DNA of 64,000 bases from Smithellaceae bacterium. Lineage in GTDB: Bacteria > Desulfobacterota > Syntrophia > Syntrophales > Smithellaceae. Position numbers and translations under genes: made by a program. Of the stretch, positions 1-64,000 are shown piece by piece; position 1 is the stretch's first letter, and every line of letters begins with the position of its first letter. Under the pieces are notes generated by a model. The model saw nothing but the letters and a program-made list of their open reading frames with translations. It was not told the DNA's origin and did not search any database. The stretch lies in contig JAUYFM010000041.1 in the NCBI GenBank assembly GCA_030690945.1, forward strand, positions 1 through 64,000, given 5' to 3'.

Positions 1-323
1 CCTTCCCTGAAATATTCTTCGGGAAGGTTTACAGATTCCGCTATGCGTTTTCAAGTCGAAGACAAACATAAATTGCATCTTTCGTGAAATATGTTAACCT
101 TTTACAAATCTTAATTGTCGGTTATTCCGGACAGTAGTGAATGATAATGTAAACACGTAGGGAACGGTCGCGACCGTTCCCTACAAATACATTAAGGAAA
201 CACTTGATTTAGAAATGGAATTAGAAATCAGGCGTCGGGAGTGAAACAGAGATCAAAGCCCGATAGCAAGTACGAATCAATGACGCTCAATGTCGAATTG
301 TGTTGAGGATTACCGTTTAAAAA
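1..323. other. Gene-free left edge with hairpins
   Basis: No coding frame is convincing here. Two structures stand out: an inverted repeat at 1-27 (arms CCTTCCC at 1-7 and GGGAAGG at 21-27), possibly the terminator of a gene left of the window, and a perfect 28-bp palindrome at 157-184. The rest is AT-rich sequence without a visible gene. The HD-GYP gene ends at 324 and reads leftwards into this stretch. Confidence 0.6.
157..184. repeat. Perfect 28-bp palindrome (REP-like)
   Basis: Two arms of 14 bases, GTAGGGAACGGTCG and its exact complement, meet with no spacer. It lies about 140 bases downstream of the stop of the HD-GYP gene. The form (GTAGGG at one end, CCCTAC at the other) is like REP or small palindromic repeats in many proteobacteria. 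It could also act as a transcription stop for the signalling operon, but no T-run follows. Confidence 0.7.
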
Positions 324-2492
324 TCAAGCCCCTTCAAGTTTAAACTCTTTTTCCCGAAATAATTTTAGGCAGGCATCTGCGACAGCTTCGTCGTAAAAGA
401 TACCTCTGTTCTTTTTGATCTCATTCAGAGCGGCATCAATGCCCAAGCCGGGACGATAGGGCCTGTGTGAGGCCATCGCTTCCACTACATCAGCCACAGC
501 CATAATACGGGCCTCCATGCAAATCTCTTCCCCCTTCAGGTGTCGTGGATAGCCGGAACCGTCCATTCGTTCATGGTGCTGGTAAACAATCTCTGCCAGC
601 GGCCACGGGGATTCCACATCCTTCAGCATCTCGTACCCTGTTCGGGCATGTTCCTTAATCAGAGAAAATTCAAGCTCGGATAGTTTCGTCGGTTTGGACA
701 ATATCTCCGCAGGAATGGATAATTTCCCGATATCATGAATGGAACCGGTCATACGGAGTCCCTCGATTGTATCCTGAGGTAATCCCATCTCCGTGGCAAT
801 GGCACGGGCAAGATCGGCAGACCGAGTCTGGTGGCCGGCCGTATAGGGATCTCTGGACTCCACAGCAGACACCATGACCTGAATGGTGGCGGCAAACGAT
901 TTCCTGAGACTTTCGAGGGTCTGCTGGAGTTGTTCCTCCGACTGCTTGCGGTCGGTGATGTCGCGTATGATGCAGATGTAGCCCGAGACCGTCCCATCTG
1001 TTTTTCGTAGGATCGTTGCTGTAATCTCTCCGTGGAATATGGTCCCATCTTTCCGGAAACATTCATATTCAACTGCCGGGATATCCTCGCCATTCAAGCG
1101 GCGCCGCATGACTTGCGCGGCATAGTCCCTCGAAGACGGAGCGACCAACTGCAAAACATGAACGCCGACTATGTCACTTGGTGAGTCATAGCGGTACATT
1201 CGTCTTTGTGTGATGTTTGTATTCAAGATGTACCCCTCAGTACCGATTAGCATGATGGCGTCAGGAGAGGCATCGAATAGCTGCCGGTAACGTTTTTCGC
1301 TCTCCAGCAACGCCTCCTCCGTCCGCTTGCGGTCGGTGATATCAGTCGTTATATGAATGATCTTTTCAACTTGACCATGTTTATTCCGGATGGGGGTGCA
1401 GGAAACGAGAAAAACGCCCCCGAACGCTTCCACTTCTCTGGTAACGGTTTCGGCCTTACCCGACGCAAGCAAATTTTCCATGGGACAGCCCTTCGAGGGG
1501 GAGGCGGTATCCTTGCCATGAAAGACTTCATAGCATTTCTTGCCGAGGAGTTCTGTTTGGGAGAGGCCCGAGGCGCACACAACCGCCTTGTTGGCAGCAA
1601 TGATTCCATGCTGAGGATCAAGAATGACCGTGGGATGGCTAATGCCCTGAAAAATGCTCTCCCAATCCTCGCGTAACCGAATAATTTCCTCCTCCGCCTG
1701 CTTGCTCTCGGTGATGTCGTTGATCAAGTTTAGCGTCGCCGGCCGTCCCTCCCAGTCGATCAGAACCGCACTGACTTCGATCCAGTGAATCCGGCCGCTC
1801 TTGTCCACACCCCTGTAAATGTGCCGGGTCGCCGTCGTGTCGCCGTTGATCTTTTTGAGGTATCGTTGCTCTACTAGTTCTCGATCTTCCGGGTGGATGG
1901 TTTCCATGATGGGGATCGACAGGTATTCCTCCCGCGTGTAACCGGCCCACTCGAGCCCGCGATTCACGAACTTGGCCCTGCCATCCTGTACCACCACGAT
2001 GGCCTCGTTGACGCTTTCCACAAGAAGGCGGTATTTCTGCTCGCTCCTCTGCAGCGCCTCATCCGTCCGTTTGTGTTGGAGTCTTGATTCCGCCTCCTCC
2101 AACTCCCGTTCGATGACAGGAACAAGCCGCGACAGGTTGCCCTTCATCACATAGTCACGGGCGCCCAAGCGCATGCACGCTACCGCCGTCTCCTCACCGA
2201 TTGCGCCTGACACCATGATAAGGGGAATGTCAATTCCGGTCTCTTTCAACAGCGCAATGGCGGCGAGGCCGTTGAATCTCGGCATCTGGTAATCGCACAG
2301 AATGACATCCCACGGTTTCTTCCGGAGGGCATTTCGCATGGCTTCGGCATCTTCCACACGTTCATACAATGGATCGTAGCCGCCCTTCTTGAGCGCATGG
2401 ATCATCAACAGAACATCGTCTTCCGAATCTTCAACGATGAGAACACGCAGCGGCGGAAGCTCGCTCGTTTCAGAGGGGATTTTTTTTGCCAT
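324..2492 (-). CDS. REC-PAS-PAS-PAS-HD-GYP response regulator, probable c-di-GMP phosphodiesterase
   Basis: A 722-residue cytoplasmic protein. A receiver domain spans about 15-130, with acidic residues at 21-22, phospho-acceptor Asp67 in LCDYQMP and Lys117. Three PAS domains follow at about 153-265, 275-390 and 400-515. An HD-GYP domain runs from about 540 to 715, with HDIGK at 586-590 and HHERMDGSGYP at 639-649. Proteins with both signatures hydrolyse cyclic-di-GMP, so a phosphodiesterase output is the likely role. The start is placed at 2492 because AAAGGAAA sits just upstream; a frame extension to 2576 would encode the GTGAAGCG repeats and is unlikely to be translated. It is the last of three genes after a histidine kinase and a single-domain regulator, and probably receives phosphate from that kinase. 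Confidence in the domains is high; the actual signal is unknown. Confidence 0.9.
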   Translation of the reverse strand: MAKKIPSETSELPPLRVLIVEDSEDDVLLMIHALKKGGYDPLYERVEDAEAMRNALRKKPWDVILCDYQMPRFNGLAAIALLKETGIDIPLIMVSGAIGEETAVACMRLGARDYVMKGNLSRLVPVIERELEEAESRLQHKRTDEALQRSEQKYRLLVESVNEAIVVVQDGRAKFVNRGLEWAGYTREEYLSIPIMETIHPEDRELVEQRYLKKINGDTTATRHIYRGVDKSGRIHWIEVSAVLIDWEGRPATLNLINDITESKQAEEEIIRLREDWESIFQGISHPTVILDPQHGIIAANKAVVCASGLSQTELLGKKCYEVFHGKDTASPSKGCPMENLLASGKAETVTREVEAFGGVFLVSCTPIRNKHGQVEKIIHITTDITDRKRTEEALLESEKRYRQLFDASPDAIMLIGTEGYILNTNITQRRMYRYDSPSDIVGVHVLQLVAPSSRDYAAQVMRRRLNGEDIPAVEYECFRKDGTIFHGEITATILRKTDGTVSGYICIIRDITDRKQSEEQLQQTLESLRKSFAATIQVMVSAVESRDPYTAGHQTRSADLARAIATEMGLPQDTIEGLRMTGSIHDIGKLSIPAEILSKPTKLSELEFSLIKEHARTGYEMLKDVESPWPLAEIVYQHHERMDGSGYPRHLKGEEICMEARIMAVADVVEAMASHRPYRPGLGIDAALNEIKKNRGIFYDEAVADACLKLFREKEFKLEGA

Positions 2493-2514
2493 AGGAAACT
2501 TTCCTTTCGTCACT

Positions 2515-2632
2515 CGTATTACGTGAAGCGTGAAGCGTAGGAACTCGTGAAGCGTATCTCGTATTTCGCGCTTCACGCTTCACGAATTACGCTTCACGGG
2601 TTTTTTCGCTTCACGAGTTACGAATTACTTCC
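2515..2632. repeat. Short GTGAAGCG/CGCTTCAC repeat cluster, copy A
   Basis: Many copies of CGTGAAGCG and its complement CGCTTCACG are mixed with TATCTCGT and GAATTAC units, in both orientations. The cluster fills the spacer between the HD-GYP gene and the response regulator and reaches into the last codons of the regulator. A second cluster lies at 3092-3212. The lack of even spacing and the inverted orientation rule out a CRISPR array. Confidence 0.8.
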
Positions 2633-3067
2633 CGCCGGGGGAGGTTCATTCCAGATCAACCAGTAAAGCCCGAGGTGTTTGATTGCTTCAGCGAATTGAT
2701 CAAAACTAACGGGCTTGCGGACATAACTGTTGCAGCCCAGCTTGTACCCGTTGGTTTTGTCCTTCTCTTCTGCCGATGATGTAAGAATGACCACCGGAAG
2801 CAGGCGGGTGAGCTCATTCTGACGGATGCTTTTCAAGACCTCCAAGCCGTCAATCTTGGGCAGTTTAAGATCCAGCAGGATGACGACGGGCAGTTCCTTC
2901 ACATTCCGCCCGGCATGCACTCCCGTGCCGAACAGGTAATCCAGGGCCTCCACCCCATCTTTCGCAACAACCACCTTGTTTCCGATATTGTTCTTCCTGA
3001 AGGCCCGAATCGTTAATTCCACATCATCAGGATTGTCCTCCACCAGCAAAATGATTTTTTCATCCAT
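2618..3067 (-). CDS. Single-domain response regulator (Rcp1-like)
   Basis: A 149-residue stand-alone receiver. The acidic pocket is in VEDNPDD (about 9-15), the phospho-acceptor is Asp66 in LLDLKLP, Thr96/Ser97 is in ILTSSA, and Lys118 is in VRKPV. There is no output domain. Receivers with this VEDNPDD...FGTG style usually partner phytochrome-type or PAS histidine kinases and relay phosphate or regulate through protein contacts. AGGAGGAT lies just upstream of the start. The gene sits between its likely kinase (3216-5699) and an HD-GYP regulator. The last residues (PPAGSNS) are encoded at the edge of the GTGAAGCG repeat cluster, so the C-terminus may have been altered by repeat insertion. Confidence 0.9.
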   Translation of the reverse strand: MDEKIILLVEDNPDDVELTIRAFRKNNIGNKVVVAKDGVEALDYLFGTGVHAGRNVKELPVVILLDLKLPKIDGLEVLKSIRQNELTRLLPVVILTSSAEEKDKTNGYKLGCNSYVRKPVSFDQFAEAIKHLGLYWLIWNEPPPAGSNS

Positions 3068-3091
3068 TATAAATCCTCCTCTAAGTTCGTA

Positions 3092-3212
3092 TCTCGTGAA
3101 GCGAAAGAACCAGTGAAGCGTGAAACGTGAAGCGTATCTCGTCTTTCACGCTTCACGAGATACGAGATACGAATTCTGCTTCACGCTTCACGAGGTGCGC
3201 TTCACTGGTTTT
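3092..3212. repeat. Short GTGAAGCG/CGCTTCAC repeat cluster, copy B
   Basis: The same units as cluster A (CGTGAAGCG, CGCTTCACG, TATCTCGT, GAGATACGA) fill the spacer between the histidine kinase stop and the response regulator start. An internal inverted repeat, GTGAAGCGTATCTCGT against ACGAGATACG, would fold into a long hairpin. The two clusters bracket the 149-codon regulator gene. Confidence 0.8.
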
Positions 3213-3215
3213 ATT

Positions 3216-5699
3216 TTACGGTAACGTAAAATAAAAAACTGCTCCTTTGCCGATTTCTCCTTCTGCCCAGACACGGCCCCCATGGCGGGCAATGACCCGT
3301 TTAACCATCGCCAGGCCGATCCCCGTTCCCGGAAACTCATTGCTTGTATGGAGACGTTGAAAAGCGCCGAACAGCTTATCCGCGTAGGCCATGTCAAGCC
3401 CCACACCATTGTCCCGGACAAAACAAACTGTCTCTCCATCCTTGGCCACGGCGCCGAACTCGATCCGTGGATGCACTATATTATCCGTGAACTTCCACGC
3501 ATTGTCGAGAAGTTCCTCCATGACCATCTTCAACAGGGAGGGGTCTCCCTGAACCATGATCCCCTCCTGGATGGTCGCATCAACAATTTTTTCGGGACTA
3601 TTCTTCCGGCATGTCTCCGCAATGCCCCTGACCATGCTGCTCAAGTCAATGGGTTCAAGTTTGATTTCGGATCTGATCACTTTCAGGAGCTTCAGCATGT
3701 CGTCGATCAGAAAACCCATCTTCTGGGTCGCCTTGCGCACCCGCCCCAGATAACCCTTCCCCGTATCATCCAACCTGTCTCCATACTCTTCAAGCAGGGC
3801 CAGGCTGAAACCGTCGACGCTCCGCAGCGGCGCCCGCAGGTCATGGGAAATGGAGTAACTGACGGACTCCAGCTCACGGGTCGAGGCTTCCAGTTGCGCC
3901 GTGCGTTCCCGGACGCGCTGCTCTAACTCCGTGTTCAGCTTCTTGATCTCTTCTTCGGTTTTCTTACGATCGGTAATGTCTTGTCCTTGGGCAATGGTCG
4001 CAATGACTGTCCTACCATCCGGGCTATAAATGGTTGCTGAGTTCCAGAGAACGGTGCGCACCGATCCATCGCGGTTAAGAATCGGAATCTCTATCACCTC
4101 CCACTGCTCCCCTCCTGTCGTCTGCCGGATATGCCCAAGACATTCTTCCCGCCTCTCTTCTGGAAAGAGCAGACCGATTCCCCTTCCCAGAACCCCCTCA
4201 GCTTTCCAGCCCGCCAGTTCTTCAAAGGCGTGGTTGAAACGGGTGATTATGAACTGCGGATTCCAGACGATAATAGGGGCATTGGCATAGCCGATAAGTT
4301 TGTCGAGATAGTCGTTTGTTTCGCGAAGCGTATCCTCCGTGCGCTTTCGTTCGGTGATGTCATCAAAAACGGCAACAATTTCACCTGATGGCAGCTTGTA
4401 TACGTGATTTTCTACCCAGAATGTGAGACGGTCATCCGCATATTGGGAGGAAGGATAATCCTCTGCTTTCTCTGTTTTCCATACCCGCTGAAAAACATCA
4501 AAAAGACCTAATTGTTTGACACCCGGAAAAACGTCACAAACACTTCTACCAATAAAATTTGTGTAAACACGGGTGATTTTTTGTCCCGCTTCATTGAGGT
4601 CCGATATAATAAAATCTGCGCCGCCATCTGTTGCCCTATAGACCGCAACACCACTGCTCATGTTGTCAAACAGTTCACGGAACCGCGTTTCGCTTGTCTG
4701 CAGTTCTTTTTCTGCCCGCAACTGCTCCTGGAGCTGCTGAGCCGTCATCTGCTTTCTTGAATAGGCGAGAAATAAAATGATGGCTAGGAACAGCAGAAAA
4801 GCAATGGCCGTCACCTGGATATAGTATGCGGACTCTGACAGGAAGATGCTGCGTTTATCCCGTTCCACGAAGACGGTCCAGCCAATATTGGCCATCGGGG
4901 CAAATGAGATGTAGCGTGTCCTGCCGGCGAGGTCGGGGGCATCAACCGTGAAGGTGTTCTTTTTTGCGGCCATCGCTTTTTTTACGCCGGGGTGGAATGG
5001 ATAAGTTTTTATCTCTTTTTTATTAACATGTTCGCTGCTGTATATGATCTGGCCTTTCCTGTCCGTGACCGTGATGATATTGGCAGGATCGAGGGACGCC
5101 TTCTTGATGAGGTTGCCCAACGTGACCGTCCGATTGGTGTTCTGCAGGATGCCGATCGCTTCCCCCGTTTTACTAAATATCGGGACGCCTATGGAGATAG
5201 CGAGATCTTTTTCTGCAACTATCCGCAGATATACATCCGATATGTTGGGTTTCCATTCTTTACTGATATCCTTGTACCAGTCCCGATAGGCAAAGTTCTT
5301 CCCTAACACCTCCGGACGCTCGGGATAAGTGCACCAGATTGTGCCCTGTCTGTCGGTGATAATCACGCTGTCAATGTCGCTGTTGGTTTTTGCCAGGTCG
5401 ATCAGATGCACCATTGCTTTCTTGGCGTTCTTATCTCTGACATCCTGGAGCAGGAGCGGCCGATTGCTGTAGGCCTCCATGATACTGACGATCTTTTTGA
5501 GATGTTCATCCAGTACCAGGGAAAGGAGATTTGCGTCTGACCTGTCCTCTTTTAAGGCCTTCTCAGTGTTGATCGTATGATGTCGATAGCAGAGGAAGGA
5601 AGTTACTGCAGAGAGGATGACGAAAGCCAAGGCAATCATCAGGAGGATATACCGGCGTTCCAGAAGCCAGAAATGAGTTGGATTGTCCTTCTCAGCCAT
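3216..5699 (-). CDS. Membrane histidine kinase, Cache-PAS-PAS-HisKA-HATPase
   Basis: An 827-residue inner-membrane sensor kinase. The first membrane helix is at about 17-38. An extracytoplasmic double-Cache-like sensor spans about 42-285, and a second helix about 293-313. Two PAS domains follow at about 335-450 and 460-578, each ending in a DIT[ED]RK motif. A short coiled coil leads to a HisKA domain with phospho-accepting His619 in SISHDLRAPLR. The ATPase domain (about 712-827) shows the N box ELLDNAWKF, the G1 box DNGVGLD and the G2 box GTGIGLAMVK. AAGGAAAA precedes the start. Cache sensors usually bind small metabolites, but the ligand cannot be read from the sequence. It heads a set with a receiver protein and an HD-GYP protein, which suggests a signal-to-c-di-GMP route. 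Confidence 0.9.
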   Translation of the reverse strand: MAEKDNPTHFWLLERRYILLMIALAFVILSAVTSFLCYRHHTINTEKALKEDRSDANLLSLVLDEHLKKIVSIMEAYSNRPLLLQDVRDKNAKKAMVHLIDLAKTNSDIDSVIITDRQGTIWCTYPERPEVLGKNFAYRDWYKDISKEWKPNISDVYLRIVAEKDLAISIGVPIFSKTGEAIGILQNTNRTVTLGNLIKKASLDPANIITVTDRKGQIIYSSEHVNKKEIKTYPFHPGVKKAMAAKKNTFTVDAPDLAGRTRYISFAPMANIGWTVFVERDKRSIFLSESAYYIQVTAIAFLLFLAIILFLAYSRKQMTAQQLQEQLRAEKELQTSETRFRELFDNMSSGVAVYRATDGGADFIISDLNEAGQKITRVYTNFIGRSVCDVFPGVKQLGLFDVFQRVWKTEKAEDYPSSQYADDRLTFWVENHVYKLPSGEIVAVFDDITERKRTEDTLRETNDYLDKLIGYANAPIIVWNPQFIITRFNHAFEELAGWKAEGVLGRGIGLLFPEERREECLGHIRQTTGGEQWEVIEIPILNRDGSVRTVLWNSATIYSPDGRTVIATIAQGQDITDRKKTEEEIKKLNTELEQRVRERTAQLEASTRELESVSYSISHDLRAPLRSVDGFSLALLEEYGDRLDDTGKGYLGRVRKATQKMGFLIDDMLKLLKVIRSEIKLEPIDLSSMVRGIAETCRKNSPEKIVDATIQEGIMVQGDPSLLKMVMEELLDNAWKFTDNIVHPRIEFGAVAKDGETVCFVRDNGVGLDMAYADKLFGAFQRLHTSNEFPGTGIGLAMVKRVIARHGGRVWAEGEIGKGAVFYFTLP

Positions 5700-6035
5700 A
5701 TTGTTTTCCTTTCTCCTTGTTATCTGTCATGGAGAACCAAAGACCCCCGCAGAGCAGCCGCCAAGGAGACAACTCATCCGGTTACGGAATGGTAATATTT
5801 CTTTCTGTATACAACAAGTTAGAATGGGGGGGGGGGGGGGTAGCTTCAGGCCGCTGTGTGGAATAGGCCAATCTAAGCACCCGGGTTTATCATGGATTCC
5901 TTTCAGCATTGACCCTCCCCCTATGATGACTGATGGTGATGAAAATATAGCCAAGCCGGTTCGTTGACGTGTCACAAATACGCCACTCTCAAACATAAAT
6001 CAATATGATTTTAGGGTCGCAAAACCCCCTTATAT
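5700..6035. other. Intergenic region with a poly-G tract
   Basis: About 336 bases between the histidine kinase start and the M24 peptidase stop. No credible gene is seen; short frames here lack ribosome sites and family features. The only striking feature is a run of 15 G at 5826-5840. A weak hairpin (GGG...CCC around 6013-6029 on the minus strand) just after the peptidase stop could be a terminator, but this is not firm. Confidence 0.5.
5826..5840. repeat. Poly-G tract of 15 bases
   Basis: An uninterrupted run of 15 G on the plus strand, in non-coding DNA about 130 bases upstream of the histidine kinase start. Tracts of this length mutate by slippage. It could tune kinase promoter activity, or be a sequencing or assembly length error. 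Confidence 0.85.
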
Positions 6036-7259
6036 TTACGATATTTCTTCAATCCCCAGCGGATATTTCGATAAGACCTCGCAACCGCCTTTGACGATGA
6101 CAATATCATTTTCATAACGGAATCCGATATTCTCTTCCGGCGCGGCATACTGCATCGCGCAGACGACCATTTCGTTTTCCTGATAGACGTGATCCTGATC
6201 CGTCCAGTAAGGGAGGTCGGGATTGACGACGGCGCCGATCCGCCACTCATCGCCAAAAAGGCCGATCCCGTGTTCGCAGGCCGGCTGAATAAAATCACCA
6301 CAGCCGCGCGATTCCGCAAAGTCCATCATGATGGCGGCAAGCGTTCCTGGCGTTGTCCCGGCGCGATAATTGTCAATGACCTTCTGAATAATCGCGACAA
6401 AATTATCCGCGTGCCAGCGCTGACGTTTGGTGGCGGGCCCGATCAGATAATTATGCGAGTGGTCGCCCAGCGCCAGTTTGAACATCGCGTGAAAATCCAG
6501 CATCAACGGTTCGCCCGCCATGATCTCTTTGGTGGTGGGAGGCGTGCAGGCGCCGAGCCCCGTGCGAAATCCGCTGGATATTTCATTGAGCCCCGCAAAA
6601 TTCCACTCCGACACACTACCCGCTTTGCGCATGGCCAGCGCGGCGATACCGGCAATCACGGTTTCCGTCATGCCTTTGTAGCCGCCGTTATCCAGCGCCG
6701 CGCGCGCCGCCTTGTGTCCTTCGTCAACAATCAGCGAGGCGGTGCGGAAACGTTCAATGGTGCCTTTGTCTTTGATCAGAGAAAGAGCATCAACAAGGTC
6801 GTGCGAGTTGACCCATTCAAAACCGGGGAGCGCATCTTTAAAATGGGTGTATTCCCAGTGCGACAGATTTCCTTCAGCTGTGTAAGTGGAAATCCCGTCC
6901 TCGAAGCCCAGGCGCCCCTTCCGGATGCCAAGTTCGTCTTTGATAAAATCCGTGATGGCGGAGACCTGATCCATGCCGCCCATCGGTCCGTAGGCGCGGA
7001 CATGGTCGCCGTCCAGCCACGTTTCGTCGCCCACGCGCAGCGCATCGACCACAAATGTAAAATAGGTGGGCTGTCCTTCGGGCGGAATAATCAGATAACT
7101 TCGCCACGGGCAGAAGGTATCCATCACAAAACTCATGGTACGGATGCGCGAACCGAGATAAACGTCAATGCCGCGCTGATGCATCTGGGATTGGATCGCC
7201 TTCACGCGTCCCGGATTGTCGATATAATACTTGTCCTGGGGGTTTAATCTTCTGGTCAT
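6036..7259 (-). CDS. M24 (creatinase/aminopeptidase P-like) metallopeptidase homologue
   Basis: A 407-residue cytoplasmic protein. An N-terminal creatinase-type domain (about 10-165) is followed by a pita-bread M24 domain (about 170-400). Visible metal-ligand positions are Asp255 (LDFHA), Asp266 (GDHSHN), His330 (ACEHGIG) and Glu383 (RYEND). The fifth usual ligand, Glu in the pattern MVFTIEP, appears to be Met369 (MVVCAMQ). This puts normal di-metal peptidase activity in doubt and points to a creatinase-like or other carbon-nitrogen hydrolase variant. The start has AAAGGGAG nine bases upstream. It lies 14 bases after the SCP2 gene and is probably co-transcribed with it. The substrate is unknown. 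Confidence 0.75.
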   Translation of the reverse strand: MTRRLNPQDKYYIDNPGRVKAIQSQMHQRGIDVYLGSRIRTMSFVMDTFCPWRSYLIIPPEGQPTYFTFVVDALRVGDETWLDGDHVRAYGPMGGMDQVSAITDFIKDELGIRKGRLGFEDGISTYTAEGNLSHWEYTHFKDALPGFEWVNSHDLVDALSLIKDKGTIERFRTASLIVDEGHKAARAALDNGGYKGMTETVIAGIAALAMRKAGSVSEWNFAGLNEISSGFRTGLGACTPPTTKEIMAGEPLMLDFHAMFKLALGDHSHNYLIGPATKRQRWHADNFVAIIQKVIDNYRAGTTPGTLAAIMMDFAESRGCGDFIQPACEHGIGLFGDEWRIGAVVNPDLPYWTDQDHVYQENEMVVCAMQYAAPEENIGFRYENDIVIVKGGCEVLSKYPLGIEEIS

Positions 7260-7273
7260 ATTTTTGTCTCCCT

Positions 7274-7675
7274 TTAATACTGAGTTGGAATCCGGGCCAG
7301 AACTTTGTTCAGACGGTCGGACACGGCTGCCAGTTTGAGCGCTTTGGCCAGATTGCCCTTGAGCTTAAGCTTTCCGGTCATCAAAGCCTTTTGCGCGCCA
7401 AGTTCCGCGCGGGAAATTCTGGAAAAAGTTTCATAATCGCCGATGATTCGAAACTCCCCCTGGGGAGGATCGCCTACTCCCGTTTCCACGCGGGTGACCT
7501 TCCCTTCTTTGCATTCAATAAAAAGAAATTGCTCCTCCCCGCCCGGACAGTTTTTGTAAATATTGGACATCGATGTGGTGACGTTATTCATTTTTTCCGG
7601 GGTAAGTTCCGATTGAAGCCTTTTGAGCGCCTCATCGCGCCATGACGGGCCTAAATAAGCGTGCAGATCTGACAT
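7274..7675 (-). CDS. SCP2 sterol-carrier domain protein
   Basis: A 133-residue soluble protein with an SCP2-like fold: an N-terminal helix with alternating charge, beta strands around EEQFLFIECKEGKVTRVE, and the typical C-terminal segment GAQKALMTGKLKLKGNLAKALKLA. Such domains bind lipids or acyl-CoA; bacterial roles are mostly unproven. The start at 7675 is chosen over an upstream frame start because AGGAGGAG lies directly before it. It is the first gene of a probable two-gene operon with the M24 protein. A 10-bp inverted repeat lies in its leader at 7701-7722. Confidence 0.75.
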   Translation of the reverse strand: MSDLHAYLGPSWRDEALKRLQSELTPEKMNNVTTSMSNIYKNCPGGEEQFLFIECKEGKVTRVETGVGDPPQGEFRIIGDYETFSRISRAELGAQKALMTGKLKLKGNLAKALKLAAVSDRLNKVLARIPTQY

Positions 7676-7700
7676 ATGGACTCCTCCTGTCTTGTTTGTT

Positions 7701-7722
7701 GGCCGGCATGGGCATGCCGGCC
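7701..7722. repeat. 10-bp-arm inverted repeat in the SCP2 leader
   Basis: Arms GGCCGGCATG (7701-7710) and CATGCCGGCC (7713-7722) with a 2-base spacer lie 25 bases upstream of the SCP2 start. It could be a REP-type palindrome or an operator or attenuator. No T-run follows in the direction of transcription. Confidence 0.6.
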
Positions 7723-7766
7723 GGACCAATTTTGTTTACAGGCTACCTATCCTGTCAACGATACGC

Positions 7767-7830
7767 TGTCATTTCGAAGGAGTCATAACGACTGAGAAAT
7801 CTTAGATTTCTCCCTGCGGTCGAAATGACA
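7767..7830. repeat. 64-base palindromic repeat element (TGTCATTTCGA family)
   Basis: Outer arms TGTCATTTCGA (7767-7777) and TCGAAATGACA (7820-7830) enclose an inner hairpin, GAGAAATC-TTA-GATTTCTC (7794-7812). From memory, repeats of this exact style (TGTCATTTCGA...GAGAAATCT...TCGAAATGACA) are scattered through many deltaproteobacterial and other genomes. It is probably a small non-autonomous palindromic element. It is non-coding. Confidence 0.75.
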
Positions 7831-8038
7831 TTTCTTGATTGACGAGACACTACGTATCCTCTTCAAGACAAATTAATAACGAATATCTTTCGCTCGCGGA
7901 AACTATAGGAGCAAAAGAAAGGTATGTCAACACCGTAAAAAACACAGCGGAATGGTATCCGATTTTAACAACATTTAACTTGACAAATAAATCGGCCATG
8001 TTATTTAAAAGACACAATAATTCTCGTCAGGGAATGTC

Positions 8039-8168
8039 ATGGAAAAGCACGTCGAATACTGGCTTGCGCAATCAGTTCGCCCGCAGATGCAATAAAGAAT
8101 TCGCAACGGATTATTTAAGACGGATAAAGGAGATGCGCTCGTGGCTCAAAAAGCAAGTCGAGAAATAG
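8039..8168 (+). pseudogene. HEPN-domain (HepT-like) toxin gene, internally deleted
   Basis: At 8039 an ATG opens a frame reading MEKHVEYWL, the typical N-terminus of HEPN proteins paired with MNT nucleotidyltransferases; it stops after 18 codons. A second frame, ending at 8168, reads NKEFATDYLRRIKEMRSW followed by LKKQVEK, which matches the usual C-terminal helix of the same family. The central ~80 residues, including the Rx4-6H catalytic region, are missing. The simplest reading is an internal deletion plus frameshift that joined the two ends. The stop overlaps the MNT start by 28 bases, as is common in intact HEPN-MNT pairs. The family call rests on recalled similarity only. Confidence 0.65.
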
Positions 8169-8461
8169 AAAAAACCGTCAAATCATATGTTGAACAACTG
8201 GAAAATATCGGCATTCATGTTCAGCAAGCGATTTTATTTGGTTCCTATGCCACTGGGAAGAATGATGAGTGGAGCGATATTGATCTGGTTATTGTTTCAA
8301 AAGACTTTATTGGGAACAGATTTGAAGACAGAAACAAAATCCGTAAAATCACATTGCAAGTGAACAGTGATATTTCCCCGATGCCGTATCGTCCAGAAGA
8401 CTTCAATGACAGCGATTACTTCGTCAAAGAAATTTTAGAAACGGGGATACGGATTGTATAA
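8141..8461 (+). CDS. MNT-type minimal nucleotidyltransferase (MntA-like antitoxin)
   Basis: A 106-residue protein with a nucleotidyltransferase core: GSYATGKNDEWSDIDLVIVS at about 41-60, the GSxAxG...SDID pattern that places two metal-binding Asp residues. Members of this small family (MntA) neutralise HEPN toxins by adding AMP to a toxin tyrosine. It starts at GTG 8141, with AAAGGAG eight bases upstream, inside the 3' end of the broken HEPN gene. It appears intact although its toxin partner is deleted, so it is probably an orphan antitoxin. Confidence 0.8.
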   Translation: MAQKASREIEKTVKSYVEQLENIGIHVQQAILFGSYATGKNDEWSDIDLVIVSKDFIGNRFEDRNKIRKITLQVNSDISPMPYRPEDFNDSDYFVKEILETGIRIV

Positions 8462-8735
8462 TTCCATTTCCTAATCAACAGGGACAATCAACCACCTCCA
8501 GCAAGCTGTCGAGGTATGAAATGAACGTCATTATATCGCGAGCTCGCTGCGGAGAATTGACGCTCATCCCGCAACAGTGGGATTAAAAACAGGGAAAGCA
8601 CTCTTACTTACCAAGACCAATAGTCTATTCCTTAAAAAACCCATTTTATCCCATAGGGATAATAGGTTTATAGAAATACATATCCGAAAACAATCTACGA
8701 CCCCATCGGGGTCGCACGTATGTTGACACAATTAG
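8462..8735. other. Gap with REP-like hairpins
   Basis: No gene is seen. A hairpin at 8698-8714 (CGACCCC/GGGGTCG) faces a second hairpin at 8747-8763 (AAACCCC/GGGGTTT) that lies inside the 3' end of the radical SAM gene. The stretch before them (8500-8690) holds short GC-rich inverted pieces without coding sense. Confidence 0.5.
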
Positions 8736-8763
8736 CTATAGACGTGAAACCCCTTCGGGGTTT
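8698..8763. repeat. Paired GACCCC/GGGGTC-type hairpins at a gene end
   Basis: Hairpin one is CGACCCC-ATC-GGGGTCG (8698-8714). Hairpin two is AAACCCC-TTC-GGGGTTT (8747-8763). Both have short loops and GC-rich stems like REP units. The second encodes part of the last residues of the radical SAM protein (VNPEGV). They may together stop transcription on the minus strand, although no clear T-run is present. Confidence 0.55.
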
Positions 8764-10460
8764 ACTTCAGCCTTCGGCCTTAATCCTTTTTCGTACTCAT
8801 TAATCAGATGCCTTTTCGACACACCGACCTCGATGATATCCCACGGGAGAAATTCATCCAAATCTTTTTGACGATAGACGTAGAAGTCGGGATTTAGGTT
8901 GACTTCCTTGAGCGCCTTCATCCAGTTGCCGTTTCGTCGATGGACGGCCAGAAGAATATCGCCCACACGCCTATCGCCCAGCGACAAAAGCGCCTGAACG
9001 TAGTTCCACTTCGGCACATCGGCAATGACGTTGATCTGCTTATCTTGACGAAATGCATTGACAATTTTTTTAATTTTTTTCCCCACGTCCTGAACATCCG
9101 CCAAAGCGCACCATTGCAACGGCGTGCGGGGCTTGGGAATAAATTGATTGATGCTGAGTGTGATGCGCCGGAATTTTCGTTTGCCTTCCGTGTGGCAAAA
9201 CGCCGAATGCTGTATTTTTTGGGCCAGGTCAATGATGGCGTCAATGTCTTCATCTTCTTCCGTCGGCAACCCCACCATAAAATACAATCGCAGATTGGAC
9301 ATTTCCTTCTCAATCAGCATCCGGGTCGCGCACAAAATATCGTCCTCGGTGATCCCTTTGCGCAGCAGATCGCGCAGCCGCTGGCTTCCCGCTTCGGGCG
9401 CAAGCGCAATCGTCTCAATGCCGCCCGCCTTGAGAATGTCCACTATTTTTTCATCGATCTGATCAACACGCAAAGAGCCGATACCGGCCTGCGCATTGTG
9501 GTCAACAATGTACTGACAAATTTTCACCAGATCGGGATGGTCGGAAACCGCCGTGCCGACCAGGCCGATTTTATTTTTCACCATCAAACCACGATCGATG
9601 GCCAAGATGATTTCTTCTTGGCTGCGGAAGCGCGGCGGCGCATAAACGTAGCCTGCCGCACAAAACCGGCAGAGGTGCGGACAGCCGCGATTGACTTCCA
9701 CCAGAAACATCTCCGACATTTCCGAATCGGCGCTGCTGACAACTTCGGTTGTGCAAAAGGCATTAATGTTTTTTATGGGAGAAACCTGAATTCTCCCGGG
9801 TAATCCCTCTTCCTGCGGCACAATATCCTGAATTTTCCCGTCGGAAAAATAACGCGGCGCGTAGAGGGAAGGAACGTAAATTCCCGGTATTTGTTTTTGC
9901 AATTCGCTGAGCAGGGCTTTGCGGTCAAGCCCGCGACGGACGGCATCCGCAAACATGCGCGCGAACTGCGGCAGAATTTCTTCCGCTTCGCCTAAAATAA
10001 AGACGTCAAAAAAATCGGCCAGCGGTTCGGGATTCAACGTGAGCGCGATTCCGCCGCCGATCACCAGCGGATTTCTGCTCGTGCGGTCTTCGGCCTTGAG
10101 TGGAATGCCGCCCAAATCCAGTATCTTCAGGATGGACGGATAATCGTTTTCAAAAGAAACGGAAAAAGCCAGAATGTCAAAATCACGGATGGGCTTTTGG
10201 TTTTCCAGGCTGATCGTTTCCACCGCGCCGGCGACGAATTCGGCGTCGTCACCGGCGGGCAGAAACACTCTTTCACAAAGAAAGGAAGGGGTCTCATTAA
10301 TAATCTTATAAACAGTCTGGAACCCGAGGTTGGCCATGCCGATCCGGTAAACGTTGGGATAGGCCAGGCAAACCGTATGGCAGGTTCCCCAGACTTTTCT
10401 TACAAAACCCTGCTCACGGGCTAAAAGGGTTTCGTATTTCTTTTTCTGTTTCCAGTTCAT
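8736..10460 (-). CDS. B12-binding / radical SAM protein (TIGR03960-like)
   Basis: A 574-residue cytoplasmic protein. The N-terminal half (about 20-200) resembles a cobalamin-binding Rossmann-like domain, as in the B12-dependent radical SAM class. The radical SAM core begins at about 250 with the cluster motif CPHLCRFC, followed by GYVYAPPRFRS, typical of an uncharacterised family often found near rplU/rpmA and rne/rng genes. The SAM-binding GLPTEEDED stretch is visible. The reaction is unknown; methylation or RNA modification have been suggested for relatives. It follows ftsZ after 57 bases on the same strand. The extreme C-terminus (KAEVNPEGVSRL) is encoded by a REP-like hairpin and may not be native. 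Confidence 0.8.
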   Translation of the reverse strand: MNWKQKKKYETLLAREQGFVRKVWGTCHTVCLAYPNVYRIGMANLGFQTVYKIINETPSFLCERVFLPAGDDAEFVAGAVETISLENQKPIRDFDILAFSVSFENDYPSILKILDLGGIPLKAEDRTSRNPLVIGGGIALTLNPEPLADFFDVFILGEAEEILPQFARMFADAVRRGLDRKALLSELQKQIPGIYVPSLYAPRYFSDGKIQDIVPQEEGLPGRIQVSPIKNINAFCTTEVVSSADSEMSEMFLVEVNRGCPHLCRFCAAGYVYAPPRFRSQEEIILAIDRGLMVKNKIGLVGTAVSDHPDLVKICQYIVDHNAQAGIGSLRVDQIDEKIVDILKAGGIETIALAPEAGSQRLRDLLRKGITEDDILCATRMLIEKEMSNLRLYFMVGLPTEEDEDIDAIIDLAQKIQHSAFCHTEGKRKFRRITLSINQFIPKPRTPLQWCALADVQDVGKKIKKIVNAFRQDKQINVIADVPKWNYVQALLSLGDRRVGDILLAVHRRNGNWMKALKEVNLNPDFYVYRQKDLDEFLPWDIIEVGVSKRHLINEYEKGLRPKAEVNPEGVSRL

Positions 10461-10517
10461 GGACGTCTCGTGGCCTCCGCCCTTTCACGCCCGGCCGGAC
10501 AGCCATGAAAAATTTTT

Positions 10518-11669
10518 CTAATCCGCCTGCCGGCGCAGAAACGTGGGAATTTCGATATCAACGTTTTCACTTTCATCGTTGATGCCCATCGTCAGCACAT
10601 TGGCCTGGTCGCGTGATTTTTCTTTGCGCAGGAAAGCGGGCGTCGATAAATCTTCTTTCCGAAAGCCACCCAGATGAGCCACATTGGACGGCGTCTGTTT
10701 TTTCTTCATCGCGTCTTCAAAACCGGTCGCAATCACGGTAATTCTTATTTCATCCTTCATGGTCTCATCAATGACCGTGCCGAAGATAATATTAGCGTCT
10801 TCATGCGCCTCGGACTGAATCAGAGATGAGGCTTCATTGACTTCATACAGACTCATATCGGGTCCGCCGGTGATGCTGAGCAGAATGCCCCGCGCGCCCT
10901 GAATGGTATTGTCTTCCAGAAGCGGCGAGGAGATCGCCCGTTGCGCGGCCTCAATAGCGCGGTTTTCGCCGCTGGCCGTGCCGGTGCCCATCAGCGCCAT
11001 GCCCATATTGCACATGATATTTTTCACATCGGCGAAATCGAGATTGATCAGCCCCGGAACAACAATCAGATCGGATATGCCTTTGACAGCCTGATACAAA
11101 ATATCATCCGCTTTTTTAAAAGCATCCAGAAGCGACAGGCCGCGTCCGCCCAGGCTGAGCAGCCGCTGATTGGGAACCACAATCAGGGTATCAACCACGT
11201 CGCGCAACTGTACGATGCCTTCCTCGGCCTGTAAATTTCTTTTTTTGCCTTCAAACTGAAAAGGCTTGGTCACCACGGCCACGGTCAGCGCGCCACACTC
11301 GCGGGCCACCTGCGCGATCACCGGCGCAGCACCTGTGCCGGTGCCGCCACCCAGGCCTGCTGTGATAAAAATCATGTCCGCGCCTTCCAGATGCCGGCGG
11401 ATTTCATCGCGGGATTCCAGGGCCGACTGTTTGCCGATGTCGGGATTGGAACCGGCTCCCAGACCCCTGGTGACTTCGACTCCGATCTGGATTTTAACGG
11501 GCGCGCTCGACGCCCCCAGCGCCTGGGCGTCCGTGTTGGCGATAATGAAATCGACGCCCCGAAGCGAGTAGGAAATCATGGTATTGATGGCGTTACCGCC
11601 GCCCCCGCCCGCGCCCACCACTTTAATTTTTGCCGAATTTTCGATGCATACTTCCGTTAATTCAAACAT
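10518..11669 (-). CDS. ftsZ: Cell division GTPase FtsZ
   Basis: A 383-residue tubulin-like GTPase that forms the cytokinetic Z ring on the inner face of the membrane. Seen: the N-terminal GAGGGGGNA loop, the tubulin signature [10 protein letters not shown], the T7-loop region ([11 protein letters not shown]), a variable linker, and a C-terminal peptide [10 protein letters not shown], which is the usual docking site for FtsA and other partners. An in-frame GTG lies two codons upstream, but ATG at 11669 is better placed after AGGGGG. Last gene of the dcw cluster, 18 bases after ftsA. Confidence 0.97.
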
Positions 11670-11687
11670 GCGCACCCCCTTCTTTGT

Positions 11688-12914
11688 TTAGAAAAACTCT
11701 AAAAACCATTTTTTTATTGTTTTAAAAAATTCACTGAAGACATTACCCGTCTTACGATAGACCGAATCGCCCGACGTATTTTTGCTTCCGTAGATAATCA
11801 AACCGACACCGACTGCAAAAGCCGGCGAATTGGCAACATCGCTCAAACCGCCGACACCTGTGGGATAGCCGCAGCGCACCGGCATGTCAAAAATCTGCTC
11901 CGCCATTTCATTGATGCCGGGCAAAAGCGACGTGCCGCCGGTCAACACGAGTCCCGCCGCCAGCAGATCTTCATAGCCGGAACGGACCATTTCCTTGAGG
12001 GCCATGTTGAGGATTTCATCCATGCGGGGCTCCACGATTCTGCCCAGGATCTGACGCGACACCATACGCGCTTCCCGGCCGCCGACGCTGGGCACTTCAA
12101 TGGTCTCTTCCTTCGGAATCATCGACGTCAGAGCGCAACCATACTTCAGCTTGATTTTTTCGGCTTCCGCAAAAGGCGTCCGCAAACCGGTGGCAATATC
12201 CGATGTCAGGAAGTTGCCGCCCACCGGCAGAGTGGCCGTGTGTTTGATGCTGCCTTCCGCGAAGATGGCGATGCCGGTGGTTGATCCGCCGATGTCGATC
12301 AAAGCGACGCCCAGATCTTTTTCGTCGGAACTGAGAATGGCCTCGCTGGCCGCCAGCTGCTCCAGAACAACATCATCGATATCCAGACCAACGCGATTGA
12401 CGGATTTCACTATATTCTGGATGGATGCGGCGGAGCCCGTCACAATATGCACTTTCGCCTCGAGGCGCACGCCCGACATCCCCACGGGATCACGGATGCC
12501 GTCCTGGCCGTCCACCACATAGTTCTGGGGTAACGTGTGCAGAATTTCCCGATCCACGGGAATGGCAATGGCCTTGGACGCTTCAATCGCCCTTTGCAGA
12601 TCGTCTTCGCCGACTTCCCGGCCTTTGACGGCGACAATCCCCAGTGAGTTCTGTCCTTTAATATGAGGGCCGGCGATACCGACGTAAGCGGAATTGATGC
12701 GGCATCCGGACATGTGTTCGGCATCCTCCACAGCCTTTTTGATCGCCTCGACAGTGCTGTCGATGTTGACCACGCCGCCTTTTCTCAACTCTTTGGCAGG
12801 TGTTATCCCCATCCCGATGATGTTAATGCCGGTTTCCGTCACCTCACCGACAATGGTCGCTGTCTTCGTCGTTCCAATATCGATTCCGACCAGAACATTA
12901 CTTTTTCTCCTCAT
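11688..12914 (-). CDS. ftsA: Cell division protein FtsA
   Basis: A 408-residue actin-like ATPase that tethers FtsZ to the membrane and signals to the late divisome. Seen: the N-terminal phosphate-1 motif VGIDIGTTKT, the SHS2 region in the first third, phosphate-2 region ALIDIGGSTTGIAIF, adenosine motif GLVLTGGTSLLPGI, and a C-terminal amphipathic membrane-targeting helix rich in Phe, Trp and Lys (FFKTIKKWFLEFF). The start at 12914 has GGGTG upstream; ATG codons at 12932 and 12941 are alternatives. It sits between ftsQ and ftsZ in the usual order. Confidence 0.95.
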   Translation of the reverse strand: MRRKSNVLVGIDIGTTKTATIVGEVTETGINIIGMGITPAKELRKGGVVNIDSTVEAIKKAVEDAEHMSGCRINSAYVGIAGPHIKGQNSLGIVAVKGREVGEDDLQRAIEASKAIAIPVDREILHTLPQNYVVDGQDGIRDPVGMSGVRLEAKVHIVTGSAASIQNIVKSVNRVGLDIDDVVLEQLAASEAILSSDEKDLGVALIDIGGSTTGIAIFAEGSIKHTATLPVGGNFLTSDIATGLRTPFAEAEKIKLKYGCALTSMIPKEETIEVPSVGGREARMVSRQILGRIVEPRMDEILNMALKEMVRSGYEDLLAAGLVLTGGTSLLPGINEMAEQIFDMPVRCGYPTGVGGLSDVANSPAFAVGVGLIIYGSKNTSGDSVYRKTGNVFSEFFKTIKKWFLEFF

Positions 12915-12941
12915 AGTTTCACCCTTTTCCATAGCCGCCAA

Positions 12942-13787
12942 TTATATTCTGTACTGCGGTCCTTTTTTCTGTTCCTGTGATTTTTCCAGTATGCCTTTAC
13001 GCTGAACAGTCACTTTGGAAATATCGGCCAGATCAACGAACAAATGACCGTTTTTCATGCCCCGCTTTTCCAGATCGGCCAAGACAATCTGAAGCTGATG
13101 GAGCTTACCCGTAAAATTCTCCCGACCCAATTTTAAATGCAATCCTTTGTCCGTCAGGACGGATAAACCGAATACCTCATCAATATGCATTTCGGAAACC
13201 GTTCCCAATAACGCGTGTTGATCAGAGGCGGATAGTGTTTCCAGGAGTTTCAGCGCCTCGGCAAGTAAAGCGGATTGCGCTTTGGCCTGAATGTTCACGC
13301 CGGTTATGATGGCCAGATCGACATCATCGCCTTTAGATAATTTTTTAAAGGCAAAGCCTTCCCCATCCATCAGATAAAAATTCCCGGCCTGTTTGACCAG
13401 GGCAATCGGCGTCCGCTCGCGCACATCAAGCACCAGACGATTCGGCAGTTCCCGGCCGACGTAAACATTCTTGACCCAGGGATTGGCGGATATTCGCCGG
13501 GCCACGGCATCCGTGCTCACAGATAGAATATTCGCACGCGGCAAAATTTTCGCCATCGCTAGAATATCTTTTTCCGTCAGTTCTTTCACCCCGCGCACGG
13601 ATACTTCTTTAACTTCCAGATAAGAGGCGCTCAAAAGCGCGCTGTAGGCATAGATAAACAAGACACTGAGAGCGGCTACGGCGATAAGCAGACCTAGAGC
13701 ACCTAATGATTCGCCCAATGCTCCGATCAGACGCCGGCGTAGACGGTTTTTTTTGGCTTCCAGATTGACTTTTATTTTTCCGTTCAC
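12942..13787 (-). CDS. ftsQ: Cell division protein FtsQ (DivIB)
   Basis: A 281-residue bitopic inner-membrane protein. A basic cytoplasmic N-terminus (about 1-28) precedes one membrane helix (about 29-50), a POTRA domain (about 55-125; VSVRGVKELTEKDIL...ANPWVKNVYVGRELPNRLVL) and the FtsQ/DivIB domain. It links early and late divisome proteins with FtsL and FtsB. The GTG start overlaps the murB stop (GTGA), with GGAGAG just upstream, so the two genes are translationally coupled. No ddl gene lies between murB and ftsQ. Confidence 0.92.
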   Translation of the reverse strand: MNGKIKVNLEAKKNRLRRRLIGALGESLGALGLLIAVAALSVLFIYAYSALLSASYLEVKEVSVRGVKELTEKDILAMAKILPRANILSVSTDAVARRISANPWVKNVYVGRELPNRLVLDVRERTPIALVKQAGNFYLMDGEGFAFKKLSKGDDVDLAIITGVNIQAKAQSALLAEALKLLETLSASDQHALLGTVSEMHIDEVFGLSVLTDKGLHLKLGRENFTGKLHQLQIVLADLEKRGMKNGHLFVDLADISKVTVQRKGILEKSQEQKKGPQYRI

Positions 13788-14710
13788 AAGTTCTCTCCGA
13801 CAATAACTATTTCCGTTTCCAGTTTGATGCCTTTTTCTTTCTCGGCCTTCTCCTTAATAAACGTGATCAGCGTGATCATGTCCGAGGCGGTGCCCTGACC
13901 TTTATTCACGATGAAATTGGCGTGCTTCTTCGATACCTGTACATCGCCGCGCCGTACGCCTTTCAAACCCAATTCCTCAATCAGACGGCCGGCCGGCATT
14001 CCCGGTAAATTCTTAAAAACCGATCCGGCATTGTGATACTGCAGCGGATGCTTTTCCTGACGCCATTTCATGATTTCGGCCATCCGCTCGCGAATTTGCA
14101 CCCCATCACCCTTTTGCAAATTGAATCGCACCCCGCAAATGATGACATCCGCGGGCAGATTGGACTTACGATAGGCAAACGCGATCTCGTCGCGCTGCAA
14201 TATTTTCTTTTCCCCCTGACCGTCCATCACCGATACGGTGGAGATGACATCTTTTATTTCCGTTCCATACGCGCCGGCGTTCATCCAGACGGCACCGCCG
14301 ACACTGCCGGGAATCCCCGTGCAAAACTCCAGACCGGTCAATTCTTGGGCGGCCGCAAGCGTTACGACCTTTGCCAGTATCACGCCCGCCTGCGCGTCGA
14401 TAAAATATTGTCCATTTTCCCGGGACCCATAGATCGCCTGATCCAGTCCACGCATCCATAACAGGACGCCACGGTATCCGCCGTCGCGCACGAGAATATT
14501 GGTGAGATTCCCGACCGGCAAAAATGGAATACTTTTTGCCCTCAGCCTTTGCACGACTTCCCTGAGTTGATCTTCGTTTTCGGTCATCACCAACGCATCA
14601 ACCTTGCCACCCAGTTTCAGCGACGCATGACGCGACATCGGTTCGTCAAACCATATTTTGCCGACGTTCAAACCGTCCAAGGCATTCTGTATGGCCTGCC
14701 CATCCGTCAT
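13784..14710 (-). CDS. murB: UDP-N-acetylenolpyruvoylglucosamine reductase MurB
   Basis: A 308-residue FAD enzyme that reduces UDP-GlcNAc-enolpyruvate to UDP-MurNAc with NADPH. Seen: the FAD-binding half with TNILVRDGGYRGVLL, the GIPGSVGGAVWMNAGAYG segment, the Tyr-containing AYRKS motif, the catalytic Ser in NAGSVFKNLPG, and the C-terminal KHANFIVN. The glycine-rich turn before TNILV reads VGNL rather than the usual GxGS, a mild deviation. Length fits the shorter type II enzymes. It overlaps both neighbours (murC by one base, ftsQ by four). Confidence 0.95.
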   Translation of the reverse strand: MTDGQAIQNALDGLNVGKIWFDEPMSRHASLKLGGKVDALVMTENEDQLREVVQRLRAKSIPFLPVGNLTNILVRDGGYRGVLLWMRGLDQAIYGSRENGQYFIDAQAGVILAKVVTLAAAQELTGLEFCTGIPGSVGGAVWMNAGAYGTEIKDVISTVSVMDGQGEKKILQRDEIAFAYRKSNLPADVIICGVRFNLQKGDGVQIRERMAEIMKWRQEKHPLQYHNAGSVFKNLPGMPAGRLIEELGLKGVRRGDVQVSKKHANFIVNKGQGTASDMITLITFIKEKAEKEKGIKLETEIVIVGENL

Positions 14711-16122
14711 TATCTCTTCTCTCCCTTTTTTTCCAGTTGCTCCAGAAACGCCTCGCCGATCTTATACACACTGCCTGCGCCCAGCGTGATGACCGCATCA
14801 CCGGGTTCTGCAATCGCCTGCAGAAAGTCGAGCGTGTTTTGCGCCTGACCGATGTATTCCACACGCGGGTGGCCACTTTCCTTAATCGCCGCCCAGAGGG
14901 CTGCGGAATTAATGCCGGGTATCGGCGCTTCCGATGCGGGATAAATGTCGTTGAGCACCAACACATCCGCGTCGCCAAACGACCGGGTGAATTCATCAAA
15001 GAGCGCCCTGGTGCGCGTATAGCGGTGCGGCTGGAAAACCACAATCAGCCGGCCCTTCCACATTTGCCTGGCCGCGCTAAGCGTCGCCACAATTTCCGTC
15101 GGGTGATGTCCGTAATCATCCACGACCGTGATCCCGCCTGCCGTGCCCTTGATCTCCAGACGGCGCTGCACACCGGAAAAAGCGGAGAGACCTTTGCGGA
15201 TGGTGGCTATATCCAGACCCAGCTCGCGTCCCACGGCCACGGCCGCCATCGAGTTATAGACATTGAAAAGACCCGGGACGGTCAATTCAACGTCGCCCAA
15301 ACTTTCTCCTCGATAAGACAGTTGATATAGCGTTTTAGTTTCTAAAAATCGGATATCGCGGGCGCAATAATCCGCGGGCTGCTCGATCCCATAAGTAATG
15401 ACACGGCGCTTGATCGATCCGGCAATTTCGCGCACATGCTCATTGTCATTGCACAGCACGACGCAGCCATAGAAAGGAACAATATTGGCAAACTTTAAAA
15501 AGGCCGCCTTAATTTCTTCAATGCCCGGATAATAATCCAGATGTTCGCGGTCGATATTGGTAACGACGGCAATGGTGGGCGACAACTTCAAAAACGAGCC
15601 GTCGCTTTCGTCCGCTTCCGCAACGATAATATCGCCGTCACCCAGCCGGGCGTTGGAGCCGATGCTTGCCAATTTACCGCCGATCACCATGGTGGGATCC
15701 AGACCGCCCTCAGCCAAAATGGTCGAGACCATGGAGGTCGTGGTCGTTTTGCCGTGGCTGCCGGAAACGGCGACGGAAAATTTCATTTTCAGAAGTTCCG
15801 CCAGCATTTCCGCGCGAGGGATCACCGGAATATTTTTACAATGCGCTTCAATCACCTCCGGATTGTCCGTCTTCACGGCGGTGGACGTCACCACCACATC
15901 CGCGCTGCCGATATTTTCCGCCGCGTGCCCGTGCGCCACCTGGGCGCCCAGCCGTTGCAGGCGCAGCGTCGTATCGTTGATCTGAACGTCCGAACCGCTG
16001 ATGCCGTAACCGAGATTCAGCAGCACTTCAGCGATGCCGCTCATACCGATGCCGCCGATGCCGACAAAATGGATGCGCTTGACTTTGCGCTGCATAAATC
16101 CGGTTTCTCGATCTTTTCCCAT
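14710..16122 (-). CDS. murC: UDP-N-acetylmuramate--L-alanine ligase MurC
   Basis: A 470-residue cytoplasmic Mur ligase that adds L-alanine to UDP-MurNAc with ATP. Seen: the N-terminal Rossmann-like GIGGIGMSGIAEVL, the P-loop GSHGKTTTTSM, the central domain with ADESDGSFLKL and NIDREHLDYY, and the C-terminal VVDDYGHHPTEI motif. The start is preceded by GAGGAAA within the end of murG, and the stop overlaps the murB start. Confidence 0.96.
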   Translation of the reverse strand: MGKDRETGFMQRKVKRIHFVGIGGIGMSGIAEVLLNLGYGISGSDVQINDTTLRLQRLGAQVAHGHAAENIGSADVVVTSTAVKTDNPEVIEAHCKNIPVIPRAEMLAELLKMKFSVAVSGSHGKTTTTSMVSTILAEGGLDPTMVIGGKLASIGSNARLGDGDIIVAEADESDGSFLKLSPTIAVVTNIDREHLDYYPGIEEIKAAFLKFANIVPFYGCVVLCNDNEHVREIAGSIKRRVITYGIEQPADYCARDIRFLETKTLYQLSYRGESLGDVELTVPGLFNVYNSMAAVAVGRELGLDIATIRKGLSAFSGVQRRLEIKGTAGGITVVDDYGHHPTEIVATLSAARQMWKGRLIVVFQPHRYTRTRALFDEFTRSFGDADVLVLNDIYPASEAPIPGINSAALWAAIKESGHPRVEYIGQAQNTLDFLQAIAEPGDAVITLGAGSVYKIGEAFLEQLEKKGEKR

Positions 16123-16123
16123 T

Positions 16124-17236
16124 TTAATTTTTTCCTCGTTTTTTACTTTCCTGCTTATTCTTCAGTACCAATTGCTGGCAGGCGTCGACAATTCTTGCGG
16201 CGGCATCGGGCCTGCCCAATTTTTTTGATTTGACTTCCATGTCCCGCAATTTTTGATCGTCTCCCAGTAAGGTCTCCACAAGCGAAAATAGTTTTTCAGC
16301 GGTGAGTTCGTTCTCCCGAATCATTGCCGAGGCGCCGGCTTCGACCATCGCCTGCGCGTTCAGAGTTTGATGATCATTAGCCGCCCATGGAAAGGGAATC
16401 AGAATGGAGGCTTTTCCCGCTACCGTAATTTCCGAAAGGGACGTTGCGCCGGCGCGGCAGATGATCAGATCGGAGGCCGCATAGGCGGGAACCATATCCA
16501 CAATAAACGAACTGACCTCGGCCTCGATGTCATACTGTTCATAAGCCTGCTTCGCCATCGCCAGATCACGCTCACCTGTCTGATGGACAACGCTGACTCT
16601 ATCTTTCATTTTCTGCATCAGCGGCAGCATGGCCAACACCGTTTTATTAATGGCCGTCGCTCCCTGCGATCCGCCGAAAATAAGAATCTGTCGACCTGCC
16701 TTCTTTCCTTTTGTCCGACTCAGACCGTGGGCTATCGCCGCCCGGACCGGATTGCCCGTAACGGAAACTTTTTGGGCCGCAAACAGGCTTTTACTTTGCT
16801 CATAGGTCAGAAATATTTTTTGAACAAACTTCCCTAAAATGCGGTTGGTATTTCCCGCCCGGGCATTTTGTTCGGCGATAGCGGCGGGAATACCCATCAG
16901 ATACGCGGCCATTACGGCGGGACCGGAAGCGTAGCCGCCGACCCCGATAACGACGTCCGGCTGAAAGTCCCTAAGGATTCGTCCGGACTGCCACATGCTG
17001 TTCGGTATCGACCACAAGCTTTTCATCAACACCGTTAAACCTCTTCCCTTCAAACCTTCAACATCAATTTCCGAAAGCGCATAACCCAATTGCTTAAGCA
17101 GTCTGTGTTCGATCCCTTTTTTCGTGCCGATAAAAAGCACCCGGCTTTGAGGATCGCGTTTTAAAAACTCCTCCGCAACGGCAATGCCGGGAAACAAATG
17201 ACCGCCTGTTCCTCCTCCTGCGATGACGATGCGCAT
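16124..17236 (-). CDS. murG: Lipid II synthase MurG (GT28 glycosyltransferase)
   Basis: A 370-residue peripheral membrane glycosyltransferase that moves GlcNAc from UDP-GlcNAc to lipid I. Seen: the N-terminal GGGTGGHLFPGIAVAEE loop, the hydrophobic membrane-facing segment GVGGYASGPAVMAAYL, the IAEQNARAGNTNRIL region, GGSQGATAIN at the start of the second domain, and RAGATSLSEI with FPWAANDHQTLNA for donor binding. AAAGGA precedes the start. Spaced by one base from murC and 20 from ftsW. Confidence 0.96.
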   Translation of the reverse strand: MRIVIAGGGTGGHLFPGIAVAEEFLKRDPQSRVLFIGTKKGIEHRLLKQLGYALSEIDVEGLKGRGLTVLMKSLWSIPNSMWQSGRILRDFQPDVVIGVGGYASGPAVMAAYLMGIPAAIAEQNARAGNTNRILGKFVQKIFLTYEQSKSLFAAQKVSVTGNPVRAAIAHGLSRTKGKKAGRQILIFGGSQGATAINKTVLAMLPLMQKMKDRVSVVHQTGERDLAMAKQAYEQYDIEAEVSSFIVDMVPAYAASDLIICRAGATSLSEITVAGKASILIPFPWAANDHQTLNAQAMVEAGASAMIRENELTAEKLFSLVETLLGDDQKLRDMEVKSKKLGRPDAAARIVDACQQLVLKNKQESKKRGKN

Positions 17237-17256
17237 GGTTTTTATCCTTTCGCCGC

Positions 17257-18366
17257 TTAGGTCCGCTGCGTGGAAATATTCAACAAGATCCCCACCACCA
17301 GCATACTCATGACAAACGACGTGCCGCCGTAACTTAAGAAAGGCAGCGCCAACCCTTTAAGCGGGATCAATCCCATCACCCCCGCGATATTAATGAATGC
17401 CTGCATGGTAATCAGCATCGTAAGGCCTGCGGCCAGCAATGTTCCGAAAAGATCCGGTGCACGAAAGGCAATCATAAAGCCGCGCAAGAGGAAGAAAATA
17501 AACATAACAATAATGACCGTCACGCCGATAAAACCGCTTTCCTCCGCGATGACCGCCAGAATAAAATCCGTGTGCGGTTCCGGCAGATAAAATAATTTTT
17601 GCATGCCGTCGCCAATGCCCTGGCCCGTCACACCGCCCGATCCGAAGGAAATCAATGACTGGATGAGTTGAAAGCCTGTATTGTCCGCGTCTTTCCATGG
17701 ATCCAGAAAAGCCGTTAGGCGCGCCATCCGGTAACCCTTATGCATGATCAGCCAGATTCCGACGGGGATAAAGGCCGCGCCGAGAAACATCAAATGAGTG
17801 ATCCGGGAACCGGCCAGAGACAGCATCAAAAGCAGAATCGACATGATAATGACGACAGTGCCGAAATCCGGCTGGAGTATGATTAAACCCATGATGACCG
17901 TTGTCACCGACAAGGGAATCAGAACACCCCGGTTGAATTTTTTGAGATGGTGCACCTTTCGTGTCAGAAGATGCGCCAGAAAAATCACCATCGCCACCTT
18001 GACCAGTTCAGTCACCTGAAACGAAAACACGCCCATATTGAGCCAGCGGGTCGCGCCGCCCCTTCTAATGCCGACATACGGAATGAAAAGAAGCAGCAGT
18101 AAAACAACGGAGACAATCACGCCGGGATAAGCCACTTTCTTCAATTGTTCGTAAGGGATCTTGGTCATCGCGATCATGATGATCAGACCGACAAAAACAA
18201 AAAACAAATGTTTCTTAAGAAAAAATTGTCCGTCTTTGAACTTTTCCAGAGCCAGGATGGAACTCGACGAATAAATCATCGCGGTGCCTACCGTCACCAG
18301 AATCAAGGTGACCAGCAGCAATATTATATCCGGTGTGTTGGTTTCTTTTTTTACAACAGCTTCCAT
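17257..18366 (-). CDS. ftsW: SEDS glycan polymerase FtsW
   Basis: A 369-residue polytopic membrane protein with about ten hydrophobic helices. It polymerises septal glycan from lipid II together with FtsI. Seen: the SEDS features LQPDFGTVVI (Asp needed for activity in the family) and PEPHTDFILAVIAEESGFIG in the large loop, plus the C-terminal GLALPFLSYGGTSFV. GGAAG precedes the ATG. Located between murD and murG, which together with the nearby ftsI supports FtsW over RodA. Confidence 0.95.
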   Translation of the reverse strand: MEAVVKKETNTPDIILLLVTLILVTVGTAMIYSSSSILALEKFKDGQFFLKKHLFFVFVGLIIMIAMTKIPYEQLKKVAYPGVIVSVVLLLLLFIPYVGIRRGGATRWLNMGVFSFQVTELVKVAMVIFLAHLLTRKVHHLKKFNRGVLIPLSVTTVIMGLIILQPDFGTVVIIMSILLLMLSLAGSRITHLMFLGAAFIPVGIWLIMHKGYRMARLTAFLDPWKDADNTGFQLIQSLISFGSGGVTGQGIGDGMQKLFYLPEPHTDFILAVIAEESGFIGVTVIIVMFIFFLLRGFMIAFRAPDLFGTLLAAGLTMLITMQAFINIAGVMGLIPLKGLALPFLSYGGTSFVMSMLVVGILLNISTQRT

Positions 18367-19710
18367 TTATAGCTTCCTGACCACTTCCTTAAAGTAATTT
18401 CCCCGTTCCTTATAATTGGCAAACTCATCAAAACTTGCGCATCCCGGCGACAACAGCACAATATCTCCGGGCAAAGCGTCGCGATAAGCATGTTCGACGG
18501 CCGCTTGGAGCGTCGGCTCTTTGCTCATCGGCGCCATATTGCCCAACTGCGGCAAAATGCTGTCCCGCGCCTCGCCAAACAAGACGACCTGTTTTGTTTT
18601 TGATGGCAAAAGCGATTGCAGCGCATCAAAATTCCCATCTTTATCCCGTCCGCCCAAAAGCAAAATGACCGGCGTGGAAAAGGTCTGAAGCGCGCGGACA
18701 ACGGCATCCACATTGGTTCCCTTGGAATCATCGTAAAATTTAACCGAATTCTTTTCTCCGGCAAATTCGATGCGATGCGGCAAGCCGCGAAAAAGGGATA
18801 CGGCCTCAATAATACTCTCCGATGAACAGCCGCAGAAACGCGCCGCCACCACAGCCGCCATGACGTTTTCCACGTTATGCAAACCGGGAAGAGAAATCAT
18901 GCTCAAAGGATAACGCTCTTCAGTACCGTCCGGTTTGCTGTAAACGATTGCATCATTCTGTAAGGATATTCCCGGACGAAGCGATCGACGTGAACTGAAC
19001 CGGACCACCTGCCCCCGACTCGACACGGCCAGCCCTTCCTGTGTTTCATCTTCAGCATTCAGAATCGCCAGATCGCTTTCCTGTTGATGTTCAAAGATAC
19101 TGGCCTTGACACGCCGGTACTCTTCAAACGATCCATGATAATTAACATGATCGCAGGTAATATTGAGCAGCATGGCGGCATGCGGACGGAATGTTTCTGT
19201 CCACTGAAGTTGAAAACTGCTGATTTCCGCGACAATGAAATCATCGGTCTGCGGGGATCCGGCATATTCAATTAAAGGATTGCCAATATTCCCGCCGACA
19301 AATACTTTCTTCCCGGCATGCGCCAGAATCTTGCCCAGCAGTTTGGTGGTGGTGGTTTTACCATTGGTGCCCGTCACGGCAATGATCGGCACTTTTATAA
19401 AACGATAGGCCAATTCAATCTCACTGATAATCGGAATATTCTTTTTTTGCGCAGCCGCTAAAATATCATTGTAGGGTGGAATCCCCGGCGAAGGCACCAC
19501 CAGGTCAACGCCATCGAGCGCCGTCACGTCATAGCTGCCAACGGTAAGCCTTGATTGGAAGGCCAGTTGTTCAAACGCTTCTCCCCACTGGCGCTGCGGT
19601 TTTTCATCGACGACCACAACGGTCGCGCCGAGGCCTCCGAGAAACGCCGCGGTCGCAACGCCCGTTTTACCCATGCCGACGACGATTATTTTCTTTCCTG
19701 TAAATTCCAT
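18367..19710 (-). CDS. murD: UDP-N-acetylmuramoylalanine--D-glutamate ligase MurD
   Basis: A 447-residue cytoplasmic Mur ligase that adds D-glutamate to UDP-MurNAc-L-Ala. Seen: the N-terminal VVGMGKTGVATAAFLGG, the P-loop VTGTNGKTTTTKLL, ISSFQLQW, NITCDHVNYHGSFEEY, LPHRIEFAG, the YDDSKGTNVDAV motif, GGRDKDGNFDAL and the end motif LSPGCASFDEFANYKERG. The start follows AGAGGA. The stop directly abuts ftsW, so the genes are in one transcript. Confidence 0.96.
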   Translation of the reverse strand: MEFTGKKIIVVGMGKTGVATAAFLGGLGATVVVVDEKPQRQWGEAFEQLAFQSRLTVGSYDVTALDGVDLVVPSPGIPPYNDILAAAQKKNIPIISEIELAYRFIKVPIIAVTGTNGKTTTTKLLGKILAHAGKKVFVGGNIGNPLIEYAGSPQTDDFIVAEISSFQLQWTETFRPHAAMLLNITCDHVNYHGSFEEYRRVKASIFEHQQESDLAILNAEDETQEGLAVSSRGQVVRFSSRRSLRPGISLQNDAIVYSKPDGTEERYPLSMISLPGLHNVENVMAAVVAARFCGCSSESIIEAVSLFRGLPHRIEFAGEKNSVKFYDDSKGTNVDAVVRALQTFSTPVILLLGGRDKDGNFDALQSLLPSKTKQVVLFGEARDSILPQLGNMAPMSKEPTLQAAVEHAYRDALPGDIVLLSPGCASFDEFANYKERGNYFKEVVRKL

Positions 19711-19717
19711 GATTCCT

Positions 19718-20797
19718 CTAACGCAATTTTAAGGTGCTCATCGCCACAAGCGCCAACAGTATCGAAATGATCCAGAACCGGACAATCACCTTCGGTTCCG
19801 CCCAGCCCTTGAGTTCAAAATGATGATGGATCGGCGCCATCCGGAAAATCCGTTTGCCGCCCGTCAGTTTGAAATAACCGACCTGGAAAATGACAGAAAA
19901 AGTTTCCATCACAAAAACACCGCCGACAATCGCCAGCAAAATTTCCTGTTTGGTGATGATGGCTACCGTTCCCAGCGCTCCGCCCATCGACAGCGATCCG
20001 ACATCACCCATGAATATTTCCGCCGGATAGGCATTAAACCACAGAAAGCCGATCGCTGCGCCCATCAATGCCCCGCAGAACACGGACAATTCCCCGGCGC
20101 CGGGGACATAAGGAATTTGCAGATAATGCGCTACTTTCACGTTACCGACAAAATAGGCAAACAGTAAATACGTCGCAAAACAGATGCCTGCGGGGCCAGT
20201 CGCCAGGCCGTCGAGGCCGTCCGTCAGATTCACAGCATTGGCCGCGCCCACAATAATAAAAACGCAAAGCAGAATGTATCCCCAGCCCAGATTGGGTAAA
20301 ACGGTCTTAAAAAAGGGAATCGTCACCTGCGAGTTAAACCCCGGTTTGAAATATAAAATAACGCCGACAAACAAGGCGATCATAATTTCCGCGGCGAGCC
20401 GTGTTTTCCCGGAGATACCGTGGGAGCTTTTACCGGCCAGTTTCCGGTAATCATCCAAAAAGCCGATCAAACCAAACCCGACCGTCACCAGCAGAACCAG
20501 CCAGACATAACCAACAGCAAGATTGGCCCACAACAGTGTGGAGATGACCACCGCAAAGATGATGAGGATGCCCCCCATCGTGGGCGTTCCTTTCTTCACC
20601 AGATGAGTTTTCGGCCCGTCTTCACGTATCTGCTGATCAATTTGCAGGCTTTGCAGTTTGCGAATCAGCCAGCGTCCCAGGACCAGACAAATCAGCAATG
20701 CCGTGATCGAAGCGAAAATCGTCCGAAACGTGATATAACGAAACACGTTGAAGGATGAAAACATCGTATGCAACGGATATAGAAATTCGTAAATCAC
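19718..20797 (-). CDS. mraY: Phospho-MurNAc-pentapeptide transferase MraY
   Basis: A 359-residue membrane enzyme with about ten helices that makes lipid I from UDP-MurNAc-pentapeptide and undecaprenyl phosphate. Seen: [19 protein letters not shown], the FLDDYRKL aspartate motif, [35 protein letters not shown] and [14 protein letters not shown] chose a GTG start at 20797 (after GGGGGAG) because it gives the normal N-terminus ([18 protein letters not shown]) and length; a longer frame would only re-read the end of murF. It begins 14 bases after the murEF stop. Confidence 0.95.
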
Positions 20798-20811
20798 TTT
20801 TGTTCTCCCCC

Positions 20812-23787
20812 TTAATGCACCGCCGTCCTGCCTTCGGTTTTTCCAGCGCCGAAATCCTCGCAGATCCTCGCCACAATTCTGTCCATCTTCATCCGGCGGG
20901 ATCCTTTGACTAAAATCCAATCGCCTTTGCGTAACTGCCTTTTTAAAAAAGCGATCGTTTCTTCCACGTCATTCAAATACGTGATCCGCTCCCGGGGCAA
21001 TCCACCTTCCAGTGCGCCCGCCGCCGTCACGTCGGCAAAATCTCCCTGCAGAAAAACAGCCGTCACCCCGATGGTTGCGAGCAGCGTCCCGACCCTGCGA
21101 TGCATCTCCGGTGCGGCTTCACCCAATTCCAGCATATCGCCTAAAAACACGAATGCGTTGTGCGCATTCTTTAAATCCTTCAAGGTCAGCAAGGCTTCCC
21201 TCACCGACGCGGGATTGGCATTATAGGCATCATTGATCAAATAAGCGCCGTTTTGCAGTTTGATAATCTCCATGCGTCCGCCAACCGCCTGAAACGAAGT
21301 CAGGCCCTGCCGAATCGATTCAAAACTGATGCCGCAGGCAACGGCTGTCGCGGCGGCGGCCATTGCGTTATAAATATTGTGCATGCCGGCAACTTTCATG
21401 TCCACCTGATGCGCACGGCCACCCATAAGCAGGCTGAAGCTCGTGCCCCGGGCGCCGTTTTTTCGAATATCGTTTACGCTGACATCAGCGGCAGTGCTCA
21501 TACTAAACGTGACACGGCGGCCGGACCATCGTTTTGCCACCTCGCGCACCGCTTCGTCATCAAGATTAACAATGGCAATCCCTGACGGGATCATATTAAA
21601 AAACAAATCGCCTTTTTCCTCACGCACAACATCAACCGAACCGAGTCCCGCCAGATGAGCGGGGCCGACATTGGTGATGAGTCCGATATCCGGCGCGGCA
21701 ATTTGCGTCAGCCTTTTGATTTCGCCGCGCATGTTGGTTCCCATTTCCAGGACAACGATTTCGTGCTGATCAGTCATGCGGAAAATGGTTTGCGGCAATC
21801 CAATCAGATTATTTAAATTCCCTTGGGTCTTGAGAACTTTTCTTTCCCGCTCCAGAATGCAGGAAAGCATTTCCTTGGTGGTCGTCTTGCCCGAAGAACC
21901 GGTCAGCCCGATCACGGGAATGGAAAAACGCTGGCGGTGAGCATGCGCGAGATCGCCCAGCGACCACAGGGTATCATTAACTTCAATAACGCAGGCCAGC
22001 ACCTTGATCTTTTCCAGATTGATCTTGCGGGCGTCAGCAACGATAACGCAAGACGCGCCGTCGTCTGCGGCCTTCTGCACAAAGGCGTGGCCGTCAAAAT
22101 TCTCTCCCGTGAGGGCGATAAAAAGGTTGCCTTTGGAAATGTGTCTGGAATCTGTGGAAACACCGTAAATTTTGGTTTCCTTATTTCCGGCAATCAGGCG
22201 TCCGCCGGTAGCGGTAAGTACCTCGGCCGTGGAAAACACCGGGGATACACATTCCGAAGGCTCCGAGAATTTCTCTTGCAGGGCTTGCGCTGCGATCACG
22301 CGGTCGTCAAACGGTATTTTCTTTGTTCCCAGAATCTGATAATCTTCATGGCCTTTCCCGGCTATCAAAACAATATCCTCAACGCCGGCCAATTTTATCG
22401 CGGCAACAATAGCGGCCTTCCGGTCGGCAATCACCGTATAGGTGTGTATGTCATCAATAAATATGAACTGTTCCGGCGACACTTTTCTGATCTTTTCCTG
22501 ATCGATCCCCGCCTCAATTTCGCCGATGATCGACAGCGGCTCTTCGCGCCGTGGATTATCGGAGGTGACAATGGTCAGATCACTATAGTGAGTTGATATC
22601 TCGCCCATCATGGGTCTCTTGGCACGGTCGCGATTACCGCCGCATCCAAAGACAGTCAATATTCTTTTTTGCTTCAGTTTGTCTAAATTTTGCAGCACCT
22701 GTTTTAAAGCATCCGGCTTGTGGGCGTAATCGACAAAGACATGAATACCAGCGGACGAATCAATTTTTTCAAGACGCCCCGGCACACAGGGTAAATTTTT
22801 GATCCCGGCCTCGATGACGGCAGGCGTCACGCGCAAAACAGACGCGGCGGCGGTGGCAGCCAGAATGTTGGAAAGATTGAATCGACCGATGAGCCCGGAG
22901 GTCACGGCAATCTTTTGTCCACCTGTCTGAATTTCAGCCCGGATACCTTTCAGCGTTATCTCCTCGTGCTGAACCGTCACCCCATTATTTTTTTCCATGC
23001 CAAACGCCTGCGCAGGCGTTTGCACTTCACGCAAGAGTCTTTGCCCCCACGAATCATCGGCGTTGATAATCATTTTTGTGGAGCCGACTTTTTTGCTTTG
23101 CGGCAAAAGTTCGGTGAAAAATCTTTTTTTGGCCCGGAAATAATCTTCCATATCTTTATGGTAATCCAAATGCTCCGGGCTGAGATTGGTAAAAATGCCA
23201 AGATCAAATTCGCAATCGTCAACTCTTCTTAGATCTAAAGCATGCGACGAAACTTCGGCAATCACATGTGTCACGCCGGAACTTACCATCTCGCTTAGGA
23301 TCTTTTGCATTTCGTAAGATTCCGGCGTGGTGTTCGGCGCCGGCAATATCTTGCCATTGTAGCGGTAATTTACCGTCCCTAAAACGCCGCAGCGAAAACC
23401 GGCTGTTGTCAGGATAGATTCCAGCAGATAGGACACAGTGGTCTTCCCGCTGGTTCCCGTAATGCCGATGAGAGTCACCCGGGAAGACGGGTCTCCGAAA
23501 TAATTTTTGGCGAGTATTCCCAGTGCGCGGCGGCTGTCGGACACGTTGATGGCGATGATCCCGTCCGGCACGTTAATGTCTTTTTGATGAACAATAAAAC
23601 GCGCGCCGCACTCAATCGCCTGACCGATAAAATCATGACCGTCATGGGCCAGTCCCGGGATCGCGACAAACAGTGAGCTTTTTTCGCATTGATCCGCGGC
23701 GTAACAGACCGATGACACGTTGCCTGTTTGATCTGCCTTATTCCCGATCATATTAACGCCTTGGAGTAATTGCCGCAGTTCCATCAT
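20812..23787 (-). CDS. murEF: Fused MurE-MurF ligase (meso-DAP-adding and D-Ala-D-Ala-adding)
   Basis: A 991-residue single polypeptide that holds two complete Mur ligases. Residues about 1-505 are MurE: P-loop [42 protein letters not shown], and the DNPRREEP motif, in which DNPR marks meso-diaminopimelate use. Residues about 515-991 are Mur[18 protein letters not shown]-loop [43 protein letters not shown] and FLGDMLELG. The junction (about 500-515) has no stop or frameshift and only a short linker. The fusion puts two successive steps, tripeptide then pentapeptide synthesis, in one chain. ATG at 23784 is an alternative start. It sits in the normal murE-murF slot between ftsI and mraY. Confidence 0.95.
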
Positions 23788-23790
23788 ACC

Positions 23791-25779
23791 TCAGTTTTTC
23801 ATCGCAAAGACAATTTTACACAATCGTTCATCGCCTAAGACTGATCCGGGCTCCGTGGACTGGCTCACAGCCCAGCCGCTGCCGGATACCTGTACTTCAA
23901 TCGATCTGGATTTCGCCATTTTCAATGCCTCCCGAATGGTCAAGCCCTTAAAGTCCGGCATGCGCGAGTCATCATCCATCTCATCTGTCATCATGTCCTC
24001 AACCAGGAATTTGTCTGCTGCAACCCATTGCAAATTGTCTATCTTTTGAGGCTCGAACACCGGCGTTTCCCGAATGTTCGTCTTGAAACAGTTGAGAATC
24101 TGATCGCCGATACTTTTAAAAACCGGCGCGGCGGCTACACCGCCCCACTTGTCGCGCTTCGGTTCATCGAGAATCACCAAAATCACCACCTGCGGATTAT
24201 CGGAGGGGAAGAATCCGATAAACGAGGTGCGCACCTTTTCTGATGAATAAACGCCACGTGCAAAATCAAATTTCTGCGCGGTCCCGGTTTTGCCGGCAAC
24301 CTCCACATTGATAATATGAGCTCTTTTGCCGGTGCCGTCCTCAGCGCCGACCACCTCGGTCAGCATGGCGGTCATACGTTTTGCCGTATCGGGAGAAACG
24401 ACCCGGCGTACGGTTTCCGGAGCATACATTTTAACCGGATTGTTATTTTTATCCGTAAGCCCTCGTACAATGTAGGGTTTCATCAAAATCCCGTTATTGG
24501 CTATCGCCGACATGGCGGAAATAAGCTGAAGTGCCGTAACCGAAATACCCTGACCGAAACCGATGTTTGCCGTGTCCACTTTGGTCCAATTCTTCACAGG
24601 CCTTAAAACGCCTGCAGCCTCACCGGATAAATCAATTCCTGTTTTCGATCCAAAACCAAAATTTTTAATATAGGAATAAAACTTTTCTCGGCCGAGCTTT
24701 TCCGCGATTTTCGCGGAGCCGATATTGCTGGAGTACTTCAGAATATCCCGCACAGCAAGATAGCCGTGACGTTTCCGATTGGCTTCCCGAATCACCCGAT
24801 TGGCAACGGTATAATATCCATCCTCACAATAAAACCGGTCTGATTCTTTGACAATTTTTTCTTCCAGGGCGCCAGCGACCAAAAAGGGTTTAAACGTTGA
24901 ACCGGGATCGAAGGAGTCTGTAATCGCTCGGTTTCGCCAGGCCTCCGACGTCAACCCCTTAATATTATTTGGATTGAATCCTTTCTCATTGGCCATGGCC
25001 AGAATCTCACCCGTTTTCGGATCCATGACGATCGCAATGCCGCCTTTTGCTCCTTTATCCAACACAGCTTCTTTCAGATGCGTTTCCACCAGATACTGGA
25101 TGCGGCTGTCAATGGTCAGAACCAGATTGGCGCTCTCACCTTTGGGAGAAGTATTCCGTTCAACATGCAGGAAAAGTTTTTTTCCTTTAGCATCTCTTGC
25201 CCAGCTCAGTTTTTCCGGCGTTCCTTTTAAATGCGCATCATATTTCTTTTCGAGTCCTTCTAGTCCCTCGGCGTCAAAACCGGAAAATCCGATTAAATGA
25301 GCCGCCAGCGGACCGTTCGGATAAAACCGTTTCGGCTCTTTGATCAGAAACACACCTTCAATATCCGCAGCTTCCACTTGCGCCGCCTGCTGCTGAGAAA
25401 TTTTTCTGGCCAACCAGCAGAAACTCTTCGGTTCGGAAATTCTTTTAAAGACGGCGGATGAATCAAGATTCAGAATAGCCGCTATCTGTCGGGACACTTT
25501 CGCCTGATCGGTAATCCTGGTCGGGTCCGCGCACACGGAGTCCGCCAATACCGACATGGCCAGTTTCTCACCGTTGCGGTCGTAAATCATACCTCTTTCG
25601 GAATGAATCGGTAACGTAGTGATATGCTGTCGTTGAGCCAGCTTTTTTAATTTCTCGCCGGATAAAACCTGCAATTGAAAGGCGCGGGACAATAAAGCAA
25701 TAAACAAAATCAAAAAAATTACCAGAAGACTGGTCAGCCGGAACTTCAGCCATTTTTTCGAGTCTGCCGCCATACTCAC
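23791..25779 (-). CDS. ftsI: Septal transpeptidase FtsI (PBP3) with one PASTA domain
   Basis: A 662-residue membrane-anchored class B penicillin-binding protein that cross-links septal peptidoglycan with FtsW. Seen: a single membrane helix at about 14-33, the dimerisation/pedestal domain with ERGMIYDRNGEKLA, and the transpeptidase domain with Ser294 and Lys297 in DPGSTFKPF, SSN in ILKYSSNIGSAKI, and KTG in VAGKTGTAQKF. A single C-terminal PASTA domain (about 608-662; MPDFKGLTIREALKMAKS) is present, as often in deltaproteobacterial and sporulation-type FtsI. The GTG at 25779 overlaps the ftsL stop; ATG at 25773 is a good alternative. Confidence 0.94.
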   Translation of the reverse strand: MSMAADSKKWLKFRLTSLLVIFLILFIALLSRAFQLQVLSGEKLKKLAQRQHITTLPIHSERGMIYDRNGEKLAMSVLADSVCADPTRITDQAKVSRQIAAILNLDSSAVFKRISEPKSFCWLARKISQQQAAQVEAADIEGVFLIKEPKRFYPNGPLAAHLIGFSGFDAEGLEGLEKKYDAHLKGTPEKLSWARDAKGKKLFLHVERNTSPKGESANLVLTIDSRIQYLVETHLKEAVLDKGAKGGIAIVMDPKTGEILAMANEKGFNPNNIKGLTSEAWRNRAITDSFDPGSTFKPFLVAGALEEKIVKESDRFYCEDGYYTVANRVIREANRKRHGYLAVRDILKYSSNIGSAKIAEKLGREKFYSYIKNFGFGSKTGIDLSGEAAGVLRPVKNWTKVDTANIGFGQGISVTALQLISAMSAIANNGILMKPYIVRGLTDKNNNPVKMYAPETVRRVVSPDTAKRMTAMLTEVVGAEDGTGKRAHIINVEVAGKTGTAQKFDFARGVYSSEKVRTSFIGFFPSDNPQVVILVILDEPKRDKWGGVAAAPVFKSIGDQILNCFKTNIRETPVFEPQKIDNLQWVAADKFLVEDMMTDEMDDDSRMPDFKGLTIREALKMAKSRSIEVQVSGSGWAVSQSTEPGSVLGDERLCKIVFAMKN

Positions 25780-26123
25780 TTCCCCGTTTGTTTTAAAACA
25801 ATCACCTGCTCCGCAGCGGGATAGGACATCTGCAGCTTATTTCTGGCAATATCTTCAATTCTCTGCGGCGCTTTGAGCATTGCTAATTCCAGCTTCAGTC
25901 TCTTTTGTTCTTCCAGTAAATTTTCTTTGGCATTTAATGCTGCGGCAATGCCATATTCCATCTTGGTCATGCGAATGTGCGAACCGACATAAATCACTGC
26001 GACAAACATCAAGACAAGAGCCACCACAATAAATGTAGGATACTTCACGCCGAAAGAGGCGGTGGTAGCTTCTTTGATTTGTCGGCTCTGTGGAATGGCC
26101 TGTGTTCCTGCAGTCTGCACCAT
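25776..26123 (-). CDS. ftsL: Cell division protein FtsL
   Basis: A 115-residue small bitopic protein. One membrane helix (about 28-48, YPTFIVVALVLMFVAVIYVGS) is followed by a coiled-coil stretch (LNAKENLLEEQKRLKLELAM) and a short conserved tail (PQRIEDIARNKLQMSYPAAEQ) typical of FtsL. It would bind FtsQ and FtsB/DivIC in the divisome. The start at 26123 has AGAGGA upstream and a normal length; a longer frame from 26165 would overlap rsmH. The identity rests on position between rsmH and ftsI as well as on sequence. Confidence 0.88.
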   Translation of the reverse strand: MVQTAGTQAIPQSRQIKEATTASFGVKYPTFIVVALVLMFVAVIYVGSHIRMTKMEYGIAAALNAKENLLEEQKRLKLELAMLKAPQRIEDIARNKLQMSYPAAEQVIVLKQTGK

Positions 26124-26124
26124 T

Positions 26125-27066
26125 TTAAATCCTCTCTGCCACACGCAACTTTGCGCTACGGGCACGCGGGTTTAGCTGAGTTTCGCTTATGGAAGGCACC
26201 ACCGCTTTACGCGTCAAAACTTTCAGGACGGCTTTTTTCTGACAAACACAGTAAGGAATATCTTTCGGACAAACACAGGTCGCCGCCAGATCGCGAAAGG
26301 TATTTTTAACGATCCGGTCCTCCAGCGAGTGAAAGGAAATCACGCAAAGGCGTCCACCGACCGAAAGCGCGCCTATGGCGCCTTCTATCGCCGGAACAAT
26401 ACAATCGAGTTCGCGGTTGACGGCAATCCGCAACGCCTGAAAAGTGCGGGTGGCGGGATGGATCTTTTGCCGCTTCATGTGGGCAGGCATGACCGATGCA
26501 ACAAGACCGGCCAACTCCACCGTCGTCTCAATCGGAGAGACTTGTCTTACTCGCGATATTGCCCTGGCGATTCTTGCGGCCATTTTTTCTTCCCCGTATA
26601 ACCTGATAACCTTTTCCAGTTCAGTTAGCGTGAAATGGTTGACAATATCATAAGCACAAAACCTCAAGTCCTGATCCATCCGCATATCCAGTGGCGCTAC
26701 CTGGCTGAAACTAAACCCCCTGTGCGCCGTATTCAGTTGATGGGAAGAAACCCCCAAATCCAGCAGCACACCATCAACTTTATCAATATGCAAGTCTTTC
26801 AGCACGGAGGCCAGATCGGCAAAGTTTGCCTTGATTAAGACCTTGCGCAATCCGAACGGCGCCAGCCTCTCTTCGGCAGCCTTGAGGGCATCTGCGTCGC
26901 AATCTATTCCGATCAGTGTGGCCTCAGTCTGTTCCAGAATCGCGCGGGCATGCCCCGCGCCGCCTATCGTGCCGTCCACGTAAATGCCGGTTTTATTTCC
27001 CACCAGCCACGACAACACTTCCTCGCGCATCACCGGCTCGTGAGAGAAAACGGCGCTCATGGTCAT
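26125..27066 (-). CDS. rsmH: 16S rRNA (cytosine-1402-N4)-methyltransferase RsmH (MraW)
   Basis: A 313-residue SAM-dependent methyltransferase that acts on C1402 in the decoding site of 16S rRNA. Seen: [10 protein letters not shown] at the start, the SAM loop [20 protein letters not shown], the catalytic-region segment [22 protein letters not shown], the [14 protein letters not shown] motif and [13 protein letters not shown]. The ATG overlaps the mraZ stop by four bases; ATG at 27060 is an alternative. It is the usual second gene of the dcw cluster. Confidence 0.95.
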
Positions 27067-27509
27067 ATCCCCAGATCGGCAGCGATATCGTTATCTCTGT
27101 CAATTTCGCCACTGGCCATTTTTATTTTTTCTTCAAAACGGTCTTTTGGCCAGATTTCTATATTTTTCAGCATTCCTGCCAGGATAATATCTTTTTCCAG
27201 TTTCGCATATTCGCGCAGTGTCGGGGGAATCAGCACTCGTCCCTGACTATCCAAATTACAGTCCACAGCTCCGGACATAAAGAATCGCTGAAAATCGCGA
27301 AACCCCTTGTTCAGGATGGGCTTTTGTGATACTTTTTCTTCAATGATTCGCCATTCAGCAAAGGGGAATACTATTAAATACCCATCCCAATTTGTAATGA
27401 CCATTCGATTGTCATACTTTTCCGCAAATACGTCGCGGAACTTGGACGGGAAGATTATTCTCCCTTTTTCATCGATGCTGTGATGATATTGGCCACGAAA
27501 ATCAGACAC
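27063..27509 (-). CDS. mraZ: Transcriptional regulator MraZ
   Basis: A 148-residue protein with two SpoVT/AbrB-like swapped-hairpin domains: [20 protein letters not shown] in the first half, and [20 protein letters not shown] in the second. MraZ forms a ring and binds repeats upstream of its own operon to repress or tune dcw transcription. I place the start at GTG 27509, seven bases after GGAGGG, because this gives the family length; a longer frame to 27686 would span the promoter and operator. Three GTGG boxes lie 12-35 bases upstream. Confidence 0.93.
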
Positions 27510-27520
27510 TCTAACTCCCT

Positions 27521-27544
27521 CCACAATAAGCCACTTTACTCCAC
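27521..27544 (-). promoter_or_regulatory. Probable MraZ operator: three GTGG boxes at 10-bp spacing
   Basis: On the minus strand GTGG (CCAC on plus) begins a box at three positions, with plus-strand CCAC at 27521, 27531 and 27541, exactly 10 bp apart. Known MraZ sites are three or four short G-rich direct repeats (such as TGGG or GTG types) spaced one DNA turn apart in the mraZ leader. The boxes sit between the -10 element and the ribosome site, so bound MraZ would block initiation or early elongation. Confidence 0.8.
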
Positions 27545-27551
27545 ATGGCCG

Positions 27552-27580
27552 ACTATAGAGAGGGAAACTGGCTTTGTCAA
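27552..27580 (-). promoter_or_regulatory. Strong sigma-70-type promoter of the dcw cluster
   Basis: Read on the minus strand: -35 TTGACA (plus 27575-27580), a 17-base spacer, and -10 TATAGT (plus 27552-27557). This is nearly consensus. Initiation is expected around 27545, directly at the first GTGG box. It would drive mraZ and, through tight gene packing, the whole cluster to ftsZ. Confidence 0.85.
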
Positions 27581-27795
27581 GAAAAAAATGAATATTTTTT
27601 CTTACCAAGTAACTTAAAATCACTAAGAAAACAGGAAATGTAAATCGCTTATGACAACCGATTTGCATGAAAGATTTTCCAGGCAATCCGAAAGAAATAT
27701 TTATTCGTTATGGATGGCATTATAAAGAAGGCGGGGATAAATAGTAAAACAAAATAAAATTAAATAGATAAATAGCAAGATATCGCAACTCTCCG

Positions 27796-28818
27796 TTATT
27801 CACTACCGTTGGTGGCGTTGCGAAAACGCAGAACCGCATTGTTATGAGCATCTAATGACGATGAAAAAAAGTGCGTGCCGTCTTTTCGAGAAACAAAATA
27901 GAGGTAATCAACTTCCGCCGGATTAAGAATTGCCCGAAAAGAATCCAGTCCCGGGTTGGCAATGGGTCCTGGAGGTAACCCTCTGATAATATATGTGTTA
28001 TAGGGAGATTCTCTTTTATAATGACTCCGCAGAACTTTCCCATTGAAATCTTTCAGATCATAAACAGTAGTAGGATCACTCTGGAGGGGCATTCTCTTTT
28101 TCAGCCTATTATAGAAAACAGCCGCAATCATTGGCTTTTCTGCGGAACTTCCAGACTCTTTACCGACAAGTGAGGCAAAAGTCACAAATTGATGGGTATC
28201 AAGACCTTTTTTCGCCGCTTTATTAATCATTTCCGGTGAAATTTTACTCCAGAAACGATCCACCATCATGCGCATAATCTGTTTGGTGCTCATGGAGCGA
28301 TTCAAGAAATATGTGTCAGGAAAAAGATATCCTTCAATCGAAGATCCCTGTACCTCCAGAGATGATAAAAATACCTCATCCTCAGCCAATTCAAAAAAGG
28401 CTTTTTCATCGATCAACTTGTATTCTTTGAGACGTGCGGCAACTTCCTTCAGTGAATAATCCTCATGAATCGTCACGCGATAATTTTTAATGTCTCCACT
28501 AATGAGTTTATCAACCAGTTCAGACGGGGAAAGAGACGTGGCAAACTCGTATTCACCGGCGCGAATAGACCGGGTGCCCCCTTTGACTCCGATTAAACTA
28601 TAAAACAAAACCCTGTTTTCAACCAACCCGACATCACTGAGAATTTTTGTCACTTTAATCAAACTGGTGCCTGTCGGAATATCGACCAATACGGTTTTAA
28701 CTTTCGCCGCATCAATCGGAGTCTTTGCATAGATGAAAAGCCCTACGCCAAACACAATTGCCAGGACACACGGCAGTAAAAAGGCATAAAATAAAATTTT
28801 TCTTATCTTTATCTTCAT
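27796..28818 (-). CDS. mltG: Endolytic murein transglycosylase MltG
   Basis: A 340-residue inner-membrane lytic transglycosylase (YceG family) that cuts nascent glycan strands and sets their length. Seen: an N-terminal membrane helix (about 8-30), a LysM-like region (VDIPTGTSLIKVTKIL), the EGYLFPDTYFL motif, the catalytic Glu in FASLVGKESG, NRLKKRMPLQSDPTTVYDL, and the C-terminal SPYNTYIIRGLPPGPIANPG plus YLYFVSRKDGTHFFS. It lies 57 bases after ruvX on the same strand and upstream of the dcw promoter. Its stop is about 215 bases from the mraZ promoter. Confidence 0.93.
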   Translation of the reverse strand: MKIKIRKILFYAFLLPCVLAIVFGVGLFIYAKTPIDAAKVKTVLVDIPTGTSLIKVTKILSDVGLVENRVLFYSLIGVKGGTRSIRAGEYEFATSLSPSELVDKLISGDIKNYRVTIHEDYSLKEVAARLKEYKLIDEKAFFELAEDEVFLSSLEVQGSSIEGYLFPDTYFLNRSMSTKQIMRMMVDRFWSKISPEMINKAAKKGLDTHQFVTFASLVGKESGSSAEKPMIAAVFYNRLKKRMPLQSDPTTVYDLKDFNGKVLRSHYKRESPYNTYIIRGLPPGPIANPGLDSFRAILNPAEVDYLYFVSRKDGTHFFSSSLDAHNNAVLRFRNATNGSE

Positions 28819-28875
28819 TCTTCGTCACATTTTAAAGGACATCATGAAATAATTGAAATATCGAAAGGGCAGGAT

Positions 28876-29307
28876 TCAAAGTTGCCCGGCAGTTGATTTA
28901 TCAGCGCAATCCAGATAATTTTGCAAAATCAGGCAAGCCGCCAACTGATCTACTTTTTCCTTTCTTTTTTGCCAGCGGACACCGGATGAAATTAAAATAT
29001 CTTCAGCCTCTTTGGTCGACAAGGTCTCCGGCCATTTTATCACGGGCAGCAAAAAAGTTTTATTAAGCATTCGGGCAAAACGGTTAACCTTTTCACACTG
29101 GATGCCTTCGGAACCATCCAGCCGCAAAGGATATCCAATGACAATTTTCTGAACCGAATAATTCCGAATCCAATGGCTCAAAATTTCCAAATCATGTTTT
29201 TTTGTTTTACGAATCAGCGTCGGCAGACCCTGGGCCGTCAACCCCAACTCATCACAGACAGCCACACCGATTCTTTTCTCGCCGTAGTCCAAACCAAGAA
29301 TGCGCAA
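28876..29307 (-). CDS. ruvX: RuvX/YqgF, Holliday-junction-resolvase-like RNase H fold protein
   Basis: A 143-residue RNase H-like nuclease. Family members process the 5' end of pre-16S rRNA and resemble RuvC. Seen: LGLDYGEKRIGVAV with the first acidic residue, IVIGYPLRLDGSEG, and the late VDQLAACLILQNYLD acidic motif. The start is TTG (29305-29307 on the plus strand reads CAA), with GAGG six bases upstream. It is divergent from selB and is followed by mltG, a common pairing. Confidence 0.9.
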   Translation of the reverse strand: MRILGLDYGEKRIGVAVCDELGLTAQGLPTLIRKTKKHDLEILSHWIRNYSVQKIVIGYPLRLDGSEGIQCEKVNRFARMLNKTFLLPVIKWPETLSTKEAEDILISSGVRWQKRKEKVDQLAACLILQNYLDCADKSTAGQL

Positions 29308-29472
29308 AAAACACCTCTTTTTTCTTACCTAACAATTCCGAATCGGTTTTTCAAGAATTAAATCATCAGCTATTTTCACTATCGAACGTCGTTTCCGGAA
29401 ATATGATGTTGTGAAAATGGCGGGAGTTTGTTATTCCAGTTCATCACTAAAATTGAGTTAGCAGGAAAAAAC

Positions 29473-31386
29473 ATGCAACATTTCGTTTTGGGAACAGCCG
29501 GTCATGTGGATCACGGAAAAACATCGTTAATCAAAGCCCTGACCGGCATTGACACCGACCGTCTCAAAGAGGAAAAAGAAAGAGGCATTACCATTGAACT
29601 GGGGTTTGCCTCACTTGGGCTTCCTTCCGGCCATACACTCGGCATTGTCGATGTGCCGGGACATGAAAAGTTTATCAAACACATGGTAGCCGGCGCAGCC
29701 GGTATTGATCTGGTTTTAATGGTCATCGCCGCGGATGAAGGCATCATGCCGCAAACGAAGGAGCATCTGCAAATCTGCTCGCTTTTGGGAATTACGACGG
29801 GCCTTGTGGCTCTAACCAAAATTGACCTGGTGGAAAAAGACTGGCTGGAGTTGGTGCGCTCCGAAATTACCGACTATCTAAAAGGCACTTTTCTGGAAAA
29901 TGCGCCCATCGTGCCGGTTTCGGCGGTTAAAGAAATCGGCGTTCAGGAGCTGCTGACTGAAATTGATAAAACCGTAGACCAGTTGAAAGAAAAAACCGAT
30001 GACGGCATTTTCCGTCTGCCGGTTGACCGCATCTTTACGATGAAAGGATTCGGCACCGTGGTAACCGGCACGCTGACTTCCGATAAGATCAAAGTGGGTG
30101 AAGATATTCAGATTCTGCCGGAAGATATTTCTGCGCGGATCCGGGGCATCCAGGTGCACAATGCCCCCGTGGAAGAAGCTTTCAGCGGCCAGCGCACCGC
30201 CGTCAATCTCCAGGGCATTGAAAAATCAACGCTCGAACGAGGCAACGTTCTGGTGCGTCCGCAGACGGTTTGGTCCTCACAAAGGCTGGATGTATTTTTC
30301 GAATACCTGGCGTCCAATACCCGGAAACTGAAAAACCGGGCGCTGGTCCGCCTGCACACCGGAACGACGGAAATCATGACGCGAATTGTTCTGCTGGATG
30401 CGGATGAACTATCCCCCGGCGAAAAATCCTTTGCCCAGCTCATTCTGGCCGATGAGGATGTGGTGGTAGCGGGTGATCATTTCGTGCTGCGCAGTTACTC
30501 ACCGGTGACCACCATCGGCGGCGGCCGGATTCTCGATCCGCTGCCGGGAAAACATAAAAGAAAAAATATAAAAATACTGGATGATTTGCAAATCCTGCAA
30601 AGCGGCGCCTTGCCGGAAAAAATTTCCGTTCTATTAGAACGAGCCGGTTTCGGCGGCATCAATATCCGGTCGCTCGCTTTCCGATTGGGCGTCCATGTCA
30701 AAAAAATACGGGAGGCGCTGGAAAAATTATTTTCCAGCCGCCAGGCCATCTTGCTTTCCAGCGATGACACAACCTCCATATCCGTCCATTTGTATACTCA
30801 ACTGGAAGAACTGATTATTAAAAGCCTCGCGGACTATCACAAAAAAAACCCTTTAAAGGAAGGCATCTCCAAGGAAGAACTCAAGGCAGCGCTGGCCGCT
30901 ACGGTGTCCGCCAAACTCTTTAACCTGATCCTCGCAAGTCTCGGAAAAAAAGAAGTCCTCGTCAGCGATAAGGACAACGTCCGATTGGCATCCTATCTCG
31001 TGCAACTGGCGGGTGAAGAGGATGCCTTACGCCAATCCATTGCATCAACTTATATGCAGGCCGGACTAATGCCACCGTCTCTTTCCGACATCATGAACGG
31101 CTTTAAAGATTCGAAAGGCAAGGCGCAACATATCGTCAAACTAATGCTCAAAGACGGCGAGCTCATCAAGATCAATGAAGATCTGTGCTTTGCGCGCGAG
31201 GCGCTTACCAAATTGCGCGAAGATTACAAAGCACAGCTTGCCCGGGACGGTCAGGCGACACCGGCAACTTTTAAAGAATTAACAGGACTCTCGCGCAAAT
31301 ACATCATTCCGCTCATGGAATATTTCGACGTCAGCAAACTGACAGTGCGCGTGGGAGATCACCGGATATTGCGGGAAAAACTCTAA
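29473..31386 (+). CDS. selB: Selenocysteine-specific elongation factor SelB
   Basis: A 637-residue GTPase that delivers Sec-tRNA to UGA codons marked by a SECIS hairpin. Seen: G1 GTAGHVDHGKTSL, switch I region DRLKEEKERGITIELGF, DVPGHEKF, TKIDLV, and EF-Tu-like domains II-III (GFGTVVTGTL; HFVLRSYSPVTTIGGGRILD). The last ~250 residues form the winged-helix repeats that bind SECIS RNA. The start at 29473 follows AGGA and aligns with the family. selA, selD and the tRNA-Sec gene are not visible in the window. It is followed by an OB/HD gene on the same strand. Confidence 0.95.
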   Translation: MQHFVLGTAGHVDHGKTSLIKALTGIDTDRLKEEKERGITIELGFASLGLPSGHTLGIVDVPGHEKFIKHMVAGAAGIDLVLMVIAADEGIMPQTKEHLQICSLLGITTGLVALTKIDLVEKDWLELVRSEITDYLKGTFLENAPIVPVSAVKEIGVQELLTEIDKTVDQLKEKTDDGIFRLPVDRIFTMKGFGTVVTGTLTSDKIKVGEDIQILPEDISARIRGIQVHNAPVEEAFSGQRTAVNLQGIEKSTLERGNVLVRPQTVWSSQRLDVFFEYLASNTRKLKNRALVRLHTGTTEIMTRIVLLDADELSPGEKSFAQLILADEDVVVAGDHFVLRSYSPVTTIGGGRILDPLPGKHKRKNIKILDDLQILQSGALPEKISVLLERAGFGGINIRSLAFRLGVHVKKIREALEKLFSSRQAILLSSDDTTSISVHLYTQLEELIIKSLADYHKKNPLKEGISKEELKAALAATVSAKLFNLILASLGKKEVLVSDKDNVRLASYLVQLAGEEDALRQSIASTYMQAGLMPPSLSDIMNGFKDSKGKAQHIVKLMLKDGELIKINEDLCFAREALTKLREDYKAQLARDGQATPATFKELTGLSRKYIIPLMEYFDVSKLTVRVGDHRILREKL

Positions 31387-31431
31387 AAAATATCTCTCAA
31401 AAAACATGACTTCTCAAGAAAGGCGGTTCAT

Positions 31432-32400
31432 TTGAAAACCAAAGAAATCTATCTTCAAGACATCAAGCAGGGCGATAAAATCGCTTCTTCATTTTTAGTC
31501 GCGGAAAAGAGCATGGCCTTTTCCCAGAAAGGCTCAGCTTATTTAAATATCCGCTTGAAAGACAAAACGGGCGAAATGGACGGAAAGGTCTGGGATAACG
31601 CCGTGGATTTGGATCGCGTCTTTAAAAAAGGCGACATCATTTATATCGAAGGCCGGGCGCTCAGTTACCGCAACACGCTTCAGATATCCATTATCACCAT
31701 TAAACCCTGCACCTCGGAAGACATTGATACGTCGGATTATCTGCCGGTCAGTAAGATGGATACGATGGCGATGTTTCAAGACATCCTTGCCTTCATCGAT
31801 ACCATTTCATCTGAGCCTATAAAAAAACTGCTCGCCGCTTTTTTTCATGATGAAAAAACAGCTGAACTTTTCCGGCGAGCGCCGGCGGCCAAAGGGTTTC
31901 ACCATATCTACCTGGGCGGTCTGCTCGAACATACACTTTCCGTCGTGCGCCTGCTGAACCACGCAGCGAATCATTATCCGCAATTAAACAGAGATCTGTT
32001 GATCGCCGGCGGCATGCTGCACGATATCGGCAAAATTTACGAATTCTCCTATGACAGCCTGATTGCATACAGCGACGAAGGCCGGATGATTGGTCATCTG
32101 GTCATGGGCGTAGAAATGATCAACAAAAAAACTGAGAGCATCGAAGATTTTCCACCACAGATTGCCCTCGAGTTGCGTCATATCATTTTAAGCCATCACG
32201 GCGAATTTGAATACGGTTCTCCCAAACGCCCGAAGACCATGGAAGCGCTGGTCATTCATTTTATGGACGACCTCGACGCCAAGGTCAACGCGTTTCAAAG
32301 CTTTGTCGCCGCCGACGCCGCCAATGCCGATTCCGACTGGACAACCTACAACCGCTTCTTTGAGCGGTATTTGTATAAAGGCAAATTAGGAAACGGATGA
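31432..32400 (+). CDS. OB-fold/HD-domain protein, YhaM-like 3'-5' exoribonuclease
   Basis: A 322-residue cytoplasmic protein. The N-terminal OB-fold (about 15-90; GSAYLNIRLKDKTGEMDGKVWD) binds nucleic acid. The HD phosphohydrolase domain (about 150-300) shows LLEHTLSVVRLL, MLHDIGKIYEF and LSHHGEFEYGSPKRPKTMEA. The order matches YhaM exoribonucleases, which trim RNA and single-stranded DNA from the 3' end. The start is TTG 31432 with AAGGCGG upstream. It follows selB by 45 bases and ends at a hairpin terminator. Confidence 0.85.
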   Translation: MKTKEIYLQDIKQGDKIASSFLVAEKSMAFSQKGSAYLNIRLKDKTGEMDGKVWDNAVDLDRVFKKGDIIYIEGRALSYRNTLQISIITIKPCTSEDIDTSDYLPVSKMDTMAMFQDILAFIDTISSEPIKKLLAAFFHDEKTAELFRRAPAAKGFHHIYLGGLLEHTLSVVRLLNHAANHYPQLNRDLLIAGGMLHDIGKIYEFSYDSLIAYSDEGRMIGHLVMGVEMINKKTESIEDFPPQIALELRHIILSHHGEFEYGSPKRPKTMEALVIHFMDDLDAKVNAFQSFVAADAANADSDWTTYNRFFERYLYKGKLGNG

Positions 32401-32405
32401 TAAAC

Positions 32406-32437
32406 AGAGGGCTTTCACCTTGCGGCAAAAGCCCTCT
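32406..32437. terminator. Hairpin between convergent genes
   Basis: A 10-bp perfect stem, AGAGGGCTTT (32406-32415) with AAAGCCCTCT (32428-32437), and a 12-base loop. It lies six bases after the stop of the HD gene and about 20 bases before the stop of the opposing lipoprotein gene. There is no long T-run, but the place fits a shared bidirectional terminator. Confidence 0.7.
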
Positions 32438-32459
32438 GAAATTTGCTATGATGAATAAA

Positions 32460-33095
32460 TTATTTCTGGGCTGGTGTTTCCTTCTTTTTCAGGTCGGCAA
32501 GCGTCGCCTCCAGGTGCTTCTGGGCAACTACCGGCGGTTTCACGGCTCTGGGTATTGCGCCGAATGCGTCAACATTGTTCAATTCGGCCATCACGCTGCG
32601 TAATCCGGCGTCAAACGAAAAAGCTCTAACCGGTTTATTGAAATTGATGTCTTTTCCATATTGTGACACGAAGGAGGCGGATTTTTCGGCAATCAGGATG
32701 CCGTTTTCGGCATTACCGTCCTGGTCAAGCGTCTGAAGCAAAACGCAGATATTCACCACGCGCTGATCGGAGGCATCCTTGGCGTCCGGAAAAAGATCCA
32801 GGGGAGTCACAACCGGTTTGCCCGAGGCAGAACCCAGTGCCAGACTGCCTACTGAAAACGCAACCGTCTCGCCCGGATTATATTTAAACATACCGTCCGC
32901 CCCGGTTACACCTTTGAGTGTTGGCGTGGCATAACTTATACCACCAACCGGACCATCCATAAAAACGCCCTTTAAAGCAACTGGCGTACTACTGACGCTG
33001 GAACCCATAGAACTGCAACCGATCATCAACGCAACCAGAAAAATCCCTGAAACCGACAAGACCAAACGACCCATCACAACACTTGATTTCTTCAT
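32460..33095 (-). CDS. Lipoprotein with an adhesin-type N-terminal domain, function unknown
   Basis: A 211-residue predicted lipoprotein. The signal peptide has a lipobox at LMIGC (Cys27). The mature part holds one copy of a domain seen in many surface and calcium-related proteins: KGVFMDGPVGGISYATPTLK, GADGMFKYNPGETVAFSVG and VTPLDLFPDA, that is, a small beta-sandwich with a cue of regulatory or adhesion modules. The C-terminal tail is charged (ADLKKKETPAQK). GAGAGGAG lies before the start. It is a single-gene unit between convergent and divergent neighbours. The role is unknown. Confidence 0.7.
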   Translation of the reverse strand: MKKSSVVMGRLVLSVSGIFLVALMIGCSSMGSSVSSTPVALKGVFMDGPVGGISYATPTLKGVTGADGMFKYNPGETVAFSVGSLALGSASGKPVVTPLDLFPDAKDASDQRVVNICVLLQTLDQDGNAENGILIAEKSASFVSQYGKDINFNKPVRAFSFDAGLRSVMAELNNVDAFGAIPRAVKPPVVAQKHLEATLADLKKKETPAQK

Positions 33096-33131
33096 AATGA
33101 CTACTCCTCTCTTGAAGTTTTATCTTGAACA

Positions 33132-33160
33132 TTAGTAATATAGATGGATAGGAATGTCAA
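33132..33160 (-). promoter_or_regulatory. Possible promoter of the lipoprotein gene
   Basis: On the minus strand TTGACA (plus 33155-33160) is followed after 17 bases by TACTAA (plus 33132-33137). The -35 is perfect, the -10 weak. It sits about 37 bases upstream of the start codon. Confidence 0.45.
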
Positions 33161-33248
33161 TAAATGAAAAGAAAAAATGAAATATGGATTTTCTTTGCAC
33201 GGATAAGAAATTGTGATACGCAATTCGCCGCAAACGGTTTAAAATGTT

Positions 33249-34340
33249 ATGAACAATAAAATCCTGTTTTCTCATTTTCCCAATATGTCTGTCCAAAATT
33301 GGCGAGACTGGCGCTGGCAATTTCAAAGCCGTGTCACATCCATAAAAGAATTGGCCAGGATTTTGGGCAGGTCGATGCCTTGGGCGGAAAAAATTCGCCC
33401 TGTGCTTTCCGCCTATCCTATGGCGATCACCCCTTACTATTTATCATTGATTCAGCAAGACGAGGAAAACGACCCCCTTGCTTTGCAGTGCATCCCCGAT
33501 TTGAAGGAAATTTCAGTTTTGCCAAACAGTTCTGCGGATCCTCTGAATGAAGACGGTTGCATGCCGGCGCCGAAACTGATTCATCGCTATCCCGACCGCG
33601 CTCTCGCCATAGTCACCAAAACCTGCGCCAATTATTGCCGGCATTGCAATCGCAAGCGTTTTTGGAAAACCCCGGAAGCATCCACCTTAAAAAACCGGTT
33701 GGGAAAAATGGTTCGCTATGTGGCGGATTCTCCTAAAGTCCGTGAAGTCATTCTTTCCGGCGGCGACCCGCTCACTTACGACGACGGGAAACTGGAAATG
33801 ATCCTGGCCTCGTTTGCGGCCATACGGCATGTGGAGGTATTGCGCATCGGCAGTCGCATGCCCGCGGTTTTGCCGATGAGGATCACGAAAGACCTCTGCC
33901 GAATGCTCAAACGCTACCGTCCGTTGTGGTTTAACACGCAATTCAATCATCCCGCTGAGATCACAGCGGATGCCACGCGCGCCTGCAATATGCTCCAGGA
34001 AGTAGGTATCCCTGTCTCCAACCAGTCGGTTTTGCTCAAAGACGTGAATGACAAGCCTGCCGTCATGCAACATCTGTTATATGGATTGCAAAAGATATCC
34101 GTCCGTCCTTATTACCTTTTTCACTGCGAACCGGTGAAGGGCTGCGGCCATTTTCGCACGGATATTCGGGAAGGTCTGACCATAATGGAGGAACTCCGCA
34201 GACATTGCTCCGGACTGGCATTGCCGCAATACGTGGCCGACCTGCCAGGACAAGCAGGGAAAGTTCCCATACTGGCCCTGTCCAAATCGATAAAAAATGA
34301 TTTAAAGGAACATCAAGATTTTTTTGACAATTTTGAATAA
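33249..34340 (+). CDS. epmB: KamA/EpmB-family lysine 2,3-aminomutase
   Basis: A 363-residue radical SAM, PLP-dependent enzyme. Seen: the N-terminal WRDWRWQFQSRVTS typical of the family, the cluster motif C126-ANY-C130-RH-C133, SGGDPLTYDD for SAM binding, and PLP lysine Lys338 in PGQAGKVP. Length lies between EpmB (about 340) and clostridial KamA (about 416), and the C-terminal cysteine cluster of KamA is absent. Its place directly before efp and epmA strongly suggests that it makes (R)-beta-lysine for EF-P modification. The GQAGK sequence is close to the KamA GGGGK form, so free-lysine mutase activity is equally possible. The ribosome site is weak; ATG 33285 is an alternative start. Confidence 0.85.
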   Translation: MNNKILFSHFPNMSVQNWRDWRWQFQSRVTSIKELARILGRSMPWAEKIRPVLSAYPMAITPYYLSLIQQDEENDPLALQCIPDLKEISVLPNSSADPLNEDGCMPAPKLIHRYPDRALAIVTKTCANYCRHCNRKRFWKTPEASTLKNRLGKMVRYVADSPKVREVILSGGDPLTYDDGKLEMILASFAAIRHVEVLRIGSRMPAVLPMRITKDLCRMLKRYRPLWFNTQFNHPAEITADATRACNMLQEVGIPVSNQSVLLKDVNDKPAVMQHLLYGLQKISVRPYYLFHCEPVKGCGHFRTDIREGLTIMEELRRHCSGLALPQYVADLPGQAGKVPILALSKSIKNDLKEHQDFFDNFE

Positions 34341-34410
34341 TTAGATTAGGAAGAGCATCAAAGAAATTAATCAATTACCGGATAACCGGTAGCCAAGGAG
34401 ATTAGCAGTT

Positions 34411-34974
34411 ATGTACACCGCCAGCGATTTAAGAAAAGGGCTGCGCCTGAAAATCGACAACGAACCCTTCATCATCACCGAATTTAACTTTGTAAAACCC
34501 GGCAAGGGACAAGCTCTGTATCGCACCAAGCTCAAAAACATGCTCAACGGCAACCAGTTCGAACGCACCTTCCGCTCCGTGGACAACTTTGAAACGGCCG
34601 ATCTGCGCGAAAAGAAAATGCAGTACCTCTACAAGGAAGGCGACAAATATTGTTTCATGGACAATGAAAACTACGAGCAGGTTTATCTGACGGAAGCACA
34701 GGTCGGGGATGCGGTAAACTTTTTACTCGACAATATCGAAGTGGAAATTCTGCTGTTTGAAGACCGGCCCATCGGTATCAGCCTGCCTAACTTTGTTGAC
34801 TTGGTCGTCACCGAAGCCGAACCATGGGCGAAAGGCGACACCGTATCCGGCGCGACTAAACCGGTTAAAGTACAGACCGGATACACGATCTTCGTGCCAA
34901 CCTTTGTCACCGAAGGAGAAAAAATCCGCATTGACACGCGCACGGGAGAATACTTGACACGCGTCAAAGGCTGA
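34411..34974 (+). CDS. efp: Translation elongation factor EF-P
   Basis: A 187-residue protein that rescues ribosomes stalled at polyproline. Three beta-barrel domains are expected. Seen: domain I loop VKPGKGQALYRTKLKNML, with Lys32 in PGKGQ at the position that EpmA beta-lysylates in E. coli; the YLYKEGDKYCFMDNENYEQ segment; and the C-terminal signature VPTFVTEGEKIRIDTRTGEY. AAGGAG lies nine bases before the ATG. It is flanked by the mutase and the ligase that would modify it. Confidence 0.96.
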   Translation: MYTASDLRKGLRLKIDNEPFIITEFNFVKPGKGQALYRTKLKNMLNGNQFERTFRSVDNFETADLREKKMQYLYKEGDKYCFMDNENYEQVYLTEAQVGDAVNFLLDNIEVEILLFEDRPIGISLPNFVDLVVTEAEPWAKGDTVSGATKPVKVQTGYTIFVPTFVTEGEKIRIDTRTGEYLTRVKG

Positions 34975-34980
34975 TTCAAT

Positions 34981-35919
34981 TTGAGCATATTCCACCAAGA
35001 TGATCATTTCTATCTGGCACGAAAGTCGCAGGCCCTGCGCCTGCGCGCCAGATTTTTCCAAAGCATCCGTTCTTTCTTTGTCAAACAAGATTTTCTGGAA
35101 GTTGAAACGCCCATCAGAATCCCCTCGCCCGCACCCGAGGAGCATATTGAAGCCATTCCATCGGGCAACTGGTTTTTACAAACCTCGCCCGAGCTCTGCA
35201 TGAAAAGGCTTCTGTCTGCGGGCTATCCCCGAATTTTCCAGTTTAGTAAATGCTTTCGCGCCGATGAAAGAGGCGACCAACACCTGCCGGAATTCACCAT
35301 GCTGGAATGGTACGTCGCACAATTTGACTACCAGCAACTCATGGATCAATGTGAAGCCATGCTCATCGCCGTATTAAAGGACATGGGATACGACCAGAAT
35401 ATTATCTGGCAAAATAAAAAAATTAATTTCGCGCCGGGTTGGGAAAGTATCACTGTGGCTGACGCCTTTTTCAGATATGCCCCCATGAGTTGCCAGGAAG
35501 CCCTGGCGAAAGATCAGTTTGACGAAATATTGGTGGAGCATATCGAACCTCGCCTAGGCGCCGACCGTCCAACATTTCTTTATGATTACCCGGCCGAACT
35601 TGCGGCGCTGGCCAAAATAAAAAAGAGTGATCCGACCGTTGCCGAACGCTTTGAACTCTATATCGCGGGCATGGAACTGGCCAATGGCTTTTCGGAATTG
35701 ACTGATGCGGATGAACAAAGACGGCGCTTTGAAGAAGCGTCCGAGGCACGGGCCGCGAAGCATTGGACGTGCTATGCCATGCCGGAAAAGTTTCTACACG
35801 CTCTGCAAACCATGCCCGAAGCCGCCGGCATCGCCCTCGGCATCGACCGGATGATGATGCTTCTGACCAATACGGCGCAAATCGACGACGTTGTTGCATT
35901 TACGCCGGAAACACTTTAA
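34981..35919 (+). CDS. epmA: EF-P--(R)-beta-lysine ligase EpmA (GenX/PoxA)
   Basis: A 312-residue class II lysyl-tRNA synthetase-like protein that lacks the anticodon-binding domain. Seen: motif 1 region ARFFQSIRSFFVKQDFLEVE, the motif 2 block FRADERGDQHLPEFTMLEWY, and motif 3 GIALGIDRMMML. These are the EpmA form (E. coli: HNPEFTMLEWY). It would ligate beta-lysine to EF-P Lys32 with ATP. The TTG start at 34981 is six bases after the efp stop, with AAAGG upstream. No epmC hydroxylase is present. Confidence 0.94.
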   Translation: MSIFHQDDHFYLARKSQALRLRARFFQSIRSFFVKQDFLEVETPIRIPSPAPEEHIEAIPSGNWFLQTSPELCMKRLLSAGYPRIFQFSKCFRADERGDQHLPEFTMLEWYVAQFDYQQLMDQCEAMLIAVLKDMGYDQNIIWQNKKINFAPGWESITVADAFFRYAPMSCQEALAKDQFDEILVEHIEPRLGADRPTFLYDYPAELAALAKIKKSDPTVAERFELYIAGMELANGFSELTDADEQRRRFEEASEARAAKHWTCYAMPEKFLHALQTMPEAAGIALGIDRMMMLLTNTAQIDDVVAFTPETL

Positions 35920-36027
35920 CCTTCAACAAGGAAAGAAAAAGGAACGGACGATGTCATTCCCTGTATCCTTGAACCGGAGGAAAATTCAAAGGCGTTCAGA
36001 AAGAATTGCTTGTGCCCTTTAGGGTAG

Positions 36028-36300
36028 GCAAGACTGATTCAGAAGATTTATGAAGTTGATCCTCTCGTCTGTCCCAAATGCAAGGGAGTTATGCGCATCA
36101 TCAGTTTCATCGAAGATCCGTTGGTTATCCGGAACATCCTCAAACATCTGCGAATCTGGCTGATCAGATCAAGACCGCCGCCGAAAATCAATGACCCGCC
36201 AAACCGTGGATACGCCCCTGCTGATCTCCAAATCCAACCACACCCTGACATTATCTACGGCGACCCCGAATATACTTGGGATGATTATATCCAATCATAA
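36028..36300 (+). pseudogene. C-terminal remnant of a transposase (IS91-like)
   Basis: An open stretch with no start reads ARLIQKIYEVDPLVCPKCKG, then VMRIISFIEDPLVIRNILKH and a proline-rich tail ending in DYIQS. The CPKC pair and the ISFIEDP..I..IL..L block match the C-terminal region of Y2/IS91-type transposases that I recall. An in-frame TAG at 36025 ends the frame upstream, and no earlier part of the transposase is nearby. It is a fragment of about 90 codons. Confidence 0.7.
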
Positions 36301-36378
36301 CGCATTGTAAAAAAAGGCGTGACGGAAAGGTCTGTCTGAATTACGGGAAAAATGATCTTACTGGTAAATATAAAGGTC

Positions 36379-36492
36379 ATACCAAGTTGCATCCAAAGGA
36401 TAACGAACCAATGTAGTCCGAACCTTTAGGTTCGTGTGTTCAACGGGTCTAAAGACCCGTACGACTGTTAGCATTTGATGGCGACTTGGTAT
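36379..36492. repeat. Structured repeat, copy 1 (114 bp, inverted ends)
   Basis: It begins ATACCAAGTTGCATCCAAA and ends GGCGACTTGGTAT, so the termini are inverted copies. Inside are two hairpins: CGAACC-TTTA-GGTTCG and CGGGTC-TAAA-GACCCG. A second copy lies at 55653-55783 with most bases the same. It is non-coding and resembles a MITE or REP-type element that would fold as a branched structure. Confidence 0.85.
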
Positions 36493-36722
36493 CACCAGGT
36501 GGGCAGATTGCTCAACAATCAAAATATCTTCAGGATGGCCATTCATGCTGAACACTACATTTTGTGGTCAATTTATTCTTGACATACAAGAACGCGCTTT
36601 CTATACTGCCTTCCAAAGAAAGCAAGTTCTTATCCATTAATCAATTCAACGACCATTACCAGCAGAAGTTTCTTGGAAAGGTTATCATGACGACGCAATA
36701 CGACCTGACAACCGGAGCGATT

Positions 36723-36858
36723 GAATTTGAGCAGCGGCACAACTGCGCCTGAATTGGCCCTCGAATATGTGGTGGCTACGATCGATGTCAAAGAGCAAAA
36801 AATAAAACTTTTCTGGGACAAAACCCAGGTTGATGAGTTCAATTACAAGTTACGTTAA
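36723..36858 (+). pseudogene. Possible transposase/integrase C-terminal remnant
   Basis: A startless frame reads ELALEYVVATIDVKEQKIKL, then FWDKTQVDEFNYKLR and a stop. The pattern (basic strand, short loop, then strand with Phe-Trp) resembles the end of DDE-type integrases such as IS481. No other part is found. It lies directly before a 16-bp direct repeat. The family is uncertain. Confidence 0.4.
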
Positions 36859-36871
36859 ACATATGAGTATT

Positions 36872-36914
36872 CACGATGTTCTGGCACGAAAATCCGTCCA
36901 CGATGTCCTGGCAC
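36872..36914. repeat. 16-bp direct repeat CACGATGT(T/C)CTGGCAC
   Basis: CACGATGTTCTGGCAC (36872-36887) and CACGATGTCCTGGCAC (36899-36914) differ at one base and are separated by 11 bases. They lie 14 bases after the stop of the possible integrase remnant and may be an insertion sequence end with repeated transposase-binding sites. Confidence 0.65.
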
Positions 36915-37032
36915 TCAACACATAAACATTAAAGCCAAACCGGCGTTTTTAGCCGGCGTGGCGACACAACGAATCTGAGGCCTATCCGTCATTCCGGGCA
37001 ATATTTCATTGACATCGGTCCTGTGTTGTAAT

Positions 37033-38457
37033 ATGTCGTCCACCCGGAAATATGAATCAAAACGAGAGGAACGACCGATTGTAACCCACTGTACCATAGC
37101 CGGCCCCCGGTTTTACCCACTGTTTCGTGAAGAGCTTGATTGTCTGCCACAGGCTCGTGATCATCAAACGGCTCCGTACCTTTTTCGCCTGACGAAAGAA
37201 ATCGATTCCGGCTTTGAGATCCTCGATGCTGTCGCCGCCTGCGACGTGCCGGAAAAATTTTATTTCAGCGCCAAGGATGACCCTTTCATTCTGGCAGGAT
37301 TGGGAAGCGCCCTGACCCTGGAAGCCACGGACACGGAAAGCCTTCTTGCCGGGTTCAGCGACCTATGGGCCGCAAACAAATCCATCCCCGTATTCGGCGG
37401 GTTTTCATTTTATGGCGATGAAAACCCGGCCCCGGAATGGGATCCCTTCGGCCATTACCGGTTCACACTCCCCTTTGTGGAAATAAGCAAGTCTCCGCGG
37501 GGCTTCCACGTAGCGGTAAATTATGTCAACGCGGGAAAGTTATCCGTTCGTTCGGTTCTGAAAGCAATCGCCGAAGGCCTCCAGGATCTGGACGAGCGGT
37601 TTCGCCATCTCCCGCCCTCTTCCAAGCCCTTCGGTTTGGCAGTCGAACTCATCCCGGATAAATCGCACTGGAACAGTATGATCAAAAAAGCTCTCCATTC
37701 TATTTCCGAAGAAGTCATCAATAAAATCGTCCTGGCCCGAAAAAAGATCATCACCCATGCGGGCTTTTGGGACCCGGCGCAGATTCTTACGACCATGTCT
37801 AAAATCGAGGAAAATTCTTTTACTTTCTTTTATCAGGTCAATGAGAACATTGCCTTTATGGGTCGTTCTCCGGAACGGCTCTTTCGCCTTAAGGACGGCC
37901 ACATTCTGGCCGAAGCCATCGCCGGCACCCGTCCGCGCGGGAAAAATGTTTTTGACGACCAAAGGCTGGAAGCCGAACTCCTGGACAGCGCGAAAGAAAG
38001 GGACGAACACCGGTTTGTGTCCGGCTTTATCGAAACCAAAATGCGCCAGCATTGTTCCGATGTGCGAATGGAATCCAGAGAAGAAATTCTGAAATTGAAA
38101 AATGTTCAACACATCATCACCCGTTTTACAGGGCAAGCCTGCGGGAATGCTCATCCCCTGTCTATTGCCAGGGCCTTTCATCCCACGCCTGCGGTGGGAG
38201 GGTACCCTCAGGACAAAATTTTCGATCATCTCAAGCAAAGCGAACCTTTTCATCGCGGCTGGTATGCCGCACCCATTGGCTGGATGAACAAAACCAATGC
38301 CGATTTTGCCGTCGGCATCCGCTCGGCGCTGGTCAACAGGAATCATTTGCATATTTTTGCCGGAGCCGGTATTGTCAGGCAATCCAACGCCCAGGCGGAA
38401 TGGAGTGAAACGGAAAAGAAAATGGATAACTTTACAGCGATACTGGGGGATCACTGA
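37033..38457 (+). CDS. menF: Isochorismate synthase MenF
   Basis: A 474-residue chorismate-utilising enzyme that makes isochorismate, the entry step of menaquinone synthesis. Seen: the catalytic-lysine region INKIVLARK, MGRSPERLFRLKDGHILAEA followed by IAGTRPRG, DEHRFVSGFIETKM, the HPTPAVGG motif, WYAAPIGWMN and the final FAGAGIV. The last 250 residues are the best conserved. Start choice is uncertain: ATG 37033 is used, GTG/ATG at 37009 is an alternative, and no strong ribosome site is seen. The stop overlaps menD by one base (TGATG). Confidence 0.93.
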   Translation: MSSTRKYESKREERPIVTHCTIAGPRFYPLFREELDCLPQARDHQTAPYLFRLTKEIDSGFEILDAVAACDVPEKFYFSAKDDPFILAGLGSALTLEATDTESLLAGFSDLWAANKSIPVFGGFSFYGDENPAPEWDPFGHYRFTLPFVEISKSPRGFHVAVNYVNAGKLSVRSVLKAIAEGLQDLDERFRHLPPSSKPFGLAVELIPDKSHWNSMIKKALHSISEEVINKIVLARKKIITHAGFWDPAQILTTMSKIEENSFTFFYQVNENIAFMGRSPERLFRLKDGHILAEAIAGTRPRGKNVFDDQRLEAELLDSAKERDEHRFVSGFIETKMRQHCSDVRMESREEILKLKNVQHIITRFTGQACGNAHPLSIARAFHPTPAVGGYPQDKIFDHLKQSEPFHRGWYAAPIGWMNKTNADFAVGIRSALVNRNHLHIFAGAGIVRQSNAQAEWSETEKKMDNFTAILGDH

Positions 38458-40193
38458 TGCCCCGCCTGCCGCTCACTGATCATCTGAATCTGCTGTGGTC
38501 CTCGCTCATTGTTGACGAGTTCATTAAAAACGGGATCGACACTTTTTTTATTTCTCCGGGCAACCGCAATGCGCCTTTGATTTTTGCCCTGGCTTATGAA
38601 AGCCGGGCGTTGAAGAAAATATGCCTGGATGAAAGGGCCGCAGGTTACCGCGCCCTGGGTTACGCCAAAGCTACCGGTTGTCCCGGCGTGCTGGTTTGCA
38701 CCTCCGGTACGGCGCCGGCCAATTATTATCCGGCGGTTATTGAAGCCTGCCGGGAGGACATTCCGCTGATCATTCTCAGCGCCGACCGTCCACCGGAGCT
38801 TATCGGCAGCGACGCCAACCAAACTATTATCCAGCAGGACCTCTTCGGCCGCTACTGCCGGGATTCCCTTTTCCTTCCCTGCCCCGACGTTCACTACCCG
38901 TTGGAGGCGCTACTGGCCAAAATGGATCATGTCATCCACAATCCCTCAGGCCCGGTTCATATCAATTGTCCGTTTCGTGATCCGCTGACACCCGGCGTTT
39001 CCGGTCATCCTCCTGTTCCGGCGGACATCCTGGAGAAGGCCAGACGCCTCTTTGATCAGCCGAATCCTTACACGACCTATTCCCGTCAGGCATGCATCCC
39101 GGTGGACTCAAAAGATCTTTCAGCAACCATCAAAAACACCGCCAGAGGTCTCATCATTGTCGGACGCCTGGATACAGATGAAGATGCGCCTTCTCTGAAA
39201 CACCTCCTGCAATTGATCGATTGGCCGGTTTTCTGCGACATCGCATCGTCTTTCAAAGGTAGAATTCCTGCGAACCGGCAGATATTCAGCCTTGATCATC
39301 CCGAAGCCATCCGATTGATTAACGATTACAATCCGGACACCATTTTGCAGTTCGGTTCGGGTCTGGTATCCAAGCACTATTACACTTCGATTCTTCCGCA
39401 AAGCAAGGCGAAGGTTATTCAGGTGAGCCCCCGAGGCGGATTGCGCGACCCGGCCCATCGGGTTCATCTACGCATCGAGGCGCCGATTTCTGCCGTTGCC
39501 GAACGTCTAATCGGCGAAGTGTTCCCGAGCGTTGAACCGGAGGCCTTTTCCCGCCTTATGATGTCGATGGGAATGCTTCACTTGATGGTAAAACAAAGTA
39601 TTGAACCGGATACAATGAGTTTTGCCCTCATTGCCTCGACACTGCTTACAGAAGTGCCTGAAGATGAAGGTTTATTTTTGGGTAATTCCATCGCTATCCG
39701 CGCCTTCGATGCGGTTTTACCCACCGCCCTCCGAAGCATTCATGTGATTTCCAATCGCGGCGTGAGCGGTATTGAAGGCAACATCGCCACAAGCGTCGGC
39801 TTTGCCGAAGGGTCCGGCCAAAGGGTCACGGCAGTCATCGGCGACATCTCCTTTCTCCACGACTTAAACTCGCTTCTTCTGCTTAAACAAAGCACCGTAC
39901 CGATTATCCTGACGGTCATCAACAACGGCGGCGGCAGAATTTTTGAGCGGCTGCCCATTAACAATTTTCCGGAAATTCTCAATCCCTACATGACAACACC
40001 CCATGACATGAACTTTAAAAGGCTGGCCGAACAATTCGATTTGTCTTACATCAGGATAGAAAAACCGCAGGAAATCAAGGAGGCTTACAGGCAGGCGCTG
40101 GAAAGCAAACGTTCAGCTATGCTGGAAGTGATCTTGGCGCCCGATGATGACTTACGGATATTCAAGGCCATGCAGCAGGCGCGCCTGCCGTAA
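38457..40193 (+). CDS. menD: SEPHCHC synthase MenD
   Basis: A 578-residue thiamine-diphosphate enzyme that joins isochorismate and 2-oxoglutarate. Seen: SPGNRNAPLIFAL at the substrate end, the catalytic Glu in CLDERAAGYRALGYAKATG, CTSGTAPANYYPAVIEA, SNRGVSGIEGNIATSVGFA, and the ThDP-binding GDISFLHDLNSLLLL...INNGGGRIF. The length is normal. It overlaps the menF stop by one base, showing coupling. Confidence 0.96.
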   Translation: MPRLPLTDHLNLLWSSLIVDEFIKNGIDTFFISPGNRNAPLIFALAYESRALKKICLDERAAGYRALGYAKATGCPGVLVCTSGTAPANYYPAVIEACREDIPLIILSADRPPELIGSDANQTIIQQDLFGRYCRDSLFLPCPDVHYPLEALLAKMDHVIHNPSGPVHINCPFRDPLTPGVSGHPPVPADILEKARRLFDQPNPYTTYSRQACIPVDSKDLSATIKNTARGLIIVGRLDTDEDAPSLKHLLQLIDWPVFCDIASSFKGRIPANRQIFSLDHPEAIRLINDYNPDTILQFGSGLVSKHYYTSILPQSKAKVIQVSPRGGLRDPAHRVHLRIEAPISAVAERLIGEVFPSVEPEAFSRLMMSMGMLHLMVKQSIEPDTMSFALIASTLLTEVPEDEGLFLGNSIAIRAFDAVLPTALRSIHVISNRGVSGIEGNIATSVGFAEGSGQRVTAVIGDISFLHDLNSLLLLKQSTVPIILTVINNGGGRIFERLPINNFPEILNPYMTTPHDMNFKRLAEQFDLSYIRIEKPQEIKEAYRQALESKRSAMLEVILAPDDDLRIFKAMQQARLP

Positions 40194-40219
40194 ACGATGA
40201 AGAAAAGAAAGAGAGACTT

Positions 40220-41110
40220 ATGACATCAGAAATCTTTGATTCCAAATGCTGGCGGCAGGTAAAAGGTTTTAAATTTGAAGACATCACCTATCACCGCGCA
40301 AAGAGCCAGGGAACGGTGCGGATCGCCTTTAACCGTCCGGAAGTTCGCAACGCCTTTAGGCCCCAGACCGTCGATGAACTCTACACGGCGCTGGACCATG
40401 CCCGCATGACGACGGATGTCGGCTGCGTTCTTCTCACCGGCAATGGCCCCTCACCGAAAGACAGCGTCTGGGCCTTTTGTTCCGGCGGCGATCAGCGCAT
40501 CCGCGGAAAAGACGGCTATAAATATGAAAAAGGTAAGAAGGTCGATCCCGGAAGGCTCGGTCGCCTGCACATCCTGGAAGTGCAGCGTTTGATCCGGTTC
40601 ATGCCCAAGATTGTCATGGCGGTAGTCCCCGGCTGGGCGGTCGGCGGTGGACACAGCCTGCATGTGGTTTGTGATCTCACCATCGCCTCCCGCGAGCATG
40701 CCATCTTCAAACAGACCGACCCGGACGTGGCCAGTTTCGACAGCGGTTACGGCTCAGCTTATCTCGCCCGGCAAATCGGCCAAAAAAGAGCCCGCGAAAT
40801 CTTTTTTCTGGGATTCAATTATTCCGCCCAGGAAGCCTTTGAAATGGGCATGATCAACAAAGTAGTCGATCATCAGGATCTGGAAAAAGTCGCGCTCGAC
40901 TGGGCAGGCATCATGAATGCCAAATCACCCACGGCCATGCGGATGCTGAAGTTCGGCTTCAATCTGGCTGACGATGGCCTGGTCGGACAGCAACTTTTCG
41001 CCGGGGAAGCTACGCGTCTGGCCTATGGAACACCGGAGGCCGAAGAGGGCCGTGATTCCTTTTTACAGAAGCGACCCAAGGATTTTAAAAAATTCCCATG
41101 GCACTATTAA
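40220..41110 (+). CDS. menB: 1,4-dihydroxy-2-naphthoyl-CoA synthase MenB
   Basis: A 296-residue crotonase-fold enzyme that cyclises o-succinylbenzoyl-CoA. Seen: NRPEVRNAFRPQTVDEL, FCSGGDQRIRG for the oxyanion hole, PGWAVGGGHSLHVVCDLTIA, the Asp-containing DVASFDSGYGSAYLAR motif, and the typical end YGTPEAEEGRDSFLQKRPKD. GAGAGAC lies before ATG 40220. The 3' end overlaps menC by 13 bases. Confidence 0.96.
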   Translation: MTSEIFDSKCWRQVKGFKFEDITYHRAKSQGTVRIAFNRPEVRNAFRPQTVDELYTALDHARMTTDVGCVLLTGNGPSPKDSVWAFCSGGDQRIRGKDGYKYEKGKKVDPGRLGRLHILEVQRLIRFMPKIVMAVVPGWAVGGGHSLHVVCDLTIASREHAIFKQTDPDVASFDSGYGSAYLARQIGQKRAREIFFLGFNYSAQEAFEMGMINKVVDHQDLEKVALDWAGIMNAKSPTAMRMLKFGFNLADDGLVGQQLFAGEATRLAYGTPEAEEGRDSFLQKRPKDFKKFPWHY

Positions 41111-42228
41111 GCCTTGCCGCCATTGACATTGATCGATTCGATATTCCCTTTGTCCAACCCATAAAGATTGGGAGTGAAATTCTGTATTCCCGGGAAGGGT
41201 TCATTGTGACCCTGACGGATGAAGAAGGCCGAACCGGATTCGGAGAAGTCGCGCCGCTGCCGGGTCTTGATGAAACAAGCCTTGAACAGTGCCTGAGCGA
41301 ATTGGCGGCGGCAAAAAACAGGCTCCAAAATCTGTCTTTAAATCCCGGTCTTTTCGATATTCTCACACCCTGGTTGGGGATGGCCTCCCTGCCCGTTTCA
41401 TTTTCTTCCCATACCCTTTTCGGATTAGAAAGCGCCTTCATGAGTCTGTATCTCCAATGCAAGCTTACGGAGGGCCCAACAAACACGATCAGCTTGCCTG
41501 ATCCGCTTAAAGTCCCGGTGAACGGACTTTTCATTCCCAAGGCTGAACACAAGAAAACAATCTCACAAATTTCGGCCTTGCAGGCCTGCGGCATGAAAAT
41601 CGTCAAAGTCAAAATTGGCAGACTGCCGGCAGATGAGGAAATCCATCAGATTCTCAGTCTGGCCGATACAATCGGAAAAGAACTTACGCTACGGCTGGAC
41701 GGCAACAAAGCATTATCGGCCCAGACCTATGCCCATTATTTTTCGGCACTCAGACATCTCAACGTGGAATATGCAGAAGAGCCGCTGCGCGACGGAGAAC
41801 CTGTTGTTTCTCCCGATGTGTCTTGGCCGCAGGCGCTTGACGAATCGTTGCCACAATACCTGGATTCCCGAAATCCTGATTTGGCAAAACTTCCGCCCGA
41901 GATCCGCATCATCATTTTAAAACCCGGCCTCCTTGCGGGACTGCATGGTATCGCCCGATGTATTGAAGACGCCAAAAAGCAAAACATCAAAACCGTTTTG
42001 AGCTCTGCATTCAACACCGGCATCACGCTCGCAACGCTCGGTGCTTTCTCCGTTCTTGCAAATCTTTCGCCCGATACAGCCCACGGCCTTGATACCCTGC
42101 GGTATCTGAAATCGGATGTATTGTCCGATTCGCCGGTGATCCGGGAAGGTGTCCTGATGATTCCCCGCAGGCTTCTGTCTGAAGGAATGCGTTTAAATTC
42201 TAATGTCCTCTCGAAGGAAAACCGATGA
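41098..42228 (+). CDS. menC: o-Succinylbenzoate synthase MenC
   Basis: A 376-residue enolase-superfamily dehydratase that turns SHCHC into o-succinylbenzoate. Seen: the N-terminal capping domain (FGEVAPLPGLDETSL), the KxK catalytic lysine in VKVKIG, metal ligands Asp in LRLDGNKAL, Glu in YAEEPL and Asp in QALDESL, and the second lysine in IILKPG. It starts inside menB and ends 4 bases into menE. Confidence 0.93.
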   Translation: MALLSLAAIDIDRFDIPFVQPIKIGSEILYSREGFIVTLTDEEGRTGFGEVAPLPGLDETSLEQCLSELAAAKNRLQNLSLNPGLFDILTPWLGMASLPVSFSSHTLFGLESAFMSLYLQCKLTEGPTNTISLPDPLKVPVNGLFIPKAEHKKTISQISALQACGMKIVKVKIGRLPADEEIHQILSLADTIGKELTLRLDGNKALSAQTYAHYFSALRHLNVEYAEEPLRDGEPVVSPDVSWPQALDESLPQYLDSRNPDLAKLPPEIRIIILKPGLLAGLHGIARCIEDAKKQNIKTVLSSAFNTGITLATLGAFSVLANLSPDTAHGLDTLRYLKSDVLSDSPVIREGVLMIPRRLLSEGMRLNSNVLSKENR

Positions 42229-43670
42229 AACCGGCGTTTCTTTTAAAGACATCCATCCGTCTGGATCACCTGTTTAACGCCTACCGGGATAATCCGGCGC
42301 TGATCACTCCGTGCGCCACCCATACATTCGGGGATGTCGAGAAAAAGCTGCGCTGTGTCATTTTGAACCTGGATCAGGCAGGCGTCCGCAAGGGAAATTA
42401 CGTGGCCGTATATGCTGCAAACAGCGACTTGCATCTCTATCTGTTTCTGGCCTCCTGGGTCATGGATTTTCTCTATATTCCGCTCGATTTCAAAGCGCCG
42501 ATTTCAAGTCTACTTTCGGACACAAAAATCCATTTTCTGCTCACTGATGAAAAAGCACCGGTGGAAACAAAATCTATTTTTCTTCGACCCCGGCAAATCA
42601 TGCAAAGCCATTGCTTTTCGGTTCGGCACATCAACTGGCCGGCCATCCCGTTTAGGCGGGAAGCAAGCGCCATCTTTACCTCCGGATCGACGGGCAAGCC
42701 CCGCGGCATCGTCCATACGGTGGGCAACTACATCTACAGCGCCCTGGGAACAAATGATTGTATCGGGATTGACGCCTCCGACCGCTGGATTCTGAGCCTG
42801 CCGCTTTTTCATGTGGGCGGCGCGTTGATCTGGGTCAGAACACTCCTGTCGGGAAGCGCCTGCATTTTGCCGGACTCGCCGCAAAACATCGAGGCCTCCA
42901 TCCGCAAGTCTCGGCCCACGGTTATATCTGTGGTTCCTGCGCAACTGATCCGCCTACTCAACCACAAAGAGATGATCACTATCCTGCAAAAGATGAAGAC
43001 CATCATGCTGGGCGGAGCGCCAACGCCCCCCTGGTTGATCGATCAATCGCTGGATTTGGACCTTCCGATTATGCCGACTTACGGATGCACGGAATCCTGT
43101 GCGCAAGCCACGGGTGTTGTTTCAGGAAGCCCCAGGCAGGCCTATCACACCGCCGGGCGTGTGGTCCCCTATCGCGACATTCTCATCGAGAAAGACGGCA
43201 ACATTTTACTCGGCGGAAAAACTCTGTTTAAGCGATACCTGCATGAATGCAAGGCCGGGTCTTTCAGGGAAAATGGATTTTTTAAAACCGCAGATGCCGG
43301 CTCCCTTGACGCAAACGGCAATCTGATCATTTACGGCCGGACGGATGGCATCTTCATCTCCGGAGGCGAAAATATTTCCCCGCTGGAAATTGAAAATCAA
43401 CTGTTGCGACAAGACGGCATGATCACCGCCATGGTTGTGCCCGCGCCGCATCGGGAATTCGGACTGACGCCCTGGGCGTTTGTCGAAACCTCTAAACCTT
43501 TTTATGAAAAAATACTTCTCCACAACTTAAGAACCAGCTTACCGGGCTACAAGATTCCCAAGCGGATTATCAAGCTTTCTGACGAAGACAAAAAAGAGAA
43601 AATGAAATACAGCCGGGAAGCCCTGACCCGTCGGGCCAGGGCAATGGCCGAAGAAGAGAGAGGCGCATGA
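42225..43670 (+). CDS. menE: o-Succinylbenzoate--CoA ligase MenE
   Basis: A 481-residue ANL-superfamily ligase that forms o-succinylbenzoyl-CoA with ATP and CoA. Seen: the P-loop-like ASAIFTSGSTGKPRGIVHT, PLFHVGGALIWVRTL, MPTYGCTESCAQATGV, KTADAGSLDANGNLIIYGRTD, GIFISGGENISPLEIE and the C-terminal lysine-bearing PKRIIKLSDEDKKEKMKYSR. The start overlaps the menC stop (ATGA). Confidence 0.94.
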   Translation: MKPAFLLKTSIRLDHLFNAYRDNPALITPCATHTFGDVEKKLRCVILNLDQAGVRKGNYVAVYAANSDLHLYLFLASWVMDFLYIPLDFKAPISSLLSDTKIHFLLTDEKAPVETKSIFLRPRQIMQSHCFSVRHINWPAIPFRREASAIFTSGSTGKPRGIVHTVGNYIYSALGTNDCIGIDASDRWILSLPLFHVGGALIWVRTLLSGSACILPDSPQNIEASIRKSRPTVISVVPAQLIRLLNHKEMITILQKMKTIMLGGAPTPPWLIDQSLDLDLPIMPTYGCTESCAQATGVVSGSPRQAYHTAGRVVPYRDILIEKDGNILLGGKTLFKRYLHECKAGSFRENGFFKTADAGSLDANGNLIIYGRTDGIFISGGENISPLEIENQLLRQDGMITAMVVPAPHREFGLTPWAFVETSKPFYEKILLHNLRTSLPGYKIPKRIIKLSDEDKKEKMKYSREALTRRARAMAEEERGA

Positions 43671-44470
43671 GAAAGACCGTCTTGCATCATGAAGAAACGG
43701 GATCGCCAACCTCTCCCGTCATCGTTTTTCTCCACGGCTTTATGGGCCGGGCCAACTCCTGGTTGAGCATTATGGACTCTCTTGCCGATGCTTTCCATTG
43801 TATTGCCTTTGACCTGCCGGGACACGGGGCATCGCTTTTTGGCAGCATCGACCGCTTAAATCACCTGCATGGTATGGAAGACACGGCCGCTCTTATCTTG
43901 CAGGATCTGGATGCTCTGGAAATCAGCCGTTTCACTCTTTACGGGTATTCGATGGGAGGCCGGATTGCCCAGCACATTGCCATCGCATCACCGGACCGGA
44001 TCGACAGGCTCATTTTGGAATCTGCATCTTTCGGTATTGCTGATGTGGAAGCTAGGTCCGAGCGTTGGAAACGGGACCAGACCCTGATGGCTAAGATTGA
44101 AATCCCGGATGATTTTCGTACGTTTCTGACCGACTGGTATTCCCTGCCCCTTTTCCGAACTCTCCCAGGTACGGCCCATCTGCAAAATCTGATTGAACAG
44201 AAAGTAAGCCATCCGGTTGCTGAGTATCAACGGGCATTGAGCCTTCTGAGTGTCGGCGGTCATTCTTATTTAGCCGGGCACTTGGCCGACTGCCGTATTC
44301 CCATTTTTTATTTCTGCGGGGAGCAAGACGAGGCGTATTTACAAACAGCCCGGCAGATCAATGCCTTGCTGCCGGATATGACGGTCAAGATTTTCAAGGA
44401 TGCCTCTCACAACATCCACATCCAATATCTCGAGGAGATTATTAGCGCGATCCGGAAGATTCTGATATAG
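43667..44470 (+). CDS. menH: SHCHC synthase MenH, alpha/beta hydrolase
   Basis: A 267-residue alpha/beta-hydrolase fold enzyme that eliminates pyruvate from SEPHCHC. Seen: oxyanion region VFLHGFMGRANSW, nucleophile Ser in YGYSMGGRIAQH, the acid Asp in CGEQDEAYL and His in DASHNIHIQY. It overlaps menE by four bases. Position in the men operon supports MenH over a general esterase. Confidence 0.92.
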   Translation: MRKTVLHHEETGSPTSPVIVFLHGFMGRANSWLSIMDSLADAFHCIAFDLPGHGASLFGSIDRLNHLHGMEDTAALILQDLDALEISRFTLYGYSMGGRIAQHIAIASPDRIDRLILESASFGIADVEARSERWKRDQTLMAKIEIPDDFRTFLTDWYSLPLFRTLPGTAHLQNLIEQKVSHPVAEYQRALSLLSVGGHSYLAGHLADCRIPIFYFCGEQDEAYLQTARQINALLPDMTVKIFKDASHNIHIQYLEEIISAIRKILI

Positions 44471-44480
44471 GGCTTGGCGT

Positions 44481-45362
44481 ATGAATTCGGATAAATTAAA
44501 AGCATGGGTGCAGGCCAGCCGACCACCCTTTTTTATCGCAACACTCATCCCGCTGACAACCGGGGCCGTGATCGCCGGTAAACAGGGATCTTTCACCGTT
44601 TTACCATTTGCCCTCGTCCTGGTCGCCTCTTTTCTGGTTCATTTTGCCACCAACATCGCCAACGACTATTTCGACCACCTGCAGGGTACGGACGCAGGCG
44701 ATTCCATCGGCGGATCACGGGTGCTGCAGGATGGCAAAATCACGGTTTCTGAATTGCGAACGGCTATTATTCTTCTTTACATCATCGCAGCCATCATCGG
44801 TTTAGGCCTGACCTGGTCGATTAAACTCTGGGCAATTCTTCCCTTGATGGCGATTGCCGCCTTCAGCAGTCTCTTTTATGTAGCGCCGCCCATCCGCTAC
44901 GGTTATCACGGGCTGGGGGAACTTTTCGTCGGCGTCAACATGGGACCGGTGATGCTTCTGGGATCAAGTTGGGTCTTGCTGGGGCGTGTGGACTGGACAG
45001 CCCTGCCTGTATCGATTCCAATCGGACTGATGGTATCTCTGATTCTTTATTATCAAAGCATTCCCGATATCGACACGGATGAACAAGTAGGAAAACACAC
45101 CCTGGCGGCTCGATTGGGAAAGAAAAAGGCGTTACAGGGACTCTGGGTTTACTGGATTATTATTTACCTGAGCATCGCCGCATTGATAGTCTGCGGGCAA
45201 CTTTCACCTTTAGCCTGGTTAACGTTTTTGACTTCTCCCCTTCTGATCCGCTTATGGCTTCTTACTCGATCCGTAAAAGACTGGCCGGATCTCGACCGCC
45301 ACGGAAAATACATCCGCATCTTTTACTTCATCAACGGTCTGATCATTATCTTTTCGCTTTAA
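44481..45362 (+). CDS. menA: 1,4-dihydroxy-2-naphthoate polyprenyltransferase MenA
   Basis: A 293-residue integral membrane UbiA-family prenyltransferase with about nine helices. Seen: the first Asp-rich motif NDYFDHLQGTDAGDS in the early loop, followed by GGSRVLQDGKI, and the second DIDTDEQVGKHTLAARLGKK. It attaches the isoprenoid tail to DHNA, making demethylmenaquinone. Last gene of the operon. The methyltransferase MenG/UbiE is not in the window. Confidence 0.93.
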   Translation: MNSDKLKAWVQASRPPFFIATLIPLTTGAVIAGKQGSFTVLPFALVLVASFLVHFATNIANDYFDHLQGTDAGDSIGGSRVLQDGKITVSELRTAIILLYIIAAIIGLGLTWSIKLWAILPLMAIAAFSSLFYVAPPIRYGYHGLGELFVGVNMGPVMLLGSSWVLLGRVDWTALPVSIPIGLMVSLILYYQSIPDIDTDEQVGKHTLAARLGKKKALQGLWVYWIIIYLSIAALIVCGQLSPLAWLTFLTSPLLIRLWLLTRSVKDWPDLDRHGKYIRIFYFINGLIIIFSL

Positions 45363-45367
45363 TTAAT

Positions 45368-45388
45368 TTATCACGCGATTAGTGATAA
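45368..45388 (+). terminator. Weak hairpin after menA
   Basis: Arms TTATCAC and GTGATAA of 7 bp with a 7-base loop lie five bases after the menA stop. There is no T-run, so its role as a terminator is uncertain. It could also be an operator before tolQ. Confidence 0.35.
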
Positions 45389-45439
45389 TCTCTCCATATA
45401 GAAAATGCAAATCATTTATTAATTTGAGAAAAAGATGTA

Positions 45440-45468
45440 TTGACAAGCCCCTTTTTTTCCTTTAGGTT
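45440..45468 (+). promoter_or_regulatory. Probable promoter of the tol operon
   Basis: TTGACA (45440-45445), 17 bases, then TAGGTT (45463-45468), about 38 bases before the tolQ start. The -35 is consensus and the -10 is partial. A run of seven T lies in the spacer. Confidence 0.6.
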
Positions 45469-45506
45469 ACATCGCAAATTTCAAAACCATTTCTGGAGAT
45501 AATAAA

Positions 45507-46226
45507 GTGAAGAATATTGTGCCTTTAGACATAGGAAGCAATTTTCACGGCTCTCTTTTTGGCATGATTTTAGATGCCGGTTTGATGGTCAAATTTGTTT
45601 TACTCATTCTGCTCATTCTCTCCATTGTTTCCTGGACGATCATTTTTCTAAAATTCCGGTCTTATCGGAAAATCAGAACAGAAAATGAGGCTTTTGATTC
45701 CGACTATCAACGCAGCAACAAACTTTCCGAAGTCCTGCCTGCGGCCAAGAAATATTCATGTTCGACAACGGCACAAGTGTTTCGTGTCGGCTATGCGGAA
45801 TTGACCAAAGTGAATAAGTTGTCGAAAGACGCAACACACGGTGAAGAAATCAGCCTCTCTTCTCTGGATAGTGTGCAGCGGGCGCTCAACCGAGCCTCCA
45901 ACACGGAAATGACCAAATTGGAAAGCGCGTTGGGATTTCTAGCCACAACCGGTTCGGCCAGCCCCTTCATCGGTTTATTCGGTACGGTCTGGGGGATTAT
46001 GGAAACCTTCAAAGCCATCGGTGCACGCGGTTCGGCAACGCTGGCCGTTGTCGCCCCCGGCATCTCAGAAGCGCTGATCGCCACGGCGGCGGGGCTGGCC
46101 GCGGCCATCCCGGCGGTCATTTTCTATAATTATTTTTTGAATAAGTCTAAAACGATGGTGCAGGAAATGGATAACTTTGCCGATGAGTTTTTAAATATCG
46201 TCGAGCGTTATCTGATTCGTAAGTAA
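45507..46226 (+). CDS. tolQ: Tol-Pal system motor protein TolQ
   Basis: A 239-residue inner-membrane protein of the MotA/TolQ/ExbB family. Three helices: about 25-47, 148-170 (GFLATTGSASPFIGLFGTVWGIM) and 185-215 (ALIATAAGLAAAIPAVIFYN). With TolR it forms the proton-driven stator that energises TolA. The start is GTG 45507 after GGAGAT. Length and tol context favour TolQ over ExbB. Confidence 0.94.
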   Translation: MKNIVPLDIGSNFHGSLFGMILDAGLMVKFVLLILLILSIVSWTIIFLKFRSYRKIRTENEAFDSDYQRSNKLSEVLPAAKKYSCSTTAQVFRVGYAELTKVNKLSKDATHGEEISLSSLDSVQRALNRASNTEMTKLESALGFLATTGSASPFIGLFGTVWGIMETFKAIGARGSATLAVVAPGISEALIATAAGLAAAIPAVIFYNYFLNKSKTMVQEMDNFADEFLNIVERYLIRK

Positions 46227-46243
46227 GTTGATTCAGGATAGAC

Positions 46244-46669
46244 ATGATGCGAACAACGCGCAGAAGCAATAGGGAAAAAAGAGCCATGGCGGACATTAAC
46301 GTTACGCCGCTCGTTGATGTTATGCTTGTGCTTCTGATCATCTTTATGGTTACCGCGCCGATGCTTTCCATGGGTATCGATGTCAACCTGCCGCGTGTTA
46401 AATCAAAAAGTATCGATCTCGCGGAAGAGAAATTGGTCTTGAGCATTAAAGAAAACAAAGAAATTTTTTTAAACAAAACGCGAATGCCGCTTCAGGATCT
46501 CAACGCGAAGCTTGCCGCAATCTTTGCTGAGCGCGTTGACCGGGAGATTTTCCTCCGCGCCGATAAAAATGTTCCTTATGGCTTTGTGGTGGAAGTAATG
46601 TCGGAAATACGCAAAGCAGGCGTCGATAAGCTTGGCATGATTACCGAACCGCCCGAGGGCATAAAATGA
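46244..46669 (+). CDS. tolR: Tol-Pal system protein TolR (ExbD family)
   Basis: A 141-residue bitopic protein. The membrane helix (about 23-43) carries the proton-relay Asp in INVTPLVDVMLVLLIIFMV, and a periplasmic domain follows with REIFLRADKNVPYG. It pairs with TolQ. A few basic residues (RRSNREKR) form the cytoplasmic N-terminus. It starts 17 bases after tolQ and overlaps the next gene by four. Confidence 0.93.
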   Translation: MMRTTRRSNREKRAMADINVTPLVDVMLVLLIIFMVTAPMLSMGIDVNLPRVKSKSIDLAEEKLVLSIKENKEIFLNKTRMPLQDLNAKLAAIFAERVDREIFLRADKNVPYGFVVEVMSEIRKAGVDKLGMITEPPEGIK

Positions 46670-47418
46670 CGTCCCGGAAGCCCCATAAAAACGCCTTCGG
46701 CAATACCGGTAGTCCCTACAATGTGTTTTTCGCCTCCCTGTTTCTTCACCTGATTGTTATTGCCGCCATTATCATGACCGTACCCGGCACATCAAAGCAA
46801 CTAACCTTTGGCGCACCCTATTCCGTCGCGCTGGTGGGTCCCGAAGTCATGCGGTCGCCCCAGGAGACCTTCGTTGCCAAAAACATACTGCAACCAGCAC
46901 AACCGGCCCATTCTGTTATTCTGAAGGGTAATCCCGTCACTGTGAAGGCTGCGTCTCTGATTAAAAAAGACGAAACAGGCAAACCGGACATTGAAAAAGC
47001 AATCAGCGCCATTAAGCAAAAAGAACTTACCAATATGGAAAGCAACAAGACGAGCAAAGCCCCGCCCGTCTCGACGTCCCCCGGCGCCGCCTCTTCGGCT
47101 GAAAACCAATCGCAAGCAAACGACTATAGCCGTTTTGTCTGGTCGAAAATAAAAAAGAACTGGACGCTGCCTGCCGCTTTAATGCCCAAAAACAATGTAG
47201 AAACCATCATCGAAGTTAGAATTGCGCAAAGCGGCGCGCTGGAATATATCGGGTTTGAAAAACGCTCCGGCAATCATTATTTTGATGAGTCCGCGCTGCG
47301 CGCCGTTAAAAAATCGGTCCCCTTTCCGCCGCTTACGGGATGGGTGGCCCATCGCTCCATTGAAATCGGCATCCGGTTTCACTCCGAGGAATTACGCCAG
47401 ACGAATAAAAAGGATTGA
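46666..47418 (+). CDS. tolA: TolA/TonB-like energy transducer
   Basis: A 250-residue bitopic protein. The N-terminal membrane helix is at about 17-40. A Lys/Pro/Ala/Ser-rich periplasmic spacer (about 75-150) leads to a C-terminal TonB/TolA-type domain (about 155-245; FVWSKIKKNWTLPAALM...VRIAQSGALEYIGFEKRSGN...SALRAVKKSVPFPPL). It would carry the TolQR motion to Pal and TolB. Position in the tol operon favours TolA; the C-terminal domain alone would also fit TonB. Confidence 0.88.
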   Translation: MTSRKPHKNAFGNTGSPYNVFFASLFLHLIVIAAIIMTVPGTSKQLTFGAPYSVALVGPEVMRSPQETFVAKNILQPAQPAHSVILKGNPVTVKAASLIKKDETGKPDIEKAISAIKQKELTNMESNKTSKAPPVSTSPGAASSAENQSQANDYSRFVWSKIKKNWTLPAALMPKNNVETIIEVRIAQSGALEYIGFEKRSGNHYFDESALRAVKKSVPFPPLTGWVAHRSIEIGIRFHSEELRQTNKKD

Positions 47419-47426
47419 CCATAATC

Positions 47427-48749
47427 ATGAAAAACAAATATACATTCAAGACATTTATTTTGTTCATTTTTTTATTAATCAGCATCTTGCATAACACAGC
47501 CTTGGCCAAAGTATATATTGATATTGACGCACCGGGTTTTCAACAATTCCCCATAGCGGTTTGTGATTTTCAAAACAAAAAAGCGGGGGCGGTACCATCA
47601 GTTGAATTCAATACCGCTATTGCCGACAACATCCGGCACTACCTCGACCTATCGGGAATCTTTAATATTTTAGACAAGAAAAGTTTCCTGGAGGGCGTTG
47701 AACCAGGTACTCCGGAAACCATCCGTTTTTCCGACTGGTCTGTCATTGGCGCGGATTTTCTGCTGCGCGGTGATATGATAATCGCCGGCCAAAATGATGT
47801 CATCGTGGAGATCCGTTTGTACGATGTCACGCGTGGCCAGATGCTTTTTAATAAAAAATATTCGGATAAAACCGGCGACCTGCCAACATTTGCACGCGCC
47901 ATCGCCGCCGATATCCTGCTTGCACTGACCGGAGATGAAGGGGACTTCAATACACAAATTGCTTTCGTGATCAAAAAAAAGGCCGGGGCCGATATTTATA
48001 CAATGAACTATGACGCATCCGACATGAAAAATCTGACCAATCATCAAAGCATTGTCGCGGCGCCGCGCTGGTCGCCGGACGGTCAATATCTTGCTTTCAC
48101 ATCATACAAAGGCGGTCGGCCGGAGGTTTATCTGCGTTTTTTAAAACCCGGAAAAGAAAAAAAAGTTGCCTCGTTCCCTGGCCTCAATTTATGCGGTTCT
48201 TTCTCCCCGGACAGCAAAAAGCTATTGCTGACGCTGAGTAAGGATACCAATGAAGAAATCTATGTCCTGGACATTGACGCCATGACGCTCAAGCGTTTAA
48301 CCCATAGTTATTCCATTGATGTTTCTCCGGCCTGGTCGCCTTGCGGCAAAAAAATCGCTTTTGTGTCCAATCGTTCGGGCTCACCGCAAATATTTTTAAT
48401 GGATACGGACGGCAACAACGCTAAAAGAATAACTTTTGAAGGCAATTACAACACATCTCCTTCTTGGTCTCCCCGCGGCGGCAGGATTGCTTATGAAGGC
48501 CTCATCAATCACAAGTATCAAATCTTTTCCGTAGATGAGGAAGGTAACAACCTTATTCAGTTGACATTTGATGATGCGGATAATGAATATCCATCATGGT
48601 CTCCTTCCGGCAGACAAATTGTTTTCAGCTCCAAGCAAGGCTCAAAAAGCCGCATCAGTATTATGAATTCCAATGGGCTGAATATACGCGTCCTCAGGGA
48701 AAACAAAGATCAATTGGTAATGCCGGCCTGGTCACCCAGATTTAAATAG
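47427..48749 (+). CDS. tolB: Periplasmic Tol-Pal protein TolB
   Basis: A 440-residue secreted protein. The signal peptide covers about 1-27 (LFIFLLISILHNTALA, cleaved before KVYIDI). An N-terminal domain (about 30-160) is followed by a six-bladed beta-propeller (about 180-440) with repeated WSPDGQYLAFTS / FSPDSKKLLLTL / WSPCGKKIAFVS blocks. It binds Pal at the outer membrane. ATG 47427 is taken rather than the in-frame TTG 47415, since AAGGA suits the former better. Confidence 0.95.
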   Translation: MKNKYTFKTFILFIFLLISILHNTALAKVYIDIDAPGFQQFPIAVCDFQNKKAGAVPSVEFNTAIADNIRHYLDLSGIFNILDKKSFLEGVEPGTPETIRFSDWSVIGADFLLRGDMIIAGQNDVIVEIRLYDVTRGQMLFNKKYSDKTGDLPTFARAIAADILLALTGDEGDFNTQIAFVIKKKAGADIYTMNYDASDMKNLTNHQSIVAAPRWSPDGQYLAFTSYKGGRPEVYLRFLKPGKEKKVASFPGLNLCGSFSPDSKKLLLTLSKDTNEEIYVLDIDAMTLKRLTHSYSIDVSPAWSPCGKKIAFVSNRSGSPQIFLMDTDGNNAKRITFEGNYNTSPSWSPRGGRIAYEGLINHKYQIFSVDEEGNNLIQLTFDDADNEYPSWSPSGRQIVFSSKQGSKSRISIMNSNGLNIRVLRENKDQLVMPAWSPRFK

Positions 48750-48996
48750 AAAATTTATTTCATGTTGGGGTTGTTATTTTTCAGCCTTTGCCGTATAGAA
48801 AGCATCATGATTAGTTATGAATTCAACAGGGATATTGAAAAGCAGCGAGGTTGTCGGGCATCCCTTGAAAAACACCTTATATTCCATTGAATATTTTTAT
48901 TATTTTGTTGACGTCCACAGGCAAGTTATGGTTAAGTTTCACACAACTAGTGAATCATTTATACAAATAACGTACAAATAACGAAAGGAGAACATC

Positions 48997-49620
48997 ATGA
49001 AGAAACATTTAACGCTAATAGGGTTGTTAATGGTTTTTGCATTTAGTTTGACAATATTCAGTGGTTGCGCGGAAAAGAAGGCGGTTGTCAAGGATGAGGC
49101 CATCCAGGAACAAAAGGTTGCACCCACTCAGACGGCACCGGTAGCAGTGAAAGACGATGAAGCCGCCCGCCGAGCGAAAGAACAGGCAGATAGGGAAGCT
49201 GCTCTGAAAGAACAGGCAGATAGGGAAGCCGCCCTGAAAGCACAGGCCGCGAAAGATAGAGCCGCAAGAAATGCAGCAGCGCTCAACGACCTGAATATTC
49301 AAAACATCTATTTTGATTATAACAAATCCAGTATCCGCCCCGATGCCCGCGAAATATTGAAGGCCAACGCCGACATATTCACAAAGAACAGTGCCGCCAC
49401 CATCGTTGTTGAAGGCTATTGCGATGAAAGAGGCACCGCCGAATACAATATGGCTCTGGGAGAGAGACGTGCCCAGGAAACCAAGCAATACCTGGTGAAT
49501 CTGGGAATCAATGCATCGCGTCTTGAAACCATCAGCTATGGTAAGGAACGTCCGGCTAACGAAGCCCACGATGAAGCGGCTTGGGCGCAGAACAGACGAG
49601 CACAGTTTCTTTTGAAATAA
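48997..49620 (+). CDS. pal: Peptidoglycan-associated lipoprotein Pal
   Basis: A 207-residue outer-membrane lipoprotein. The lipobox is FSGC (Cys24). A linker with two copies of KEQADREAAL plus a third degraded copy leads to an OmpA-like domain (about 100-207) with IYFDYNKSSIRPDAREIL, VEGYCDERGTAEYNMALGE and RRAQ...LGINASRLETISYG, the peptidoglycan-binding residues of the family. AAAGGAG lies before the start. A 247-base gap separates it from tolB. Confidence 0.95.
   Translation: MKKHLTLIGLLMVFAFSLTIFSGCAEKKAVVKDEAIQEQKVAPTQTAPVAVKDDEAARRAKEQADREAALKEQADREAALKAQAAKDRAARNAAALNDLNIQNIYFDYNKSSIRPDAREILKANADIFTKNSAATIVVEGYCDERGTAEYNMALGERRAQETKQYLVNLGINASRLETISYGKERPANEAHDEAAWAQNRRAQFLLK
49177..49236 (+). 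repeat. 30-bp tandem repeat inside pal
   Basis: Two adjacent 30-base units, 49177-49206 and 49207-49236, each encode KEQADREAAL, and a third partial unit (KAQAAKDRAA) follows. Copies differ at two synonymous positions. The region is the linker between lipid anchor and OmpA domain and can vary in length by slippage. Confidence 0.85.
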
Positions 49621-49639
49621 TTCAGAAAAGGATAAAGCT

Positions 49640-50446
49640 TTGAAAAGCTCTCTTTATCTCACATTTTTGGCGCTTGTTTTTTTCGTTTCCGGTTGTGCGA
49701 CATCATCCGATTTAAAGGCAGTCCGTTCGGAATTAAACCAGCAAATGGAAGAAAAAATTGCCGCGGTGGATACTCGGATCGCCGCGGCGCAAAAAGAGCA
49801 GGAGAAAAACACAACGACTCTGGCTTCCATGCGCAAAGGACAAGCCAACACCAGCGCGGACTTTGCGGAACTCCGCGATAACATCCAGCAACTACACGGT
49901 CAAGTTGAAACATTGAAGAAGGAAACGTTCCGGGATTCCAAGGAATATAAGGCAAAGATCGACAACCTTCTCCTGAAGATCAGTTTCATCGAAAATTTCC
50001 TGGAAATCAGCAAGAAAGATTCTTCAAGTGACATCGATAGTTCTGCTTTAACCAAGGATCCTTCGGGAAAGCAGGACAAAGCGGCGATTTATGCGGCGGC
50101 CTATCAGACCTTTAAGGGGGGCAACTACACAAAGGCCAGAGAAGCTTTTCAAGGTTTCCTGACCGCTCATCCAGCAGGCGAGTATTCTGATAATGCCCAG
50201 TTCTGGATTGGTGAATGTTATTTTTTTGAAAAGAAATACGATAAGGCCATTCTGGAATATGAAAAAGTGACCAAACAATTCCCCAGCAGCAACAAAGTTC
50301 CTTACGCCTTGTTAAAGCAAGGGATTTCCTTTCAAAATCTGGGTGATAAAGTAAGCGCCAAGCTGCTGCTGCAGCAGGTGATAAGAGATTATCCCAATAC
50401 CAGCCAGGCGCGAATTGCACGTTCCAAGCTTCAGGACATTAACTAG
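49640..50446 (+). CDS. cpoB: Cell division coordinator CpoB (YbgF)
   Basis: A 268-residue periplasmic protein. It has a lipobox-like VSGC (Cys19), a coiled-coil half (about 25-110, AVRSELNQQMEEKIAAVD...) and a C-terminal TPR domain of about three repeats (about 145-268; AIYAAAYQTFKGGNYTKARE..., DNAQFWIGECYFFEKKYDKA...). CpoB links Tol-Pal to the septal wall synthase. The start is TTG 49640 with AAAAGGA upstream. It ends the operon before a strong terminator. Confidence 0.9.
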   Translation: MKSSLYLTFLALVFFVSGCATSSDLKAVRSELNQQMEEKIAAVDTRIAAAQKEQEKNTTTLASMRKGQANTSADFAELRDNIQQLHGQVETLKKETFRDSKEYKAKIDNLLLKISFIENFLEISKKDSSSDIDSSALTKDPSGKQDKAAIYAAAYQTFKGGNYTKAREAFQGFLTAHPAGEYSDNAQFWIGECYFFEKKYDKAILEYEKVTKQFPSSNKVPYALLKQGISFQNLGDKVSAKLLLQQVIRDYPNTSQARIARSKLQDIN

Positions 50447-50468
50447 GTTTGTCCGATCATAAAAGAAT

Positions 50469-50501
50469 AAAAAAGGGGCCTTTGCATAAGGCCCCTTTTT
50501 T
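50469..50501 (+). terminator. Rho-independent terminator of the tol operon
   Basis: A GC-rich stem AGGGGCCTT / AAGGCCCCT with a short loop, followed by TTTTTT. An A-run on the other side would make it work also for the minus-strand lipoprotein gene that ends at 50613. Confidence 0.9.
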
Positions 50502-50612
50502 ATCAGTGCGAAAGGACTCGTGTCTACGGGAGGACAGTGCATCCGATCCTGATTGCGGTTCTTTCAAGAATCAAACGATGCATGATTTTCATAGAGACAG
50601 ATCTCTACGCTG

Positions 50613-51383
50613 TTAATTCATTTTAATTATTTTGATTTCCGCCGGAACCGGCAATTCAAAGACCGACAGATCGGTCGCTTTTTCGATTCTCAGATCGGAA
50701 TATTTTACGCTGACAGACGTCACGTTATCCGTCCATTTAATGGTTATCTTTTCGGCAAGAGGGCCCTGCGGCGTATAATCCTCATATTGCACCTGATAAA
50801 TTTCTCGGCCGTCCGAATCATGGCGGACCAGCCTTGCTATTCTTCCGTTTTTCTCCATCCAGATCGTTTGCGAAGGCCCCAAAGGTGTTTTCATGTCAAC
50901 ACGCAGCAAATCGGCTTCCTCGTAACTCATATATAACAAATTCTGTTTGGCCAGGGGTGGATAAGAACCGGAGAGAATCATCACCATATCTGCAATATTC
51001 AATGCAAAAGTTAAAAAACGAGCCAGATTTTCGGCAGAGGGTTTTCCCGAATAAAACTCGCCCCGCGACGGAATAAATATCCTCATATCATCAGGCGTTG
51101 CGGTCAGGAAAAAATCGGGTGTGCCAATCAGCGGCAACATCTCCAGACGAAGATAGGAAGGCTTCTGCAAAACCAACGCGGCTCTGACCGGAAAATATCC
51201 CTGCGCCGTCATCAGATCAATCTGTGCCGTGGCGACAATCCTGTCCGTTTCATGAATCGTTCGGGAAATAATCTCTAAAGATTTTGGCGGCATGCCCGCG
51301 GTTTTCCCGGCGCATCCGCAAACCAGCATCACCAGCCATAAAAAAATCACCACTCGCCCGCAGGGAAAATATCGATCACGCAT
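50613..51383 (-). CDS. LolB/DUF4292-like outer-membrane lipoprotein
   Basis: A 256-residue lipoprotein. Signal helix at about 9-21 with lipobox LVCGC (Cys23). The mature part alternates beta strands of a LolA/LolB-like half-barrel: VATAQIDLMTAQGYFPVRAA, LRLEMLPLIGTPDFFLTAT, FYSGKP, then a strand-rich end (AEKITIKWTDNV). Such proteins may help place lipoproteins in the outer membrane; this is inference. The start at 51383 follows AGGAAG. It is coupled to the TPR lipoprotein gene that ends three bases before its frame. Confidence 0.65.
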   Translation of the reverse strand: MRDRYFPCGRVVIFLWLVMLVCGCAGKTAGMPPKSLEIISRTIHETDRIVATAQIDLMTAQGYFPVRAALVLQKPSYLRLEMLPLIGTPDFFLTATPDDMRIFIPSRGEFYSGKPSAENLARFLTFALNIADMVMILSGSYPPLAKQNLLYMSYEEADLLRVDMKTPLGPSQTIWMEKNGRIARLVRHDSDGREIYQVQYEDYTPQGPLAEKITIKWTDNVTSVSVKYSDLRIEKATDLSVFELPVPAEIKIIKMN

Positions 51384-51427
51384 ATCAGAAACACTTCCTG
51401 GGAAATTTGACGTAGTTTTTGGCAACT

Positions 51428-53134
51428 CTATTTTTTATTAATCAGATTATCAAGTTTCTTTTTCAGTGACCTGTTGTCAGGATCAATTTTCATAGCCTTC
51501 CGGTAGTAGCCCAGAGCCTCTTTCTCCTGACCGATTTTTAAATGAACATCCCCCAGATGCTCCATAACATTGGGGTCATCCGGCAAGAGTTCCAGTGCTC
51601 TTTTGAGATGTTTCAGGGCACTGTCGTAATTGTTTTTTCTAAAATGCAACCAGCCCAGTGAGTCCAAAATGTATCCATTATCCGGTTTGATCTTTAAGGC
51701 CTGGACAATCATTTGTTCGGCCTGGTCAAGATGAATATCACGATCGGCATAGGAATAGCCGATAAAATTAAGCGCGTCCGCATTTTGCGGATCAATATCC
51801 AAAACTGTTTTCATGGATTTAATACTTTCCTCAAAACGATTCATTTTCTCCAGAATCGAGCCCCGGATATAATGCAGATCCGCATTCCGGGGAAAGCGCC
51901 CAATGCCTTCCAGGACCGTTTTTTCCGCCGCCGCAAAGTCCTTCTGCTCTTCATGCAGCGATGATAAGTAGAGATACAAAACGGCCTGATCGTTTTTCTT
52001 GTCAATGGCCTGGGTCATGACCAAGATGGCGTCGGCGAGCCTGCCTTCTTTCTTGAAAATCATAGCCGCGTGAATTTGGGCATTGGCGTATAATTCAAAC
52101 ACCGGAGATATTTTTTGATACTCCGCCTGCGCCGCAGGCCAATCCCCCTTTTGCTCCAGAGCATTGGCTAAAAGATAACGCAGTTTTTGGTCGTTAGGCG
52201 CCGTTTCCAGAAGCGATAAAAATTGAACGGCCGCCGCATCAAACCGGCGTATATCGTAGTATAAAAGCCCCAGAGCGGTGCGCACCTCCCGGTTGGCGGG
52301 ATCCGTTTTTAAGACTTCCTGAAATTCTTTTTCCGCCTCTTCCTGTTTATTCGCTTTAACCAGCAGCTCGGCAATCTTTATCCGGAAACTGATCCGGGCA
52401 GGATTCATCTCCAGATAACGGCGATAAACGCCAATGGCTTCATCATATTTGTTTTGAGTTTCGTAAAGTGCGGCGAGCCCCAGCCAGCTCGCTTCAAACG
52501 CGGGCCTTTGTGCCGTAATCTTTTGATAGAGAGCCTCCGCCTCCGCTAAGCGGTTCATTTGGGTCAGCGTTTTTGCGTAGTAATAAATGCCGACGATATT
52601 ATTGGGATCTATTCCCAGCATTTTCTTATAAGCTTGTTCAGCTGAGTCATACTTTTTTTCCTGCGCGTAAATAGTCGCCAGATACAAGTAGGCAACCAGA
52701 TTCTTTGGATCCATCTCGATGATGGTCTGATATTCCCGAATCGCCTTATCGTATTCACGCAGATTAAAATACAAACCGCCCATAATGGAGCGGAGTTCGA
52801 TATTGCCGGGATTTTTAGCCAGAGCTGACTCCCCCAGCGACAAGGCAAAATCAACATTACTATTCTCTACATACAGCGAAACCAGTTCGGTGGTAAGATA
52901 AGGTGAATCGGGATGAATCGCGAGCGCCTGCTTCAATTGATCGATAGACGTCGTCAGATCGCCATCCAGGCGCGATAAAACGGCCAGCGAATAATGATAG
53001 CCGGCGGCTCCGGAATACTGCTCCGGGATGGATGGAGAAGATAATGGACGGTCCGCCGACAAAGAAGCGCAGCCCGCAAAAATCGCGGGGATAAGAAATC
53101 CGAAGATCATGAAATTAGTAAGTTTTTTTTGCAT
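51428..53134 (-). CDS. TPR-rich lipoprotein
   Basis: A 568-residue predicted lipoprotein. The signal peptide ends in lipobox FAGC (Cys22). The rest (about 45-565) is an array of about fourteen tetratricopeptide repeats, for example NIELRSIMGGLYFNLREYDK, NLVAYLYLATIYAQEKKYDS and NADALNFIGYSYADRDIHLD. TPR arrays bind other proteins; a scaffold or assembly role at the outer membrane is likely. It is probably co-transcribed with the LolB-like gene. Confidence 0.85.
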   Translation of the reverse strand: MQKKLTNFMIFGFLIPAIFAGCASLSADRPLSSPSIPEQYSGAAGYHYSLAVLSRLDGDLTTSIDQLKQALAIHPDSPYLTTELVSLYVENSNVDFALSLGESALAKNPGNIELRSIMGGLYFNLREYDKAIREYQTIIEMDPKNLVAYLYLATIYAQEKKYDSAEQAYKKMLGIDPNNIVGIYYYAKTLTQMNRLAEAEALYQKITAQRPAFEASWLGLAALYETQNKYDEAIGVYRRYLEMNPARISFRIKIAELLVKANKQEEAEKEFQEVLKTDPANREVRTALGLLYYDIRRFDAAAVQFLSLLETAPNDQKLRYLLANALEQKGDWPAAQAEYQKISPVFELYANAQIHAAMIFKKEGRLADAILVMTQAIDKKNDQAVLYLYLSSLHEEQKDFAAAEKTVLEGIGRFPRNADLHYIRGSILEKMNRFEESIKSMKTVLDIDPQNADALNFIGYSYADRDIHLDQAEQMIVQALKIKPDNGYILDSLGWLHFRKNNYDSALKHLKRALELLPDDPNVMEHLGDVHLKIGQEKEALGYYRKAMKIDPDNRSLKKKLDNLINKK

Positions 53135-53180
53135 AGGGTATGGTTGCTCTCAATGCTTATGTCCCGAAAGAACCCGTCTG

Positions 53181-54176
53181 TTAGGATGCGCCTTCCGATG
53201 ATTTCTTTTTCATCAGTTTCGATACCGGAACAATCGAAACACCTTTTTCCCGAAAAATTTTATTGGCGTCTCTGATTGCCCGAATCGTCTCGGGATAAGG
53301 ATGGCCGATCACAATCAGCGGCGCGTTACCGGGCGGCGCGTTGCCCACATCCATCAGGATTTGATAGATTTTTGAATAATTACGATCATTGTCCAGAAAG
53401 ATTTTGCGTGACGCGACAGTCAAATGGGCTTTCTGTGAAGCTGCCGTGGTTTTTGAATTGTTGGTCGTCCGCGAATCGATAAAAAACAAATCCTTCTTTT
53501 TCAATTGTTTAAAAACCAGCATCAGCCTTTCTTCATCAGCCATGAATTTGGAGCCCATGTGGTTGTTGACGCCGGAGATATAAGGAACAGAAGCCAGATT
53601 TTTTTCCAGTTGAAAGATAATTTCTTCATCATTCATATCCGAAAAAAGAGCGCCATTACCCGGTTTTTCCTTTGGGTAGGAAAGCGGCTCCATCGGCAGA
53701 TGCAGCAAGGTTTCACGATTGGCCTTATGCAACATGTCCGCTGCTTTTCGTGAGTGAGCAAGAAGCGGTAAAATGGCAAACGTGATATCCGCGTCAACGC
53801 GTAAAAGCTCATGCACCGGCGTCATATCATAACCAATATCATCAATAATAATGGCCATCTGCTTTAACTTCAACCGAGGCGGCGTTATTTTGGCAATAAC
53901 AACATCTTCTTTCTCCGCGGGGGTCCCCGCAACCGGCGGAGGCTGGGGGAGGTCTCTGGCTTTTTCCCGTAACTTTTTCGCCGGCGTCAGAGCCTGCGGC
54001 TTTTCTTTTGCAGCGGCCTTCTGTTGCGTCGTTTGCTTCTTCTGCTCAGGCGGCGACTTAACCACAACCGTTTCTTCCCGATGAAAGATGATCATATAAA
54101 CGATTGCGGCAACAGATAAGACGATCAGCGCTATTAAAACCGCCGTTAATAAATTGTTCTTTCTTTTCTTTTTCAT
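53181..54176 (-). CDS. Divergent polysaccharide deacetylase (YibQ family)
   Basis: A 331-residue membrane-anchored periplasmic protein. One helix (about 11-31) is followed by a Lys/Pro/Gln-rich linker (about 40-95) and a deacetylase-like NodB fold (about 105-320) with MAIIIDDIGYDMTPVHELL, FAILPLLAHSRKAADM, LLHLPMEPL, ISGVNNHMGSKFM and FFIDSRTT. These match the divergent family of unknown reaction often linked to CtpA and EnvC in cell-wall remodelling. The start is taken at ATG 54176, not an in-frame TTG at 54185. Confidence 0.85.
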   Translation of the reverse strand: MKKKRKNNLLTAVLIALIVLSVAAIVYMIIFHREETVVVKSPPEQKKQTTQQKAAAKEKPQALTPAKKLREKARDLPQPPPVAGTPAEKEDVVIAKITPPRLKLKQMAIIIDDIGYDMTPVHELLRVDADITFAILPLLAHSRKAADMLHKANRETLLHLPMEPLSYPKEKPGNGALFSDMNDEEIIFQLEKNLASVPYISGVNNHMGSKFMADEERLMLVFKQLKKKDLFFIDSRTTNNSKTTAASQKAHLTVASRKIFLDNDRNYSKIYQILMDVGNAPPGNAPLIVIGHPYPETIRAIRDANKIFREKGVSIVPVSKLMKKKSSEGAS

Positions 54177-54210
54177 AGCTGACAATATCCGCGCCTCTGT
54201 GAAAACGGAA

Positions 54211-55530
54211 TCAGTTGATCAGATTCTTTTTCATGATGCGCCAGCTTTTCAAAATATCAATAGCCGTCTTGAGTTGATTGTCTTTGGTCAAATCGGAAGT
54301 ATCTTTGAGACTTTCAACTTTATTTTCCTCAAGCTGCATGCCGTCTTCTTTGGCCGGTTTGATGTGGCCCTTGAGATCCTTTTCCCGAAGTCTTTCCGTA
54401 AGACCATTCTCCGGTTCCTCAGAAGGCTTCACCAACTTAACGATAATGTCCGGTTTAATCCCCTCGGCTTGAATGGATCTACCGCTGGGCGTGTAATACC
54501 GTGCAGTCGTCAGTTTCAACGCGGAACCGTTTTCCAGGGGAATCACGGTTTGCACGGATGCTTTGCCAAAGGTCTGCGTCCCCACAATCAGAGCCCGACC
54601 GTTATCCTGCAGCGCACCCGCAACAATTTCCGCCGCGCTTGCCGTTCCTTCATTCACCAGGACGACCATGGGAACGGTGATTTCCTTACTGCCATTGTCC
54701 CTGGCCATTGTTTTGGTTTCCATGTTTTTCGTGCGACCGCGGGTGGAAACAATCATTCCCGACTTCAAAAACATATCGGATACTTCAATCGCCTGATTCA
54801 GGAGTCCGCCCGGATCATTTCTCAAATCCAACACCAGTCCCTTCATGGGACTGGCTTTTTCACCCACCTCGGCCAGCGCTTTACGCAGATCCGTGGATGT
54901 TCTCTCATGGAAAGACGCGATGCGGATATAGCCGATATGATCATCAAATGTCTTTGATTTGACGCTTTTAATCTGGATAACGGTGCGTGTCAGGACAATA
55001 TCTTTAGGCTGAACCATATGCTCCCGCATAATGGTGATAGTCACCTTGGTGTCCTTCGGACCGCGCAGTTTTTTCACAGCTTCCATGATGGTAATATCTT
55101 TTGTGGATTTACCGTCGATTTTGATGATCTGATCGCCGGATTTCACTCCGGCTTTGTATGCGGGTGTATCCTCGATAGGAGAAACAACGGTTAGAATATC
55201 TTTTAAAATAGTTATTTCAATACCGATCCCGCCAAAACGCCCCTGCGTTTCCACTTCCAGTTCTTTATAAATTTCGGCGGTCATAAACGAGCTGTGGGGA
55301 TCGAGGGACTTCATCATGCCGTTAATCGCACCCTGAATCAAGACGGAGGACTCCACTTCATCAACGTAGTTTTTCTGCACCATATCCAAAACTTCATTGA
55401 ATGTTTTAATCTCTTTGTAGATATTTTTGTCCCGCTCGGCAACCTTGCTGTCAGAATACGGCCCGAAAATAACAAAAAGGCCAAGGAGAATGATGACGAA
55501 TAATGGCCATTTACCGGATATGTTTTTCAT
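54211..55530 (-). CDS. ctpA: Carboxy-terminal processing protease CtpA (S41)
   Basis: A 439-residue periplasmic serine protease. An N-terminal signal/anchor helix (about 8-24) is followed by a PDZ domain (about 85-175; GIGIEITILKDILTVVSPI, AGVKSGDQIIKIDGKS) and the S41 domain. The nucleophile Ser is in VNEGTASAAEIVAGAL and the base Lys in GTQTFGKASVQT. The last ~70 residues are a charged tail. The start at 55530 has GAGG upstream. It is the first gene before the deacetylase. No envC lies upstream. Confidence 0.93.
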   Translation of the reverse strand: MKNISGKWPLFVIILLGLFVIFGPYSDSKVAERDKNIYKEIKTFNEVLDMVQKNYVDEVESSVLIQGAINGMMKSLDPHSSFMTAEIYKELEVETQGRFGGIGIEITILKDILTVVSPIEDTPAYKAGVKSGDQIIKIDGKSTKDITIMEAVKKLRGPKDTKVTITIMREHMVQPKDIVLTRTVIQIKSVKSKTFDDHIGYIRIASFHERTSTDLRKALAEVGEKASPMKGLVLDLRNDPGGLLNQAIEVSDMFLKSGMIVSTRGRTKNMETKTMARDNGSKEITVPMVVLVNEGTASAAEIVAGALQDNGRALIVGTQTFGKASVQTVIPLENGSALKLTTARYYTPSGRSIQAEGIKPDIIVKLVKPSEEPENGLTERLREKDLKGHIKPAKEDGMQLEENKVESLKDTSDLTKDNQLKTAIDILKSWRIMKKNLIN

Positions 55531-55652
55531 GCTCTGCCTCACTGGTAACAAGATATTTTGTTTTATATAAAGAAATGCCTTCAATGAATGGAATTATATA
55601 CCATTACTCCAGTTATTTTCCATATATTTCGGCAATCAGGAAAGAAATATTA

Positions 55653-55783
55653 ATACCAAGTCGCATTCAAAGGATAACGAACCAACGTAGTCCGAACCTC
55701 GGGTCACCTTCAGGTGATTAGGTTCGCGTGTTCAACGGGTCTAAAGACCCGAACTACTGTTAACATTTGAATGCAACTTGGTT
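55653..55783. repeat. Structured repeat, copy 2 (131 bp, inverted ends)
   Basis: It begins ATACCAAGTCGCATTCAAA and ends TTTGAATGCAACTTGGT, a 17-bp terminal stem with one mismatch. Inside are CGAACCT...AGGTTCG and CGGGTC-TAAA-GACCCG hairpins. It is 17 bases longer than copy 1 (36379-36492): the extra bases form a small hairpin (TCACC-TTC-GGTGA type) within the first hairpin loop. It lies between cysS and the ctpA promoter region. Confidence 0.88.
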
Positions 55784-55832
55784 TAAGAATACTGTTGTGG
55801 ACTGGACGCGTGAAAATCGGGAGGCATGTTTC

Positions 55833-57305
55833 CTAATCTATCGACCAGGTTGTCTGGCCTGCCACATCCTTCAAAGTAATATTCTGTGAAGCCAGTTCCT
55901 GGCGGATATCGTCAGCCCGGCTCCAGTCTTTTCCTTCGCGGGCTTTTTGCCGCTCCAGAATCAGCGCTTCTATTTTGGAAACATCCAGGCCGCGTTTCCC
56001 GATTTCCATATCGCGGTCGATGTGGAAGAAGATCTCCGGATCAGACTGAAAAACACCCAGCACATCGCCAAAATGGGTAAATACAACTGTTGCAGTCTCC
56101 AGGATGACCTGCTTGGTTGATACGGGCATCTTCTTTTCCGCAGTCGTAACATTATTAATCAACCGGGCAGTGTCGAAAACATAACCCAAGGCCTGCGCTG
56201 TATTAAAATCATCGTCCAGCGCGGCGTTAAATTTTTCTTTTAATTCATTTAATTTATGAACGTACTCCAACGACGGTGTGGGTAGAAGCTTTTCTTGTGC
56301 TTGCGGGGCTAACGCCCGCGTTTCTTTCATGAGTTGCAGGGCGGTATAGCAGCGAATAAGCGCCGTCCTGGCTTCCTTGAGCGACGCATCCGAATAATCC
56401 ACGGGGCTTCGGTAATGGCTCTGAAGCATAAACAGGCGTAAGGCTTCCGGATGGTATTGTTTGATGATCTCCCGTATCGGAAAGATATTCCCCAGTGATT
56501 TAGACATCTTTTCCGCGTTGATCTTCACAAAACCATTGTGCATCCAATAATTGGCCAAGGGTTTCCCCGTTGCCGCTTGAGATTGAGCGATTTCATTTTC
56601 GTGGTGCGGGAAAACCAAGTCTTCGCCGCCCCCATGAATGTCGAATGTCTCGCCCAGATAGCGCCGGCTCATGGCCGAGCATTCAATGTGCCAGCCTGGC
56701 CTGCCCCTTCCCCACGGACTTTCCCAGAAAGGCTCGCCTTCCTTGCTCTTCTTCCACAGCACAAAATCCAGCGGGTTCCTTTTCTTGTCATTGATGTCCA
56801 CGCGGGCGCCAGCCATCATTTCATCCAGATGACGTCCCGACAATCCACCGTATGCAGGAAAATTATTCACCGCAAAAAATACATCGCCGTCCACCGAGTA
56901 AGCAATGCCTTTTTTCTCCAGCATTGAAATCAGAGCGATCATCTCCGCCATATGCTCGGTCGCCTTTGGCGTCACAGTAGGTGTCAGAACGTTGAGCGCG
57001 GCCATATCTTCATCATGCAGTTTGATATAACGTTCGGCTATTTGAGCGATGCCGACGCCTTCTTTATTTGCCCGATCAATAATCTTGTCGTCAATATCGG
57101 TAAAGTTTTTGACATACGTCACGTTGTAACCACGAGCCTTTAAATGCCGGAAGGCCACGTCAAAAACTACCGCGGCGCGGGCATGACCGACATGGCAGAC
57201 GTCGTATGCCGTAATGCCGCAAACATACATGCCGACAGCACCCTCTTTAATCGGTTGAAGTGTTTCCTTTTGTCTTGTTCTGGTATTAAATATTTTTTGA
57301 GGCAT
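55833..57305 (-). CDS. cysS: Cysteinyl-tRNA synthetase
   Basis: A 490-residue class I synthetase that charges tRNA-Cys. Seen: the zinc-site Cys in MYVCGITAYDVCHVGHARA, where HVGH is the HIGH motif, NFTDIDDKIIDRA, GRGRPGWHIECSAMS for zinc and substrate binding, the HHENEIAQSQAA block, and KMSKSLGN as the KMSKS loop. The length is normal. It lies 15 bases after argC on the same strand. Confidence 0.97.
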   Translation of the reverse strand: MPQKIFNTRTRQKETLQPIKEGAVGMYVCGITAYDVCHVGHARAAVVFDVAFRHLKARGYNVTYVKNFTDIDDKIIDRANKEGVGIAQIAERYIKLHDEDMAALNVLTPTVTPKATEHMAEMIALISMLEKKGIAYSVDGDVFFAVNNFPAYGGLSGRHLDEMMAGARVDINDKKRNPLDFVLWKKSKEGEPFWESPWGRGRPGWHIECSAMSRRYLGETFDIHGGGEDLVFPHHENEIAQSQAATGKPLANYWMHNGFVKINAEKMSKSLGNIFPIREIIKQYHPEALRLFMLQSHYRSPVDYSDASLKEARTALIRCYTALQLMKETRALAPQAQEKLLPTPSLEYVHKLNELKEKFNAALDDDFNTAQALGYVFDTARLINNVTTAEKKMPVSTKQVILETATVVFTHFGDVLGVFQSDPEIFFHIDRDMEIGKRGLDVSKIEALILERQKAREGKDWSRADDIRQELASQNITLKDVAGQTTWSID

Positions 57306-57320
57306 GTTTTATTACTTTCA

Positions 57321-58361
57321 TCAGGGATAAAGCGGAGACATCTGCAAACCACTGCCTTCAGACAGAGAACAGACCAAATTCATGTTCTGCACGGCCTGTC
57401 CGGCAGCTCCCTTGATCAAATTGTCAATGGCGGAAATAATAATCACCCGGTTGGTCCGTGGATCAACAGCTAAACCGATATCGCAGTAGTTTGATCCGCA
57501 AACGGACGAAATATTGGGATACGTCCCGGCAGGGCTTATCCGCACAAATTTTTCCGCAGCATAAGCGGATAGATACAGCGAATGAAGCTCGGCAAGCGTT
57601 ATGTCTTTCGCGAGCGTCGCGTAAACCGTGCTTAAGATACCCCTTTTCACCGGCAATAAATGCGGTGTGAAGGAAATAGCAAATTCCACCCTGGCCAGCG
57701 TGTTGAGTTCCTGCTCAATTTCCGGCGTATGCCTGTGCTTGCCGACTTTATAGGCCTTAAATCCGCCGTCAACTTCGCAAAAAAGCGATCCCACGAGAGG
57801 GTCCCGGCCTGCGCCACTCACACCGGAGGCCGAATCGGCAATGATCGTGGAAACATCCAACAGGTTGTTTTTCAATGCGGGCATCAGGCCCAGAATGATG
57901 CTGGTCGGATAACAACCCGGATTGGCTATCAACCGGGATTTTTTAATCTCCTGCCGGTAAAGCTCAGGAAGCCCATAGACCGCCTGCCCGAAAAGATCGG
58001 CGCTATTGTGTTTGGCGTACCACTTTTCGTAAGTGGCCAGATCTCGCAGGCGATAGTCGGCGGAAAGATCGATCACTTTTTTACCCGCCTTGATAAAGAC
58101 GGGAGCAATGTCCATGGAAACGCCGTGAGGAAGAGCCAGAAAAACCACATCGCAGAGTTTGGCAATCTCCTGGGGTGTTGCGTTTGAATAGGTCAGTGAC
58201 GTTAAGCCGGAAAGCGACGGAAACACGTCCGAAACCTTCACGCCGGCATAGCGCCTGGAGGTAACGGCCATCAATTCCGCTTGCGGATGCCCGGATAAAA
58301 TTCTAATGAGTTCCTGACCTGTGTAACCGCTGGCCCCGAAAATCGCTGCTTTAATTTTCAT
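57321..58361 (-). CDS. argC: N-acetyl-gamma-glutamyl-phosphate reductase
   Basis: A 346-residue NADP enzyme of arginine synthesis that reduces N-acetylglutamyl phosphate to the semialdehyde. Seen: the N-terminal [25 protein letters not shown], the catalytic Cys in [34 protein letters not shown] and [21 protein letters not shown] lies before the ATG. It follows the rpsI terminator, so it either has its own promoter or depends on read-through. Confidence 0.95.
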
Positions 58362-58370
58362 AAAAACTCC

Positions 58371-58400
58371 AAAAAAAAGGGAGGCCTGAAAGCCCCCCTT
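58371..58400 (-). terminator. Rho-independent terminator after rpsI
   Basis: On the minus strand AAGGGGGGC, a 6-base loop and GCCTCCCTT (one G-T pair) are followed directly by a T-run. It stands between rpsI (stop at 58407) and argC (start at 58361). Confidence 0.85.
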
Positions 58401-58406
58401 GGATGA

Positions 58407-58799
58407 TTAGCGTTTGGAGAATTGGAATTTCTTGCGGGCTCCCGGTTGTCCATATTTTTTTCTTTCAACGACGCGGGCGTCACGTGTTAAAAAACCTGCC
58501 TTTTTCAGTATGGGGCGCAACTCGGCGTCATATTCCAGAAGCGCTTTGGAAATGCCATGTTTGACAGCTCCCGCTTGTCCCGCGACACCACCGCCGCCGA
58601 CATTGATATAAAAATCAAACTGATCGTTCTTGCCGGTGATATCCAGAGGCTGACGAATGATCATTTTCAGGCTGGGACGGGAAAAATATTCCTCATAATT
58701 TCTCTTGTTAACCACGATATTGCCACTACCTGCTTTCATATAGACACGGGCAATAGCGCTCTTTCTCTTACCGGTTGCATAAAAACGTTGTACTGTCAT
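58407..58799 (-). CDS. rpsI: Ribosomal protein S9
   Basis: A 130-residue small-subunit protein. Seen: [39 protein letters not shown], the [20 protein letters not shown] block, and the basic tail [17 protein letters not shown], which reaches the P-site tRNA. The start is ATG 58799 after GGGAGAAG; a longer frame start at 58811 is less likely. It follows rplM in the conserved pair. Confidence 0.97.
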
Positions 58800-58845
58800 G
58801 ACTTCTCCCATAAAAATATAATCAATTCTTCAGAGTTCCGGGGAA

Positions 58846-59274
58846 TTAAACCGCTAATGCCTGTGGACACTGGGCTTCATGCGGATGCGCATTGCCGCTG
58901 TAAACCTTTAGTTTCTTAAGCATTCTTCTACCCAGATTATTCTTGGGCAACATGCCGGCCACGGCAATGCGAATTAAATTTTCCGGCTTTTCCGCCAGCA
59001 TTTTACCAGCGGCCGTTTCTCTTAACCCTCCCGGATAACCGGAATAGGAATAATAAATTTTATCGGTAAGCTTTTTGCCGGTCAGGGCAATCTTTTCGGC
59101 ATTAACCACCACGATAAAATCGCCGGTATCGACATGCGGCGTATAAATAGCTTTGTGCTTGCCCCGAAGGCGCAAGGCAATCTGGCTAGCCAACCTTCCT
59201 AATACTTTACCGGATGCATCGACCATGTACCAGTCTTGTTTTGTCTCTTCTGCCTTCGCTGAAAATGTTTTCAT
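58846..59274 (-). CDS. rplM: Ribosomal protein L13
   Basis: A 142-residue large-subunit protein. Seen: [60 protein letters not shown], and [19 protein letters not shown] with the ending [11 protein letters not shown]. It is the first gene of the rplM-rpsI operon with a clear promoter just upstream. Confidence 0.97.
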
Positions 59275-59309
59275 AATAAACCACCACTTAGTTAAAAATT
59301 TAAAGACGT

Positions 59310-59338
59310 AAACTATGCAATTCCCGTCTGTTTGTCAA
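59310..59338 (-). promoter_or_regulatory. Promoter of rplM-rpsI
   Basis: On the minus strand TTGACA (plus 59333-59338), a 17-base spacer, then TAGTTT (plus 59310-59315). About 35 bases separate the -10 from the rplM start. AT-rich DNA lies upstream. Confidence 0.75.
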
Positions 59339-59432
59339 GAAAAATATTTGAATCACAATATAATTTCCAATACCGGTCAGGTCTGATGACCAAAACAATA
59401 AATAGCATAATCCGTGACAGACAAATACATCA

Positions 59433-61667
59433 TCAAATTCCTAGCATACCTAATCCGGCCAGGGATATTTTCAGCATAATTCTTTCATCATCGTGTGTCT
59501 TGGTATAGGTCACTCCCACGCCCCAGCATTGCTCCGTATAGACCAGCCCAACCGTATTTTCCACGGTCTGATTGTTAAACTGATCAAGCCGGATAACGAA
59601 TTGGCCACTCAGGCGCTCGGTGATGACCGCTTTTAAGTCCATGTTAATCTCTTCGATGGAATCCCGCGTATAACGGTAACCAAACGTCAGCTTATCGCCG
59701 CGCCAGTCGCTGATGCCCAGATCATAGTTCATTTCTTTCCAGCCGCTGTAGGGACTATATTTATTACGGGCCGCAAAGGACAAATAAGAATGGGGCTTCA
59801 GATCAAGCTCCATCCCTATATCCGACATGGGTCGCCTATCCCCGGTGGAGCCTGCCATCTCTTTTTTAGCTTCGTTAATGTCATAGACCTGAAACAGCTT
59901 GAAACGCAATAATTCCAGATAACTACCCATCCCGGTTTTGTCTTTGACCCGGGCGGTAACCGTATTGGTAAGAGACCAGGCCAACGCGTTTTGTTCGGTT
60001 AAAACATTTGTGTTATTGATATTAAAAGACGTGAAAGGATCGAGCAACGAACTTATCTTCTGCAAATAATCGGGAATGTTGTCTTGCCGGACACCGGGCG
60101 TATAGGAATAAAGAACTTCGGGTTTGATTTCATGCCGGACTTTGTCCCAGTTCAGAATACTGACATCGAAAACGCGGGAGAGCCGACTGCTGACCGTTAG
60201 GCCGGCATTATAAATCGTGCGGCTGCCACTTCTATTTTCGGAATCAGCCGCATTGTCTTCACGGTTCCAATAGATTTCCCGCACATTGAGTTGAGGGGTG
60301 ATCTTCGCATAGCTGGAAATGTTAAAAGGCAGTGAAATCGTCGGCGAAAGATCAACATAGTGTCCTCTGGATCCTTCGCCCCGGTAAAAATAGTCATAAT
60401 GACCGGCAAACTCAAAATACACTGGTGTGGAAAAAAGCGGCTGTTTGATGGCGGTCAAAACGATCTCCGGATACTGCTGCAAGGTCCGGTCATTATTGTT
60501 CACCGCAAAATCGTCCGTTGAGCTGACGCGCGCCATCACATTATAGTTATTCCATCCCTTGAACACACGCGCCGATGATTCGAGGGAACGCAGGGACTCA
60601 TTCCCTTGAAAAGAAATTTTCCGAAACGGGTCTTCCTCTGAACCGGCAGAATGAGTCAAATAATAGTTATGAGCATTAAAATCACGAAAATACCACGCAT
60701 CGGAAACACGACGCAAATCCGTCCGGACATAAAATTGCGAATCAAAATTCGTCTGATGATTGGCCATGAAAGACCAACGCCTGTGCATCTCCTGCCAGTC
60801 GCGGCTTAACGTGTTGCCGATGGTCTCCGTAACGTGTTTGTTGTCTTCCATGTAGTCGCCATAGAGCGTGCCAAAAGACTTGCTGCCAGCGAAATACCGG
60901 AATTCCGCGCCTTCTTTAAATCCTCTTTTTTCGATGTAACGCGAATAAAATGTCGCGTCCATTTGGGGATTAATCGCCCAGAAAAAAGGAATCTCGACAT
61001 CCACACCGTCTTTATCCCTGGAGTAGGCAAGATAAGGGAAAAGTAATCCTGTCTGGCGCTTGGTTTTCGCGGGAAACGCGATGAGGGGGGTATAGATTAC
61101 CGGCACGCCTTTGGTCAGCAAGCGGGCATTCTTCACCCAGCCATACCCTTCAACGGTCACTTTCATTTCCGATCCGGCCAGTTGCCAATCGGGATTATCG
61201 CCGTCACAGGTAGTGGCCAAAGGCTTTTCAATAAGATAGCTATTCTCGCCGGTTTTCTCGATCCTGTCCCCTTTTATGTAGAAATGATTGCGCGCGTAAA
61301 AGGCTTTGGCGTTATAGGCCGCACCGGTTTTATCCTGCACATTAACAACTATTTTATCGCCCGCGAGCGAATCCTCCGCCATCTTCAGAAATGCACCGCC
61401 CTCGGCAGTCGCAAGATTATTCTTTCGATCAAACTCAACGTTGGCAGCGGTTAAGACACCATCGCCATAAGTTATGACGACATTGCCAAAAGCCGAATAA
61501 ACATCGCGTTCGTTATCGTAAGACAGGTTATCCGCTTCGATCTTTACCGGTGCGTCAGCGGGCACTTTAACATCCTGAGCAAAAATATTGCTGCTCACGC
61601 ACAGGACAAAAATCGCCCCCGTTACCATTCCGGTATATTGTCCCAATCTGATCGGCAAATTCATCAA
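59433..61667 (-). CDS. lptD: LPS-assembly outer-membrane protein LptD
   Basis: A 744-residue outer-membrane protein that inserts LPS into the outer leaflet with LptE. The signal peptide covers about 1-31 (GAIFVLCVSSNIFAQ). An OstA-like jellyroll (about 40-165; IEADNLSYDNERDVYSAFGN, VITYGDGVLTAANVEFDRK) is followed by a beta-barrel (about 200-744) starting at IYTPLIAFPAKTKRQTGLLF, with alternating aromatic strands and a final ERIMLKISLAGLGMLGI. No LptE is visible nearby. It is the third gene after the MBL hydrolase and folC. Confidence 0.94.
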   Translation of the reverse strand: MMNLPIRLGQYTGMVTGAIFVLCVSSNIFAQDVKVPADAPVKIEADNLSYDNERDVYSAFGNVVITYGDGVLTAANVEFDRKNNLATAEGGAFLKMAEDSLAGDKIVVNVQDKTGAAYNAKAFYARNHFYIKGDRIEKTGENSYLIEKPLATTCDGDNPDWQLAGSEMKVTVEGYGWVKNARLLTKGVPVIYTPLIAFPAKTKRQTGLLFPYLAYSRDKDGVDVEIPFFWAINPQMDATFYSRYIEKRGFKEGAEFRYFAGSKSFGTLYGDYMEDNKHVTETIGNTLSRDWQEMHRRWSFMANHQTNFDSQFYVRTDLRRVSDAWYFRDFNAHNYYLTHSAGSEEDPFRKISFQGNESLRSLESSARVFKGWNNYNVMARVSSTDDFAVNNNDRTLQQYPEIVLTAIKQPLFSTPVYFEFAGHYDYFYRGEGSRGHYVDLSPTISLPFNISSYAKITPQLNVREIYWNREDNAADSENRSGSRTIYNAGLTVSSRLSRVFDVSILNWDKVRHEIKPEVLYSYTPGVRQDNIPDYLQKISSLLDPFTSFNINNTNVLTEQNALAWSLTNTVTARVKDKTGMGSYLELLRFKLFQVYDINEAKKEMAGSTGDRRPMSDIGMELDLKPHSYLSFAARNKYSPYSGWKEMNYDLGISDWRGDKLTFGYRYTRDSIEEINMDLKAVITERLSGQFVIRLDQFNNQTVENTVGLVYTEQCWGVGVTYTKTHDDERIMLKISLAGLGMLGI

Positions 61668-61784
61668 CCTTGTTTATGATTCTTGAATCATAACGGAAAT
61701 TATCACCCGAGCATGCGCCGGGCAAGCTGACCGTTCCCTGTTCCTTATACTTCACGCTTCGCACTCTTGTATGCGCTTCGTCCC

Positions 61785-63056
61785 TTACCACAAGAACGCA
61801 TTTGATGAAATGTCTGTTTTAACCTCTCCGGCAAGATAAAGCGAACCACAAGCTAAGATCAAATCGTTTTCACCGGCGTATTGGAGCGCCTGCCGAACGG
61901 ATGCAGTTACACTGTCGGATATCAGGGCCGGATAACCGAGGCTCTCCAGGAATGCCGCCAGTACCGTTGGCGGCACAGCGCGCTTCGTCTTTAACAGCGG
62001 CAAAAGTATCTGATGAGTCAGCGGCGCTATCTTGCGCATCATCCGGCGATAATCCTTATCGGTCAGAGCGCTGAAGATTAGGATCAGCCGACGGCTGGAG
62101 AAATCCTTTCCCAATGCGCGGCAAAGCGATACGATGCCCGCCGGATTATGCGCGCCGTCCAGCAGGAACAGCGGACTTGGCCGCAGGACTTCCAGTCTTG
62201 CCTCCCAGCGGGTTTGCGCCAGTCCCTTCTGAACAGCCTGATCATCAATCCGGTAACCCTTCTTCTCCAAAATTTCAATGGCTGCCAGGGCCAGGGCTGC
62301 ATTGGACAGCTGATGCGGCCCCCGCAGAGGCATGGTAAGTTGGTTAATTTTACGGCTTTGTCCTTCATACGATATTGATTCGTCCTGATGGATTTTCATT
62401 TTAAAATCAATACCGAGACGCAGAAGCCCGGCCTGCTGTTTGTGACATATCCCGTTAAAAACATCGATGACTTTTCTTTGTGTCGCAGCAGTGACACAAA
62501 CCCCGTTTTTTTTGATGATCCCGGCTTTTTCACGGGCAATCGCTTCCAGCGTTTTACCCAGATAGGCCGTATGCTCCAACGCGATATTGGTGATCACCGA
62601 AACCAGCGGCCGACAGATATTGGTTGCATCCAGCCTTCCGCCTAAGCCCACTTCCAGAACGGCAATATCCACTTTCCGGCGGGAAAAATAAAGAAAAGCG
62701 GCAGCCGTCAAGCACTCAAAATAAGTAACCGGCTGCACGGCGTGATCTTTGATCTCAGCAATCAGCCCTCCCAGGTCCTTGCGGGATATTTTTATTCCAT
62801 TGATGACGATTCTTTCACGAATATCGATCAGATGCGGCGATGTATAGAGACCTGCTTTTAAACCTGTTTGCTGCAGAATCGAAGCCAGCATGGCGGCGGT
62901 GGATCCCTTGCCGTTGGTGCCGGCAATTAAGACCGAATGAAATGAGTCCTGCGGATTCCCCATCCGAGACAACAATTCATTGATCGCCTCCAGGCCAAAA
63001 CGCATCACGTCAATATTCAGGCCGGAAAGATAGGCGTCGGGATTAAATTTATTCAT
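61785..63056 (-). CDS. folC: Folylpolyglutamate/dihydrofolate synthase FolC
   Basis: A 423-residue Mur-ligase-like enzyme that adds glutamate to folates and may also make dihydrofolate. Seen: the P-loop IAGTNGKGSTAAMLASIL, YTSPHLIDIRERI, LEVGLGGRLDATNI, ITNIALEHTAYLGKTLEAIA and LLDGAHNPAGIVSL with a C-terminal domain containing LILIFSALTDKDYRRMM. It lies 15 bases after the MBL gene. The 3' flank holds a fragment of the TTCACGCTTC repeat. Confidence 0.93.
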   Translation of the reverse strand: MNKFNPDAYLSGLNIDVMRFGLEAINELLSRMGNPQDSFHSVLIAGTNGKGSTAAMLASILQQTGLKAGLYTSPHLIDIRERIVINGIKISRKDLGGLIAEIKDHAVQPVTYFECLTAAAFLYFSRRKVDIAVLEVGLGGRLDATNICRPLVSVITNIALEHTAYLGKTLEAIAREKAGIIKKNGVCVTAATQRKVIDVFNGICHKQQAGLLRLGIDFKMKIHQDESISYEGQSRKINQLTMPLRGPHQLSNAALALAAIEILEKKGYRIDDQAVQKGLAQTRWEARLEVLRPSPLFLLDGAHNPAGIVSLCRALGKDFSSRRLILIFSALTDKDYRRMMRKIAPLTHQILLPLLKTKRAVPPTVLAAFLESLGYPALISDSVTASVRQALQYAGENDLILACGSLYLAGEVKTDISSNAFLW

Positions 63057-63071
63057 GGGATTGCCTGTTAA

Positions 63072-63839
63072 TTATATTCGAATGACCTGACCATCTTCAA
63101 TGATGCGGATTTTCTTATCCCCGATTGCCGCGATTTCTCGGCGAATCGCCTCGGCATACTGGGACTTCATGTGATAAAGATAAATCTCCGGTTTTGCGTC
63201 TTTCAATTTTTTCAGTTCCGCCGCGAGCGTCACCGGCGTGAGGTGCCCGGTTTTATCCGCGATACCTTGCATGCTGCCGGGCAGGGACGTTTCCACAAAA
63301 ATCGCCCGCAACCCCTTCACGGTCCTGGCGACTTTCCAGACATCCTCTGTGGGCCCCGTGTCGCCGAGGAAAAGAACCGCCTTGTCTTTCGACTCCATCA
63401 TGTATCCCATGGTTTCCACGGTATGATGAACACCCATCGCCCGCACCTGCCAATCGCCCAATATTTTTTTTCTACCGGGCGTGAGAATCTCAAACTTAAT
63501 CAGCGGCGCTTTGGCGCTGGGAATTTTGGAGAAATCAGGCCAGATAATATTATTGAACAAATGGCGGCGGATATTTTCAATAATCCCCCGGCTGCTGCAG
63601 ACAATCAGCGGTCTTTCCCGTTTCGCATAATAAAGATTATCCGCAAGAAACATGATGTCGCGCACATGATCCAGATGGGTGTGTGTTACAAAAATGTAAT
63701 CAATGCGGAGTTGTTCCTCCATTGTCAACACGGGCGTGACAGTCCCCGCATCGATTAAGATATTTTTTTCAATCAGGAAACTTGTTGTATTGTGATAAGG
63801 CAGTTGTGACCCGTGGCAACCCAATACCCGTATCTTCAT
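63072..63839 (-). CDS. MBL-fold hydrolase, cyclic-nucleotide phosphodiesterase-like
   Basis: A 255-residue metallo-beta-lactamase fold protein. Seen: the zinc motif THTHLDHVRD, LIDAGTVTPVL, GVHHTVETMGYMM (third ligand His), FLGDTGPTEDVW (Asp ligand), and a final YLYHMKSQYAEAI with His. The form with HTHLDHV and the loose LGCHGSQLP start is close to class II cAMP phosphodiesterases and RNase Z-like proteins; the substrate is unknown. The start at 63839 has GAGGA upstream; a longer frame runs to 63911. First gene of a set with folC and lptD. Confidence 0.8.
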   Translation of the reverse strand: MKIRVLGCHGSQLPYHNTTSFLIEKNILIDAGTVTPVLTMEEQLRIDYIFVTHTHLDHVRDIMFLADNLYYAKRERPLIVCSSRGIIENIRRHLFNNIIWPDFSKIPSAKAPLIKFEILTPGRKKILGDWQVRAMGVHHTVETMGYMMESKDKAVLFLGDTGPTEDVWKVARTVKGLRAIFVETSLPGSMQGIADKTGHLTPVTLAAELKKLKDAKPEIYLYHMKSQYAEAIRREIAAIGDKKIRIIEDGQVIRI

Positions 63840-63911
63840 GTAGAGATCCTCGACGTCCATGATACTGGAATAATCGAGAATGAGGATACCATACCTTCGG
63901 CAGGCAGGCAA

Positions 63912-64000
63912 TGATTTTGTAACGTCTCTTTTAGGCTACAGCTATGATTGGTTGCATACGGACGGTTTATTCTCGCGACGCGGCGATCCCGAAGCACCAG
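63912..64000. other. Right window edge, no gene recognised
   Basis: Eighty-nine bases upstream of the MBL gene hold no recognisable gene in any frame. The window ends here. Confidence 0.4.

Follow-up and report, generated by a model that had tools for sequence, protein, structure and literature searches.

Two places in a contig of a Smithellaceae bacterium carry the same branched, palindromic repeat, and the locus raises the question of what kind of element this is and what its nested hairpins are. The analysis started from a window of 64,000 nt, that is, the whole stretch of DNA under study. The original prediction described a 114-bp sequence with inverted ends and two internal hairpins at 36379-36492, with a second copy at 55653-55783, and read it as either a non-autonomous mobile element or a structured RNA gene. 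Re-reading of the window DNA bears out the sequence, the inverted ends and both hairpins. The repeat lies where it was placed, but its exact borders are different, the mobile unit being as given in Table 1. Copy 2 is longer than copy 1 by 18 bp because one of its hairpin loops holds an 18-nt insert. Folding of the + strand as single-stranded DNA against 200 dinucleotide shuffles places copy 1 at 5.9 s.d. and copy 2 at 7.2 s.d. below the shuffles, none of which folds as low in either case. Elsewhere in the window, degenerate direct and inverted repeats on CGTGAAGCG / CGCTTCACG are found at 2508-3212, between two long frames.

Table 1. Positions of the two window copies of the repeat and of their parts.
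Feature	Position	Strand	Remark
Copy 1 of the putative composite MITE, 112 bp, TACCAAGT...ACTTGGTA	36380..36491	+	
Left target-site duplication TCA, copy 1	36377..36379	.	
Right target-site duplication TCA, copy 1	36492..36494	.	
Left REP, copy 1: GTAG head and hairpin CGAACC-TTTA-GGTTCG	36413..36434	+	read from sequence; REP type of RAYT flanks
Right REP, copy 1, inverted: hairpin CGGGTC-TAAA-GACCCG, head CGAC	36444..36465	-	read from sequence
Copy 2 of the putative composite MITE, 130 bp; final base T instead of A	55654..55783	+	
Left target-site duplication TAA, copy 2	55651..55653	.	
Right target-site duplication TAA, copy 2	55784..55786	.	
Left REP, copy 2: GTAG head and hairpin CGAACC...GGTTCG, loop enlarged	55687..55726	+	read from sequence
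18-nt hairpin unit U within left REP loop of copy 2	55700..55717	-	
Right REP, copy 2, inverted: hairpin CGGGTC-TAAA-GACCCG, head CTAC	55736..55757	-	read from sequence

The original prediction had proposed to count copies in the whole genome and to look for target-site duplications, and it was to be given up if only these two copies existed with no flanking signs of insertion. We counted copies by BLAST, with either window copy as query, in the own genome (3.15 Mb, 69 contigs). At E values up to 10, copy 1 gives 63 matches and copy 2 gives 71, all of the same family and including fragments and arm-to-arm matches. Among 27 copies of the composite element examined, 24 are intact and three (L024, L026, L029) show truncation or rearrangement. 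Of the intact copies, 17 measure 112 bp, six 130 bp and one 148 bp, which corresponds to 112 bp plus zero, one or two 18-bp steps. Identical 3-bp flanks are observed directly outside TACC...GGTA in every one of the 24 intact copies. The flank triplet is TNA in 23 of them (TTA, TAA, TGA, TCA); the single TCG target (L016) breaks this rule and counts against the composite explanation proposed below. At the fetched own-genome loci, equal 3-bp flanks are found at 29 of 31 detected end pairs, compared with 27% when the flanks are swapped; for the loci of relatives the figures are 44 of 68 and 22%. The 24 remaining end pairs of the relatives, which are partly false or decayed pairs, also count against the explanation. 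DNA beside copy 2 is matched at some length in 16 of the 17 genus genomes searched, while G017 matches it solely in short repeat stretches. The copy 2 site is empty in the relatives G012 and G007, which have a single TAA and no element, and in G004, which has a single TCA and no element. At the same site, G015 and G008 (L389, L390) show a palindromic repeat that is unrelated to the element, ~100 bp long and containing CGCGAGCTCGC hairpins, and a sequence similar to that repeat is also present in the flank of L141. A simple check for frames of 100 aa or more finds no overlapping ORF at 18 of the 24 copies; the other six (L005, L006, L014, L016, L020, L025) are partly or fully spanned by one. 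Being short (112-148 bp), non-coding and multicopy, with terminal inverted repeats and a target-site duplication, the branched repeat is a MITE, i.e. a small non-coding mobile DNA element. The 24 intact copies with their perfect duplications, together with the unoccupied site in relatives, support the non-autonomous mobile element of the original prediction.

The terminal inverted repeats are imperfect, ~26 bp long, and begin with TACCAAGTYGC. Matches to the element are found in 30 of the 59 genomes searched, own genome included. Among the matches listed, full elements are present in the own genome, G004, G008, G015 and G032, the core without the ends (about positions 30-86) is found for example in G010 and G011, and the ends without the core (positions 1-27) are found as well. 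The ends with another interior form mostly a class of 121 bp, again with TNA duplications. The own genome also has a class of 99 bp, which shares these ends and has duplicated TAA flanks (L088:196-294, L089:265-363). Ends and interiors are interchangeable, the ends bounding several interiors and the core being found without ends. The right half of the 99-bp class is a strong palindrome in itself. In G010 (L156), the REP doublet without MITE ends forms a tandem array with a period of about 104 bp. A scan of a contig collection with the end pattern yields 55 stretches from Syntrophaceae, Smithella, Smithellaceae, Deltaproteobacteria and one Desulfobacterales, the last of which (L299) holds a 112-bp copy with TCA flanks. 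No match to the 121-bp consensus is found among plasmids and phages.

The core has the layout GTAG-T-hairpin ... hairpin-..-CTAC, with two REPs in inverted orientation. It shows the GTAG head, the hairpin and the inverted pair of a REP doublet or BIME, with one head of copy 1 being CGAC, 1 base away from CTAC. Four Y1_Tnp frames are found in the own genome, plus a distant fifth (C8:119458, L388). The 176-aa frame L135 scores 98.5 bits against the NCBI model of the REP-associated tyrosine transposase (RAYT), for which the cut-off is 80, and it sits between GTAGTGCGGACATTCATGTCCGC and, inverted, GTAGTGCGGGTTTTTAAACCCGC, which are REPs of the core's type. Homologues of L135 with an identity of at least 47% are present in 9 of 59 genomes, and every homologue locus that was read contains one or more hairpins in which GTAG and a spacer of 0-2 bases are followed by a stem of 6-8 bp with a loop of 4 nt, frequently TTTA or TTCA. 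L135 and its homologues display the further hallmark of REP doublets, a RAYT gene accompanied by REPs of the matching type. The REP pair of the core has the type found on both sides of the L135 RAYT gene in this genome, and this RAYT may have moved it in the past. The fit is incomplete in G032, which has the full element and no close RAYT homologue at E 1e-10, and this counts against the explanation. Another Y1 transposase frame, L136 (G000:C39), carries a second REP type, GTAGGGTGGA...CCACC, on both sides.

The 130- and 148-bp copies correspond to 112 bp with one or two 18-nt hairpins inside the REP loops. This unit, U, was searched as NNNCCTRAAGGNNRCNNG, and its orientation relative to each REP, read from the alignment, is constant in these copies. 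In the own genome, a loose pattern (CCTRAAGGNNRCNNG) has 87 occurrences versus 15 for the reversed control, and a stricter one (CCTRAAGGNNRCNCG) has 72 versus 4. With the stricter pattern, pattern and control counts are 67 and 3 in G015, 58 and 5 in G031, and 49 and 1 in G026; within the same genus they are 6 and 9 in G006 and 0 and 8 in G009, and in genomes of other families the pattern is near background. U is a repeat of its own, with some 70-80 copies in the genome. An exact gain of 18 bp with no duplicated base is observed between paralogous own-genome segments (96% identical over 210 bp) and at a locus common to the own genome and G008. A comparison of the U-rich region L122 with five relatives gives patchy synteny, yet one G008 locus has an empty site. 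With U removed, the flanks pair as a perfect stem of at least 6 bp at 40 of 86 sites, a count that includes homologous sites many times over, versus 3.4% of swapped pairs. After clustering of similar sites, such a stem is found in 8 of 22 clusters versus 2.2% of swapped pairs (permutation mean 0.8, maximum 4 in 2000). By this simple test 14 of the 22 clusters have no 6-bp stem, and one cluster holds 51 of the 86 sites. U prefers hairpin loops, though not all sites show one. Recursive removal shows U nested two to four deep at 22 of 86 sites. The hosts include REPs beside other RAYTs, and an array in G015 (L383) has REPs both with and without U. Among the 86 sites, pair 3-12 is A-T in 59, C-G in 25 and other in 2, pair 1-14 is T-A in 74, C-G in 11 and other in 1, and at pair 2-13 an A/C mismatch is seen in 45; the inner pairs are uninformative because the search pattern fixed them. 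Position 17, which belongs to the unpaired tail and was left free by the pattern, is C in 72 of 86.

How U reaches its hosts can be read in two ways. At close to even odds, U would have arisen at replication, by template switching or by gene conversion from one hairpin to another, and would not be a mobile unit. U has no attached gene and no visible target duplication, many of its hosts are palindromes, and the compensated stem variation at pair 3-12 would also be expected from the copying of diverse templates. Such copying is at odds with the constant length of 18 in the exact comparisons, with the conserved C in the unpaired tail and with the clean junctions by which U enters unrelated hairpins. 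A slightly less likely reading is that U is mobile as a separate hairpin, which enters hairpin loops without duplicating its target; these loops would belong to U itself, to two MITE classes and to REPs of several RAYT groups. If it is mobile, each insertion would create a new target, and nests would therefore build up like Russian dolls. For a hairpin that is gained without duplication and housed in REP loops, the natural suspect would be a RAYT or another Y1 single-strand transposase. U is far smaller than any insertion element known to us. According to the accessible text of PMC2670323, palindromes in the organelles of Volvox carteri are also short hairpins with TAAA or TTTA loops that are inserted into one another. 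However, those belong to algal organelles and have a mean of 50 nt, whereas here a single 18-nt unit is found in bacterial genomes, and, unlike them, U lies mostly in hairpins of known mobile repeats. Extra paired sequence within REP loops is likewise described for the GTAG-3 and GTAG-14 variants in the accessible text of PMC3733652, but these are loop types of single REP families, while U occurs in many unrelated hairpins and in itself. The literature matches listed, with subscription papers mostly outside, mention neither a bacterial hairpin of a fixed 18 nt that nests in itself nor MITEs in Smithella, which is no proof of absence.

For the repeat as a whole, we consider it probable, at roughly 80%, that it is a composite MITE made of outer DNA transposon ends, an inner REP doublet and, in some copies, separate 18-nt units. 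The outer part is a non-autonomous DNA transposon with TNA as its insertion target and a duplication of this triplet, and a DDE transposase, presumed IS5-like because of the TNA rule, would act on it in trans. The inner part is a REP doublet of the BIME/REPIN type, GTAG-hairpin and hairpin-CTAC in inverted orientation. The MITE may have captured the REP doublet, or the doublet may have entered the MITE palindrome, and the composite would then have spread through its outer ends. Some copies carry one or two 18-nt units in the REP loops, which form a separate repeat with no target duplication on gain in the two comparisons; any enzyme behind U is putative. A REPIN-like element moved by RAYT alone on single-stranded DNA, with the outer palindrome as its preferred target or an extension, would also account for the REP doublet in the core and for the presence in the genome of a RAYT whose REP type matches, and REP dimers within palindromes are known from other bacteria (accessible text of PMC3733652). 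This is already disfavoured and improbable: all 24 intact copies have their 3-bp duplications beyond the outer repeats, the same ends and duplications also bound REP-free interiors, and IS200/IS605-type insertion leaves no larger target duplication according to the accessible text of PMC2817692. The structured RNA gene of the original prediction, which would fit the strong predicted folding and the conserved hairpins, is very improbable given that Rfam yields no match at gathering score in the whole window and that each intact copy has its own target duplication, in addition to the unoccupied site and the interchangeable interiors. An integron attC site was considered because of TAAC...GTTA in the stem. 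The R boxes of attC sites are RYYYAAC and GTTRRRY; by eye, GGATAAC and GTTAGCA, GTTAACA or GTTGACT break this motif, and the copies are dispersed with target duplications, so that this candidate was rejected.

A composite MITE would depend on a transposase encoded elsewhere. The original prediction set copy 1 beside two transposase remnants, of which the first persists as a weak ISCR-type match. An open frame at 36028-36300, ~80 bp ahead of copy 1, matches the C-terminal part of the ISCR/IS91-type transposase model NF052416 with E 1.8e-5 and 23.5 bits, far lower than the full-length cut-off of 925. The pieces at 36552-36858 reach no family cut-off (Pfam for both pieces, NCBIfam for the first). 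The ends of the repeat are absent from both regions, and the remnants look incidental. A U-like 18-nt unit lies at 36009-36026 on the - strand, adjoining the ISCR-like remnant, outside the MITE copies and without a clear host hairpin. The search for a RAYT or another transposase sharing the ends, as originally suggested, led to the RAYT link of the core hairpins but to no transposase with these ends. No autonomous transposon or transposase with them was found in the own-genome listing and 40 regions of relatives (draft genomes), nor in the 55 contig-collection stretches, nor around the gene at 27 PF01609 loci in 10 genomes (flanks up to 1.5 kb). Two candidates for the autonomous element were rejected: L289 (1226 bp, TAA/TAA) encloses a 255-aa frame, TatD hydrolase-like by eye, and two MITE-like palindromes, and a 3341-bp end pair in L167 has unequal flanks.

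A comparison with known systems shows which parts are familiar. A TNA target with an exclusive 3-bp repeat characterizes the IS1031 group of IS5 in the accessible text of PMC12016507, and the element shares this rule (23 of 24 TNA, one TCG). The inverted repeat of ISLrh given there begins with GAACCTG, compared with TACCAAG here, a comparison by eye with that single repeat. IS1031-type ends are not shared by the element, as judged from the ISLrh repeat by eye and from the surroundings of the gene at the 27 PF01609 loci. With the BIME or REPIN and its RAYT, as far as described in the accessible text of PMC2817692, the element shares the GTAG head, the hairpins, the inverted pair and a RAYT flanked by the same REP type, but here the REP pair is enclosed by transposon ends with their own TNA duplications. 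REP dimers within palindromes are described for GTAG-15 of A. variabilis and CGTC-1 of H. neapolitanus in the accessible text of PMC3733652, where, like in the element here, GTAG-headed REP dimers lie regularly inside a longer palindrome. Unlike for the element here, that text gives no target duplications, no interior exchange and no 18-nt unit; it also states that REP-free palindromes were not found in the two species, unlike the present case, in which other interiors are found between the ends as well. MITEs and REPs as such are familiar kinds of element, while their combination is unusual, and the self-nesting 18-bp hairpin most of all.

One 112-bp element stacks two transposition systems of different chemistry, the outer one represented by transposon ends and their 3-bp duplications, the inner one by REP hairpins that belong to a single-strand system. 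U in the hairpin loops forms a third layer, smaller still, which can be put to the test through its exact 18-bp steps and through pairs of an empty and a filled site. The spread of a free-standing 18-nt hairpin poses a question that also concerns the nested palindromes of algal organelles.
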